A DNA stretch of 64,000 nucleotides from Coniochaeta sp. PMI_546 (Eukaryota > Ascomycota > Sordariomycetes > Coniochaetales > Coniochaetaceae), in contig MU271145.1 of assembly GCA_021432605.1 (NCBI GenBank), positions 2,418,001 to 2,482,000 of the forward strand, in the 5' to 3' direction. Under the pieces are notes generated by a model. It worked only from the letters and a program-made list of their open reading frames with translations. It ran no database searches and was not told the origin of the DNA. A program made the translations under genes and the position numbers. Below, in pieces: positions 1 to 64,000 of this stretch; the first letter of the stretch is position 1; every line of letters begins with the position of its first letter.

Positions 1-783
1 CGAGGTAAATATGGTAAGGCATAACTGACAAAAGCGCCTATGGCGCGCATGTGAGCAGCTGCACTAGACGGATGCGATGGCATTCGCATCAAGGACCGTC
101 GCATCAAGGTAGATGTTGAGAGAGGACGCACAGTGAAGGGATGGAAGCCCCGCCGGTTAGGCGGTGGTCTTGGCGGTAGAGGCTACACCAAGGCAATGCC
201 GCAACGACCTATGGGACCAGGAGGTGGCTTCAGCGAAGGTTTCCGTGGCGGGTTTCGTGGCGGCTTCCGGGGTGGGTTTGGCGGCCGCGACGGAGGCGAT
301 CGAGGGTTCCGAGGCGGCGGCGACTTTGGAGGCGGGAGAGGCGGGTTTCGTGGTGGAGGTTTCCGTGGAGGCCGCGGCGGGGGCGGCGACCGCGACTTTG
401 GCGGCGGCAGAGGCGGCTATGGTGGCGGCCAGAACGGCTATGCTCCACCAAACGCTCCCAATGGACCCGGCGGCGGATTCGGCGGACCTCGCGGCGGCGG
501 TGACAGGAGAGACTTCTCAGGTCCGAGTGGTGGGTATGGCCGCGACGGTGGTGGTCGCTCATACGATGACAGGTTCGGAGGTGACCGAGGCTACCGTGGC
601 GGCGGAGATCGCGGCGAGCGAAACTCTCGACAGACCGGAAGCAACATGGAACCGGTGCGCCCGCGCGGGGACCATGGGTACGGCGGCGGCAGAGATTACG
701 ACCGACCTCGAGATGACGACTCACGCAAGCGTGGCTACGAAGGCGGTGGCAACGAGGATCCCCGAAAATTGCGACGCTACTAA
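1..783 (+). CDS. snp1: U1 snRNP 70 kDa protein, C-terminal part (5' truncated by window edge)
   Basis: This is the 3' part of the U1-70K gene; the protein binds U1 snRNA stem-loop I and helps recognise 5' splice sites in the nucleus. An intron at about 5-57 (GTAAAT donor, CTGAC branch, CAG acceptor) separates a few bases of an upstream exon from the last exon, 58-783. The last exon opens with the end of the RRM ([19 protein letters not shown]) followed by the family-typical stretch [14 protein letters not shown], which is the main reason for the call. The rest, about 200 residues, is a low-complexity tail of [14 protein letters not shown] repeats ending in a basic-acidic segment and LRRY-stop at 781-783. 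Metazoan U1-70K has an Arg-Ser/Arg-Asp/Glu tail here, so the RGG tail is a real difference. The N-terminal U1-70K region and most of the RRM lie outside the window. Confidence 0.88.
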
Positions 784-2844
784 CAGGACAATCTCTAAGA
801 TGTCTTGTGGTGGGTATCTCAGACCGTTTTCCTCACCTTTTCGTCTCAGTCTGCTTCTTAGTATCCTCCCTCCGCCACCAGGGGTAAGCCTGCTCTTTGA
901 GGTATGTTGACGACCGTCAACACCATGTTGAGCTTTCATCCACACACGACAGACAGCGGCTCGGGCAAGGTAAACGCTTCATCACAACGAGTCACAGCAT
1001 GTGCGTTCTGCGGCAGTAATCATCATCACATGCGTGAGCTGCCCTTGTCGTTACCCACGATCAACAAACTTCCGGACACGCATTCCTGGACTTCAGAACC
1101 TTTTTCCATCGTGCCCAGTCGCAGTCTGCTTAGCACAGGTTTCTGTGACTAGTTACATGAAGAAGGTGGGCTGGAAGGTAATCACTTTTTGTACTGTATT
1201 TTATTTCCTTCCTTCTCAAAAGGGCCTTGGAACTGGGACATCACATTTGGGAATCGACGGAGAATCAATGCTAGGTAAGGTCGGAGGTAAGGGTAGTGAC
1301 TATGCATACCCACTGACCCAGGGAGCTCGTGCATCCGCCCTCACGAGGTGTTCTTTAAGTCTGCATGATGTTGTACTATCAATAGTATCCGCGTGTAATT
1401 TTAGGTATGCACGCCTTTCTGGGTCGTCCATCCCGCAAGTGATAAGTTAGATGCCTAACGGGTAAAGACGACTTGGACTTCAGATAGCGAATGAGAAGAA
1501 AAGGGCGGCCTGGAAATTTGTCCAGCTAGCTAAGCCCGGTAACACAGGCCATCGCTTACCCTAAATCACAAGTTTGTAAAACTTTAATAGTTAGCTATAC
1601 TAGATATCACGTTGTTAAGAAGGCAAGCCCGGTGTGATGGAAACTGTACGCCTGATGCCGACGAGTCGTCGTCAGGTCACTGCGGTACCTGATGGTGGCG
1701 TGTCAGATCTCGCATTCGTTCGGATTCGCTTTGTGGCGGTCGCGAAATGCATCTCGATGCCTTATTCCCCAGACTTCCAAGCCATTTGATGGTGAATCCT
1801 CTTGATTCTGCACATTGTCGCTGATACGCTTTGGATACGCCGCTGGCAGTTTACGGTACCCCATGCCGATGCGCAGGCAGTAAGCAAATTCCAGGTTGGG
1901 AGCCGGGACCGGGAATCGGGGCGTTCATGGGCCCCGAGGCTGATCTTTCCGTCGCCGGTTGACTCATTCCATTGTTGCACAAGGTTGGGATCCTCGTTTT
2001 TTGGTACCGCGTACACAATCATTTGAGAACATTTCATTGGGAGCGTCTTGCGCATGCACTGCCTTCTTGTCACTTGTTGCAGTTCGGGTGGCACTGAGGA
2101 CATGTCCGTCCCGAGAGAATAGAGAGTATACTCGTCATTGTCGGTTCAACGACAAGTTGATTCGGCCGATACTTCTAGTTCCATTTTAGTTCAGGAGCAT
2201 GTTGTTCGCTTAAGGGTTAGCGCGTTGTGGTTCTCCCGCGTCCTTTCCGAGCCGCAATTACGAATAACCAGGATATTTTTTCCAGAGCGGTGGGGCTACG
2301 CTTTCCAGACCAGGCAAGTCGCTCGTGGTGTGTGGCCGTGGCCGCAACAAAACATACCCTACTACGGGTGTAGTGATTTCCTGGCGGAGGGTAGCGGTCG
2401 TTTGGAATGCCGGGTGCCTACACAATTCTACGCAACGGAACCTTGCCAGTCCGTTGTCCGTGGATCATGACCTCCCTTTCAACTTCCAGGCTGGCCTGAT
2501 TAAAAAGTAGCTGTTGTCCCGAGCGTGGAGCCAAGGTCCAATGTCTTCCGGGCTCTGCTTTTCTGCTTCTTCTTGGTATCACTTGCCTATAGACTTTTAA
2601 GTCGTTAGTGTGTCTCCTCGTCTCTTCTATCTTTCTTTTTCGTCCGTTCTTGTTTACTTTAATTGTTGCTGTATGTAAGGCACACCCTAGTAGGTACACC
2701 ACTAGACTTACCTCGGCAGCCAAGATACAAGAACCATATCCAACATATATTAGCTGGCAGCAGTAGGATATTATACTCGACTGCACGTCACCCCCTTATT
2801 CCTTTGCCAGGAGACCATCGCGTCCTTCCACAACGGCAGTCGCG
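784..2844. other. intergenic, 2.06 kb: U1-70K 3' flank and ABC transporter promoter
   Basis: I see no credible coding region. Open frames here are short, mutually overlapping and have no recognisable domain. The first 100-200 bases should be the 3'UTR of the U1-70K gene. The last few hundred, with pyrimidine-rich stretches around 2560-2650, should be the 5' region of the transporter gene. No repeats or RNA genes were recognised. Confidence 0.5.
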
Positions 2845-5800
2845 ATGGGCACTGGACTCTCAGAGAAGACGTCCGCGAATGCCCTCCCGTCTGGTCGCTC
2901 TTCCAGCCATGGCGACTCCACCGAAGGCACCACGAAGGGAGCCAGACCCGGGGACTTGGAGAAAGCCGACAGCAGAGTGGTAAAGCAGATCGCAAAGGAA
3001 GAAGATGGCGACCCGTACAAGCATCTACCCGAGGACCAGGCTGCTATCCTGAAGAACCAGGTTGTCACCCCCGATGTCAAGGTCGGCATCGCAACTCTGT
3101 ACCGGTATGCCTCGCGCAATGACCTGCTCATCATGGCCGTGTCCGCCGTCGCCGCCATCGCTTCTGGTGCCGCTTTACCCCTGATGACCGTCATCTTCGG
3201 TAACCTGCAAGGGACATTCCAAGACTACTTCCTACACAAGACCACCTATGACGACTTCACGGGCGAGATGGCCCACCTGGTCCTGTACTTCGTCTACCTT
3301 GCCATCGGAGAGTTTGTCGCCACGTACGTCGCCACGGTCGGCTTCATTTACACCGGCGAACACGTCAGCTCAAAGATCCGCGAGCACTACCTCGAGAGCT
3401 GTATGCGCCAGAACATTGGTTTCTTCGATAAACTCGGCGCCGGAGAGGTCACCACGCGTATCACTGCTGATACAAACCTGATCCAGGAGGGTATCTCGGA
3501 GAAGGTCAGCTTGACGCTCGCCGCGGTCGCAACCTTCGTTGCAGCCTTTATAATCGGATTCGTGAGCTACTGGAAACTCACCCTCATCTTATCGAGTACC
3601 GTTTGGGCTCTGCTGCTCTGTATGGGCGGCGGATCGACTTTCATCGTCAAGTTCTCGAAGCAGAACATTAATGCCTACGCCCAGGGCGGCAGCGTTGCCG
3701 ACGAGGTCATTAGCAGTGTTCGCAATGCCGTTGCGTTCGGAACGCAAGATCGTCTGGCTCGGCAATACAATACTCACCTCGTCAAGGCCGAGTTCTTCGG
3801 CTTCAGGCTTAAGATGACTCTGGCCTTTATGGTCGCAGGCATGATGCTGATATTGTACCTCAACTACGGCCTCGCTTTCTGGATGGGTTCCCGGTACCTG
3901 GTCGACGAAGTCATCCCTTTGAGCAAGGTGCTGATAATCATGATGTCCATCATGATTGGTGCCTTCAATATTGGCAATGTCGCGCCAAATGTGCAAGCTT
4001 TTACCACAGCTCTCGGCGCTGCGGCCAAGATTTACAACACGATTGATCGCGTGTCACCGCTTGATCCCGCAACTGATGAGGGCGGCAGGATCGAGAACCT
4101 GGTCGGTGAGATTAGGTTGGAGAACATCAAGCATATCTATCCTTCGCGGCCTGACGTGGTCGTCATGGAGGATGTCTCGCTTACCATCCCTGCCGGTAAG
4201 ACAACTGCTCTCGTTGGCGCGTCAGGCAGCGGAAAATCAACGATCGTCGGATTGGTTGAGAGGTTCTACGAACCCGTCCAAGGCAAAGTCTATCTTGACA
4301 ACGTTGACATCTCTACGCTGAACCTCCGCTGGCTTCGTCGCCAGATCTCTCTGGTGTCACAGGAACCCACCCTTTTCAGCACCACGATATTCGAGAACAT
4401 CAGGCATGGACTGATCGGTACAAAGTGGGAGCACGAGTCCCCAGAGAAGCTGGAAGAGTTAATCCACGAGGCAGCCAGGAAAGCCAATGCTCACGATTTC
4501 GTCACCTCTCTGCCTGAAGGATACCAAACCAACGTCGGCGAGCGCGGCTTCTTACTCAGCGGAGGACAGAAGCAACGTATCGCTATTGCTCGCGCTATCG
4601 TTTCGGATCCCAAGATTCTCCTCCTTGATGAGGCTACCAGTGCTCTCGATACCAAGTCCGAAGGCGTCGTTCAGGCTGCGCTCGAGGTGGCTGCCGAGGG
4701 CAGGACGACTATCACTATCGCGCACAGGCTTTCTACCATCAAGGATGCCCACAACATCGTGGTCATGGCCCAGGGTCGCATCGTCGAGCAGGGTACGCAT
4801 GACGAGCTTCTCGAGAAGCGTGGCGCTTACTACAACCTTGTAACTGCCCAACAGATCGCAGCCGTAAACGAATTGACGCCTGAAGAGGAGGCTGAACTCG
4901 ATAACAAGGAGGAAGAGGGAATTCTCTTGCGGAAGACCACTACTAATCCCAAGGACGGCGCAGCAGCCGAGGCTGGATATGCCGTCGACCCCGACGACGA
5001 CATTGGTGCCAGGTTGAACCGATCGTCAACACAGAAGAGTGCCAGCAGCATAGCGTTCGCGGCCCGTCAAAAGCAGGCCGAGCAAAAGTACGGCTTGTGG
5101 ACGCTCATCAAGCTGATCGGCAGCTTCAACAGGACGGAGTGGCATCTCATGCTTATCGGCCTGGTCTTCTCTGCCATTTGCGGCGCTGGCAATCCTACCC
5201 AAGCGGTGTTTTTTGCCAAGCTCATCAATGCACTGTGAGTACCTTGGTGATGCGCTTATTTCCAGTTGAAGAGACGTGGATGTTCGCTAACCGTCCTCGA
5301 TAGGTCTGTTCCCATCACACCACAGACAATCCCTACTATCCAGCACGAGGCTTCATTCTGGAGTCTCATGTATTTGATGCTCGCATTTGTGATGTTCATT
5401 TCCTTCTCTGTTCAAGGCTCAATCTTTGCTTTATGCAGCGAACGCCTGATTCACCGTGTCCGCGACCGGGCGTTCCGAACAATGCTCCGCCAGGACATTG
5501 AGTTCTTCGACCTGGACGAGAACTCGGCTGGTGCCTTGACGTCCTTCCTCAGCACCGAGACTACGCACGTGGCCGGTCTCAGCGGCGCTACCCTCGGCAC
5601 CCTCCTCATGGTCACCACGACGCTTATCGCCTCAATCACGCTCGCCCTCTCCTTGGGATGGAAACTCGCTCTCGTCTGCATTGCTACCATTCCGATCCTG
5701 CTTGGATGCGGCTTCTTCCGTTTCTGGATGCTCGCACACTACCAACGCCGCGCAAAGAAGGCGTACTCCGGGTCCGCCAGCTACGCGTCCGAAGCCATCA

Positions 5801-6936
5801 CTGCAATCCGCACTGTGGCTTCGCTAACGCGCGAGGAGGATGTCATCAACAACTACCGTGCGTCCCTTGCAATCCAGGCGCGCTCAAGCTTGATCTCGGT
5901 CCTCAAGTCGAGCATCCTCTACGCAGCATCCCAGTCCTTTATGTTCCTCGCGTTCGCCCTCGGCTTCTGGTACGGCGGCACCCTGATCGCGAAGTACGAA
6001 TACGGCATGTTCAACTTCTTCGTCGTGTTCTCGTCCGTCATCTTTGGCGCTCAGTCCGCCGGCACTGTCTTCAGTTTCGCCCCGGATATGGGAAAGGCGG
6101 CTGAAAGTGCCCGCACGCTGAAGACCCTGTTCGACCGCAAGCCCAGGATTGACACTTGGTCCACGGAAGGAGAGAAGCTCGACGTTGTGGACGGCACAGT
6201 TGAGTTCCGCGACGTGCACTTCCGCTACCCGACCCGACCCGACCAACCCGTCCTCCGCGGCCTGAACCTCACCGTCTCCCCGGGCCAGTACGTGGCCCTC
6301 GTCGGCCCGTCCGGCTGCGGCAAGAGCACCACCATCGCCTTACTCGAACGCTTCTACGACCCCTTAGCCGGAGGCGTCTTCATCGATGGCAAGGAAATCA
6401 GCAGCCTCAACGTCAACGACTACCGCAAGCACATCGCCTTGGTGTCCCAAGAACCGACCCTCTATCAGGGCACGATCAGGGAGAACATCCTGCTCGGCGC
6501 CGCGACGGACGTCACGGACGAGCACGTCGAGTTCGCCTGTAAGGAAGCCAACATCTTCGACTTCATCCTCTCCCTCCCGGACGGCTTCAACACCGTCGTC
6601 GGCTCCAAGGGCGCGCTCCTCTCGGGTGGGCAGAAGCAGCGCATCGCCATCGCGCGCGCCCTGATCCGCGACCCCAAGATCTTGCTGCTGGACGAGGCGA
6701 CCAGCGCGCTGGACAGCGAGAGCGAGCACGTCGTGCAGGCGGCGCTGGACAAGGCCGCCAAGGGACGGACGACGATTGCCGTCGCCCACCGGCTCAGCAC
6801 GATCCAGAAGGCGGATATCATCTACGTGTTTGACCAGGGACGGATCGTCGAGCAGGGCACGCACATCGAGCTGATGAAGAAGAACGGACGGTATGCGGAG
6901 CTGGTTAATCTGCAGAGCTTGGAGAAGCATCGGTGA
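2845..6936 (+). CDS. ABC transporter, ABCB/MDR (P-glycoprotein) type, full-length
   Basis: Two exons, 2845-5234 and 5304-6936, with an intron (GTGAGT donor, GCTAAC branch, TAG acceptor); 1340 aa, the usual size of fungal MDR1/Pmd1-like exporters. Order: cytosolic N-terminus, TMD1 (about 95-390), NBD1, acidic linker (about 665-740), TMD2 (about 765-1050), NBD2. NBD1 has Walker A GASGSGKST (458-466), signature LSGGQ (571-575), Walker B with D595/E596 and H-loop H627. NBD2 has Walker A GPSGCGKST (1131-1139), LSGGQ (1236-1240) and D1260/E1261. Both catalytic glutamates and both signatures are intact, so both ATP sites should be able to hydrolyse ATP. Expected role: plasma-membrane or vacuolar export of hydrophobic compounds, possibly drugs. 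The substrate cannot be read from sequence, and no biosynthetic cluster lies beside the gene. The splice junction joins ...LINAL to SVPITPQ in frame. Confidence 0.95.
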
Positions 6937-7582
6937 TAGGAGCATGGCTTGCCCCCTCTTTTTCTTTTATATCTCCTTTGTCAATATCGCGCCTCCCTTT
7001 GGATAGCATCGCTGGGCGTTAGGGTGGGCTTGGTGTGCTCCTCGTGAGCCATAGATATCCGGTGGAATACTGAGTTTAGAGGAAGGACCGCGGGATCGGA
7101 AACCGCGCAGCTTTGGCATACAGTGCTAGTGTAGGACCTTCTGGGTCAGTCTCAAGTCTAGAGGTAGCACGCACGCTTCGTTTCGTTATTAAGTATAAAT
7201 AATAAGTAGAAGATATACCATACCCATCTTGCCATCTGTTGCTGCACCTCGGTGAAGAGTACCTTTGTGATGACAGGAAGTCAAGGGGTTCGTTATAGAT
7301 TTCAGCTTGAACGTGACAGCAGCATCTTAGAATCCAACAGCAAACAGTCTAGGCTGGTGACGTTGCTCCTCTACTGCAAGTATCATCAAAGTAGCACCCT
7401 CGTCATGTGATGCCAGCTTTTCCCATTTTCCGTTTCCCTCTAAAGACGCCTGTAGCCGGCCGAACCGCCTAAATGAAGTCATGGTATCAAATGTTCCCTA
7501 TTAATGAACACAGAAGCTGCGGCGAAGAACATGAAGCCGCCAATCCTGACAATACTTGTTCCACAATCAATATCATGATTCC
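6937..7582. other. convergent intergenic region between ABC transporter and mrt4
   Basis: This is the 3' flank of both genes. AT-rich patches around 7190-7215 may be polyadenylation regions. I see no gene, repeat or RNA gene. Confidence 0.5.
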
Positions 7583-8447
7583 CTACTCGCTCTTCTCCTC
7601 CTCCTCCTCATCCTCCTCCATGGCCTCGGCCCCTCCCTTGGTCTCCTGACTCGGCACCTCAACCTCCGTGACCTCTCCACTGGCCGCGCTCCAGTAGGCG
7701 ACGACCTTGACGCGGAACTCGCTCAGACACACGCTGAACAGCTTCAACAGCCTCGTCTGCCGCGAGTCCAGCACCTCGCCCTCCTTGCAGATGGTGTACC
7801 CCTGGATCTGGCCCTCGTCACCGCACACGACCCGCCCCTGGACCATCCTGGTCGGCATGCCCAGTTTCCTCAGCTCGGGCTCGATGGCCTGACCGAGCGG
7901 CACGTCGTTCTCGGGCGCCACCTGGCCGGCCGTGCTGTAGACGGTGCCGGGGGGCACGACGACCGTCCTGCTCGCCACGGCGCCGGCGCGGGCAAAGTCG
8001 ACCGGGCTGAGGGAGCTGAGGTACTCGGTGATGGACGACGGGTCGCGGTTGGTGAAGAGCAGGCCGACGGTGCCGGAGATGTACTTGGTCAGGCCGTCTA
8101 TGCCGGGGGCTTGGGCCTCCTCGGGCGTGGAGCCGAGGGCGCGGGCTGTGAGTTTTGTTTTGCCGAAGAAGATGCTGTTGCCAGCTGAGGTTAGTACTTG
8201 AGACAGACATTATGCGTGTCAACCATTTGGGGGGGGGGGGGGGAGAAAGATCATACCGGCAGTCGTCCAGCTCCCTCCTGACATCCTTGAGGTAGTTATT
8301 CCGCATGTTGTCCACGCTGAAGACGAAGCAGTGCTGGTAGTTTGGGATGCATTCCCGGATGTTGTCGAAGAGCTTCTCCTTGTTCTCGCGCGTTTTCTTG
8401 TTTACCTGTGTCAGGTGGAAGACCTTTGCTCTCCTTGATTTGGGCAT
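7583..8447 (-). CDS. mrt4: ribosome assembly factor Mrt4 (P0-like)
   Basis: Exon 1 is 8447-8257 and exon 2 is 8174-7583 on the minus strand; 260 aa. The N-terminus [18 protein letters not shown] and the segment [14 protein letters not shown] are diagnostic of Mrt4, the nucleolar paralogue of ribosomal protein P0. Mrt4 occupies the stalk-base site of pre-60S particles and is later replaced by P0. The acidic tail (EEDEEEEEK) is also usual. The intron has donor GTATGA, a 15-C run, and a TACTAAC branch. The first AG after the branch (8186-8185) would break the frame, so I use the second AG, 10 nt further on, which restores DDCRIFFGKT. The start at 8447 is the first ATG giving the conserved N-terminus; the same frame stays open further upstream only by chance. 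It is divergent from the SARAF-like gene, 615 bp away. Confidence 0.93.
8229..8243. repeat. poly-G(15) homopolymer in the mrt4 intron
   Basis: Fifteen consecutive G on the plus strand, so C15 in the pre-mRNA, between donor and branch site of the only mrt4 intron. Such runs vary in length between strains and are prone to sequencing error. Confidence 0.9.
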
Positions 8448-9062
8448 TTTGATGTGTGGTTTGTTTGGTCTCGGGGGCTCAGGAGCGTAGTCGAGTGAGT
8501 GTCGTGGAAAATGAGAGTGATAGAGGGTGTGTGCGGAGTTTGGTCTTTCCTGTCCGTTTTCGATATCGATAAAATCGCCGTTATCTAACAACTTTTTGAC
8601 CACCCCGAAACTTTTTGGCGGTGTTGCCAGCGAAAAATTCAGGGACCCCGCAACGGGATAGGCGGTGAATTCTGCCGTCCACACTTGACCCACCTGAGCC
8701 CGAACCCGAACCCGAACCCTGCACATGTCTGTCGAGTCTAGACCAGGTGGGGGATGACGCAGGCCTGTAGTGTACACGACATGAAAGGGACGCTGAAGAC
8801 TTTCTTTGTCGCCAGCAGCCTTGCGACTCAGGTACCAGCTCGCCACCCAACTTGACAGCTGTCCTTTGAACCTCTATAGACTCTAGACTTCACATCTCCC
8901 CAGCTCTGCTTTGTCCCTTTTTGTCAGTATCTACACGTATAATTCCTACCTCTCGCTGATGGTGTTGCAACGGAATTCTGGCTAAACCTGTGAGCCACCA
9001 CCTGGCCACCACTCCCAATCATCAGCATCAACAACAGCATCAAACAACAAAACCTACCAAAA
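8448..9062. other. divergent promoter region mrt4 / SARAF-like
   Basis: Both genes must start transcription in these 615 bp. A short tandem array of a 6-bp unit (CGAACC, about four copies) lies at 8700-8722. I could not identify a specific factor site. Confidence 0.5.
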
Positions 9063-10013
9063 ATGCATCTCGACTTTCTCTCCCAAGCCACCCTCCTCCT
9101 CGCCCTCCTCTCCACCTCCACCCCTACAGTCTCAGCCACCAAGCCCAAGAACGCAATCCTCCTCTCCGAAGTCCAATCCCTCACCCTCCGGGCAGGCAAG
9201 CAGACAACCCACCGCCGCGTCCCCGCCCTGCCGCAGCTGAAATGCATCTCCCCAAAGCCCATCTGCGCCCTGCACGCCATCGACACGATGCGCTGCAAGA
9301 ACCAAGGCTCCGGCTACACCCCGGAGGACATCCAGTGGAGCTGCACCGCCTCCCTGCCCTCCACCCTCAAGCTGGGCAGCACGGACGTCATCTGCGAAGG
9401 GTACAGCTCCCCCGACGACCCCTACGTGCTCCGCGGGAGCTGCGGGGTGGAGTACAGGCTGGTCCTGACGGACGAGGGGGAGAGGAAGTACCCTGATCTG
9501 GCGGGCAAGGGCGGCTGGACGGGGGGAGACACGGATTGGGCTGGGTATCTGTTCGGTGTCGTCTTTGTCGCGGTCCTGGCGTGGATCGTCTGGGGTGCGT
9601 GTACGGCTGCGAGAGCTCAGCCGGGCCAGGCTAGGAGACGGCCGAGGGGCTGGGGTGGCGGTGGTGGTTGGGGACCCGGAGGAGGAGGAGGAGGTGGTGG
9701 TGGTGGTGGGTGGGATGATCCGCCCCCTCCGTATCCCGGGACGAAGCCGGACGGCGCGCAGGGGTGGAGGCCGGGCTTCTGGACTGGGCTTGCGGGTGGT
9801 GCGGCTGCGGCGTACATGGCTGGTAACAGGAACAGGAATACGCAAGAGACGAATTACGGGCGGAATAATGCGGGCGGTTGGTTTGGTGGTAACAACAACA
9901 GTGACTACGGCAGTACCTGGGGTTCGGGACGGACAAGGTCAGGGGGTTCGAGTTCATCGGGTTCCAGCGCGCGCCATGAGAGCACGGGCTTTGGTTCGAC
10001 AAGCCGGAGATGA
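9063..10013 (+). CDS. SARAF/TMEM66-like membrane protein (store-operated calcium entry regulator family)
   Basis: Single exon, 316 aa. It has an N-terminal signal peptide (about 1-25), a luminal domain with paired cysteines (CISPKPIC, MRCKNQGSGYTPEDIQWSC, ICEGY, SCGVEY), one transmembrane helix (about 160-182) and a long cytosolic Gly/Arg/Ser-rich tail. The luminal motif GYTPEDIQWSC and the cysteine layout are those of SARAF (TMEM66), an ER protein that in animals dampens STIM-controlled calcium entry. Fungi lack clear STIM/Orai, so its role here is unknown. The low-complexity tail contains poly-Gly (about 200-220) and a DDPPPPYPG proline motif. The start was chosen because the hydrophobic signal begins directly after it. 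Confidence 0.85.
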   Translation: MHLDFLSQATLLLALLSTSTPTVSATKPKNAILLSEVQSLTLRAGKQTTHRRVPALPQLKCISPKPICALHAIDTMRCKNQGSGYTPEDIQWSCTASLPSTLKLGSTDVICEGYSSPDDPYVLRGSCGVEYRLVLTDEGERKYPDLAGKGGWTGGDTDWAGYLFGVVFVAVLAWIVWGACTAARAQPGQARRRPRGWGGGGGWGPGGGGGGGGGGGWDDPPPPYPGTKPDGAQGWRPGFWTGLAGGAAAAYMAGNRNRNTQETNYGRNNAGGWFGGNNNSDYGSTWGSGRTRSGGSSSSGSSARHESTGFGSTSRR

Positions 10014-10419
10014 ACGGTCCTGCGAACTACGGGAGACGGGGGACATGGTGGGTTGAGTTGATGATCGGAAAAAGAGGCAAAGCTTTCGTCACTGGTGATC
10101 TGTACATTGATACAAAGGGCCGGGGCAACTCTGTGCCTCTAGTCTATCCTGGTCCTCAGCGCTATATCGATCTCCCCTTCCCAGATCCTCGAGCGGCTGG
10201 AAATGCTTGTGACAATTGTCCCAAACCCTCACATGATAGTAGTATACAGACCCGTGGTCGGGACCAAGACAGAGATCATCCACATCCAATACAAGAGCCA
10301 ACGCCATTCCAATGTCCTCCAAAAGTACGAGCTGGGTGGGGTGGAAATGACTCGCAACACAGACTTCGGATCAACGTCTCCGAACTTTCTTGCCCGCGGT
10401 CGAGCTAATAATATCTCTA
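10014..10419. other. convergent intergenic region between SARAF-like gene and bre1
   Basis: These 406 bp hold the 3' ends of both genes. I see no coding signal or repeat. Confidence 0.5.
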
Positions 10420-13104
10420 CTAAAGATGCGCTGGCATGGCGTCGGACTTATCGAAAGCTTTGCTGCAACTTGGACACTTTCGCATCCTATTAGTAATGCG
10501 GTTGTCGACGCACTCGCTGCAGAAGACGTGACCGCATGTCTTTAGTATTGTGTTCTTGAAGTTGATCCGGCAGACAGAGCAAATGACAAGATTCTGAACA
10601 AAAAGTCAGCAAAGACGTACATTCTGCCATATTAGTTGACAGGGATAGAGTGACGCTTACCCTCAACATCTCCTCTTCGCTCGATGAGTTGCTCATGCTC
10701 TTGGTCTTCCAGGTATCGCGCTCTTTCGTGATGTGCTCGACTCGCACCTTCAACTTCTCCGCCTCCGTCTCGTGCTCCATGGCCTGTTGCCGCAACGCGG
10801 CGGCTGCGGCATCCTTGGACTTGACTAGGTTGGTCAGCTCAGATATCTGAGCTTTTGCGGACTCTGCGCGGCGGTTTGCTTCCGTGCTGGCCGCTTCCAA
10901 CTTCTTGTTTTCCGCTGCTATCGCTGCGTTGGACTGCTTGAGGTCAACGAGCTGCTTCTCCAGGTTACTGATGAGCATCCGACTCTGTGCCTCCGACTCC
11001 TTCAGCTGAGAGATGATGTCCGAACTCTTTCCGTTGGACAGGCGGAGGGACCTGATCTCAGCGGTCCTGATGTCCATGTCCTTGCGAGCTGCGAAATACT
11101 TTTGGTCCGCTTTGCTCTTCTCTGCCAGGAGCGTGACCACTCTCTCCTCCAATGTTGTGAAATCCATCACCTTCTTCGAGGCCAGCGCCATAGTCTTCTT
11201 GTATGACTTCTCGAGCAGGGGCATCTCCTTATTGATGGACTCGAAGTCTTTCTCGAGTTTCAAGTACTTCTCCTTTAGCTCTTGGAGAGACAGCGCTTCG
11301 AGATCCTCGCGTGGTTCCGTCATGGTTGTGTCCTCGCTCGGCCGCAAACGTTCCAGCTCCAGCTCCAGCTGCTGGACGCGATCTGAAGTGGCTGCCGTAA
11401 GCTCTTTCAGATGCTCCAACGCTGACCGTTCTTCCTCCTTTAGCTGTTTGAGTGTTGTGTTTTCGCCATATAGCTCGTCGCGAGCAGACCGTATCCTGGT
11501 GAGGTCCTGTTCCTTTGCCTGAATCTGCTCCTCTAGTTCCAAGGTCACAGCTTGTGCTTCTCTCTCCAGCTGGTCCTTGAACGACGTCCGATCGGCCTGC
11601 AGCTTCTCTGCTTCCTCCCTAAGGTGCCTGTTTGTAGCCTCTAGGTTGTTGATGCGCCTTATCAGGTCTTCGTTTTGCATCTTGAACTGCTTGAATACGT
11701 CGGTCCGGGCGTATTCTTCGTCAGTTATGGTGCCCTTTTGCGACTTCAACGTCGAGTTCTCCTCCTGGAGAGATTTTACCTCGGCGAGAGCTGCTGACAA
11801 CTGCTCCTTTTGCTTTGTGACCGCTGCTATCGCCTCTTGATACTGGAGTTGTAGTGCTGCGTGGTTGCCATGGCTGTCGGTTCCTGAAGATCCGTTCTCC
11901 TCTGGAGGGCTCGGGCGTGTCGATGCCTTAGCGAGTGCTTGTTGCTCGAGCTTTTGCACCTGGGAGCTCCTCACTCTGTCCAACTTCCTCTCGGCCTTGA
12001 TGACTTTCAGTAACTCGCTGCTAACTTGTTCTTGAAGCCTCTCATTCTCCGATTTCAGGCGATCGCACTTAACCATGTATTCCTTTTCCTTAGCCAGGGC
12101 TGATTTCAGTTGGGATTCGAGGTCCGCTATTTCAGGTTTGACGTCGCCTCTCGCGGCTGCGAGACGCTTGACGAGCGAGTCGATTCGGCTCTTCAGGGTC
12201 CTGCCTTGGTCAGAGACGTGCTTCTGGAACTCCTTGACCTCTTTGAAGTGTAGGCTAGTCGGAAAGGCGGTGTCTGGAGATGTGGACGTCGAAGAGACAG
12301 CCCCTTCCACTACCAGCTCTATTTCCTGCAGCAACTGCACAACGTTAGCGAGATGTACGCCAGCGCACGCACGGCCGAGCTCACCTGTAGCCACCAGGCA
12401 TCTACGATGCGGAGGTGGTCATCGTAGTCGCTCGACTTTTTCTCTAGTTCTTGCAGGCGAGCTTCCAAGCTGTTCTTCTCCCGCTTGTACTCGAGCATCT
12501 GCCGGTAGATGGCGCCCTTTTGAAATTCCTGAAGATCCAACAGTCAGCCACGTATCGCCTTGCAAGCCATCATCGGGTGTATTGTACAAGTATCGACGCA
12601 AGCGGGATGTGATCTCAGGATTTGATGGAGTGAGGAACATTGATATTGAGCAAGGAAGCGGGCCAGACTCGGGAATCGAACAAGCTGCCGCCAGCAAGCT
12701 GCGCATTAGCAATGATCGAAGAGCATGCTCGGTGGAAGCATGTCAACGCCAAGGGCCAATCAACCACTACATCCATGAAAGCTTTTGATGTATGAGATAT
12801 CGTACATGAGGTGCATCGGTGGCAGGAATGAGATCTTTTTGCATCAAGGCATGCGCGAGTTGTGAATCTTGGACGTCGCGATGACGCAGAAGGGGGATGG
12901 TCGTGTGACTTAACATACCTCAATCCACGCATCTTCGCCTTTATCGCCAGAGTCGTCTCTTGATTTACCAGCGCCGTTGATGTTGAGCCTCTTACTGGGT
13001 GGAGCGAGGTCATCGACAGCGCTCACGGCTGGTCTCTTCCTGTCGTCCATCTTGACGAGGGCGGCAGCACGAGGCACGGCGGAGGGTGAGGTGGCAATCG
13101 GCAT
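10420..13104 (-). CDS. bre1: E3 ubiquitin ligase Bre1 (H2B monoubiquitylation)
   Basis: Four exons on the minus strand: 13104-12919, 12528-12385, 12334-10661 and 10593-10420; 725 aa. The C-terminal exon encodes a canonical C3HC4 RING (CSVC...CGHVFCSEC...CPSC, residues about 673-711) ending DAMPAHL. Before it lies some 500 residues of almost continuous coiled coil. The N-terminus has the family segment MDDRKRP...PPSKR and the AIYRQM-EYKREK motif (residues about 68-83). Bre1 acts with Rad6 in the nucleus to ubiquitylate the H2B C-terminal lysine, which is needed for H3K4/K79 methylation. The first intron is long (390 nt) but joins DAWIE to [11 protein letters not shown] in phase, as in relatives. 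The alternative start MDDRKRP is at 13050; I prefer 13104 (MPIATSPS) because related proteins carry a similar leader. The RING would be missed if the 67-nt last intron were ignored. Confidence 0.95.
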
Positions 13105-14133
13105 GAGAAACACGCGGTCGACGACCGGGCTACGAGCCTGAGGCGGATCAAAGAAGAAAGCCGTAAGCCGGGACCAGCAGTGGAAAATGAAAACCACAGG
13201 AAAAAGAAGCAAACAACTAAAAGAGCCAACGGGTTCTCAGCCAGGTGTCGCCGTGGGAAAAGATAAGAAAAAGAGCATTAGAAAAGGAGCGTAAGATGGT
13301 GGTCGCGGTCGATGGAGAGTGGGAACTTGTGGACAGGGAAAACGGGGAATGATGGGTTTGATTTCGACTTTCGGAGGAGTCCAGGACTCCAGGAGTCAAT
13401 CCAGAAAATTCAAGGCACTCGGGCCACCCGCTAGTCCGTTCTCGGCTTGGCACCAGTGAGTTTGGCCTTCGACTCCCTCCCACTTTCTTTCTTATCACAA
13501 GATAACGCGGTACGGTAGCTGTATGTCCCATGTATACAGAGGTGCATAGCGCTCCTCGGGGACAAAGTGAGTTTCGGCTTTGTCTGGCGGCCCTCGCCAT
13601 CCTTACATAGTAGGCGTACACTCGGGGAGATGAAGAACACGCTAGCAATTGTGAGGTGCAGTTTCGCGGCTATACTCCCTACCTGAAAGCAAGCCTGTAC
13701 AGTAGAAAATGATCAAACGATCACACCATGACGCGATGAGACAATGGGACTATGATTGTTGTCAAAAACAACTGGAATACGAACCCTAAAGGCGAGTGAA
13801 GTATCCAGGACACCTAGGACACCTGCGTCACCATGTCTGAATCCCAACACAGGTGTGTACTGTGGTAGACTGTCCGAGGGGTGTTTGTAGCTGAGCGACC
13901 AGGACTAGTAGGAGTGGAGCATAGGTTTCTGCCACAGTGAATCCTGTGCACCTCCATACACAGTTGCACGGTCATACCCAAAAAAGTTGACGATACAACC
14001 TCCCACTTCGCGTTGTGAAGACAGCCGGCTCGAACCCCGCCACACAACCTGAACTCGGAACATTGACGACGATCACGCGTGCCATCGCGCCGACGCGGTA
14101 ACAGTCGACCAAGTTCAAGTCAATTACCACGGG
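13105..14133. other. divergent promoter region bre1 / bdp1
   Basis: About 1 kb between two divergently transcribed genes. No ORF with recognisable content. A T-rich run on the minus strand near 13980-13990 and a GGTTCGAGCC-like motif (minus, about 14030) were examined as a tRNA gene and rejected. Confidence 0.45.
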
Positions 14134-16143
14134 ATGCTCAAAAAGAAGGGTGGCGCGGGCTTCAAGCCCAAGGCACCTGTCCGCCGCAACGCTGCGGGAC
14201 CATCCTCCCAAGGCCCTGAGAGACAACCCTCCAAGACCCCCGCTCCGCCCTCCGCCAGTCGACAACCGACTCCTGCTTCGGCTCTCTCGCATACACCCGT
14301 TGCCGAATCCAGTACTTCTCTTCCTGACTCCTCCTTCCAGATTGCACCGACCGATGTTACGGTAGACACGGCCTCGACCACTGCCGTTTCAGAGGAGCCA
14401 GCCACAGCTCCGTCCGGGCCTAGGGACAATCAGACGACGCAGACTGCGGTGCATCCGACGACCAGTTCTAATGCCGCCGAGGGAGTTTCCCGTGTGGCGG
14501 CAAACGAGGATGCTACGAATGAATCCGACCCTACGGAAAACACAGACAAGAGCAAGAAGCCAGCTGCCAGTGTCGGGGCCTCTATTCTAACTTCGTCTTC
14601 CTCTCGAAATGACGCCGAGACAGCCATCTCTCAACCACTAGAGTCTGCCACACCAACACATAATGTCACAGAGACTCCGACTACTGGGCCTACAAGGTCA
14701 TCACGAAGGACGGCTGCACATCGTGTTCCACTGCCCACCGCCGCACCTAATGCTTCAGCCGGAGTGTCCGAGCCAAGTACATCGTCAACAGCAGGTCAAG
14801 TCCCTACTCCGGCCTCGTCAACTCCTCAGCCTGCCGAACCGGCGCAGCAAGATGTCACATCAGTACCTACAGCCTCGCCGACCAGACAAGCCGCTACACC
14901 TCCAATCGAGTCCCACATGGACATTCAAGAGAGCATAGAAGCAACTGGCGACGCAGAGGACAACGAGCCGCCTCAGGCGCCGCCAAAGGCCAAGCGCGCG
15001 CCCAGAAAGCGGAAGCCGGCAGCGGAGCCAGCAGAAGTAGACGGAGACGCCGCTCCAGCCCCAAAGAAACCAAGAAAGAAGGCAGCTGCCCCCGCGCCGG
15101 AAGGCGAGAACGCCACAGAGGGCGAGGGCAGTCAACCTCCGGCGGCGAAGAAACGTGCGCGCAAATCCAGAGCTCAATCCTCCCAGAGCGTGGGCGACGG
15201 AGCAGAGACAAGCACCAGCAGCAAGAAAGGCGGCTTCCGGCACCGCTCCCCGACGCCCGAGGACGCAGAGGAGCAAGAAGTCGACCAGCGCCAGGTCAAG
15301 ATGGGCGACCTAGTCAAAGACCTGCGCATCGGCAAGAAGTTCAGTCGCCACGACGAGCTCCTCGAGCGCCAGCGCATGAAGAAGCTCAAGGCCAAGATGG
15401 GCGGCGCGGCCGCCAACGACAACGAGGGAGGAGGAGGAGGAGGGGGCAGCGCCGCCGGCTCCAAGGTCGGCACACCGGTGCCCAGCCAAGAAAACGGCGA
15501 GTCCTCGTCCGCAGCCCCCAAACCCCTGGCCGACGGCGCGCCGCAGTTCCAGATCATCGACGGCCAGATCGTGGTCAACCAGTCCACCCTGCAGTTCGAC
15601 CGACACGCGGCAGCAGCCCGCGAGGCCGGAGATCTCGAGGAGGAGATCGAAGACGACTTCACCCACCACACCACGTCCAACACCTACATGAAGAAGATCC
15701 AGAAGCCCAACCACTGGACCGACATCGAGACGGAGACCTTCTACCGCGGCCTGCGCATGTGGGGCACCGATTTCGCGCTGCTCTGCAAGATGTTCCCCGG
15801 CAAGAACCGGCGCCACATCAAGCTCAAGTTCAACCGCGAGGAGAGGGCGCATCCGGCCAAGGTCAACGCGGCCCTGGTCGGGGAGAAGCAGGTCAGCATC
15901 GATCTCGAGGAGTACAAGAGCCACACCGGGCTGGAGTACAAGAGCGTGGACGAGATCGAGGCCGAGCAGGCGCGGGTCGAGGAGGAGTTTGAGGCCGAGC
16001 AGAGGAGGGCCGAGGAGGAGGCCACCGAGGAGGCGAGGAGGAAGAAGGAGGAGCTGTTCGGCAAGAAGGAGGAGGTGGAGAAGAAGGGACGGGCGAGGGG
16101 CCGCAGGAAGAAGGATGCTGGCGGGTTTGGGCTTGGTGGTTAG
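14134..16143 (+). CDS. bdp1: TFIIIB subunit B'' (Bdp1)
   Basis: Single exon, 669 aa. The N-terminus MLKKKGGAGFKPKAPVRR resembles the basic leader of Bdp1 proteins. A long low-complexity Ser/Thr/Pro/Ala region follows, then basic AT-hook-like blocks (KRAPRKRKPA, KKPRKKAAA). The decisive part is the SANT/Myb-like domain at about 525-575 (NHWTDIETETFYRGLRMWGTDF, then MFPGKNRRHIKLKFNREE). After this comes a Glu-rich helical tail. Bdp1 joins TBP and Brf1 to form TFIIIB, which recruits RNA polymerase III to tRNA, 5S and U6 genes. The family normally spans about 500-700 aa in fungi, so the length fits. The start is the only in-frame ATG that precedes the basic leader. Confidence 0.93.
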   Translation: MLKKKGGAGFKPKAPVRRNAAGPSSQGPERQPSKTPAPPSASRQPTPASALSHTPVAESSTSLPDSSFQIAPTDVTVDTASTTAVSEEPATAPSGPRDNQTTQTAVHPTTSSNAAEGVSRVAANEDATNESDPTENTDKSKKPAASVGASILTSSSSRNDAETAISQPLESATPTHNVTETPTTGPTRSSRRTAAHRVPLPTAAPNASAGVSEPSTSSTAGQVPTPASSTPQPAEPAQQDVTSVPTASPTRQAATPPIESHMDIQESIEATGDAEDNEPPQAPPKAKRAPRKRKPAAEPAEVDGDAAPAPKKPRKKAAAPAPEGENATEGEGSQPPAAKKRARKSRAQSSQSVGDGAETSTSSKKGGFRHRSPTPEDAEEQEVDQRQVKMGDLVKDLRIGKKFSRHDELLERQRMKKLKAKMGGAAANDNEGGGGGGGSAAGSKVGTPVPSQENGESSSAAPKPLADGAPQFQIIDGQIVVNQSTLQFDRHAAAAREAGDLEEEIEDDFTHHTTSNTYMKKIQKPNHWTDIETETFYRGLRMWGTDFALLCKMFPGKNRRHIKLKFNREERAHPAKVNAALVGEKQVSIDLEEYKSHTGLEYKSVDEIEAEQARVEEEFEAEQRRAEEEATEEARRKKEELFGKKEEVEKKGRARGRRKKDAGGFGLGG

Positions 16144-16963
16144 GCTTTGACTTACCTGGTCTTTTTTCGTGCATCGACTCGGCTTTTTCAGGGCGCTGGT
16201 TTATGGACCGGAGGTTGAAGGGTAACTATGCTCTATACCATCTTTCGTTGTGTATGGAGTTATGTAACTATGTCTTGACAGGAACGGTACGGAGTTCTCG
16301 GTGGTATAGATGGAATTGGTCAACCCCAGGGGCGTTGGAATTGCCCTGCAATGGGTTACCAAACAAAGGCGGAACGCAAGTAGTCCAGCCAATAGCTACA
16401 GGTGAACAGCAAGATTAATCGGTGGAAGCCTTGGTCTCCCGCAGTTGGCATATTATTGAAAGTCAACTTTCGTCCGTGTCCTGCTTAACCTAGACAGCTT
16501 GCTAGAACGGCGACAAGCAGGAAACGCAAAGCCCTCGAGACCATCGCCCATGATTGCAAAACACTTGACTTGAGAGCTCATTTGCTGCCCACAAATCTCA
16601 TCGCGATCATCCGATTTCAGCCTGCCAACACTCGAGAAACGAGGCAACAAAGCAAATCTGGTGGTCATCCTCGTTCCGCTCCGTGGTATCGCCATCCTCT
16701 ACCTAGCTAGCTACACGGTACACACGTCCACCCTCAACAAAGGATGCTGACACTCTGGTCCAGGCAAGATAGAGTAAACGAACTCTTTTCTCAAACATCC
16801 TCTCCTTTTTTGCCGAGTCCGCCGAACCCCCCCTCAGCTCCAACCAGAGTGGCACAACTGACACCCGATGTCAAACCAAGCCCACCCTCCGTGAAGTCAA
16901 TCGCTAAAAGTTCAGAGGTGAAACAATCGTAACATGATTGCGGTCGATGCTAGCAGCTCACGC
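16144..16963. other. convergent intergenic region between bdp1 and rad23
   Basis: These 820 bp are the 3' flanks of two genes. Short open frames on both strands have no recognisable product. I see nothing else. Confidence 0.5.
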
Positions 16964-18612
16964 TCACTGAGGAGCATTATCACCCTCGTCGTCATCCGGC
17001 TGGTCGAACAAGAAGTTGGCCGCGAGCTCTTCGTTCTTGTCGCACGCAAAGTACGCCTGCGTAGCCTGCTGGAAGTCGAAACCCAGCCGGCACAGACGTT
17101 CAATGGCATCGCGCTCCTCCTCCGTCACGGCGATAGCATGAGCTCCGGGCGGGAGGGCGGCGTCCTCGTCGCCGCCGGGCTCGCCGAGCAGCTGCAGGAA
17201 CTGGTCCTGGTTCTGGGCGATCAGCTGGGCCAGCTGCGGGTTGCCGGCGCCGAGCTGCTGCAGGATCGGCTCGAGCATCTGCGGCTGCTGCTGGACGACC
17301 TGGCGCAGCTGCTGGAACTGCGGGTTCTGGCGGAGAAAGTCGAGGTTGCCAAGGCCCTGCTCGCGTCCTCCGGCTGCTGCGGCCGCCATGGCTGCGGCTG
17401 CGGCACCGGACCCTCCGCGACCACCTCCCGCGCGGCCGCCTCCGGCTTGTGCGGCAAGGTCAAAGAGGTTGACGTTGTCCTCGTCGTCTCCGCCCATTTG
17501 GTCGTCTTCTCCGGCTGGCTGTGCGGCGGCTTCCTGGGGCGCCGCGCGTGCGGCTTGCTGTTGCTGGATGTTCTCGGGAATGCCCTGCCGAAGACCGTAT
17601 GTTAGCACCTCGAGAGAGAGAGAGAGTCGCGGACTTGGGTACATGTCGCAGGATTCTTACATTGAGGAGGTACTCCACGGCCCGGTCCGGATTGTAGAAC
17701 GCAGCACGCATAGCGGCCTCGATCATAGGTCTCTCGAAGCCCATGGCTTCCATACCTTGAATAGCCTCCTCGCGCTGAGCTCCCATGGTCAGACCAGCAT
17801 CACCACCTGTAGCTGGCGCACCAGCAGATCGGACAGGTGTTGGGGTGGCAGGTGCCGCAGCCGCAGCTGGGGTGCTCTGGGCCGGGGCTGCGGGAGGGGC
17901 AGGCGTAGATGTCGAGGATTGCGCGGCCGGTGTGGCGGGGACTGCGGCTTTCGAGGACTCGGCAGCCGGTGCTGGGGCGGCCTTGGGCTGTTTGTTTCGT
18001 GTCTGGTCAGCAAGACGTTTCATGGTCGAGAAGCTCCGCCCAAAGGGTCCTGCCGTTGGGCTGGGGCTGGGGCTGGGACCAGAGCCAGAACGTACCTTGC
18101 TCACGACACAGACAACGAAGCCCTTCTCCTCGATCTTGTAAGACTCGACGGTATCTTCATTCTTGAGAATCTTGCCTGTGGAACTGTCAGTTCGTGTGTC
18201 ATAGACATGCATGTTGATACTGAAGCTTCAAGGTCGCCTACCAGAGTAGATGAGCTTTTGGGTCTCCGGCGCCCATCCTCGCTCCTCGGAAATCTTCTGC
18301 TTAACAGCGGAAATCTGTCCCATAGTCAGCTGCTGCTCGTCCATAGCTATACATTTTTGTTTTTTTTCGGAATGAAGTTCCTAGGCAAACACAGAGCTCC
18401 CGGCGCAGGGCTGTGGTTGCCCGGCAGGTTGCGGGGGGATGATGTCGACAGCTGTGGCGGGGCAGAGCAAAGACATACCAAGTCGGTAGGCTCGACATCG
18501 AGGGTGAACTTTTGTTGCTTGAGGTCCTAGGCGCGGAGATAATGATTAGCTTGCAGTCGAGGGCTTCCCTAGTCGTCGGTCACCGGGCAAATACCTTGAA
18601 CGTAACCTTCAT
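16964..18612 (-). CDS. rad23: UV excision repair / proteasome shuttle protein Rad23
   Basis: Six exons on the minus strand: 18612-18595 (18 nt), 18526-18479, 18314-18242, 18175-18096, 17987-17661 and 17584-16964; 388 aa. The first four small exons make up the ubiquitin-like domain (MKVTFK, DLKQQKFTLDVEPTDL, ISAVKQKI...TQKLIYSGKIL, about 1-73). Then come a Pro/Ala linker, UBA1 (about 140-182, MGFERPMIEAAMRAAFYNPDRA), the XPC/Rad4-binding STI1-like domain (about 259-317, NPQFQQLRQ...) and UBA2 (about 334-376, ERDAIERLCRLGFD). The domain order UBL-UBA-XPCB-UBA defines Rad23. It stabilises Rad4/XPC in nucleotide excision repair and carries ubiquitylated clients to the proteasome. Intron 5 has a short CT-repeat before its acceptor. 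All splice joins keep frame. Confidence 0.95.
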
Positions 18613-19187
18613 GATGGGCTGTGGGTGACAGCTACAGTGCTGCCGACTGCTTGCTACTGCTGGCTGTTACGAAGTGTGGATGGGGTTTGCAGATGGATGA
18701 CGCTTGAGTAGTCAGGCTGTCAACACAGTGGTTGATGATGCGGGATTCCGGAAAGAAGTGGTGGTGTTGTTTTGTTGGTGGAAGTTGTCAAAAGCGACGA
18801 CGAGGTAAATTCAACCGAGACCCAAAGCATGCGGCCAGTGGCGGAAGGTAACAGCGTGACCTGAGAGAAAGCTTGGAGAGTCAATATTTGAGAGTCCTGC
18901 GCGGCCACTGCAGCTGCCTGGCACCTGAGCTTTGTGGTGACTGGTAACGAACGGAAAGGCGGGGTTCACGGTGAGCGGCCGCCACCGAGACACACATCTA
19001 CACACACCCCCCCATTGGGAAAGTTCACCTGCAGCCATAAGGTACCTAGGGTAAGGTAGTTACCTTACCGTGCCGATGTTGAACCTTCCAAAAGTGAAAG
19101 CCTGTAGAAAAGCCTCCGAGTTTCAGCGACCGCAAAAGAAAAGTCCCTCAACCACGAACTTTTCTTTCGTACAGGAATCCAGATACC
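18613..19187. other. divergent promoter region rad23 / Uma2-like gene
   Basis: 575 bp, containing the palindrome at 19050-19069 (listed separately). No further gene is visible. Confidence 0.5.
19050..19069. promoter_or_regulatory. perfect 9-bp inverted repeat (GGTAAGGTA-gt-TACCTTACC)
   Basis: Two 9-bp arms in perfect inversion around 2 bp, 543 bp or less from the rad23 start and 119 bp before the Uma2-like gene. A dimeric factor could bind it, but no known site was recognised. Related GGTAAGG/CCTTACC words occur elsewhere in the window (about 33680, 43310), so it may simply be a common genomic motif. Confidence 0.4.
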
Positions 19188-20094
19188 ATGGCATCGCCTG
19201 ACCTGTCAGTCTCCACTCCCTCTACGTCGCTGGCTTCGGGTAAGGAGGAGCCGCCGCCGCCGACTATCCAATTCACAAGTATCAAAAAGCTCTGCCAAGT
19301 AATCTATCAGGTCTCGGGGGATTTTCTCATCGTCCAAAGTAAGTATTATTTAGCTTCACCTCTAGGATATCCTATACTAATTATTAGATGTTTCTCCTAC
19401 CGATTTTGAGCAAATCAGCAACCGAGAACGTCGCGGATTTCGCGTACGCCGTTACTATCCCGATAAGAAGCTTCTGATTATCGTCATTCCTACTCAATTA
19501 CATGAAGCACTCCATCTCGGGATCTTCCAGAGAGTTGGCGTTCAACTTGGGCAACGAGCGCCAGCGACGTGGAACCCACTCGGCAGTACTACCTTCCGAT
19601 CACGAGGTCATCCTGGAGGTGATGGTGGTGAAGGTGATTCAGCCGGTGGCCCAGTAACCGCACGTTCTCATAAAGGTGCCTGGCCAACCTTAGTTATCGA
19701 GGCTGGGGTATCCGAATCCTTAGGTGCCCTACAAGCTGATATGAGGTGGTGGTTTTCTGCGTCAGACCACCAGGTCAAAATTGTCGTTCTTGTCAAGTTC
19801 AACCACCTCCGCCAAGAGATTCGTATCGAGAGATGGGAAGAAGAACATCAGACTCGCTCTGGTGCTACAACGACTAGAAGGGCAGCAGCTTCTCCCGCCG
19901 TCCAGCCTGTGATCCAACAAGAGATCAAAATTATACGGGATCTCGCTACCGACTCATACAATGTCACTAGAAGCGCATTGTTACTGAAGTTTCGGCTTCT
20001 CTTCCTACGAGATCCAGGTCCAGGAGAAGGAGACATCGTCATCAGTATCGCAGATTTGCAGGAGTATGCACGGATAGTCTGGAATGCCGTTTGA
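19188..20094 (+). CDS. uncharacterised protein, possible Uma2/PD-(D/E)XK-type fold
   Basis: Proposed exons 19188-19338 and 19412-20094, 277 aa. The intron has a GTAAGT donor and TACTAAT branch. The first AG after the branch (19387-19388) would lead to an early stop, so the acceptor must be the weaker GAG at 19409-19411, which keeps the frame open to the stop at 20094. I do not recognise a named family. The segment WPTLVIEAGVSESLGALQAD, followed by MRWWFSASDHQVKIVVLVK (about 145-185), resembles the core of Uma2-like restriction-endonuclease folds, with E in VIEAG, D in QAD and K in VKIVVL at plausible spacing. This is inference from pattern only. Third-position GC is lower than in neighbouring housekeeping genes. 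The gene begins the gene-poor, accessory-looking stretch. Confidence 0.6.
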
Positions 20095-20583
20095 GACTCC
20101 ATTGTTTGGAAGGAGACCATTTCTCCGTTACATGACTTCTTCAGCTTTAGTATCACCAACCCTTCTAGAACAGGCTAGTTGAGTCCGTCGCTTGGAACGA
20201 AACATCAGACGATACATTAGCATTGTCGACGGCCTCTCACTTCATTCGCGCATCATGTGTATAAGACAACATAAGTCGTGACCTTCTGTCCTATTCTCCA
20301 GTACTATGAGCCCGTGCTCGTCTTTTCCGTATCAACAAGACACAAAAGACGCCAACCTCCGAGCTCTCGCCGCCTGAGAGCAACGCCTCCGCTCCAATAT
20401 AAAAAGGAGATTGTATCGTGCAAGTGGTATCATCCCAGCCAACACACTCCAGGCCCCCGCCCCAGGAACACCGTAAAATCAATGTGGGATCTCGCCCATG
20501 TGGTCGTAACGAGCCATACCAGTCATCTCTCATCTAGAAATCAAGTCACTCCACCACTTGCGTGCTTGACCCAACCCCTACAG
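20095..20583. other. convergent intergenic region
   Basis: 489 bp between two convergent genes. I see no gene, repeat or RNA. Confidence 0.5.
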
Positions 20584-22083
20584 TCAGAACTGCCCCTCCA
20601 CGTCACCACCGTCCGTACTCCTCAGTCTCCGACTCTTGTAGCCCACCATGCTCAGCCGGGAGCCTGCACTTAGTATCCACTCCGGTATTGGCGGCGTCAT
20701 CTTCCGCTCCGTAAGCTTCTCTCCGTCCTCTTTCTCTTCTTCTTCCTCCTCCTCCTCCTCCTCCGGCTCTTCGCGGAGCTCTGGCGAGACACTCGGCGAC
20801 AAGCTTGAACCCTTCTCTATCCTTCCGCGGTGTAAATCATCCAGGCTGCCCTGACGGCTCAGCGGGCTTGGGACGGTGGGCAAGCTGCCGCTGCGCATGC
20901 GGTTCAATGTCCGTATGCTGTGACGATCCGAAATGACCTGTCCGCCGTTCGGTGCTGCGGTGACCACAGTCCCGGGTGTTGCAGTTGGAGGCGGTGTGGG
21001 CGAATCGCTTCTGAAAAGCGGATGGATGTGCGATTCGCTGACGGATTGGTGCTCAGTCAGTGTTGGTCGCTGGCTTTGCACACTCTGAACAGTTCCTATG
21101 GAGCTGTAGCTGCGGCTTCGTTGCTGGATCCTCGGCGGCTCCAGGTCCAGAGGCGTACCAGGGCTGGGACTTCGGCTCGTGGTAGGGCTTGCTGGGATAG
21201 TTTCGAGAAAGCGTCCCGGAATTGGTGATGAGCTTTCAAGGACGGTCTGTCTGTTCTGTGGGTCAACCCCGGAGGTGTCCCACGAATCAAACCCGTCCTC
21301 GGTCGCAACACTGGAACGCTCTTGGAATGCAGTGGATTCGAGAGAAGATGGCCGACGAGAAGACCGCTGACTGCTCGAAAGCAAGCGTGTCTTGGATGAG
21401 ATGGGCCGCACAATGTGAGACATGGATGAGCGAAACGAGCTCAGTGTCTCAGTCGCTGATCGTCCACCACTGGATCCAGGAGGACTCCGCAAATCCAGTG
21501 ATATTGCTTCCTTGTTCCTCGTTTCGACCGGTGCCGTTTGCTGGTACGGAATTGACTTGACTTGGGGCAGCGGTGAGCGGCGCGATTCTGCCCCGAACTC
21601 CGGAGAGCTTGCTCGATCATGAGGCTCAGTCCTGTTCGTGATATAATGGACGACGAGATATATCAACTGTAGAGCGAATGACAGGCCCAAAGCGACAGAG
21701 CTTCCGACTAGAAATCCGGTCGAGGTAGAGCCCGCTATATGGCTGGGAAGTGTACTCGGAGAGCTATTGCTAAGCCGCACGACGGCGGCAACCGAGGCTG
21801 CCGCTGCGATTGTGCACAGGAGTAGGCTCGTTCCGAACCATATGTTGTTGAAGACTAGCCAAGGTCTCCTTGGGGTTAACGGTCTAAGGTCCGCGACAAT
21901 AAGCCACCCCATGAGCACGAGTACCAGTGCTTCAAGAACTGACGAGAGGACAGCCGCAACCCGGACAGAGTCATCCCGCTCCAAGAGTGAGTGGGCAAGG
22001 ACGCTGTGTATCACCAAGACGGCCGTGGTTGCCAGGGCTGCGGCGACCCCTAGAATTATCGGTACAACACGAGGCACCAACAT
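20584..22083 (-). CDS. four-helix membrane protein with long Ser/Pro-rich cytosolic tail
   Basis: Single exon, 499 aa. Hydrophobic segments lie at about 4-28, 42-66, 78-103 and 122-147, suggesting four transmembrane helices with both ends on the same side. The remaining 350 residues are rich in Ser, Pro and Arg (for example SPSPGTPL, RSDSPTPPPTATPGT) and contain an acidic run EEPEEEEEEEEEEK near 450-465. The many SP/TP and RxxS sites suggest a phosphorylated tail. No enzyme motif is visible and I do not recognise the family. Four short helices with a tail recall MARVEL-like or other fungal plasma-membrane proteins, but this is only a resemblance. The start at 22083 gives a hydrophobic N-terminus without extra residues. 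Confidence 0.75.
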   Translation of the reverse strand: MLVPRVVPIILGVAAALATTAVLVIHSVLAHSLLERDDSVRVAAVLSSVLEALVLVLMGWLIVADLRPLTPRRPWLVFNNIWFGTSLLLCTIAAAASVAAVVRLSNSSPSTLPSHIAGSTSTGFLVGSSVALGLSFALQLIYLVVHYITNRTEPHDRASSPEFGAESRRSPLPQVKSIPYQQTAPVETRNKEAISLDLRSPPGSSGGRSATETLSSFRSSMSHIVRPISSKTRLLSSSQRSSRRPSSLESTAFQERSSVATEDGFDSWDTSGVDPQNRQTVLESSSPIPGRFLETIPASPTTSRSPSPGTPLDLEPPRIQQRSRSYSSIGTVQSVQSQRPTLTEHQSVSESHIHPLFRSDSPTPPPTATPGTVVTAAPNGGQVISDRHSIRTLNRMRSGSLPTVPSPLSRQGSLDDLHRGRIEKGSSLSPSVSPELREEPEEEEEEEEEEKEDGEKLTERKMTPPIPEWILSAGSRLSMVGYKSRRLRSTDGGDVEGQF

Positions 22084-25000
22084 TTTTGCGTAACAAGGAA
22101 AACCTGGAGTAACAAACTCACAGATCCCGCCAGATCTCCGGATCGAGGGCCTTCAAGGGCCTTGTTATATATGCCGTGTCTCGACCCAGGAAGGAAACCC
22201 AGACAGGCAGTGTAAAGCTGCTTGCTTCCAGAACAAAACAGAAGGGTAGTCGCGTGGTGAAGCAGGGTTCAAGCTGGCTGACTAGCTGCGCTACCTCCAA
22301 TTGAATGGCTCAGATGCTCAAAGGCTTCCCAAAGAAAACAACCGGGCAAGGCTGACGATCCAAGATGCAAGAATCCAGCTTGCTCTGCAGCCTTCCGCTG
22401 ACAGCACACAGAGAAAATAGGGCTGTCGTCCTTAATTTCCTCACGATGGGTAAACCCCACACTCAAAGTAGAAAGACTAGACAAGCTCAACACGGACGGC
22501 TATGCCGCTACCCGGCGCTGATAGCAAACTGGGTCGAAGTTTTGGCGGCCGCGATGTGAGGAAAACCGGAAAAAAGGTAGCCAAAGTGAGAACGGCGGTG
22601 TTGAAAGGCCAGCGGTATATATGAGATGCGGTTGGCCAGCCGGGTGCATATGGGCGGTGGGTTGGTCAACAAAGTTCGTATTCCAGGTACGAATCAGTAG
22701 TATCCTAGTTTGTCGAAGCCTTGGAACCGGGAACACCTGAAGCTGCTACTTGATTGGGGCGTGGATGAATCAAGACGGACTTGAGCCTGGCAAGAGGGGG
22801 TTAAAGGTAGGTGGTTAAGCTTGTCCAAGATATAAGATGGGCCGCATTAATATGGCCGCGCAGTACACGCCGGCTGGGCTTGCGAATGGCAGCCAGAAAG
22901 GACCGTGGATAGTAAAGGGGCAAAAAGCGTTGGAATAATGAGTGAACTCCGGGCCAGGGGGGATGAATTGCGAGCGGGAAGGTGCAGATGGTGAACGATG
23001 GTGGTAGCAAGGAACGAGAGAGGTGACGAGACGAGGCAGAGAAGAGAGAGTCGACTGAGAAGACAAGGTGTAAGACAATCCGTTGCCCTGGGGGAGAATG
23101 TGGGCTGGCCGACGGCTAAATGTAGAACACACACACACACAAGCACACAAGCACATGGGAGCCGGCGACACAAGACGCGACGCGTGAGACCTCTCACACA
23201 CCCCACCTTCTCTGGTCTGTTGTTGAACGGTTGCTGGATTGGGATGGGTTCCGGTGCAGCCTCTCTTGCGATTGGATTGCGCAATTGAAACCATGGAAGC
23301 CGCTGGCAAGGATGTCGTGCGTCTGGTGCGGTGGCATGGTGGGACCGAGTAGCGCCTCCACTCTCCACCGATGTGCCAGATGTGGGGCGCCATGGGCTGA
23401 ATTGGCGGGGGAGTCCCGGCAAGCTAGCAGGCTTGGCGGTACTGGCCCTGTCTAGCCTCCAGACAGACGGAATCTGATTGCGCTAGATCGACAAGCCACG
23501 CTCAAGTTGCTTTTTGAGTTTATGAATTGCCCGGATTTTATTCTCTTCCCTCTACACAGTAGACTCTAATGAGCCGTTCAGGAAAAGAAACGCGCAGTCT
23601 ATCACGTCAATGGCCTTGGAAGAAGCTGTATAAGGTATATGGCAGCCCGACTCTGATAGCTGTGCATGTACTGTGTAGAAAGGTCGAAGACTGGGGGCGG
23701 GGTCTTTGCATACCTTAAGTTGTGACTTTGTCCCCGCTCCGTCGCACCTTCGGCCGCACAGGTGTAAGGTCGCAGAAGAGATGTGAATGCGGTATGGACA
23801 GGTACGAATCTGGCGCCTGTTTCCCAATGGGATCAGGCAGCGTGTCGTTGAGACAGCTTGTGACACGCCGGCGCCGTTAACCTCATTGAGGCGGGCGCTT
23901 TAGAAGGCATCATGAAGTTTGCTGCCTTTCGATCTTGGGCAAGAATGTCCGACGCAAGTATTGAACGCTTATGCATGGGACAAGCTGAAAATCGGGCAGT
24001 CTTGGATATGTTGCGTAGAAGATTGTTTGCCGGCACGTTCGGATCCTGTGCCGGTGCAAAGTAAGCACCTGCCGCAGTGGTAACACACGGTCTCGGCAGA
24101 GGCATCGTGAGGTTGCAATGTCGCGTTTTTTGAGGATGTCCGAGGGTCGGGTACCTGACAGAGCGAGGTCCTAGCGCACATGGCATCTCACCATATCCGG
24201 GACGTGTTTACGGAGGCGGTTTCTTTGTTCTCTACTATGTAGGACCCTTTGCCGACGCGTCAGTCCACTAGGCCGAGCGCATCTTGCTGTCGAAGACGGA
24301 AGTACGCGATCCCGCCCTTGGGGCCCATGGCCGAGAGTCTGCCCAAGACCTTCAAGGTGAGGTGATTTCGTGGACTATCCGAACGCTCGAGAACGGCGTC
24401 GCCTCGATCAGTATCGGTAACACGCATTAACTCCGTTGTACAAATCGTTGATGTGCACCGTGAATGTGATGCCGTGCACCCGTCTCACCCCGGCTTCAAC
24501 CGCCATGAGGGCTCAGGAACCGCTTGAAACAAGTGGCTGCGATGGTTTTGGATGAGATGCAGGTACACAGGGCCTTGAATGGCTGTCCAAGACGCTAAGC
24601 ATGCCCAGGACGACGGGCCAGAAGCCCGTCATTGTGACGGGATATCGATCAATGGGCCAAGGAAGTAGCGAGCTAAGCTTGCGACCATGGATTTGTGCGC
24701 AATGAAGCTATTCCCACGTAGGGCTAGCGGCATCCGGAATTGCATTCAGGTTGAAGTATGAATGTTATACTTTTGGAACTGTCTCTTTTAAGTTCAGACC
24801 AGCAGGAATATCATTATTACAGGCCAAAGGTGAGATGACAGCCGTGTCACGTCGATTAGATAAAGCATCTTAGCGACCCTTCTGGCAAATACGATTCGCC
24901 GATATCGTCACCGAGGGTCCATGAACAGGTAACGAAGCCTGTGGTGCCGAACTTCGCAGCTGTCTCGACACCCTCTCTCACCGAAGCTCTGCTATCCATC

Positions 25001-26909
25001 GCTTCTCTCTCACCGTCCCCTCCTTCATCTTACCATTGCAGGTGCGAACAGGCTCTGACCTGGTAAGAGAGCTGGCATGGCACTCGATGCTTGATCCTGG
25101 ATTCTCAATTCGTCGGTCCTGGTGCTATTGATTGGCCAGTATTGTGGGTTGTGCACCATGCTGCCCCTCGATCATTACTGCATAGTACCTGCCATGGTAT
25201 ACCACAGTAGAGGCATGAGCTACGGCTCCATCTCTGTCAGGGCGACTTGACAATGTTTACCCCAAATTTGAGGGTCCATTACTCAATAAGTGCCTTACGA
25301 ATGCTGCGCGGCGATGGTTTCAGGTCCGTCATCTCGATCTCCTCTGACATGTGGCTAGCAAACTTCCGAAAATGCCAGGATGGACATAGGCCGCCAATTG
25401 CTTCCTTCTATCGTGCTGGGCTCTTAGGATTATACAAATTCGTACGACCAAACTGTCCTACTTGTCCCGTACTATCGAGACCTGAGCCATGGCAACCCAG
25501 CGAAGTACTGCGATCTATCTACAGTGTATTTGGCCGACTGTATCTCGGCATCTCGCCAGGCATCTCGCGGCGACAAGTGTCATCGTGTGTGGGACGTGTG
25601 GACCCTCAGCTCTGCTGTGATGATTCGAGAGAGAGGTCCGGAGTAAATATTCGACACTGGTGAGACAGTATGCATCTTGTTTGCTAACTTCCAAGTTGTT
25701 CCATGTGAGTCGGCCGAGGGGGCCAATATTGTGGAAATGGAAATGAGCTCCATCCGGCATACATGGAGACTCTGGCCTTCAGACAAACTCAAATTCGATA
25801 GCGTCTTGAAGGTCTCGCAATCCAATCTCTCACGACAGAGACTTAAAAGTAAACAGATCCACTAACATAAACAAATCCACAAAAAAAAGAAAAAGTAAGT
25901 TTCAAAATAAACAACAAACAGAGCTGAGATGTAAACAGATGTCGTAACTATTTGATCCCAACGCTCATGAACGGGACGATCCGGATCATCTGATCAAGCA
26001 CCGTCCAGATAGTCTTGGTTCAGTTGCTGCATGTCGCAGATCTAACAGTTTTTACTATGTATAGCCGTAGATCACAGCCCTGGGAGCTCTCTGGCCCTCT
26101 GAGTTCATTCCAACCTTTGAGACCTATTGTCTCACTCCTCAACTTCTAGATCATTGCTCCATGCTGGTGTGGTCCTAGCAGACGCAGGCCACTGGCGACA
26201 ATCACTGGCATCCCACGTCTACGACGATTTTGATGTCCTTGAGATCTGAAGAGCCGCGCTGATGCCCTCCCTACCCGCGACAGAAACGGAGGCTACATTG
26301 TCGAACGCCGGATTCTGCATTGCTGTATAGTCATCTACACGTGCACTGACGTGTACAACTTATATGTAGGCGCAAAAAAGGACATCTCACTGATCTCAGA
26401 CCGAATACTACGTTCGAGTATGTCGTCGTCCGCATCAGGCAGCTACTATACGTCAACCCCGCGCTTCTCGGTTTATCATTGTGTCGAGAATCTGGGGTAG
26501 CGTACGTCGATCTGTTACTTCTCCAACTATCCCAATGAGTTTTTCCAGAATTGGGTTGATGTTCTCCAACTCGGAATCCTGGCATGATGCACATTAGCCG
26601 CAACCCAAAGTGGTCGCTACGAGGTACGGAAGATGATTGCTGGAATCGCAAATAGGCTTCATGGACGCTGTTTGACAATGTAACCCATATTTCCTTCTCT
26701 CCTCTAGATATACCGAACCTCGCCTGAACTGGTCCAGGTAGGCAGTCGGTAGCCATTGGACATGTCGTTATAGTGCATCGGATCGCAACCGAGTTGGTTG
26801 CTTAGATCTGTTTATCTTAATTATCGTTGTCTACATTGGTCAGACACAAGGGCCGAAGGTCGATTATTCTGTGCGGACGCATCAGAGTCTTTCAATCGGG
26901 TTCGCAAGC
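22084..26909. other. 4.8-kb gene-free region upstream of the beta-galactosidase gene
   Basis: No convincing gene on either strand. The longest frames (minus strand 22815-23422; 26331-26756) have no domain and overlap other frames. Simple features: an AC-rich microsatellite near 23129-23160 and an A-rich stretch at about 25845-25915. Around 24440-24530 one frame reads VDVHRECDAVHPSHPGF, faintly like the His-box of GDSL hydrolases, between stop codons. It may be a gene relic, but I cannot show it. The region probably includes the promoters of both flanking divergent genes. Confidence 0.45.
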
Positions 26910-29900
26910 ATGCGTCTCCAGGTCCTCATAGCGGCCGTGCTAGGCTGGATATCGTGTGCAGCTGCGACTTCGAACAATCTGACCGACTTGGTAACATGGG
27001 ACAAGTACAGCCTCACGGTCAATGGGACGCGTGTCTACATCAGGTTGGTGCCCCAAACAGGTCATGTTGGAATTCATTCTAATGTCCTTCCAGCTCTGCT
27101 GAGTTCCATTACCAGAGATTACCTGTTCCGGAGCTCTGGCTGGTATTAGACCTGGGCGTGATTGCAAATATCTTGCACGCATTATCTAACACATATCTTC
27201 GGACAGGATGTATTCCATAAGCTGAAAGCCAACGGCTTTAACACCATCAGGTAGGCACTATGCCCATCGAGACGAGGTACATGGTCGGCAGACGTTGCTG
27301 ACCCCGGCAGTGTGTACTTCTTCTGGTCATACCACTCCCCTTCGAAAGGAGTATATGACTTTGAGTCACCAGGCAAGAACATACAACAGCTCTTCGACTA
27401 CGCCAAAGAGGCCGGTCTTTGGGTGGTTGCCCGTGCGGGCCCCTATTGCAATGTGCGTGATCTGCTTCAAGTAATAGACTAAAAGCTCTTGTTCCGACGC
27501 AGCTGACACCATATCTAGGCCGAGACGAGCGGCGGTGGCCTTGCGCTCTGGGGCTCAGACGGCTCCCTCGGGACCCTGAGAACAAGCGACGAGACTTATC
27601 ATCAAGCGTGGTTGCCCTGGGTGAATGCGGTTGGAAAAATCATCGCAGACAATCAGATCACCAAGGGAGGGCCTGTGATCCTGAATCAAGTCGAAAACGA
27701 ATATCAAGAAACGGTTTACTCTCCAACCAATACAGCAGTCATCTACATGGAACAACTGGAATCCGCATTTCGCGACGCGGGTGTCGTTGTTCCTCTGACG
27801 CATAATGAAAAGGGCATGCGGTCTATGTCGTGGTCGACAGACTATAATAATGTCGGCGGTGCCGTCGACGTGTACGCGCTTGATAGCTATCCCGGCGGGC
27901 TCAGCTGTACTAATGTCAACACTGGCTTCAACGTCGTGCGGACGTACTACCAATGGTTCTCCAACTACTCCTTCACCCAGCCAAGCTATCTCGCTGAGTT
28001 CGAAGGTGGCTGGTTCTCGGCCTGGGGCGACAAGACATTTTATGACGATGTAAGTGAGCCCAGGCTGTGCAATGGGAATTGGTTCTGGCTGATGATATAA
28101 ACAGTGTCAAACGGAGCATGACCCGGCATTTGCGGACGTCTACTACAAGAACAACATCGGCCAGCGAGTCACCATGCTTAATATTTACATGGCCTTCGGA
28201 GGCACAAACTGGGGCCATTGTGAGTCCACAATCAAAGAGTTCGGCGTGTGTATGATGAAAATCGCTGATAGCAAGTCTAGCTGCTGCTCCTGTGGTATAC
28301 ACAAGCTACGACTACAGCGCACCCTTGAGAGAGACTCGACAGCAGTGGAGCAAGCTATTTCAGACCAAGCTCGTCAACATGTTTGCAACGTCGTCTCCCG
28401 AGCTCTTGACGACGTACATGGTAGGCAACGGAACCGGCTTCAGGGTTTCGAATCCAGGCGTCTTCTCGTGGGTGCTCAAAAACCCGACGTCTGGCACGAC
28501 CTTCACTGTGTTGCAGCAAGCCAAGACTCCGTCAACCGCGAATGTCTCCACTTCAGCCACCCTCGACACGAGTGCCGGGATGGTGACTGTGTCAGATGTA
28601 TCCCTCTATGGGCGGCAGAGCAAGATACTCGTCACTGATTACACGTTCGGCTCTCACAAACTTCTCTATGCGACAGCTGATATCCTGACCAGCGGGGTGT
28701 TTGACTCGGACGTGCTTGTATTGTACCTCAAGGCCGGCCAAACCGGCGAGATTGCTTTCGCAGACAAGCAAGACCTCACATATACCACCACGGGAAGCTC
28801 ACAGGTTACTTCATCCAAGAATGGTACACAGCAGGTATTTAGGTGGACGCAAGGCACTGGCACGACAGCCATCAAGCTGTCCAACGGCGTCCTGCTCTAC
28901 CTCCTGGAACAGCAGACGGCTTGGAGGTTCTGGGCACCGGCCACCACCTTAGACCCCTACGCCGGGGCTGCGCAGAAGCTCTTCGTCATCGGACCTTACC
29001 TCGTCCGAAGCGCATCAGTCAGCCACCAGGTCCTGCACATCTCAGGAGACAGCGACACGTCCACGACCATCGAAGCCTACGTAGGCTCATCGCCTATTGA
29101 AACCATCGTCTGGAACGGCATCCGCCTCACCGCGACCAAGACCGCTTATGGCTCCTACACCGCCACCATCCCCGGCGCCGAGTCGCGCACCGTCTCCCTG
29201 CCCTCGCTGGACAGATGGTACTCCGCCGACTCCTTGCCCGAGGCGGACCCGTCCTATGACGACTCCCGCTGGACAATCTGCAACAAAACAAGCACCAAAT
29301 CCCCCATCGCCCCCTTGACGCTTCCCGTCCTCTTCAGCTCCGACTATGGGTACTACGTCGGCGCCAAGATCTACCGCGGCTACTTCGACTCCTCCTCTTT
29401 CACCTCTGTCAACCTCACCGCCTCGGGCGGCCTGGCCTTCGGCTGGTCCGCCTGGCTGAACGGGGTGCACATAGGAAGCCACCCGGGCACCGCATCCCTG
29501 ACCACGACAACCCTCCAACTCACATTCCCCCCAACCATCCCGCTCAACGCGACCGGCAACGTCCTCACCGTCCTGGTGGACTACCACGGCCACGACGAGA
29601 CCTCCACGGCCAAGGGCGTCGAGAACCCCCGCGGCCTGCTGGGCGCAACCCTCCTGCCCGGCGGCACGCCGTCCTCCACCGGCTTCACCCAGTGGAAGAT
29701 CCAAGGCAACGCCGGCGGCGGCGCGGGCTACCTCGACCCCGTCCGCGGTCCCATGAACGAAGGCGGCCTGCACGCCGAGCGGCTGGGCTGGTTCCTCCCC
29801 GGCTTCGACCCCTCTAAGCCCGCCGCCTTCTCGTCCCCTTCCGCCTCGACCTCCCCCACGACCGGAATCTCCAAAGCAGGGGTGAGGTTCTACACGACCA

Positions 29901-30244
29901 CCTTCCACCTCAACATCGACAGCGACCTCGACGTCCCTCTCGGCATCGAGCTCTCGGCCCCCGCGGGCACGGTGGCCCGGGTCATGATCTGGGTCAACGG
30001 GTACCAGTACGGCAAGTACGTGCCGCACATGGGCCCGCAGACGCGCTTCCCCGTGCCCCCCGGCGTGATCAACAACAGGGGCCTGAACACCCTGGCCCTG
30101 AGCCTCTGGGCGCAGGCCGACGGCGGGGCGAGGCTGGACGGGGTGAGGCTGTTCAGCTACGGGGCTTACCAGAGCGATTTTGGGTTTAACCGGGACTGGA
30201 GCGCGTTGCAGCCGCAGTGGAAGGATAGGAGTCAGTATGTCTAG
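26910..30244 (+). CDS. lacA: secreted beta-galactosidase, glycoside hydrolase family 35
   Basis: Seven exons: 26910-27043, 27094-27142, 27207-27250, 27311-27452, 27519-28049, 28105-28219 and 28281-30244; 992 aa, the usual size of fungal GH35 lactases. The protein starts with a signal peptide ([19 protein letters not shown]). The TIM-barrel domain carries [34 protein letters not shown] with the likely acid/base E184, and LAEFEGGW with the likely nucleophile E283. Then come GGTNWGH and [13 protein letters not shown], followed by the multi-domain beta-rich C-terminal half. It should hydrolyse terminal beta-D-galactosyl residues of plant galactans and lactose outside the cell. All six introns keep frame. 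It stands alone between gene-poor stretches and an AT-hook gene; no transport or regulator partner is adjacent. The start at 26910 is set by the signal peptide. Confidence 0.93.
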
Positions 30245-31315
30245 GTTAAGAAGCTGGCTTTGACAAGGGGGGGCGGGATTTGATGTTACACTGTCCGACT
30301 GGGGTTAGTGAAGGAGTTGTAAGCCGTTACTGTACTCTTGCCTGATAGTCCGCCCCGATCGCAAGTAGGAAACACAATGCCCATCAGCTATTGGACGTGG
30401 CAGTCTAATGCAGTTAGCACCGAGGATGAATGTCAGCCAACCATTCGCAGGTCCATATATTGTCTGATTATCACTGGCTTGGGCTGAAGTGTCGGAGTGA
30501 GAAAAGCTCCAATCAGGAACTGCCGTCAGCAAGAAGCGTCTTCACAAGCAGCAAATGACAGCGTGTCAAATGATATACTGCGAAAAGTGGTATATGTATT
30601 CAGATAGGGGCTTCGGGAGGGAGCCTACGAAAAGCAGACGACCCTCAGTCGACGAGGCTGGTCGTGCGAGCAGCACACGGTGAGGCTGTGATGGTAATTG
30701 CCCCGTGGAAGGGTTCCTGAGGTTCGTCTCAGTCCATTCGGTGTGTTGATCTGTATAGCAATAGTCTTTTATTACAGAGCAACCCTCGAAAACCAGATTA
30801 CCAGCCGCTGTTAACGCCAGTAACCAACAGCAGATCATTTGTACATATATCATGAGAGTTCCCGGTTCCTCATGCCCCATAGACTATGTCTGGAGAACTC
30901 CATGTGAGAATAACAACGCAAACTTGGCCGCTCGAGATGCACTGCAAAATGAGCCCTCCTTCCGCCAAAACCTTCCCCTTTATGTCATGAAGATGCATCT
31001 CCATATCTTCCCTCGTGGTATCGTGAAAAAAAAAGGATCAAATCAAATCAAAGAAGTTTGCCGTGTACGCCGAGCCAAAGACGCCAAGCCAGTTGAAGCC
31101 CAAGCTCTCCAAGACCCTCTCACCCCCTCCCTCGCGCTGCCTCGCGCGGTCTGTATAAGATCGCAACGAAGGCAAAATTTGAAGTAGAATATCGCCCTGA
31201 CGTCTGTCGCTCAAAATCGCATGTAATGAAATATAACGCGTGTATGCCGAGACGGAGATCTTGGCTTGTGCGCCGTTTGATGCCTGGGTTCGCCGAGCCA
31301 TGCTGCAAACGAAAA
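30245..31315. other. convergent intergenic region between lacA and AT-hook gene
   Basis: 1.07 kb of 3' flanks. Only short, unremarkable frames. I see no repeat or RNA gene. Confidence 0.5.
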
Positions 31316-32584
31316 TTATGCCTTGTTCGCCAAGGGTGGATGTCCTTCGTTCCTCCCATGTTCCATTGTCTGGCCTATGACTTCTCTAAGTGCACTGGCG
31401 GCGAAGGGTGACCCGGAATGTCTATCGAGGGCTGAGCCTTGGAGGACGGGGGGTTCCAGCGGAACAGGTCCAGGGTGTTCACCGGGTGTCCTCTGGCCAG
31501 TTTGGCTTGCACGTTCGCGCCAACCCTCCTCCCTCTCTGGCTCAGTCTGATCATCACTTCTGCTCCGATGATCTCGCGTGTCGGGGCTCGCCGTCGGCTG
31601 TATCGATCTGGGCACGCTCTCGGACCGCTGCTGCTGCTGATCTCCCGCTGATGGACGACCACCCTTTCTCTTGGACTTTGGGTCGGAAGCGGGCGCAGTG
31701 GACGAGATCTGGTATGCTGGCGGTCCCACCGGACTAGGACTGTAGGTCGACTGGGTTTTAGTCGGTACGGGCTGCGGCGCGATCGGTGCTGGAGTGATCG
31801 GTGCATAGCTCGTCGTCTGAGTCGCGTTCGCACGAGCCCAAGCTTCTCTGTCTGCCTTGGAAGGACGACCGCGCTTGCGGCCGGTGCCGGAAGGCGTACT
31901 TGTCGAGACATTCGGGCTGGATGTGGGAGGAGAAGCCGCAAAGCCATTCGGGGCCGGTCGCGGTTGGATGTTGACCGGTAGCGATTGAAGTTGGGGTTGA
32001 AGCTGTGGAAGCGAAGAAGGAGGGGGTTGATGTTGAAGATGTGGTGGGATTTGCAGCTGCGATTGAGGCTGTAGCTGGTGTTGAGTCTGACTGACACCAT
32101 GAGAGCCGAAGCTTCGCGCCGCGGGGTATGCCTGTGATTCTATGGGAGACGTTATGGCCTGCCTCTTTGGTAGCTGCTCGCTGATATCCCCAAAGGACTT
32201 CCGTTTCAATGATGGGACCGTCGGTGGTTGTAGATGCATGTTGAACATTAGCTCTGTGGCGCGCAGGCATTGTCGTATATTGCGGCCTGTGGAAAGGGGG
32301 TCCGTTAGAGGGGTGGTCACCATAGATCTGGTGGCTGGATTGTTTAGAAACCTACCGCCGGGAAGCTGCATCTCCATCCAGTCAGGAGCAATATCATGAT
32401 ACTTGACGAAATCTACAAGAGTGCCGACATCCATATGGCTGACCTTGATCATCTCGGCAAGGACGAACCGCTATTGATGGGGAGAAAGCGAGGTGAGTGC
32501 TTGATCGGTGGGCATAAGGGGGCTAGGCTTAGTGGTCAGAGGCTTAACACGCACCTTTTCTGCATCAGTGAATACCGACTCCAT
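31316..32584 (-). CDS. AT-hook protein with conserved N-terminal domain
   Basis: Three exons on the minus strand: 32584-32555 (30 nt), 32470-32356 and 32286-31316; 371 aa. The N-terminus (MESVFTDAEKRFVLAEMIKV, then VGTLVDFVKYHDIAPDWMEM...GRNIRQCLRATELMF) reads as a compact helical domain of about 70 residues and looks conserved, judging from its complexity against the rest. After a Gln/Pro-rich middle there is an AT-hook GRKRGRPSKADREAW (about 200-215) and a second, weaker basic block KSKRKGGRPSAGD. AT-hooks bind the minor groove of AT-rich DNA, so a chromatin or transcription role is likely. I cannot name the family. Introns have GTGCGT and GTAGGT donors, and both joins keep frame (AEK-RFV; LPGG-RNI). 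It is divergent from set2, 4.4 kb away. Confidence 0.78.
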
Positions 32585-35500
32585 CTTGGCGATTGCGATG
32601 CGCTATCTCGAGTCCGAGGGAGAACAACGACGGACAGGACGAGAAATGCACCAAAGAGGCGGTTGTTTATGCATTTGAAGTGCGATTATGCCTGATCGCT
32701 TCTCGCACGAGAGCTCGTGACCAGACAGGCAGGCAACTGGGTAGAGGGAGAGGCAGGAGGAGACAGGGTCGTAGTAGTGGCGAAGTGAACTGACTGGAAA
32801 GCCGTCTGCTGGTGATCCCACAGAGGCAGTGTTCTGAATTAATGAAAGGAAACAAGTGTAAAGAACAGGGATCAAATTGCGAGGTAGGGAGACGTGAAGG
32901 TAGGCAGATTAGGTGCAAGAGATAGAGAGCACAGGGCGTAACGAGCGTGAGGACAAGACAACAATAAGCGAGAAGCTGGAAGAAGGGCCCTCTCGCGGAG
33001 TCTCGAGATGCTTGTCCACGGAGAGTTCAGGTGAATGGTAAGAGGCGGCCACCCATCCAGGCTGGGAGAACAACCGAGAGACACGGCAGAAGACGCGCGA
33101 CTGAGTTGAGCCAAGCGCGCGTCTTTTTGACTTCTGAGGTGGGACTGGAGGTGAAGTGCACCGCACTGCGTTGGTGGTGTTGGCGTTTGGCGTTCCGTCC
33201 GGTAAAGTGGATGGGGATGAGGCCACCAGGTGGTCCAAGTTGCTGTTCAGTGCTGTCCAAGGTGTCCAAGTCGGGCCAGAAAACCAGAAGAGTCAAGTCT
33301 ACCTCAGAGTCTAGGTACTTAGGATCTCGGCACGCAGGAGTACCCCTGCTTAAGCTGGACAGGGTAAAGCTCGTCGAGTAAGACTGCAAGTGGCAGAGTG
33401 CCCCTGCCGCGGGGGCTGGTATCACGGGATTTTATTACCAGTAGATGCCTTGTCGCAATGTACTGCGCAGTACTCTCTTTCTCCCCTTGTTAACCTGGGA
33501 GGGAACGGGCCATGCGCCCAAGGTTTTTTTTGTGGTTTCCGTCCGGGGAAGGCGCAAAGATGGTGGCGCCAGTTGGGCTGCCGTTTATGGTTGCGCCACA
33601 AATCAAAGGGTATCCGACGAGGAATGAACAAAGGACAAGCTGAACAGACGATGATGTCCCGTTGTTACAACTTGGGCAAAGGTAAGGCAAGGTATGGTTG
33701 TTTGCCCACCGTAGCAGTCCGGATGATTTAAGTTGTAGAAACTGCAGTCCCGGAATTTTGATGGACTTTGGGACAAAAAGGTACCTGTGAGTGCCTCTGC
33801 TGCTGAGAGATCCTGTCGCGAAATGCAACCCGGGGAAAGTTAAGAAAGTGGGATGGTGCGTCCAAGCGTTCCACGTTGGTCGAATCTGTCGGATCCTGTT
33901 GTTGCTCTCTTCTTCCTTCCTCTTGGGGGGGAGAGTGGCTTCGCGGCCAAATTTCGCTCTCGTTGCTTTAGTCTTCAGTTTTCAAAGCTCGCTTGTCTGA
34001 GTGAGCGAGTGAGTCGTGCATCCCTTCGGCCGTTTCGTTTCGGTTTTCCCTCCCACCTTCGCTTGTTGCATGAGTCCGCAATCGAGATGCTTCGGCCTAG
34101 CAAATACTTTCTGGGCGCACTCTGGAAATTCCAAGGGTCGCCCCGGGAAAGGGTTGCAAGCTGGCAGCTCAAGTGACCTTGGAGAACATGCTGATGCAAG
34201 TGACATCAGTCCTCCTCCCACAACAGGCACAACAAGCACAATAAGCACAACAAATGCGACCTAGGAGAAGGGCGGTCGCCTCCCGAGGGACCGATCCAGC
34301 TTCCTGGTTTGTGGCTTGTCGAGAACCCGGTGCTATCGTCGTCTTTATTCGATAAAACAGGGAACTGGATGGTCTCGCTTGCATGGCCAGAGTGCAGCTT
34401 TGAAAAAGGGCTAAGCTGGGCTCACCATGAGCAAGCAGTACCAAACTCGTCTGATGCCAGGTCGCACATGGCAATTGATTTTCGGACTCGCAGCGGGAGA
34501 GCAGCAGCCAAACGGCGCTGCAAATGCGGTCCGGGTGGGCAGCACTCAGGAGGGTTCCCTCCTCCTCCAAACCAACATTGCAGCAAATCCGCTTGTCCTT
34601 TCATAAGATATCGCATGCAGCTCATTTTCTGGATCTGGGTAATGAATGGCTGGCCATCTGCAGCTTCCGACTCTTGCAGCTAGACGCACATATAAATCGC
34701 CTGCACTGACCAATGCCCGAGCTGCAGCCCAAACCGCCTGACACCTCCAAATCCAGACAACAAGCGCCCTTTCAGAGGTGTGCGCTGTGTCCGGCTGAAA
34801 AGAGATAGGGTCAAGGAGTGAGGGGCCACTGTATGAAAATGTCCGCTCACTCAAAGGGGAAAAGGAGAATTGGTCCACGATACCGATTTTGAGAGCTTTG
34901 AGACCGAAGGGGAAATATGAGCAGCCTTGCCGTGTAGTTCCAATCGCGAGGGCACTAGAAGTCTAGGCCCATTCAGACGCCTCGGTTCGCAGATCCATCC
35001 CATCTCCTTTTCCTCCTCCATAGCAGCGGCTGCAATTTTTGGCCCTATCCCACCGGCACATCTGGCGGAAGCCGCACGCCAGCGGTGGGACGAAGGCCAG
35101 ATTCCCGGCCGCTCCACCTCACTGGTCGAAAACTCTGGGGGTGATTCGCCAATGACATCGCTGAAGTGAGTTTTCAACTCATCACACCAAGGCCCCCATG
35201 AAGCTTAAGCACAAACCAGTGGTTCTTCCCGCAAAGAGCCGCATCTTCTTCTGGGTCGGTCGAAGAGGCTATGATGTTGATCGCTTGCGACAGTCGGCAA
35301 CGGTTCACTGACTTGTTTTCAAGTGTTTTTGGGGGGGATTTTGTGCTTTCTCGGCAACGACAGAAGCCTCTTGAAATGGCGCTCACCGCCATCTTATACC
35401 CTCGAATGCCTTGAGGCTTCTCCACATAACATGCTGCAAGATGAGCTGGCAGCGGCAGCAGATGATATAGCGGCAACCGTTCCAAGCTCTTACAGGTCAC

Positions 35501-37025
35501 AACCATTTTACAAGCCTTCATTGTTGGGCAGCAAGGACTTCGTGGCAGAGTGCTATGAAAATGCGCTTCTATTATCGTGGCAACCTTGCATCAGCGTGCA
35601 TGCCGTTCCATTTCCTCCTTGGTAGGTTGGCCAAGTGCAGCAAACCTTATCCAGAACAACGCAAGACAGCCTCAGCATCGACCAGTCCACGGTAGCAGAG
35701 AGAGAGATTCTTGCCCCTCGTTTCACGTTGTGGTTATAGAGATTGATCTACTGACAACGAGTGCAAAGAAGGTGTGTACGTCCTTCTAAATGAATGTGTA
35801 CGCCGGTGTCTTGGAACAGTGTCAATTTTCCATCCGCAGACAAGCTCAGTGCGGCTCACTGGCCTCGGAATGGAAGACAGACCAGCAGGATACGCCTCAT
35901 TTACTGATGGCAAGGCCGCCCCTCATGTTCTCCCCTTTCGGACTGGAAATTTGCAAGACACTCATGCACCGTCTATTGACCTGGTAACTCAGCTAGTGTA
36001 GGGAGGGTGTCAGGAACACGGAAAGGGAGTCCGGGTGGCGCATATTCACATGTCTCTACATGCCAAATCTTATCCTGTCGTTCCACGGCTGATGTGCGAC
36101 ATAGGCTAGCATATACTCCGCGGTATCACTATGTGAGGAATTTCTCGTCGCTCATCGAGACCTTTGACACTGCCACCCCACCCCTTTTCTCTCGGGCTCA
36201 TGATGCTAATTCTGCTAGGATCTGAACGAGCGTGGTAAGGGCTGCTGCTCTCTGCCCTGGTTATGGAGGTTATGGTTTCCCAGCCCTAGAGTGAAGAATC
36301 TCTTGGCACATATATGGCATGGTATCGCCGGTCATAGTGGCGGTAGGCATTGGTCGCGGAGAAGGTACGAATTTAAATCCATGAGGAAGAAGCCCTTGAA
36401 AGGTTGCTCGAGGCAAGTTGCATAAAGTACTATGGTAAGGTAGAAGTGGCATCCGGATTTGGGTCAAGATCGGAGATCGGCAGATGTTTAGTCCGACAGC
36501 TTAGTGTCGGCTCGGGGCCAAGGCGATTATTGAGGGACAAGTCCCGGCGCAATGATTTCAAAAGTGTACTTTTTGGATCACTCTGACTTCTCCCGGAGAA
36601 GCGACCAGACAGGCCGAACAGGACGGACCCAGCCAGGGCCACAATAGCACCAATAGGTTGAAGTGAATCCTGAGATTTCTGACTGAGGGCGTCGAATCTC
36701 CTGCGTTGCGATAAGCTTGGGGTGCCATGTCGCAAACTCTCGAGGAAGCGGAATAGCCACACGGTCCTTCTTCCCTTGTCGACCCTCCACAAGACTCCCT
36801 ATTTGCCTTTGGCTTTCGCTTCCTCTTCCTCCCAACAAACTGCACGCACCTTGATAGCTTTTCTGTATGCGTGCCTTCACAACTCGCAATCTTCCTTGCA
36901 CTTTCAATCTTCTCCGTGAACCACGTCTTTGCATATCACCCTACAACATCTAGCTCGAACCCAGCGAGTCTTTCCAGCAATCGCCGTGGCGACAGGGGCA
37001 TCTGTCCCTTGGTCTTCCCTAGAGG
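32585..37025. other. 4.4-kb gene-free region between AT-hook gene and set2
   Basis: I could not support any gene. Frames are short, overlap on both strands and show no domains. The part next to 37025 (pyrimidine-rich, about 36740-36920) looks like the set2 5' region. No transposon ends, long repeats or tRNA genes were recognised by eye. The length is unusual beside the 0.4-1.1 kb spacing of the housekeeping pairs, so long 5' leaders, a non-coding RNA or decayed sequence are all possible. Confidence 0.45.
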
Positions 37026-40000
37026 ATGGCGACAGTGAAGATGGAGGAGGACGAACGCGATATCGATGCCGTGGATGGTATGAAAAAGAAAGATTCTCCA
37101 AGGGCAAACGGCTCGAATATGAAGAAGGAGCAGCCTAGCGCCTCTGCCACGCCAAATGGCTCTGATACGAAGTCTCCCGCCTCTAGTGTGTCGCCTGACG
37201 AGATCAAGCCCGGCAGCGACAGCGTTTCTACCCCCGATCAACCTCCACCGCCCAAACTCTCTCGCAGCAAATCGGCCCAGAAGATTCAACAAGCACCTGC
37301 AATGCTGTTCGATCACCTACCGGATGCCACTGAGGAGTCATGCAAGAACTTCCAGGTAATTAATGACTGCTTGTATGGTTCAAAGCACATGGGATCCTCC
37401 CAACACGATGCGCTGGACTGTGACTGCGCAGAAGAGTGGCGTAAGTTATCCAACATGCCGCGTGCTCCTTACCGTGCCATGCCAGGTCAGGGCCTAACGG
37501 ACTTTTGCAACCAGATGATGGCAAGAACCATGCGTGCGGCGAAGACTCGGACTGCATCAACCGAGCGACGAAAATGGAATGTGTCGACCGCGACTGCAAT
37601 TGCGGAGATGAGTGCCAAAACCAGCGATTCCAGAAGAAACAGTACGCCAAAGTCTCGGTCATCAAGACGGAAAAAAAGGGCTACGGTCTCAGGGCGGACA
37701 CGGCACTGCAAGCTAACGACTTCATCTTCGAATACATCGGCGAGGTCATCAACGAGCCAACTTTCCGACGACGTATGCTACAGTACGACGAGGAAGGCAT
37801 CAAGCATTTCTACTTTATGTCGCTGACAAAGAGTGAGTTCGTCGACGCAACCAAGAAAGGTAATCTTGGCAGGTTCTGCAATCACTCGTGCAATCCCAAT
37901 TGTTACGTGGACAAATGGGTGGTGGGTGATAAGTTGCGCATGGGCATTTTTGCTGGACGCAGCATCAGGCCCGGGGAGGAGCTGGTGTTCAACTACAATG
38001 TGGACCGCTATGGCGCTGATCCCCAACCCTGTTACTGCGGTGAGCCTAATTGCACAGGCTACATTGGCGGCAAGACCCAGACGGAGCGCGCCACCAAATT
38101 GCCCCAGGCCACTATCGAAGCCCTAGGCATCGACGATTCCGACAGTTGGGATACTGCTGTCGCCAAGAAGCCACGCAGGAAGAAGCCGACCGAAGACGAT
38201 GAGGAGTACGTTAACAGCGTGCAGCCCGTCGGACTGGACGAGGCCGGCGTCACAAAGGTTATGGCCGCCCTGATGCAGTGCAAGGAGAAGTGGATTGCTG
38301 TTAAGTTGCTTTCCCGCATCCAAAACGCCGAGGATGATCGGGTTCGGCACCAAGTCGTGCGGATGCACGGCTATCAGATCCTAAAAACCACGCTCGACAC
38401 CTTCATGGACGACACCAACGTCGTCCTTCAGATCCTCGACATCCTCTACAAACTCCCGCGATTGACCAGAAATAAAATCACCGACGCTAAGATCGAAGGT
38501 CCGATTGAGAGGCTCACGTCGTCCGACCATGCAGACATATCTTTCGAAGCAAAGCGACTGCTGGACGTGTGGAGTAAATTGGAGACGGCCTACCGCATCC
38601 CCCGGAAGAAGCATGACTCCAGCGCACCAACCATCAACGCTTTCGATGAGCGCCGCAACATGGGCCGCGAGGAGGAATCCAAGCCGGACCCATTTGCCAA
38701 CAAAGTCATCCCCAAAGGCCCTCGCAGCAACGTTCCTCAGCGCAACATGAATATCATGTCCGGCGCTCTGCGACCGCGCAAGCTGCCGCCCACTAACATC
38801 CCTGCCGGTTGGTTCATCACAACTGAACAGCGAACTGGCAAATACTACTTCTACAACCTCAAGGGCGAGACCACATGGGTTCGGCCGACCGTACCCTGTG
38901 TCGAAGTCCCCAATGCCGCATCCAAGGTGCAGGAGAAGGAGAGAGCGTTGCAGGATATCATTGACAGCCTGACGAAGGAGCGGACGCCTAGGCCTTCAGC
39001 TGCTCATACTCCGCAACAAAATGGCAACACTCCCGCTCACGACCCCAAGAAGGAAAAGTGGCGCTCTCTTCCGATCGAGAAACAGCAGAAGATCTACGAG
39101 AACACGGTACGTCACGCTTCCCTACTTGTAAAATTCCCTCGTATCGCATGGATCTCTAACGGCGATATTAATAGCTCTTTCCTCATGTGAGGCATGTCAT
39201 GAACAAGTACACGCGCAAACTGCCCAAGGACGAGCTGAAGAGGCTCGCCAAGGAGATCAGCAAGAAACTTGTCGCCTCGGACTACAAGAACAACCGCGTC
39301 AGCGACCCCACCATGATCTCGTCGGATCGCGCCAGGGGAGCCAAGAGGCATGTCAAGGAGTTCCTGGACAAGGCGGTGCTGAAGTTCAAGGAGCACGAGA
39401 GGCGCAAGGCGGCCGAGCGGGAAGCGAAACATGGCTCTAAAGCTTCCAGGGAGGACGGGGCCAAGTCAACAACCCCCACGGATGAGTCTATCCCTCAAGA
39501 GGCGGATAAGATTGATGATGAAGTCGTCCTCACCGACGTCGAGGACGACGCCAGTCCTACGAGCAGCACATCTAATAGCAAGCGCAAGCGGGAAGAGGAG
39601 GAGATAGACTCGGCCGCCCAGACCCCCTCCGAGACCCCGTCTGCCAAGCGCATCAAGGAGGACGACGCGGACCTTCCGTCGCCGCCTCCCCCGCCGCCTC
39701 CACCACCCGAGGCCACCGCCGACGCACTGCCAGAGACGCCTATGACCGAGGAGGAACGTTCGATGAGGGAGCAGGAGGAGGCGCTCATGCGCGAGAACGA
39801 GGAGGCGCAGCGGCTGGCGGACGAGGCCGAGCGGACCAAGCACCTGGAGGAAGAGGCCGCGCTGGAGCGGGAGAACGAGGAGGCCATGCGGGACTTTGAG
39901 CTCACGCACAACCAACTTGCCCCCGGCAACGGTCCGGAGGGGAAGTCGAGAGGGGCGCTTGTCGGCGGTAACGGAATGGACTTGGACGAGAGGGAGGACG

Positions 40001-40050
40001 GATCTATCGAGCATAATGAGGCTCGCAAGCAGGAGGTGCTCAGCCACTAA
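37026..40050 (+). CDS. set2: histone H3K36 methyltransferase Set2
   Basis: Three exons, 37026-37440, 37515-39106 and 39175-40050; 960 aa. Domains in order: AWS ([18 protein letters not shown]...[10 protein letters not shown]...CGDEC, about 133-175); SET (about 180-300, with [22 protein letters not shown] at 259-267, and NYNVDRYG); post-SET ([10 protein letters not shown], about 311-320); a TFIIS/LEDGF-like helical region (about 385-480); WW domain (about 565-596, [20 protein letters not shown]); and the SRI domain that binds the phosphorylated RNA polymerase II tail (about 650-745). A Glu/Arg-rich coiled coil ends the protein. The layout is exactly that of fungal Set2, which methylates H3K36 during elongation. 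Exon 1-2 joining creates the expected [12 protein letters not shown], and exon 2-3 joining gives [13 protein letters not shown]. Reading through the second intron would truncate the SRI domain. Confidence 0.96.
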
Positions 40051-41147
40051 GATGCGCGGGACCTTTTTTTTCTTCTATATCTTGGGGAAATAATCCCTTC
40101 TTTTTTTCCCGTCTCTCTACAAAGGGTCTGCAGGCGGTAGCTTGTCGGTTATGTTAGTGGCGTTTTACGGTCGGGAGCAGAAGAGCTCTCTGCGCATTAT
40201 CCGCAATGTTTTTACATATGGCATCTTCAGGTTGCATCCCGGGTTTTTTTCGGTCAGCATTCGTCTCATCTCTCGCCGAGGGCTCTAGTTAGGGAGGGTT
40301 AGCGTCCCATCCGTATATTTATTCTTGAGTTCTCCTTTCGGTCTTCGTGCTATACGGCAGAGGAAGTGTGTCTTATTTTCTCGCGAGCGAAAGGGAAAAA
40401 AAGTTCGGCGTGCTGGATGGAAAGGTGAAAGAAAGTGTCCGTAAGGGTCAACCCCCCCAACCCCTGGATTTTATCTACTTTTCGTTAGGTCTGTGAGGCG
40501 CATAGGACGGAGTTTATGGACATTGCTGTCCGTCTTTGAAACGAGTTGGAATGGAAGTTTAGGCGTTCGGTCTTCTCTCTCAAGTGCAAACGGTTTCGTG
40601 CTTGGTATATCTGCACCGTGTGCGTTGACACCGCTAGCAAGCACCGCTTGGAGATGGCGGGCGTTTTACATTGGGAACCAACCTTGTTTGGCTTGGAGCA
40701 AACAGCTTGTATCTCTGGTGTATATATGGGATAGGCACCGCGCAATGAGCTTTCTACAGCTGCTAGGAAGATGTGCTTTACAAATCCCATCATCTTTCCC
40801 TTTCACTGAGAATACATCGTCAGGCTCGATTTTGCCGCAGCTTTTGCCCACAGAACCACAAGCGGGGAGGCCATGTAATCACACCCTTCAGAAGCACTAG
40901 GAGCATTGAACGCTTTGGTCAAACTTCTTCACCTTCAAGTCTGCTACAAATAGCAAGGGTACCAAACAAGCCTTTGTCAGTACCATCAATCTCCAGCATA
41001 TTCTCGCCTACCACTCTCTGCAACACAGCCAATCCATGACAGCACGGCAGACCATATTTATTAAATTTGCCCCTATTTTTCACTATCCCCGTCCTCAAAC
41101 TGCTTACAGAGGCCACTTCCCCCCCAACCTTTTCCACCCAAAGATCC
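40051..41147. other. convergent intergenic region between set2 and GABA transaminase
   Basis: 1.1 kb of 3' flanks with T-rich runs (about 40065-40105, 40245) suited to 3' end formation. No gene is visible. Confidence 0.5.
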
Positions 41148-42750
41148 CTAAGCAAAGCTCTTGACAATGCCCTCGAGCGCCTCGAGCAGGATATCAGCAT
41201 GCTTCTGCTCAAAGATGAGCATGGGCCTCAGCCGGACGGCGCTGACGCCGCTGCCGCCGATGTTGACGCCAAAGGACTTGGCCTTCTTGAGGAACTCGTC
41301 GCGGCGCGGGTTGTCGAAGGCGATGAAGGTGCCCATGCCCTTGCCCCTCAGGTTCTCGAACTGGCCCGGGTACTTCTTGGCCAGGCCCTCGAGCTTGCCG
41401 TAGAGGTAGTCGCCGACCTTTGCGGTGTGGTTGACGAGGTCCAGGCGCTCGATCTCGTTGACGATGGCGCGGAAGAGCAGGGCCCTGCTCGGGTCGCCCA
41501 TCCAGGTGTTGAACTGCCGGTAGGGCTTGTTGGGCCGCAGCTCCGGGTTGCCGAAGTAGTAGCCGGCGGTCTGGGCCTTCTTGGAGAAGGTCACCATGTC
41601 GGGGGGCTCGGGCAGGTCCCAGTGCTCGTGGGCCCAGAACTTGCCGGTGGCGCCGACGCCCGTCTGGACCTCGTCGACGATCATGAGGACGTTGTGCTTG
41701 CGGGTCAGCTCGCGCAGGCCGCGGAAGAAGGCCGGGGAGGCGTGGTTGTCGCCGCCCTCGGACTGGATGGGCTCGACGATGACGGCGCACGGCGGGACGC
41801 GGTAGTTGAGGATCAGGTGCTCGACCTCCTCGAGCGACTTCTTCTCCGCCGCCGCGTTCTCCTCGGCGTGGGCCTCGAGCGGGTACTTGAGCTGCGGGAA
41901 GGTGGCCTGCGGCCAGTCGAAGGCGGGGATGTCGAGCTTGTGGATCGGCTTGGAGCGGGTGGTGGAGAGCGAGCCGAAGAGGCGGCCGTGGAAGGCGGTG
42001 CGGAAGGACAGGATGGACAGCTCCTTCTGGCCCTTGGGCACCTCGTTGTTCATGGCGCTCTCCATCTCGGCCTCGGTGAACTCGACCTGGGGGCCGCCGC
42101 GCTCCTGCTGCCGGCGGTACATGAAGGCTGCCTTGTAGGCCGTCTCGTTCGCGTCCGAGCCGGCCATGGCGGTGAAGACCTGGTTGAGGCCCTTGGGCGC
42201 GACCTTCAGGATACCGGTCTCGAGGACCTCGGCCCAGTCGTGGGGCGGGAAGTTGCCCAGCGCCGGACGGTTGATGAGGCCGTTGATGAAGTCGTCGCCC
42301 TGGGCTGCCTTGTGCAGGGCTGGGTTATTGTAGCCAATTGGGATGGAAGCAATCTGAGCGTAGCTGTACGGGTCGTGAGTTAGGTATATAGGTGGTAGAG
42401 AGAGAGTGTGTCAGGACGGGGTGGTGGTGAGAGGCTTACACATCGAGCAGGACATTGCCGTCGGGATCGGCAATGTAGTTGCCATTGCTCTTGGTGAAGT
42501 CAGTGAGCATGTTCAAGCTTCTTGTGTCGAAGACCTTGTCCAGCTTCGCAATGGCCTCCTTGGCCTTGGGGCCGGGGATCTCGGTCTTGACAGACGGCCC
42601 CTCGGGCTCCCAACTGTAGAAGGACGACATCTTTGAGCTCGAGAGTGAGAAAGGACGGCTGGCAACTGGCTGTGATGCTCGAGTGCGACCGAGACGGAGG
42701 CTATTAGTGCTCAAGGCGCGGAAGGACGAGCTGCTCCTGACTGCTGCCAT
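41148..42750 (-). CDS. gatA: 4-aminobutyrate (GABA) aminotransferase, mitochondrial
   Basis: Two exons on the minus strand, 42750-42440 and 42363-41148; 508 aa. The first 40 residues are rich in Arg, Ser and Ala without acids, a typical mitochondrial presequence. The rest is a class III PLP-dependent aminotransferase. It has AMAGSDANETAYK, the SEGGDNHAS segment, DEVQTG (334-339) that binds the cofactor, and FSKKAQTAGYY, where by alignment logic the second Lys (K366) forms the Schiff base with PLP. The enzyme converts GABA and 2-oxoglutarate to succinate semialdehyde and glutamate, allowing GABA use as nitrogen source. The intron joins LLDV to YAQIASIP. A nearby internal Met (residue 41, SSSKMSSFYSW) could serve as a cytosolic start if leaky scanning occurs. 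Confidence 0.95.
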
Positions 42751-44242
42751 GGATTTGTATTGAGCGTCCCTGTGGAGCCTGATGGGTCTAGACTTAGAAC
42801 TTTTTTCACCCGGCACGCGTGTAGGTGAAGAGCAGATGGACCAATTGGGCGCGCGTTGAGGCTCAGTAAGCCGGTTGAAGGATAAAAGAGAGGAGACTGT
42901 AGGGTCTCGAGGCGAGACTTTTGCAGTAATAATAGAGAGGAGGGGACGCCACAAGCTTATCAACGGTGTTCTCTGACCAAGGAGATAGATTCTGATCAAC
43001 TCGTGAGCAGTATGGAGGGGCAGTTGTCGTTGAAGCGGGGAATGCTAACAGGGGTTGCTTCTTCCAGTTACGTCAAAGGATCGCGATACGTCACGATTGA
43101 TCGTATGATTTATTCTTGATGTGTGCGCCTTTCACACGGTTGGGCTAGCATGAGAATTCATCAGGAATAATAGCTGGAAGTGGCTATCGAGCTTGGTGGT
43201 ACAAGACCTCGATTGGGATCTCGAAATGATACAGAAACATCAGTCAAGAGAGTCGTCTTTGACAATCGCATATTATCGGGACCCAATTCATCGACGTTCG
43301 CGTACCATACCTTACCATAGTAGTACATTGCCAAGCAAAGCCAAGCGGACCCCGGCTTCCAAAATACAACCCCACACAGCTGCCGGACTCAGCTCTTACG
43401 CCTTACGGCAAAGGGCAACTGGATCCGAGTCAACGCAAGCCCCGGTCCGGTCAGCGGAGGTGGTATCTATCTTCAGCTCTTTGTGGGCTTGATTGAATCG
43501 TTGTCGGAGGGTGAGCAGAGAGCACAATACCTCCTGAAGGGACCTGGTCTTGTCTGTAGATAAAGGAAATGTCCAAAGCTTGTGCGCCATCCAGCGATTC
43601 TCTTGCTTGGCCGCTGCTGACTTGCTTGCGTACGTAGGACGTCCTAGTCCCGTAAGTGAAACACCTGTATAGACGGACGCGATTCATGGTAAGCGCTGGC
43701 CATGCTATCATGTACCTCCGGCATCCCGGAGCTGGTCCGATGAACGGACACGCCAAAACAATCGGGGGCATATCGGCGGCAAAAAGCTTGATATGAGACC
43801 CACGAGGAGCTTGTGCTAAACCCCACACACCCAAGCAGTTACCTAGCGCTGGTGTAAACATCTAGAGTTATGCTGTGTCATTGCATTGTTCTGTGTGTCC
43901 TTTCGCAATACATTGAACATCTCCTAGAACATCTCCTACACTTTATGTCTGAGCCACATAGACCAGAGCAACGCCTCGAAAAAGCAGATTGTCAAACAAA
44001 AACTGGCCCCTGCCAAATCATAGAGAGACGCCCACTCAAACTGCCAAAGACACATAGCCTCCGAACCCTAGCAAACCTGGGTGAACCAAACCACGCGCAA
44101 AAACGATAAGCTCCAATGCGAACAAGGACTGAGCTTGGGTATACCTATATAAGAACAACAAGGACGTGAAGGAATGCTGTAAAGAGTCAGCTGAAAAGGA
44201 CCGGACGGCACTTAGTCGGACGAGCGAGCTGGCAACAGACTA
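42751..44242. other. intergenic: gatA promoter and cbf1 3' flank
   Basis: 1.5 kb between two tandem minus-strand genes. No credible ORF, repeat or RNA gene seen. Confidence 0.5.
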
Positions 44243-45338
44243 CTAGCCTGATGCTGTCGGCTCGTCCTTCTGCACCGGCTGGGCGCCGGCATTCTGAGCC
44301 GCTTTCTTCCATGTCTCGACCTCTCGGTACAGCCGCTCGCACTCCGACTTCAGCTTATCGTTTGACTGGCTCAACTCAGTGATAGCTTGCTCAGTAAGCA
44401 GCTTCTCCAACGTCCACTTCTCGATATTTTGCTGCTCGTTCTCCTTTAATTGCGTAATAAAGGCCACCGCACGCTGGAGAATGGACCCCTTGTTCTTCTC
44501 GCAGCCCGGCACGATCTTGGCCAGCTCGTTGATTCCCTCGTTTATGGTTTCACGGCGCCGCCGTTCCACTAAGAAAGCTGTTAGTCGAGAACTAGGCCAA
44601 GTGGCTCTGCGTGCTTTACAACTCACCCTCTTTGTGGTTGTCTTTGCGTTGCTTGTGCCACTCCTCAGAGCCGACTGCAGGTTTGGGCGCCGCGTATCGA
44701 GAAAGATTATCTTGCACGCCGTTCTGGACCTGCATTTGTGCTGGTGGTGCAGACATGACTAGTCCGTTGTCATGCGGCATGGGCGAGGTATAAGCCGAGT
44801 CTGTCTGGTGGTGATCGGCCTCTGGTACAACTTGATTGGCAAAAGTCTCCTCTGTGGGCTGGGGAACATGCATGGTAGGGTACATAGAGCCGAGGGCGGC
44901 GGCTGCGGTGCTAGATGCGTTGGCTGGATCCGCTGCTTCGTGGTGCTCGACCGACGCTTGCTGGAGGGCACTGAAGTCATCTACGTTGACGTGTTCTTGG
45001 GTGGGATGGATGTTGTGAGCGGGATGTGCATGCACAGCGTGTGCCTGTGCTTGAGCCTGCTGAACCGCCTGAGCGGCAGCCTGAGCCTGCTGGGCGGCCT
45101 GTGCCTGCTGGGCGGCTTGGGCAGCCTGGGCGGCCTGGGCAGCCTGTGCAGCCGAGATTGCATTCTCGACGAATGTCGCAGTGCTGGTGTCCGGAACGGT
45201 CATGGCGGCAGCAGGTGCACCGCGCTTTGATCGGCGTGAGTCCGGCGACATAGACTCGGTGTTACGCTTCCGCTTGCCCACCGGAGACGTGGGCATGTTG
45301 GACAGGTTGGGCTGCCCCGCAACCATGGAGTCGGCCAT
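44243..45338 (-). CDS. cbf1: bHLH-leucine zipper factor Cbf1 (centromere/E-box binding)
   Basis: Two exons on the minus strand, 45338-44627 and 44568-44243; 345 aa. The C-terminal bHLH (EEWHKQRKDNHKE-VERRRRETINEG...ELAKIVPGCEKNKG, about 225-270) is followed by a leucine-zipper-like coiled coil (about 280-325). The sequence WHKQRKDNHKEVERRRRETI is the Cbf1 signature. The intron cuts the basic region exactly between HKE and VER. The N-terminal half is low-complexity, including an Ala-Gln repeat AAQAAQAAQAAQ (about 65-95). Cbf1 binds RTCACRTG, controlling sulphur-amino-acid and other genes and, in yeasts, centromere element I. I use the ATG at 45338; the same frame extends 21 nt further with a non-ATG codon only. 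A 5'UTR intron is inferred upstream. Confidence 0.92.
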
Positions 45339-45398
45339 CAGGAAGGTGATTTGAGACAAACGTATGTTACTTCAGGGACAGTATTGCAGGATGTTGAC

Positions 45399-46025
45399 CT
45401 ACAAATCAGTTAGTGACAGATCCGGACGATTTGGCAAATGGGCATGGAGGCTGGTCTGATGGACAAGATGGAGCGAGATATGAAGTCCTAATCTGATGCC
45501 GATCATACTCGAAGCTATCGCGACGGGTATGACAAGGACATGCTATTGTGACAGGAAGGCCGCCATGGTGGCCTGTATGAGCCTCGAAGCCGAGGGAAGC
45601 ACCCGCGACATGCGGCTAGCCTGCGGCCACGCGCATCGGCAGTCCGAAGCACTTCGAGTCAAGAATGGTGCTGTCTTGCCCAAAGAAGTACACAATGGAA
45701 AGCCGATACAAAAGAGAAGGGAAATGTATGTATCCTTCGACATATTAATTGCGAACTACGCAACGACATCGACAAGGACGTGGAAATGCTTGAGCCACCA
45801 GGATGCGAGCAGCAGATGCACCGTCTGCGCGCTGAACACAGTGAGCTGACACCAACAAGGATCGTTGCACATCTCGTCTCAAATGGCGCCGACAAGAACT
45901 ATGCGATGCGATGCGATGCGATGAGATGCGACGCCATGCGATGAGCCATTTGATAATATCACAGGTTCCAACCATCCCCAGGGATATTCGATCATGGATA
46001 AAGTGATAAGAGACGACTAGCTTAC
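45399..46025 (-). other. inferred 5'UTR intron of cbf1 (627 nt)
   Basis: On the minus strand a strong donor CAG|GTAAGC at 46025 and a strong acceptor (CTAAC branch 14 nt before TTTGTAG at 45399) bracket a stretch 61 nt upstream of the cbf1 ATG. Together they would remove a leader intron longer than most coding introns here. Inferred from splice signals only. Confidence 0.45.
45901..45945. repeat. imperfect pentanucleotide array (ATGCG)n
   Basis: Four perfect ATGCG units followed by five diverged ones, inside the inferred cbf1 leader intron. Confidence 0.85.
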
Positions 46026-46129
46026 CTGAAGTGATTGATCGGCTTCAGATCATGTGCTCGAGAACGTGCACGCGGAAAACGTGATGTGAGGCAAAGGGTG
46101 GGAAAGGCGGAGGATGTCGGCAGTTCTAG

Positions 46130-46135
46130 CACGTG
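46130..46135. promoter_or_regulatory. CACGTG E-box
   Basis: CACGTG core, followed by TT, about 0.8 kb upstream of the cbf1 ATG. It matches the core recognised by Cbf1-type bHLH factors; use in vivo is unproven. Confidence 0.3.
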
Positions 46136-46370
46136 TTGGCGCGCCAGCAGCCAGTCTAAGCGGTGTTCGAGAAAAGTTGCAACACTCGCACTCAACGAGA
46201 AGTCAAAATGACGAGAATGTGCGATGCAGATTGAAGCGTCCAACAATGGCCTGTGAATAAAATCCTCTTTGGACTTTGTTGATTTTTAAGTTGGCGCACG
46301 CAGGTCGTCAGGCCGGCTTTGATAGACTTAAGTGGAGGGAGGAGGAGGGAAAGTCAGGTGAGCGAGCGAC

Positions 46371-46376
46371 CACGTG
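46371..46376. promoter_or_regulatory. CACGTG E-box (TCACGTG on minus strand)
   Basis: On the minus strand the site reads TTCACGTGG, close to the Cbf1 consensus RTCACRTG. It lies about 1.03 kb upstream of the cbf1 ATG, just beyond the inferred leader intron. Confidence 0.35.
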
Positions 46377-46812
46377 AAATATATAGGTGGCAGTCCACCT
46401 CAGCCTGGAATTAGAGGCGACGACCAATGACAGGCCAGTGTCCGGGCTACCTGCGTGACGCACGGGCCAAGGCAAGGCAACCTCGATTTCACCGGAACGC
46501 CAGGCGCGGACATTGAAAAGTGCACAACTGTACAAGTGCACACCACCAGATTGCGAATCTCTTGTCGTGTCTCCCCCCACCTCAGCCTGCGAGGCGCCTC
46601 ACTGGTCAGCACCCGTGTGGCTGCAGTTTCAACATCCAGCTTAGCCAGTTGCGCCGAGAGAGGGCTAGTAGACTGTAACTCCGCTCTCTCTGGTTTGTCC
46701 GGTTTGTTCGGGTATTGGATATCATGCAGCTACCTTCCTTCCACGTACTGTTTGCTCTTCGCATACGTTATCGTTGCTTTTGGGGTGCTGCGCTTTGCGG
46801 TACAATCACGAT

Positions 46813-46840
46813 GGTGGATGGTGGATGGTGGACGGTGGAC
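46813..46840. repeat. 7-bp tandem repeat, GGTGGAT/GGTGGAC, four units
   Basis: Two GGTGGAT followed by two GGTGGAC units, in non-coding DNA between cbf1 and gid9. Confidence 0.85.
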
Positions 46841-47527
46841 AGGCCTTGACGCAACGTCCTGACACCAATACCGTATATCTTGGCCCTCGACCAAGTCAAA
46901 TTCGAGGTGCGTTTCCTTCTAATACAACACACGAGTAGTCATCTGCCATGACCGTAATCATGTTTCACCTGTGTCATTGTTATCGGTGTCAAGTGATGCC
47001 CGTACAAACCTGGCCAAGGGTGTTGGATGCCCCACCACCATTATGGGAAGATAAATGTCTTGGACCGGATAGCTGCACATTCATTCATCGCGCCGGAGAC
47101 GTTGCTTCATCAGTACCGGTACCACTAAACGATAGCTGCCACAACCAACCGCAAGGGAGGAGGCTTAGATTTTGTTGAGGTTGTATGCAGGCTGGGCGTG
47201 GTGGTTACACGACGGACTGTCCAGCTTTTGCTCCTGCAGGAGCCCTCAAACCTCGTGATTCATCAGCAGACACAAGGTGCGATCAACAGACCCCTAGCCT
47301 TGTGTTGGAGTTATGTCTTAGTCGGAGGGGCTCTCGCTTCTTTTGTGGGTGAGGCACATCGTTCGAGTATCAGCGTCTCCAGAACTGCCTGGTTTCGTGG
47401 TACGCCGAGGCTAGGTATTTGATATGCTTTGCCCTCTGCGATCATCGCTATCCGAATAGCATTTACTGTGTAAACACGGAGAAGGGTAGTTAGTGACTTG
47501 CGCCGGGAAGCTTGATATATAGCCGTT

Positions 47528-47533
47528 CACGTG
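47528..47533. promoter_or_regulatory. CACGTG E-box matching full Cbf1 consensus
   Basis: The minus strand reads GTCACGTGAA, a full match to RTCACRTG. It lies 240 bp upstream of the gid9 ATG, inside a plausible promoter. Confidence 0.4.
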
Positions 47534-47772
47534 ACCAACGCAGCTCGGTCTCGGCTTCTTCCGTACCTCACTGTCGACCGATAGAGACAAGCAATGACGC
47601 GGGTTCCGTCGGAGCTAATAAGTCACGATTGACCCCACTGGGCCGTGACCTCCTACGCCCGGACTGTAGCAGACGACGAGGATCGTCGGCGAGTACGCAG
47701 AACTTGTGCAGCTCTCAGTTCTCGTATGCCTCACATCTATTATTCTCATCCTTAGTTGGGCAACAGATCACT

Positions 47773-49146
47773 ATGGCAGACTTCGAAGCCGCCAAAATAG
47801 TCCACGAGAATCATCTTCTCTTGGTGAGTCCCTTGTGGTTACACCTTAGCTGCCACCGCTAACCTGCTGGCTATGTAGGACCAACCGCTCCTCCGCCTGC
47901 CGTACGAGCTCCTCCGCAAGAACTTCCGCTCCGCCCACTGGATAGTCGAGAAAGAGTCATCCCAGGTCAAGACTCTGCTCAAGGACTCCGCCACCGCCTC
48001 GCTGAACGGCAAGAGCTCGCCCGAAGATGTGCTCAAGAACCTCGATACCATGCTCTCGAGGATGAGGGGCCTGAAACGGAAGCTCAGCTCGTATGCCGAC
48101 GAGGAAGCTCGGCTATACAAGCAGGTCGATGCGAGGGTAGCCCACCTCTCCCAGCTGAGCGAGATGCACACCGTCGACGACGTCCGTTACCAGGAGTGGT
48201 CCCGCCAGCGGCTCGACAGGCTGCTAGTCGACTACCTCCTGCGGCACGGCTACGATGCGTCTGCAGTGGCCATGGCGGATAAGAAGGGCATGCGGGACCT
48301 GGTGGACATAGAGACGTTCATGTCCATGAACAAAATCCGCAAGTCTCTGGAGGATGGCAGCGTCACCGAGGCATTAGCATGGTGCAACGAGAACAAGAAA
48401 GAGCTGCGGAAGATGGACGTAAGTGCCCATTTCACTACAACCTATCCCCCCCCCCCAAAAAAAAAGATTCTGACGTGCCGCAGTCCAATCTGGAATTCAT
48501 GCTCCGCTACCAGCAATACATCGAGCTCGTCCGCGCCCAGACGACCGACAAGCTCGTCGAGGCCATCACCCACGCCAAGAAGTACCTCATCCCCTACAAA
48601 GACACCTACCCCCGCGAAGTGCACCAGGCAGCGGGCCTGCTCGCCTTCCCCCCCGACCGCGTGGCCCGCGAGACCTCGGGCTCCAACCGCTCCCCGTCCG
48701 CCGCCGCCATCCTGTCCCTCTACGTCCCGTACGCGGCCCTCTACTCGGCCGACCGCTGGAGGGAGCTGGCCGACCTCTTCGTCCAGACTCACAACAGCCT
48801 CCTCGCCCTCCCCTCCTCGCCCCTCCTGCACATAGCCCTGTCCTCGGGCCTGTCGGCCCTCAAGACCCCGGCGTGCCACGGCACCCACTCGTCCACCAAG
48901 GGGTCCTCCGTCTGCCCCATCTGCAGCACAGAGCTCAACGAGCTGGCCCGCGCCGTCCCCTACGCCCACCACAGCAAGAGCCACGTCGAGCACGACTTGC
49001 TGCTCCTGCCCAACGGCCGGGTGTACGGCAAGGCCAAGCTGGAGGACTACGCCTCCAAGTCTGGCCTGCCGGCGGAGATTGTCAAGGATCTGGTCACGGG
49101 CGATGTCTACCCCCAGGAGGTGTTGAAGAAGGTCTTCATAACTTGA
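47773..49146 (+). CDS. gid9: GID/CTLH E3 ligase subunit Gid9/Fyv10 (MAEA)
   Basis: Three exons, 47773-47823, 47879-48418 and 48484-49146; 417 aa. After an N-terminal helical part come LisH (about 127-150, [15 protein letters not shown]), CTLH (about 160-215, [24 protein letters not shown]), a CRA region and a C-terminal RING-like domain with CPIC at 340-343 and AHHSKSHV in place of the later zinc ligands, as expected for MAEA/Gid9. With Gid2/RMND5 it forms the catalytic heart of the GID ubiquitin ligase, which in yeast degrades gluconeogenic enzymes on return to glucose. Intron 2 has a C12 A9 tract just before its acceptor. The first coding exon is only 51 nt. The joins ...HLLL-DQPLLRL and RKMD-SNLEFML are in phase. 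It converges on pop2. Confidence 0.94.
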
Positions 49147-49813
49147 CCCCCCCCTAAAGCGAGACTTTGGGGAGGAAGTGGAACGGGGGTTTGGGGTTTA
49201 TTGAAGGATTTACTATATCAAGACTGTATGAAATGAGCACTGGACTGGCGTTTTGGTTCTGGCGGTAGGATCAGGGGTTGCATATTGATTGCTTTGCCTA
49301 TGGCGTTGCCTCGAGAGCGAAGGAATAGATTCTTGTCTTTAGTTTGTTGCTTCCAGTCACAGACGACATTCTTTTGACTACGATGCGGTCGTCTCACAAA
49401 CCAGTCACTCCGGTGCAAGGATCATCTGCAGCTGTTCCTCGTCAAGAGACAATCCCTTGTCTTCAGGTTCCCTCACTACCTAAAACCTCGATATCTCACA
49501 GAGCACCCCCCACCCGCGCGCAAGAAAGCCATAAAAGGGATCCGTGCTAAAAATACACTTGATTTCGTCGGACGGCGGAAGCCAGATTACCAACAGGGAT
49601 TGGAGCAAGAACCAAAAAAAAAAAAAAAGGCAAGGCCAGATGAACGCGACGAGAAAGTTGTTGCTCGCGAAGTTAGTTGGATTTGTCGAACCGTTTACAC
49701 ACGAAACAGATCCTAGAACTCCAATAGCCCTCCCTCCCCTTTGCCTTTCCATTCCCATTTTTCTTTTCGCCCTTTCTGGTATATCCCCCCGCCCCCCTTC
49801 TCCTACATCCGCT
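49147..49813. other. convergent intergenic region between gid9 and pop2
   Basis: 667 bp of 3' flanks, including an A15 run at 49614-49628 (T15 in the pop2 orientation). No gene seen. Confidence 0.55.
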
Positions 49814-51502
49814 TTAACGATTCCCCCCAAAAGCAAAGGAACCAAACACACCGCCCCCGCCACCAGGCGTCATGGGTCCCATGTGTCCTCCGCCACCACC
49901 TCCCTGACCACCCATCCCGTTCTGCTGGGCATTATGCTGTTGCTGCTGCTCCCTCGACCCCGCAGGAGTAGAAACCAACCCGACACTACCGGTGTTGGGC
50001 GTGCTCGGGGTCCCGCCGTTCTGCTCCCCCGAGCCGTTCTGCTGCTGCTGCTGCCCGTCGCGCCTGGCCGCGTGGCCGGGGGGCGTGTTCTCGACGTGCG
50101 TGGAGGCCGTGGCCAGGCTCCCGCCGACGTGCAGCCCCACCAGCGAGAAGTCCGGGATTCCCAGACCCCAGACCTTGCCCAGGTGCTCGTCCGAGATCTC
50201 GCCGTTGAAGATCTTCTCGCGCAGCGCGAAGAAGACCCGCCCGGTGAGCAGGCTGTCCGAGCCCGCCTGGTGGGCGGAGCCGACGCGCTTGATCTTGAGC
50301 GTCTCGCCTATGTTCTCCAGGCCGGACTTGGCCTCGAACTTCTGCAGGACCTCGATGGTGCTGGGGTCCGCGGGCGTGAGCATGCCGCTGTTGTGCAGCT
50401 TGATGGCGTGCTTGAGGAGGTGCTTGACGTCGTAGGTGGACGGGAAGTAGAGCTTCATGATCTGGTCGAACTCGACCTCGTCGTTGGGCAGGGGCCGGCA
50501 GATCATCAGCTTGGTCAGGTAGCCAAAGTCGTAGCCGCCGTGGAAGCTGATCCAGTGCACGTTTTCGAAGCACACTAGCCCCGAGGGGATGAGCAGGGAG
50601 GCGAACTCGTGCGGGTCGATGCCGTCGCGCTCGAGGGCGGCGAAGTCGATGCCTGCTTGCCGGAGGGACTCGATGGAGGTCTCGTTGAACATGTCGTCTT
50701 TCAGAGAGAATTTGAAGTTGAACTGCCACGCGTAGGGGAAGGGACCGCTCGCATTCCCGTTTCGACGGTCGGTCAGATCCTGCGAGTCGATCTTGGCCGG
50801 GGGTGTCTGGCCGTCTTCGTTGAAGAGGGACAGGCCGATCTGGATGATTTTGAGCATGTCGACGTTTGTCCTTAGGCACTGGTAATGGTAGTCGCTTTTG
50901 CCTCGGAAACCGCCCATTGGCCTCGATACGATGCCTGGGAATTCCGTGTCCTATTTTCACGTCATGTCAGTGTCCGTCGCCGCCGTGCACCGTAGAAGGG
51001 GAAAACATCCTACCATGGCGACATATGGGTACTTATCCACCAGATCTCTCAGCACTTTCATCTCCTCGTGGAGATTGTGCTTCCACACCTCTCGTATCCT
51101 GCCCTTAGCCTGGCTGCGCGTCGGGTGGTCTGCTGCTCCAATGAGGTGCCCTTGCTGTGGTTGCTGAGGATGCGCCTGCTGCTGTTGCTGCTGAATGTGT
51201 CCCGCTTGCGCGAAGCCCATGCGGGCCGCGTGACTGGCGAGTCCGGTGCTGTCACCGCCCGCGCCACTGAGACCGGCAAAACCACCGGCGCCCGGGGTAT
51301 TGAGGCCGCCGCCGAGGGCTAATAGGTTGCCGTTGCCGGCAAAGGCGTTCATCTGGGCGTTGGGGTTCATGTAGTTGGGATTGCCGCCGGTCATGGGTGG
51401 GGGACCATGGCCGGTGTGTTGTTGAGAGTGGGTAGGGAACTGCTGGTGGTATGGAGATATGGCATTTGGTCCGCTGGGGAACCGATTGAGGGGTGGAGGC
51501 AT
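49814..51502 (-). CDS. pop2: CCR4-NOT deadenylase subunit Pop2/Caf1
   Basis: Two exons on the minus strand, 51502-51014 and 50950-49814; 541 aa. The N-terminal 130 residues are Gln/Asn/Gly/Pro-rich. The nuclease follows: IREVWKHNLHEEM, then the DEDD exonuclease residues D164 and E166 (DTEFPG), D304 (HGGYDFGYL) and D395 with H390 (AHQAGSDS). All catalytic residues are present, so unlike budding-yeast Pop2 this one should be a standard active Caf1. The C-terminal 110 residues are again Gln/Gly-rich. Caf1 shortens mRNA poly(A) tails in the cytoplasm as part of CCR4-NOT. The intron falls immediately before the first catalytic Asp and joins YPYVAM to DTEFPG. It is divergent from the complex I gene, 627 bp apart. 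Confidence 0.96.
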
Positions 51503-52129
51503 CGTTGATCGACGCGCAGTGACGCTGGATGTAAATCTCGGGGATCGTTTAGTATTCTGGGTGTCGTGGCTGAGGTATGAGCTGGATCAACCATGCCTGA
51601 CCGAAGTCGGTGTCGTCAAAGTCGGTCGTGGTGGTGAAGAAGTGGGCCAATCAGATTGTTATATTGGAGATCAGATAGTTCAGTTTCTTCAAGTGTGTAA
51701 GGGCTGTTCGGGAGATAAGCCTAAAAGTTCTGTTCTTTGGTTGGACGGTAAAGCTGTGAAGTTGAAGTTGGAGGTGGAACAGAATATGGAGGTGGTGAAG
51801 TAGTGGACTTGATAAGTTAGACGGTGTCGACTGTCGAGACGGAAAGAGCTACGGTATGCAGGACGCACAAGACCCGCGCGGCTGGCGCATGATGCGGGTA
51901 CTTGTAGCGCACAGACCAACTTTTGTGCAGCACTGCGAGTCTCAATGCACAATATAATTCATAATTACAGTTTACACAGTCAGCAAGAGTACCTAGACCT
52001 TGTAGCCGAAGATAGGCCGGGCTGCTTGGCTGTCGCCAAGGTGGAGTGCTACCTTCTTGAACCTCACCTCGAACAGCTTGACGACATCACCGGTACCGGG
52101 TTTGACGACTCCAATTGACGGCCGCCACA
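51503..52129. other. divergent promoter region pop2 / NDUFB3
   Basis: 627 bp. On the minus strand a TACTAAA word followed by CAG about 40 nt before the pop2 ATG could be the end of a leader intron, but I found no clear donor. Confidence 0.45.
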
Positions 52130-52539
52130 ATGCATCTCACAAGGTACACAACTCTCGGGCAATGAACATAGCGAAGGAGCAGCACATCTAATCATTCTTC
52201 TCTGGACAGGTCGCTAAGAGCCTACGACAACGGCCCCAAGCCAAACATCACCGGCTTCGACGTCCGCAAGTTCGCTGCATCGGCCGGCCAGCCACGATAC
52301 GACCCATGGGAGAGAGCGTACGTCGTTTGTACTTATCAGGCAGTTGATGACAGGGAGCTGACAGGCACATCCACAGTGAAGCATGGAGGTACACAGGCCG
52401 GTTCTCGAGGTTCAACCGCTTCAAGGGCGCATTTCCCGGTCTAGGCATTGCGACAGTGGCATTCGCTGGCTACTGCGCATACGAGTACTTTTTCATACCG
52501 GCTGAGCACCATTCCACCGGCCACGGACAGGCCGCTTAG
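52130..52539 (+). CDS. NADH:ubiquinone oxidoreductase subunit NDUFB3/B12
   Basis: Three small exons, 52130-52143 (14 nt), 52210-52317 and 52377-52539; 94 aa. Splicing yields MHLTRSLRAYDNGPKPNITGF and then DVRKFAASAGQPRYDPWERA, EAWRYTGRFSRFNRFKGAFP and one transmembrane helix (about 65-85, LGIATVAFAGYCAYEYFFI). EAWRYTG-F-R-NRFKG-FPG is the mark of the B12 subunit of mitochondrial complex I, an accessory single-span protein of the membrane arm. A typical conserved histidine-containing tail closes the protein. The gene is easy to miss because no exon is longer than 163 nt. Each intron has GTAC/GTACG donor and CAG acceptor, and both joins are in phase. Confidence 0.9.
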
Positions 52540-53676
52540 AGGTGCTGTAGATGGCGAGGGGGGGCGTTTTACTGTACATATGGTTGGATTTTGCTTGCGG
52601 TTAAGAGCTGGACGGTTGGAGCAAGACATGGCTGATGTCGCTGTACCACAAGTTTTGAGCACAATACCATTCAAGTCGAAAGCAGGGCATTGGTTGTCAG
52701 CTTCTATCTCTGGGGGATCGTGCATGTTGCGATTGCGTGGCCAGCTACTGAAGGGGAAGGCTCGGAAAATGGATTTTGACTCATTTCCAGGCCAACGTCG
52801 AATAGAAAGGAGAGCCAAGCCAATACATTCCAGTTGTCTTCAGCAGCAGCGCGATTGCAAGCAGTGGGGGGTGCTTTTGAACTGTTGACGAATGGGTGGT
52901 GCTGCTGAGTTTCGTGGCACTGGAATGCTTTCCAAAGCCATCTATGGTATGCCGAGTCAACCGCACTATTTACGATTGCATTGTTTGCACCGAATTGCTT
53001 TTTTCGCCCATATATCTGGCTCCAACCGCCAGGTCGATATCTCTCTAATCCTCCTCCAGACCGGCCCAGCGGTCTTCTGGATGCGCTTTTGAAGAGATCC
53101 TGGTCAATTCAGGGCCCAAAAGGGCAAGAGGAGAGAAGCACGGGCCAGACCGCTCTTCAAGACGCTGCTGCAGCCTGCAGTGCATTTGCGGCTGGAACTC
53201 GCACAGTTAAACCCAATTCAACTCATAAAAAAGAACCGAACGATATCGATTATAAACAAAACACTTTGGCGAGCTGCGAGACGAGATTTGCGAGGAAAAT
53301 ACAGGCATACAGGCATACAGGCCAACTGCTAGCTGCACCATCCACTGATTCTGGGAAGAATAGTCTACGCGCAAGCCAAGTTACAACGACCTGCGACGTC
53401 AGCTCCGTCGACTCGACAACTCGAATCTTGTTTACTGTTGTTTTGAGTTCCCACCTTAACTACCTTACGCACCTACTTTTCATGTCCTTGACAGCCAAGA
53501 TCAAATTCGGAACAAAAGAAAGAAAAGAAGACACTTTACCCATTCTTCAAAAAGGTCCCCCTTATTAATCAACTCGACTTCTACCGTCCCACTCAACTCG
53601 ACAGTTTCCTACCACACATCAAAAGACACTCCTCGCCGAGGATTATTCCCTGTCCCGCCCGAAACAATATCAGATC
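52540..53676. other. intergenic: NDUFB3 3' flank and promoter of coiled-coil gene
   Basis: 1.1 kb. A frame at 52981-53568 is open but reads as low-information sequence with no domain; I treat it as promoter/5'UTR. Nothing else seen. Confidence 0.45.
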
Positions 53677-55230
53677 ATGCTAAGGAACTCTGCCTCCGCA
53701 CAGCCAGATCTTCCACCGCAGCACCACCGGGGATCCTCCTACCACATCTCGGAGAAAGACCATGGGTACCAGTCTCCACGTCAGCACCAACGCAGCAGCA
53801 GCAGCATCATCATCAACAGCAGTAGCACCATAGCTACCCCACCACGCCGAGAGAACGCCTTCAACGCACCACGCCCGTCTCTCCTGCCGTACCAAGAATA
53901 CCACAGCGGCTTCACCGATGACGATCTGGCCTCCTCGCCGCTCTCGTCCTCCTCCCACAGCCACCGCCGGCAGACCTCCTTCCCCAACCTGCTGCCCCTG
54001 GCCATCAGGAACCGAACCCCCTCACCAACCCGCAAGACCTCCGTCCTAGCAGAAGAAATGCCCCTCACAGGCGACGGCCGAAGAAGCCGGCCCGGCACCA
54101 CCGCCTCCGAAACCAGTCCGCAGCAGCGAGGCGGCTTCGCCGGCTGGCTGACCAGCACAGCGGCCGGCAACGCCCTCGACTCCCTGTCGATGTCGCGGTC
54201 CGACTCCCGCACCCCGGACGCGACGCCAACCAAGCTCCGCAAGACCCAGACCGGCTTACCAGAACCCCCCTCCACGCCAGCCGAGTCCGTCTCCACCCGG
54301 GCATCGCGCTTCATGACCGCCCTCTCCACCCGCCTCGCCACAACCCCCGCCGCCCACCCGGCGCCCGCGCCCGTGCCCGACCTCCTCGACAACGACGAGC
54401 TATACAACCTCGACATCGAATCCGCCCTGTTCCCCCCCGGCTCCCCCCGGGACCGCGACGCCTTCAGCCCGGCCGCCTTCAAGAACCTCCAGGCCAACGC
54501 CCTGGGGCTCCTGGGGAGGTTCCAGGCGGCCTACCGCGGCAAGGTGGCGGCGGCGCGGGACCTGGAGGCCGAGAGGGCGGCGCAGCGCGACGAGCTGGAG
54601 GAGGCCGTCGTGCGGGCGGAGCATCTGAGGATGCAGCTTGAGGGGATGGCGAGGCGGGCGGCGGAGCAGGAGGGGGCGATGAGGGGGCTTGTGGAGGAGC
54701 TGGTGCGGGAGAGGCGGGGGAGGGAGGAGGAGAGGTTGGCTAGGGAGAGGGCCATGGCGGCGGTGGCGGCGGTGGCGGGGAGCATGGTCAGTGAGGATCT
54801 GGGGGTGGATGAGGAGGAGGAGTGGAGCCGGAGGGGGAGTAAGAGGAAGAGCGGCGGGTCTGGGGAGAGCTGGGCCGAGACGGATGAGGAGAGCGTGGAT
54901 GAGAGTGTGTTTAGTCGGAGTCGGAGTCCGGCTGCTGTTGAGGGAGTGGGGAGTGGTGAGGTGCCCGCGGGCTTGGTGAAGAGTGGGAGTGGGACGGTTA
55001 GAGGAAGAAATAGCGGGCAGATGAGCACGTTTCAGAAGATCTTCAAGAATATCGCTGGGGATGGGGAGGAGGTGAATGGGTGCCGGAACTGTCAGGGCAG
55101 GGACGCGAGTGTCGCGTGGGACACTGTCAGCTTGTTGAGGGACGAGAATAGGCATCTGAAGCAGCGGGTTGGGCAGCTGGAGGTTGCTGTGGAGGGGGCG
55201 CTGGATATGGTGAATGGGCTTGGGCTGTGA
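53677..55230 (+). CDS. coiled-coil protein, function unknown
   Basis: Single exon, 517 aa. The N-terminal half is Ser/Pro/Thr-rich with a poly-Ser/Ile stretch (SSSSIIINSSST) and many SP/TP sites. Around 240-280 is LLDNDELYNLDIESALFPPG, the most complex and probably conserved segment. A coiled coil follows at about 285-360 (ARDLEAERAAQRDELEEAVV...), then an acidic/Ser-rich linker. The final 80 residues contain MSTFQKIFKNIAGDG, a small C-x2-C pair (CRNC) and a closing helix. I do not recognise a named family. It might be a scaffold or cytoskeletal/septum-associated protein, but that is only a guess from composition. Confidence 0.72.
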   Translation: MLRNSASAQPDLPPQHHRGSSYHISEKDHGYQSPRQHQRSSSSIIINSSSTIATPPRRENAFNAPRPSLLPYQEYHSGFTDDDLASSPLSSSSHSHRRQTSFPNLLPLAIRNRTPSPTRKTSVLAEEMPLTGDGRRSRPGTTASETSPQQRGGFAGWLTSTAAGNALDSLSMSRSDSRTPDATPTKLRKTQTGLPEPPSTPAESVSTRASRFMTALSTRLATTPAAHPAPAPVPDLLDNDELYNLDIESALFPPGSPRDRDAFSPAAFKNLQANALGLLGRFQAAYRGKVAAARDLEAERAAQRDELEEAVVRAEHLRMQLEGMARRAAEQEGAMRGLVEELVRERRGREEERLARERAMAAVAAVAGSMVSEDLGVDEEEEWSRRGSKRKSGGSGESWAETDEESVDESVFSRSRSPAAVEGVGSGEVPAGLVKSGSGTVRGRNSGQMSTFQKIFKNIAGDGEEVNGCRNCQGRDASVAWDTVSLLRDENRHLKQRVGQLEVAVEGALDMVNGLGL

Positions 55231-55959
55231 GCGGTTTTCTTTTGAGTCGTGACGTGCAGCATTCCTTGGAAGGCGTGATGTCTTTACACTGCATAAGGTA
55301 GTTTGTTTGGGCCGAGATTGGAAACGGAAAGTAGAGTGGGATCACGTTTGACGAGGAGTTGGCAGGGCTCGCGATGACGTCTACAGCGGGCTGGTATGGG
55401 ATAGCATCATCATTTTGGTTTAGAGGATAGGGGGTCTCACTCGGTACAGGTATATAGATTGAATCGTGCGCTTTCTGCTGACATTAACGGATCTGCTGAC
55501 CGGGAGATAGCTTGCTACTGACGTGCTTAACCATCAAGAGCCGTACAGCAAGCATATCCCGCAGTCCGATACACGACTCAGCTGCTGCCGTGATAACACA
55601 AATCACCCGTGAGACTGCAGTTACAGATATCTGAGATAGAAAGTATGCAGACAAAGACAAAGTCAGGGATGCCTTTTAGACTACCGCCACAAACTCCTCC
55701 CACGAAGTTGCGCCAATAATACACAACCCATACCAGTCGCTGTCTGTCTGTCCGTCTGTTTGTCTGTCTGTGGTCCATGGCCAACAACAGCGCATCTATG
55801 CAGAGAAACCAGGTAAAGCCTCGTCCGCATTCCTTTCTAACCTCCACAGCGCCTCTATGCTCCAAGAACGGGTATCCATCGTGCCACCAACACTTTTTTA
55901 CTCGAGTCACTCCACCTCTCCTGGCCCACAACCGCCGGTTTCCAACCCCAGACCACCGC
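55231..55959. other. convergent intergenic region, coiled-coil gene / tif6
   Basis: 729 bp with a (TCTG)n microsatellite at 55740-55771. No gene seen. Confidence 0.5.
55740..55771. repeat. (TCTG)n microsatellite, imperfect
   Basis: About eight tetranucleotide units with two single-base interruptions, downstream of tif6. Confidence 0.85.
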
Positions 55960-56951
55960 TCAGTAAAACGACTCGACCATGGTATCCTTCATACTAGTGT
56001 TGATATTACTCGGCCCCGCCCCCTCGCCGAGCCTGAACACGCTCTCGATGACACTCAGCTCCGGCGCCGTGGTGTCCAGCCCCGTCACCGCCAGCCAGTC
56101 ATTGACCACCATGCCACCACCAACCACATTGCTGCCCCTGTTCACCGACCCGGCGACCAGCGGCACCTGCAGGAGGGAGCTCAGCTCGTCCTGGTCCTGG
56201 ACGCTGGTCTTGGGGTGGACCAGCCCCCCCTGGTTGGAGAGGGCCATGTAGCTGCCCACCAGGACGTTGTCGGCGACCGTCTGGCGGAAGACCTCGACGC
56301 CCAGGACGTCGGCGATGATCTCCTCCGTCTCGCGCTCCAGGTCCGGGTGGATGAGGGCGATGTGGTCGTTGGCCACGATGACGTTGCCGAGGGCCGAGAG
56401 CCGCTCCTCGATCCGCTGTATCCGGATCTCGTCGGGCAGGCTGTTGCGCAGGTGTTGCAGTTCTTGGTCGCTTGTCGTCGTCGGGACTAGGAGGCCCTTG
56501 CGGTTGCTGTCCACCCGCCAACCACCACCAGCATGTCAGTAAAGTATTTTCCTCGAAACATATACGCAGAAAATCATGTTGACTGAGATGTTTGTGTTGG
56601 CAACCTACCCAGCTGTTAACCGCCCGATGATCCTGGTGCCGGCGATGGTGGTCCGGCAGATGGGGATGACATCTTGCAGCTCGGCCTCGAAGACGCTGTA
56701 GAAGTTCTCGCTCGCACCGACGGCGACGAGGGCGTATGAGTTTGTTAGAGTCGCGAAAACACCAACCCTGTAGGGCACATTGTTGTTAGCTTCTGCTTGC
56801 TTCTCAATATCTTTGCCCTCTTTCCGTCTTTGCCTATTGCCGTGTCGTCGCCTTCCTTTTTTTTTCTTCTCTATCGTGGCGGGGTACCATATCCGGCGAT
56901 GGTGGGGCAGGCTTACTCGTTGGAGTTTTCAAACTGTGCTCGAACCGCCAT
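55960..56951 (-). CDS. tif6: eukaryotic translation initiation factor 6 (Tif6)
   Basis: Three exons on the minus strand, 56951-56917, 56767-56609 and 56506-55960; 246 aa, exactly the family length. Splicing gives [26 protein letters not shown]..., then [46 protein letters not shown] and [21 protein letters not shown]. These are invariant blocks of eIF6. Tif6 binds nascent 60S subunits in nucleolus and cytoplasm and blocks premature joining with 40S; its release by Efl1/Sdo1 is a late maturation step. Mrt4, which acts in the same 60S pathway, lies 48 kb away in this window. Exon 1 ends within the codon for Glu12, and both joins keep frame. Confidence 0.96.
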
Positions 56952-57800
56952 GATGTGCTGTGTTTCTGTCGTCGACTGGTTCTCTTGAAGTGGTATTATG
57001 AAGTGCAAGAGAGAGATATAGAGAGGGGGATATATTCGAGGTGGTTGTAGCTTGTCCTGGGACTGTTTGTCGGCAGTGATAGTGAACTGATGGAAATTTT
57101 CGTTGGCGGCGAAGAAGAGAGAGCAGCTGTGGTCAATTATCATCATTCTCGGCCGCGGGAGGTGTGGCGTAAGTACCTAATGTACTACTTATTACTAACC
57201 TGAAAGTTCCAGTGGGGCATTCTAATAGCGAGCCACTGCTATCTTAGTCTGTTACCCCTACTGCATAGTACTGGGGCCAGCTCTACCAAGCGACTCATAG
57301 GGCGATGACTCAATTGCACGGCTTGAGCTGCAGCACTCACAGCATTGCCACTGCCTAGTAAATGAGTTCATAATGACTCTTCGCCGCTGCTAACCAGTTT
57401 GAGGTAGAAGGAATTGTCTGAGCCTCGGGTCTATTGCAACGTTTATGGGCACGCAAATAATGTGACGATGGATCAACTGAGTCAACAGTGGTCACAGCAT
57501 GTGCAATTGGAATATGTAACCTTAGCGCTCATGGTCCAAGTCTGAGTTCTGATATTCAATGTAGTCTCTCCAACTGCACGTTGAGGTACTCCCGCTACCA
57601 AACGGGATTCTCCAGAATAACAGTTCTCCGCAGAGACCCTCCAGAACTTTGTAGAGAACGAGAGCCACCCCGTAAATGCATCATAGATCGCAAGATACCG
57701 CAAACCGTACGCCTCAAGACACGCTTAGCCGCCGCTGACTTATAGAACCCCGTCCTGCCAGACATCCAACCATGAACGCCGTTCGCAACTAACGTTAAAA

Positions 57801-57885
<85 letters not shown>

Positions 57886-57887
57886 GC
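56952..57887. other. intergenic: tif6 promoter and 3' flank of the next gene
   Basis: 936 bp. Contains the long CA repeat at 57802-57883. No gene seen. Confidence 0.55.
57802..57883. repeat. (CA)41 microsatellite
   Basis: 82 bp of uninterrupted CA on the plus strand. It ends 4 nt before the stop codon of the neighbouring minus-strand gene, so its mRNA should carry (UG)41 at the very start of the 3'UTR. Confidence 0.95.
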
Positions 57888-59938
57888 CTACCGGTACTCA
57901 ACGTCCGGCACGTATCTCGGCCCAGCAAACCCCTTGGCCGTGATACCCTGGATATCGATATTCGCCCCGTTCTGCGAGCTCCACATCTTCAGCAGTATGA
58001 ACCGTCCGCTCACCGGCGGGTCGAACCGTATGGTGCACTTGTTGCGGTCCTCGCGGATGTGGAAATGCACCAGCGGCGTCATCAGCTCCCCGCCGACCGC
58101 CCGCACCGCCTCCTGCGTCGCGATCTGCGACGCCTCGCGCGCCTCCTGGAGCGACCTGCTCACGCTGTCCTCTCGCGCCGCCGCACCCGCCGCCGCACCC
58201 GCCACCGGCCGCCGCCTGTCGTAGTTCCCGCGCGTCACCTCGTCAAACGCCCCCCAACCCCCCGCGTTGGACTGCACCCACGCGTCGCCCCCTTCGTCGC
58301 TGTCGTCGCTGTTCTCGAAGGGCAGCACGCCGATCCGGTTCGGGATCTGGAGACGCCCAAACGACCGGCTGCGCCGTAGCCCGCCCAGCGCCGCGTCGCC
58401 CTCGGCGTCGTCGTTGCTGCACTCGCTCGTGATGGTGAACGGCGGGGGGGACAGGGTGAATTCGTGCGGAAGCTGCGCTATCTGGCTGCGGCTGGACTCC
58501 ATGTCGTCGTCGTCGCCGTCCGCATCGCCGTCGAAGTCCAGTTGGCTTCGGTGGTGGCTGTCGTAGCTCTGCGCCCACACGGGCGGTAGTCTCGTGACTC
58601 GAGCGCCGTCCTCGCCGTGCCGGATGGAGTAAACAGCCGGTGGAGCTGGAATGGACCTGTTTTCTCGTTCTGCAGCCAGCCGGTCCACGTCTCGGCCGGT
58701 GAGATATTGTATTTGGTACTGGGCGGTCCTGTTGAAGAGCTCGTCCGCATCCATGGCCATGAATACCATGCCTTCTCTTACTCTGTTGCTTTGTCAGCAA
58801 ATATGAAGGATCATTTGAGAAGCGTGGAAGGGAGCTTACGGCGAGGAATAGTTAGACCCCGGACCCTTGATTACGAGCTCGGAGAGGCTGAAGACTGTCG
58901 AGCCTTGGTGTCGGAGGACTATGTTGCATCGGTTTCCCTTGGTACAGTACACGGAGGTGTCGTTCTTCAAGATGTTCTCCGCAGCATACTCGAGTTGGTT
59001 CGAGTACATGCCGCCGTCACAGCTCACGAGCTCCATGGTCAGCTGGCCGGGCTCAGACTGGCCGTACTTCCCGTACCGGAATCCTCGGTACAGATGCGCT
59101 GCCTTGTCCGAATCCAACCGCCGCCGCTTCACTCTGCGGCCCTCGTCGTGGTGGTCGAGGTTACGCAGCGGTGGCGACAGCTCTCGGGGCGGCATTGTCG
59201 GTAGTATGGGGGTCGTGTCTGTGAAGTCGAGTAAGGTTCGGAGGTGAGAGTTTGCGTCCTCTAGGCGCTCGAGGCTGTCGACGCTGGAACTGGCAGCTGG
59301 GGTCCTGTTGTCGGCCATCAAGCGTCGGTATCTCTCCATCCGCAGGTCCGCCCAGTGCAGTCGCTCCCGCGGATTATCTGTCGAGATGAGACGGCGCGAG
59401 CCCAAGGACCGCAGAGGAGGGAGTGACGGTGTGTGGGAAGCGTTGCTGGAGATGCCTGGCAGCTCCACAGACCGCAAGTCGTCCAAGGCCCCGCTCGATG
59501 CCTGTGGGCTCCTAGTAAATCTCCTCCGGAGGTCCCTCTCTGAGCCCGAGGACATGCTGCTGCCTTGGGACTGGGCAGCTGGGATTTCGCGGCGGACGCG
59601 GTCGACGTTGCGGTGGAACCTTTCTATAGCCCTGTACAGTTCTCCGGACGGGCTGACGGTGGCCGTAGGCGGCCGGTCATCGAGAATGGAGTGGATGATC
59701 TCGGTGGCGATGCGATACCGTCGTGCGTTGTCCAGCGGCGGTTGGTGGTGAGGAGGAGGGGTCTCAGACTGACAAAGAACATGTAAGTGACGAGTTATAT
59801 AGCTTGTGGTAGAGAGCACAAAGGGCAGCGTATCAGGAATAGACGGTGCGAGATTGGCGAGACATCCGGAAAAGGGCAGTGAATGCAACAAGGCTCGGAA
59901 CACATCACGGTTGAGAGGCGAGGAGAATAGCTCACCAT
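57888..59938 (-). CDS. conserved protein with discoidin-like region, function unknown
   Basis: Proposed exons on the minus strand: 59938-59936 (ATG only), 59768-58840 and 58782-57888; 608 aa. The open frame of the large exon continues upstream without an ATG. A GTGAG donor directly after an ATG at 59938, and a TTTGTCAG acceptor before SETPPPHHQPPLDNARR, give a natural start MSETPPP. The N-terminal 240 residues are polar and Arg/Ser-rich. Then comes MELVSCDGGMYSNQLEYAAE, followed by NILKNDTSVYCTKGNRCNIV and LRHQGSTVFSLSELVIKGPG, which resembles the first half of a galactose-binding/discoidin fold. The last 60 residues (HIREDRNKCTIRFDPPVSGR, then LLKMWSSQNGANIDIQGI) look like its closing strands, with a long acidic insert between. 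I do not know the family name. Chromatin or ubiquitin-ligase adaptor roles are possible but unsupported. Confidence 0.75.
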
Positions 59939-60556
59939 GAAGCGATAAGGACTCGGTGAATGCAGTGGGTGGTGCGACTCTGGAGTTCCAACTTTGGAGA
60001 TGTTCTGTTCGGCTTGGAGTTGCCTTTCGATGGAAAAAAGCCGGCACAGTGAAATATCTTCTCAGCAAAGGCTACGGCAGGAGCGGAATGAGCTGCGGAG
60101 TTGAAGATGGAATCAGGTACGAGCCAGAGGATCATGATGCGAGGAGGTTTTGAGTGGCCGTGGTACGAATCGACGACTGAGCCACTTAGGTTGACACAAT
60201 GTTCAGCACCAAACGGCGGGGGAGTTTAATGGCACCAATAGCGTGTTGGCCGGTGTCTGGCAGGCGTAATTAGGTTGGTAGGAGTTACCGAGTCATCTCA
60301 TCATAACCGACCTAATATTATGACAAAAAAGCCAGTGACTTGGTACCTCTTAAACACGCATTAGCCGTGCTTTGCCTCTCAACTCCAGGCGTGCATCTCA
60401 TTTTTTATATGGACAGTGAAACTGAAACGAAACAAATCATTCTTCCCTGAACCGGGTTCACGTATGTTACACTGTGTCTCATTACTTGATACCTTACTCA
60501 TTCACAAGTTTCGTCCAGCGACTCTTACACGTGTAGGCTGATGATCACAGTACAGC

Positions 60557-60609
60557 GAGTGCCGGGATAGGGACATCCTACGGTATGAAGGGCACATATT
60601 ACTAGCCGT
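60557..60609 (+). repeat. left terminal inverted repeat
   Basis: Pairs with 61434-61382. The first 19 bases are identical to the other arm, then there is a diverged middle and a second conserved block of about 25 bases with one mismatch. Confidence 0.85.
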
Positions 60610-61008
60610 TTTTAGAAGATGCCAGCTGTCATACTTTGGCAGGTCCACCCATACCAAAATTAGCTGTAAAGTGACTTCTTGGCGTATGTATCCAGCCATT
60701 TGCGCAGACCTGCCACCGTACTGTAAGAATATTGTACGGTTGAAGCCATCGCGATGCTCAAAGCGAGCCAATTCTTCCAAATCCGTAGAGTTTTCAAAAG
60801 AGTGACGATTTCAGGCGGTCAAATACGGCAGAATTGTATTCAATTGAGTGTAAACTGTAAGGCAGGCCACGCCTACTGCCCGGCGCCGGCGGCTGCTTAT
60901 ACTTGCCAGGTCGATTGATGGAACCCGAGATACTGTACTACGCCTACCGTTGACCTCGCCGGCGCCAGTGAGGCTGGTGATAATTGTACGTGTTGTAGGG
61001 GACATCGT

Positions 61009-61060
61009 GGATTCGTGGATTGAGGGACGACGGCATGGATTCGCGGATTGAGGGACGGCG
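61009..61060 (+). repeat. 28-bp tandem duplication inside the element
   Basis: Two adjacent copies of GGATTCG[T/C]GGATTGAGGG followed by ACG-GCGTAG/ACGACGGCAT; unit length 28 bp, second copy starting at 61037, one mismatch in the first 21 bases. Confidence 0.8.
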
Positions 61061-61381
61061 TAGATAACGGCGATAAGAATCGCGACCGCGAAACCGCAGT
61101 CGAAGGTCTACAGGTGGAATTGCATAGGATTTAACATCTACAATAGCCATCGATCGAGTTTAGTTACATTGAGTTGAAGGCAATCGAAGTATTCGAGATG
61201 TAAGAAGGTACTATTTTGTGTGGGAATCTAGCGTTAGTTGCACTTAATTGACCTGCGCGGCCTGGGCATATATTCTCGCAGTCTCTGGCAAAGGCTGCGG
61301 GAAATGCTGGCGAAGTCGCGCCAAGGCGCTACAGGGCAGTGGGTAGGCCCGCCAGGCGGCAGGTGTGGGCCGCCGCCTAAT

Positions 61382-61434
61382 ACGGCTAGTAGTATGTGCC
61401 CTTAGCAGGTCGGGGTGTCCCTATCCCGGCACTC
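61382..61434 (-). repeat. right terminal inverted repeat
   Basis: Inverted partner of 60557-60609; see the element entry. Confidence 0.85.
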
Positions 61435-61651
61435 CAGTACAGCACTACACTACAGCCAGCACTTATCGCGTCTCAACCTCGAAGCACTTTACTGTGTCAA
61501 GGTTTGCGTGAAGGTCAATTCTCACCACCGTGAACCTGAACTCGAACCTTGACCCTCAACAAACAGAGATCCAGACCATCACTTATCCCCACCTGGGTCG
61601 ATTCAATTACTCATTCATACTCTCTCTTGTCTGTGCGCACTGTCAGCCAAC

Positions 61652-62968
61652 ATGGCGTCAAACGGGACACCAGTTCCGGGCACTGCGGTATCAGACCAGC
61701 CCGCTGCAGCCGCTGCCAGTAATGGAGCAGCACCGTCACAGCCATCCAACGTTATAAGCAAGGGTGCGTCAATAGTCGCCGTGCATGATCTGTCAAAGAG
61801 CTAACCCAGAAACACAGACGAGATCGCCCTCTATGACCGGCAAATACGTCTCTGGGGCATGAAAGCACAGGAGAAGATCCGAAAGGCCAACATCCTCCTC
61901 ATCACCATCCAGGGCTTGGGCAGCGAGATTGCCAAGAATCTCGTCCTCGCAGGCGTCGGGGCTATCACCGTAGTCGATCATGAAGTCGTTACCGTTGTGG
62001 ATCTGGGCGCTCAGTTCCTCATCACGGCCGAGCATATCGGCATGAACCGCGCTCTGGCCGCAAGCGAAGCCCTCCGCCGCCTCAACCCCCGTGTCGAGGT
62101 CACCGTGGATACGGACGACATCCGCTCCAAGGGACCCAGCTACTTCCAGCCGTTCAGCGTCGTGATCGCTACAGACCTCGATTCCAGCACCTTAAACGTC
62201 ATCAACACCGCCACGCGCCTCAACAACCGCCCATTCTACGCCGCCGGCTCCCACGGCATGTACGGCTTCATCTTCGCAGACCTTATCGAGCACGACTACG
62301 TCATCGAGCGCGCCAAGAGCAACGTCACCACCGCGCTCAAGGCCGAATCGCGCACCCGCTCCGTCATCGCGGTCAACACCAAGAAGGACGACGACAAGAT
62401 CGAGCAAGTCACCAAGCGAGAGCTATATAGCACCTGGCTCCTCGCCTCCGACGTCGCCCCTCTCCCCGCAGAGATCACCAGCTCGGCCCGCCGCCGCCGC
62501 GCCGTCACCCCCGCCCTCAGCTGCCTCCGCGCCCTCTGGGAGTTCACGCAGCTGCACGGCCGGGCCCCGAGCCAGGGCAGCCGCGACGACCTGGCCCAGT
62601 TCACCCTCCTGGCCGGCCAGAAGCACGCCGCCCTCGGCCTGCCGTCCGAGACCCTCCGGAGCGAGTTCCTCAGGAGCTTCCTGCAGAACATCGGCGGCGA
62701 GGTCTCGCCCGTCACCGCCGTGCTCGGCGGCCAGCTCGCCCAGGACGTCATCAACGTGCTGGGCCAGAACCAGCAGCCGATCCAGAACATGGTCGTCTTC
62801 GACGGCGAGGCCATCGAGGCCAACATGTACGCCCTGCACTGCGACGGCGAGCTGGGCGCCAGGCTGCTGTCGGCTGCGCCCCAGGCGATGGCCGCTGCGA
62901 CTAACGGGAACGGTGTGCCGCCGCCGCCGCCGGCTATGGAGCCGTCGCAGGTCATTAGCTTGGATTGA
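61652..62968 (+). CDS. aos1: SUMO-activating enzyme E1 subunit Aos1
   Basis: Two exons, 61652-61763 and 61818-62968; 420 aa. After an Ala/Ser/Pro-rich leader comes DEIALYDRQIRLWGMKAQEK, a hallmark of E1-like ThiF-fold proteins. The nucleotide-binding loop IQGLGSEIAKNLVLAGVG and acidic strand TVVDHE follow (about 70-95), then GAQFLI, NPRVEV and YAAGSHGMYGFIF. Near the C-terminus LGGQLAQDVINVLGQ-QQPIQNM (about 355-380) matches the last helices of Aos1. There is no catalytic cysteine domain, as expected: the cysteine lies in the partner Uba2. The heterodimer activates SUMO in the nucleus. The C-terminus carries a Gly/Pro-rich tail (NGNGVPPPPPAMEPSQ). The intron keeps frame (VISK-DEIALYDRQ). Confidence 0.93.
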
Positions 62969-64000
62969 TCGGTTGGGTTACGCCGGGTTACCGCAGTATT
63001 TCGAGCTTTGGCCGTGATACAGATTCGCTCAGTTTTCTTTGGGGCTTTCTTCGGTTCAGCCAGAAAAAATGGATTTAATGAGGCATGGCAGGCACGGTAA
63101 ATTGAAAGCGGATAACAGTTCATGTACTTGTATGCGGTTCTGCTTTGGGGCAAGGGGTGGCACGGAGAGTCACTGGCGTTTATCTGGTAAAAGGAATAGC
63201 CACATTGGGTCATGGGGTAGCGAGCCATGAGACGAGATACCAGGGGTTTTACTGACTTCAGCTCTCCTGCTGTTCGTCCTTTTCTGTTGTAGGTATCAGA
63301 AAAGCTCTGTAGAGCACTGCGTCTAGAGAAAATTGATACCATTGCATCACAGTGAGCACATGAGCTCTTCATAACCTTCGACTCACATGTGTGAAGAATG
63401 GGAGATAGATAATTGCAACCTCGTGAATAGTCCGTGCCGTTCCTTTTCCCCCAGGCCATGTCCATGGCAATGGATGGTGGATGGGGAGGATCTAGCTACA
63501 GTCGTCTTCGCTAATCATCTCTGTAACACCTGGAACCTGCGAGACCCGAAGTCCAGCCTCTCCATGGTGCAGTGATTATGATTAACTACTCTACAAATAT
63601 CATTCAAATCAGACAGTGACTATCGTAGTCTATCTCGCACTCCTCGGCTCACAACTCCACGTCTCAAAGGATGTGATAGATCATGAACATATATCACATG
63701 GCATATAACTACTTGTTTGAGTCTACACGTCAAAGCAATGATGACCGGTCACTTGGCGCATCTCACACGAAGTCCATCAATATCAACATGTCTCATCCGC
63801 CTCCAAGCCTCAGTCTTCACCATGTCACCCCCAGCCTAAACAAGACCACTTCGCACGCCTAGATCACAAGTGCAGAAGTGTTCCCAAAGGTTTCGTGTGT
63901 AATATAATACGTGATATTACTCATGCTGGGGGGCCTACTGAGCCAAATGCAATGCTGCCTGGACGGCCACTCCTGGTCCGCCAGAGGGGGAAAAAGAAAC
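62969..64000. other. downstream of aos1 to window end, no gene seen
   Basis: 1.03 kb. The first part is the aos1 3' flank. From about 63600 on the sequence is more AT-rich and lacks any coding signal. A neighbouring gene may begin beyond the edge. Confidence 0.45.

What the first reader, a model, noticed from the sequence alone, without database searches (positions are those of the whole stretch)
60553..61437. 885-bp element with ~53-bp inverted ends next to TA, no transposase
Two distant stretches, 60557-60609 and 61382-61434, are near-perfect inverted copies in two conserved blocks separated by a diverged block of equal length. TA dinucleotides flank both ends. This is the architecture of a non-autonomous Tc1/mariner-pogo-like element. 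It sits in the promoter-side region of aos1 and of the 57.9-kb gene, where it could affect either. The two-block TIR and an internal 28-bp duplication may define an undescribed MITE family.
Basis: partly seen in the sequence, partly recalled or inferred. Interest (0 to 1): 0.7.

Follow-up and report, generated by a model that had tools for sequence, protein, structure and literature searches.

The report
Deleted Mutator-like jumping gene remnant

Summary
The inverted ends are real: 45 of 56 bases pair, the clear outlier of the window (next best 35 of 56). The classification is wrong. The element is 60557-61434 (878 bp), flanked by a perfect 9-bp direct repeat, CAGTACAGC (60548-60556, 61435-61443). 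I group the genome matches into ten places including the window. Of four copies with both outer ends recognisable, three have perfect 9-bp duplications, each different; one has none. A 4,006-bp relative on the same contig carries a MULE transposase domain (PF10551, 60-64 bits), broken by 21 in-frame stops, none TGA, with a strong repeat-induced point mutation (RIP) signature. Only one other copy (C6) shares that filler. Verdict: an ordinary low-copy non-autonomous Mutator-like element. It ends 208 bp before the putative aos1 start codon; an effect there is untested.

The parts
60548..60556 (.). left copy of the 9-bp target site duplication CAGTACAGC
   Evidence: 0 mismatches of 9 to 61435-61443
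60557..60612 (+). left terminal inverted repeat (56 bp): box 1 about 60557-60578, variable spacer, box 2 about 60588-60612
   Evidence: 45 of 56 bases pair with the right end; the TIR pattern is exact here and at 11 other ends of family copies in the genome
60613..60997 (.). subterminal sequence kept from one end of the parent element
   Evidence: matches C11b at 92-94% and C3F at 80%
60998..61056 (.). filler at the deletion junction; holds the 2 x 28-bp tandem duplication 61001-61056
   Evidence: not aligned to C11b; its core pattern has 4 matches in the genome at up to 3 mismatches, two here and two in C6, backward-read control 0
61057..61378 (.). subterminal sequence kept from the other end of the parent element
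   Evidence: matches C11b at 89%
61379..61434 (-). right terminal inverted repeat (56 bp)
61435..61443 (.). right copy of the 9-bp target site duplication CAGTACAGC
61652..62968 (+). neighbouring gene, aos1-like (putative start ATG 61652, an intron assumed before 61805); not part of the element

Best explanation
A non-autonomous Mutator-like DNA transposon (MULE). A parent element of about 4 kb lost its transposase gene but kept both ends, with a filler holding a tandem 28-bp unit at the repair junction. It was moved in trans by a related MULE transposase and inserted 208 bp upstream of the putative aos1 start, duplicating 9 bp of target. Shown: the ends, the 9-bp duplication, two other copies with their own 9-bp duplications, a related full-length copy with a MULE domain, and a junction filler shared by two copies. 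Inferred: that the deletion arose by faulty repair, that a transposase acted in trans, and that the family is now immobile because its only recognisable transposase gene (C3F) was ruined by RIP.
For: Perfect 9-bp duplication at the window copy, C1a and C3F. Twelve exact TIR-pattern matches in the genome, all at family copies. C3F, the 4,006-bp relative, holds PF10551 at 64.4 bits and 60 bits, cut-off 27.6. The window element equals the two ends of C3F-like and C11b-like elements with the middle missing. C11b and C2 still hold the first 40-47 aligned codons of the transposase frame.
Against: The window copy itself has no transposase remnant, so the link to MULE is through relatives that are 80% identical in the shared parts. 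C11b has both ends but no target duplication, and C1b has one eroded end and none. C6, the only copy with the same filler, has lost its outer ends, so its own insertion cannot be checked. No empty site could be examined.
Confidence: 0.95

Rival explanations
1. A non-autonomous Tc1/mariner-pogo element with a TA target duplication.
For: TA stands 4 bases outside each end of the inverted repeat.
Against: The direct repeat is 9 bp. The duplications of C1a and C3F hold no TA. The related full-length copy matches MULE and no other Pfam family at E 0.001.
Confidence: 0.01
2. A hAT-type non-autonomous element.
For: Short target duplication and inverted ends.
Against: hAT duplications are 8 bp (recalled; PMC3441728 passage gives 8 bp for VdHAT1); here 8 bp does not fit and 9 bp does. 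The related transposase is MULE.
Confidence: 0.01
3. The insert has been recruited as a regulatory part of the aos1 promoter and is kept by selection. This adds to the main explanation rather than replacing it.
For: It ends 208 bp before the putative aos1 start. Several other copies lie about 180-310 bp upstream of first-ATG frames, three of them with Pfam domains (OTCace_N, JAB, AdoHcyase).
Against: MULEs tend to insert in or near genes (PMC6446971, start of abstract), which explains the place without selection. The bias was not tested against chance; C3F, C1b and C5 show no clear case. No expression or conservation data. In Fusarium oxysporum promoter deletions excluded a direct role of mimps in effector expression (PMC3599309, passages).
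Confidence: 0.07

Closest known systems
Hop (Hop1) of Fusarium oxysporum and VdMULE1-3 of Verticillium dahliae (fungal Mutator-like elements)
   Same: Superfamily with the MULE domain, TIRs of tens of bases, short direct repeats near the ends, many defective copies (PMC3441728, passages).
   Different: Their terminal consensus is GGNAA (PMC3441728, passages); here the ends read GAGTG, GAGTA or GACAC. One VdMULE had an 8-bp duplication; here 9 bp.
MULE-Cglob, Hop sub-group of Ascomycota
   Same: TIR of 51 bp in Table 1 of PMC6446971 (passages); here 56 bp.
   Different: Sequences not available here, so no comparison was made.
Internally deleted, non-autonomous Mutator elements and Pack-MULEs of plants
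   Same: MULE ends kept and transposase lost (PMC6446971, passages).
   Different: No captured host-gene fragment is seen: outside the 59-bp filler the inside aligns with family copies.
mimp and mFot5, Tc1/mariner-type MITEs of Fusarium oxysporum
   Same: Short elements with inverted ends near gene starts (PMC3599309, passages).
   Different: Other superfamily; here the duplication is 9 bp and the related transposase is MULE.

Membership tests
Mutator superfamily (MULE) | target duplication of 8-11 bp (PMC6446971, passages) | tested here: met
   9 bp in 3 of the 4 copies with both outer ends recognisable, the window copy among them; C11b has none
Mutator superfamily (MULE) | terminal inverted repeats | tested here: met
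   56 bp, 45 pairing; shorter than the >100 bp called typical in PMC5225508 (passages) but in the range of fungal groups in PMC6446971 Table 1 (passages)
Mutator superfamily (MULE) | MULE transposase in an autonomous member with the same kind of ends | tested here: met
   C3F: PF10551, 64.4 and 60 bits, gene broken by stops. In the relative, not in the window copy.
Hop/VdMULE group | terminal consensus GGNAA | tested here: not met
   ends GAGTG, GAGTA, GACAC
Hop/VdMULE group | direct repeats within the TIR | tested here: inconclusive
   best self-match offset is 21 bp in 11 of 12 related ends, but a self-match of 9 of 13 occurs in 380 of 2,000 shuffles of one end
Hop/VdMULE group | transposase in the Hop clade | not tested
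   no reference transposases at hand
Tc1/mariner (pogo) | TA target duplication | tested here: not met
   9-bp duplication; two of three contain no TA
MITE | many copies of one short uniform element | tested here: not met
   two places share the filler; about ten family places in all (lower bound)
Pack-MULE | captured host-gene fragment | tested here: not met
   inside = family ends plus 59-bp filler, whose core is found only in the window copy and C6 at up to 3 mismatches

The most novel reading that the evidence does not exclude
A fungal MULE lineage distinct from Hop, with a two-box TIR in which each end carries a related short recognition motif twice, two helical turns (21 bp) apart. Its only recognisable transposase-bearing copy was destroyed by RIP, while derivatives shorter than about 1.5 kb largely escaped and persist close to gene starts.
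Probability: 0.35. Interest if true: 0.4.

Novelty: new member of a known kind. Interest (0 to 1): 0.27.

Why it matters
It adds a low-copy Mutator-like family with defined ends and a broken full-length relative to a compact, probably fungal genome, and corrects a misleading TA-based classification. The contrast between a heavily RIP-marked 4-kb copy and lightly marked copies of 0.8-1.4 kb fits the idea that shortness protects non-autonomous elements from RIP, which can be tested over many genomes.

Tried and rejected
Tc1/mariner with a TA target: rejected by the 9-bp duplications.

The MULE gene on contig C8 (L029) as the mobilising partner: it has a good MULE domain (95.1 bits, 94.1), but in the 8.5 kb around it the best of 13 listed inverted pairs is 29 nt at 72%, and the TIR pattern has no match on C8 at up to 2 mismatches. 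No connection is shown.

The 21-bp repeat in the TIR as a proven pair of binding sites: the self-match is not rare in shuffles (380 of 2,000). Kept as inference only.

Naming the organism by 5.8S rRNA: no match in the held assembly.

Rfam families: none in 58000-64000 at gathering scores.

The TIR letters in print: 3 papers hold one of five strings each, two on Paracoccus and one on Dent disease, unrelated by title and abstract start. 'MULE-MITE' or 'Mutator MITE' with 'fung': one plant review. The wider searches were seen as listings; from them passages of PMC6446971, PMC3599309, PMC3441728 and PMC5225508 were read, no paper as a whole. So this family was not found in print with these five searches of an open-licence library; Repbase could not be searched.

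Full report
OBSERVATION. The inverted ends are at 60557-60612 and 61379-61434. Two blocks (22 nt, 95%; 25 nt, 92%) are separated by an unmatched stretch of equal length. Over 56 bp 45 positions pair; among inverted 56-mers with an outer span of up to 1.5 kb in the 64,000 bases (best per antidiagonal) the next best has 35 of 56. The TIR pattern occurs twice in the window; 1 of 100 shuffles had as many at up to 3 mismatches, while both real matches have none. The ends are not a chance match.

BOUNDARIES. Directly outside the ends are two identical 9-mers, CAGTACAGC, at 60548-60556 and 61435-61443 (0 mismatches). Lengths 5-8 and 10-12 give 4 to 10 mismatches, and length 4 gives 1. The element is 878 bp.

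COPIES. A DNA search of the genome (33.5 Mb, 24 contigs) gave 26 matching pieces. I group them into ten places: the window copy, C6 (265.7 kb), C11a and C11b (97.7-99.5 kb), C1a (2,247 kb), C2 (3,064 kb), C1b (3,820 kb), C3F (contig C3, 1,968-1,972 kb), C1c (1,901 kb) and C5 (2,490 kb). A further 75-bp match lies on C1 at 435.7 kb. The tool calls its counts lower bounds. The TIR pattern with a fixed 15-base gap gave 18 matches at up to 2 mismatches: 12 exact, 2 with one, 4 with two. The 14 best lie at family copies, the 4 weakest elsewhere; the backward-read control gave 7 in all, its mismatch numbers not shown. Four copies have both outer ends recognisable: the window copy, C1a (whose ends begin GACAC), C3F and C11b. 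The first three have perfect 9-bp duplications (CAGTACAGC, CACCATCAG, CGCGTGGAT; searches show the same for the window copy and C3F, while one search set the end of C1a one base short). C11b has none. C1b has one eroded end and no duplication.

SUPERFAMILY. C3F is 4,006 bp with ends GAGTAGCGGGATAGG. The MULE domain has two places in the genome: inside C3F (64.4 bits, cut-off 27.6) and on C8 (95.1 bits). Read with X at its stops, the C3F frame matches only MULE in Pfam at E 0.001 (60 bits, positions 2-99 of 99); an NCBIfam scan of a piece found nothing. MULEs make duplications of 8-11 bp (PMC6446971, passages). Ends, duplication and domain agree: Mutator superfamily.

HOW THE WINDOW ELEMENT AROSE. 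Against C3F turned to the same direction, window element positions 63-441 match C3F 74-486, 526-771 match 3672-3920 (both 80%) and 820-878 match 3948-4006 (77%); about 3.2 kb in the middle are missing. Against C11b (1,434 bp) the window element matches at 89-94% over positions 1-441 and 501-878; positions 442-500 (60998-61056) are unmatched. These hold the tandem 28-bp unit 61001-61056. Its core occurs only in the window copy and in C6 (two matches each, control 0). These two copies are 91% identical over 811 columns with gaps and 94.8% over 774 aligned bases. C6 has lost both outer ends. C11b and C2 hold the beginning of the transposase frame (24 of 40 and 26 of 47 residues identical to C3F; E 1e-13 and 5e-16 in a two-sequence comparison without composition correction). 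That several deletions were independent is inferred from the different structures.

RIP. The C3F frame (L014 1738-3840) holds 21 stops, 14 TAG and 7 TAA, no TGA. If the three stops were equally likely, that has a probability of 2e-4. Introns were not modelled. The composite RIP index of C3F is 0.93, against a mean of -0.50 (sd 0.29, maximum 0.13) for 900-bp steps of the window; nine shorter copies lie between -0.94 and 0.19, the window element at -0.05 (some of these stretches include flank, and lengths differ). C1a at 0.19 lies above the window maximum. Transitions at CpA carry T in C3F more often than in the shorter copy in each of four comparisons: 24 to 10 (C1b), 31 to 7 (window), 48 to 14 (C11b), 35 to 5 (C2). 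In the seven pairs of short copies compared, the numbers are 8:11, 7:11, 14:16, 19:23, 6:5, 10:7 and, uneven, 21:10 (C11b against C2). Transitions among short copies are also often at CpA, so light RIP of short copies is possible. The genome has DNA-methylase matches over the cut-off at three places: C14 (139.7 bits), C5 (two pieces, 105.6 and 50.6) and, just over it, C17 (23.0 against 22). This is compatible with RIP; which of them, if any, does it is untested. That RIP stopped the family is inferred.

TIR ARCHITECTURE. Over 12 of the 14 ends (C1c and C5 left out because they carry an extra base or diverge), positions 8-22 (mean 1.80 bits) and 33-57 (1.63) are conserved, while 23-32 (0.96) vary at fixed length. 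A GGCACAT-like motif stands in both boxes 21 bp apart; 21 is the best self-match offset in 11 of 12 ends, 19 in the right end of the window copy. The ends are related, so these are not independent, and a self-match of 9 of 13 is reached in 380 of 2,000 shuffles of one end (which itself reaches 11). Two transposase contacts two helical turns apart is an inference.

SURROUNDINGS. The aos1-like frame has a ThiF domain (119.1 bits); its putative start is ATG 61652, 208 bp after the duplication. The two frames of the minus-strand gene on the other side have no Pfam match. Of the other copies, C11a lies about 180 bp from the first ATG of an OTCace_N frame, C2 about 300 bp from that of a JAB frame, C1c about 300 bp from that of an AdoHcyase frame; C6 (about 215 bp), C11b (about 190 bp) and C1a (about 240 and 250 bp) lie upstream of frames without a Pfam match. 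C3F, C1b and C5 show no clear case. First ATGs are not annotated starts, and the bias was not tested against chance.

COMPARISON. Fungal MULEs with TIRs of tens of bases, short repeats in the TIR and defective copies are known: Hop and VdMULE1-3 (PMC3441728, passages). Their terminal consensus GGNAA is not met here. PMC6446971 Table 1 (passages) lists ascomycete groups with 9-bp duplications (Phantom-Ca, TIR 34 bp) and with a 51-bp TIR (MULE-Cglob); neither could be compared in sequence. No print match to the ends was found. Verdict: a new member of a known kind, ordinary in mechanism.

Noticed in passing
L029:4040-4564 (G000 contig C8, about 1,087 kb): A second MULE domain (94-95 bits) in an open frame of 174 aa, without inverted ends like those of this family in the 8.5 kb around it: another MULE or a host gene made from one.
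   Followed up: partly
L010:1174-2997 (G000 contig C11, 97.7-99.5 kb): Two family copies in the same direction, a truncated one and a 1,434-bp one, 38 bp apart, between two divergent open frames, one with an OTCace_N domain.
   Followed up: partly
L014:4353-4673 and matching internal parts of other copies: Short tandem-repeat stretches inside the elements, of different length and unit in different copies, seen as repetitive translations.
   Followed up: no
G000 C14:14912-16072, C5:2003562-2004431, C17:561436-561651: DNA-methylase domain matches, two strong and one just over the cut-off; candidates for the RIP or maintenance methylase, not examined.
   Followed up: no
window 57799-57890: A CA microsatellite beside the end of the minus-strand gene, seen as a His-Thr run in the plus-strand translation.
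   Followed up: no
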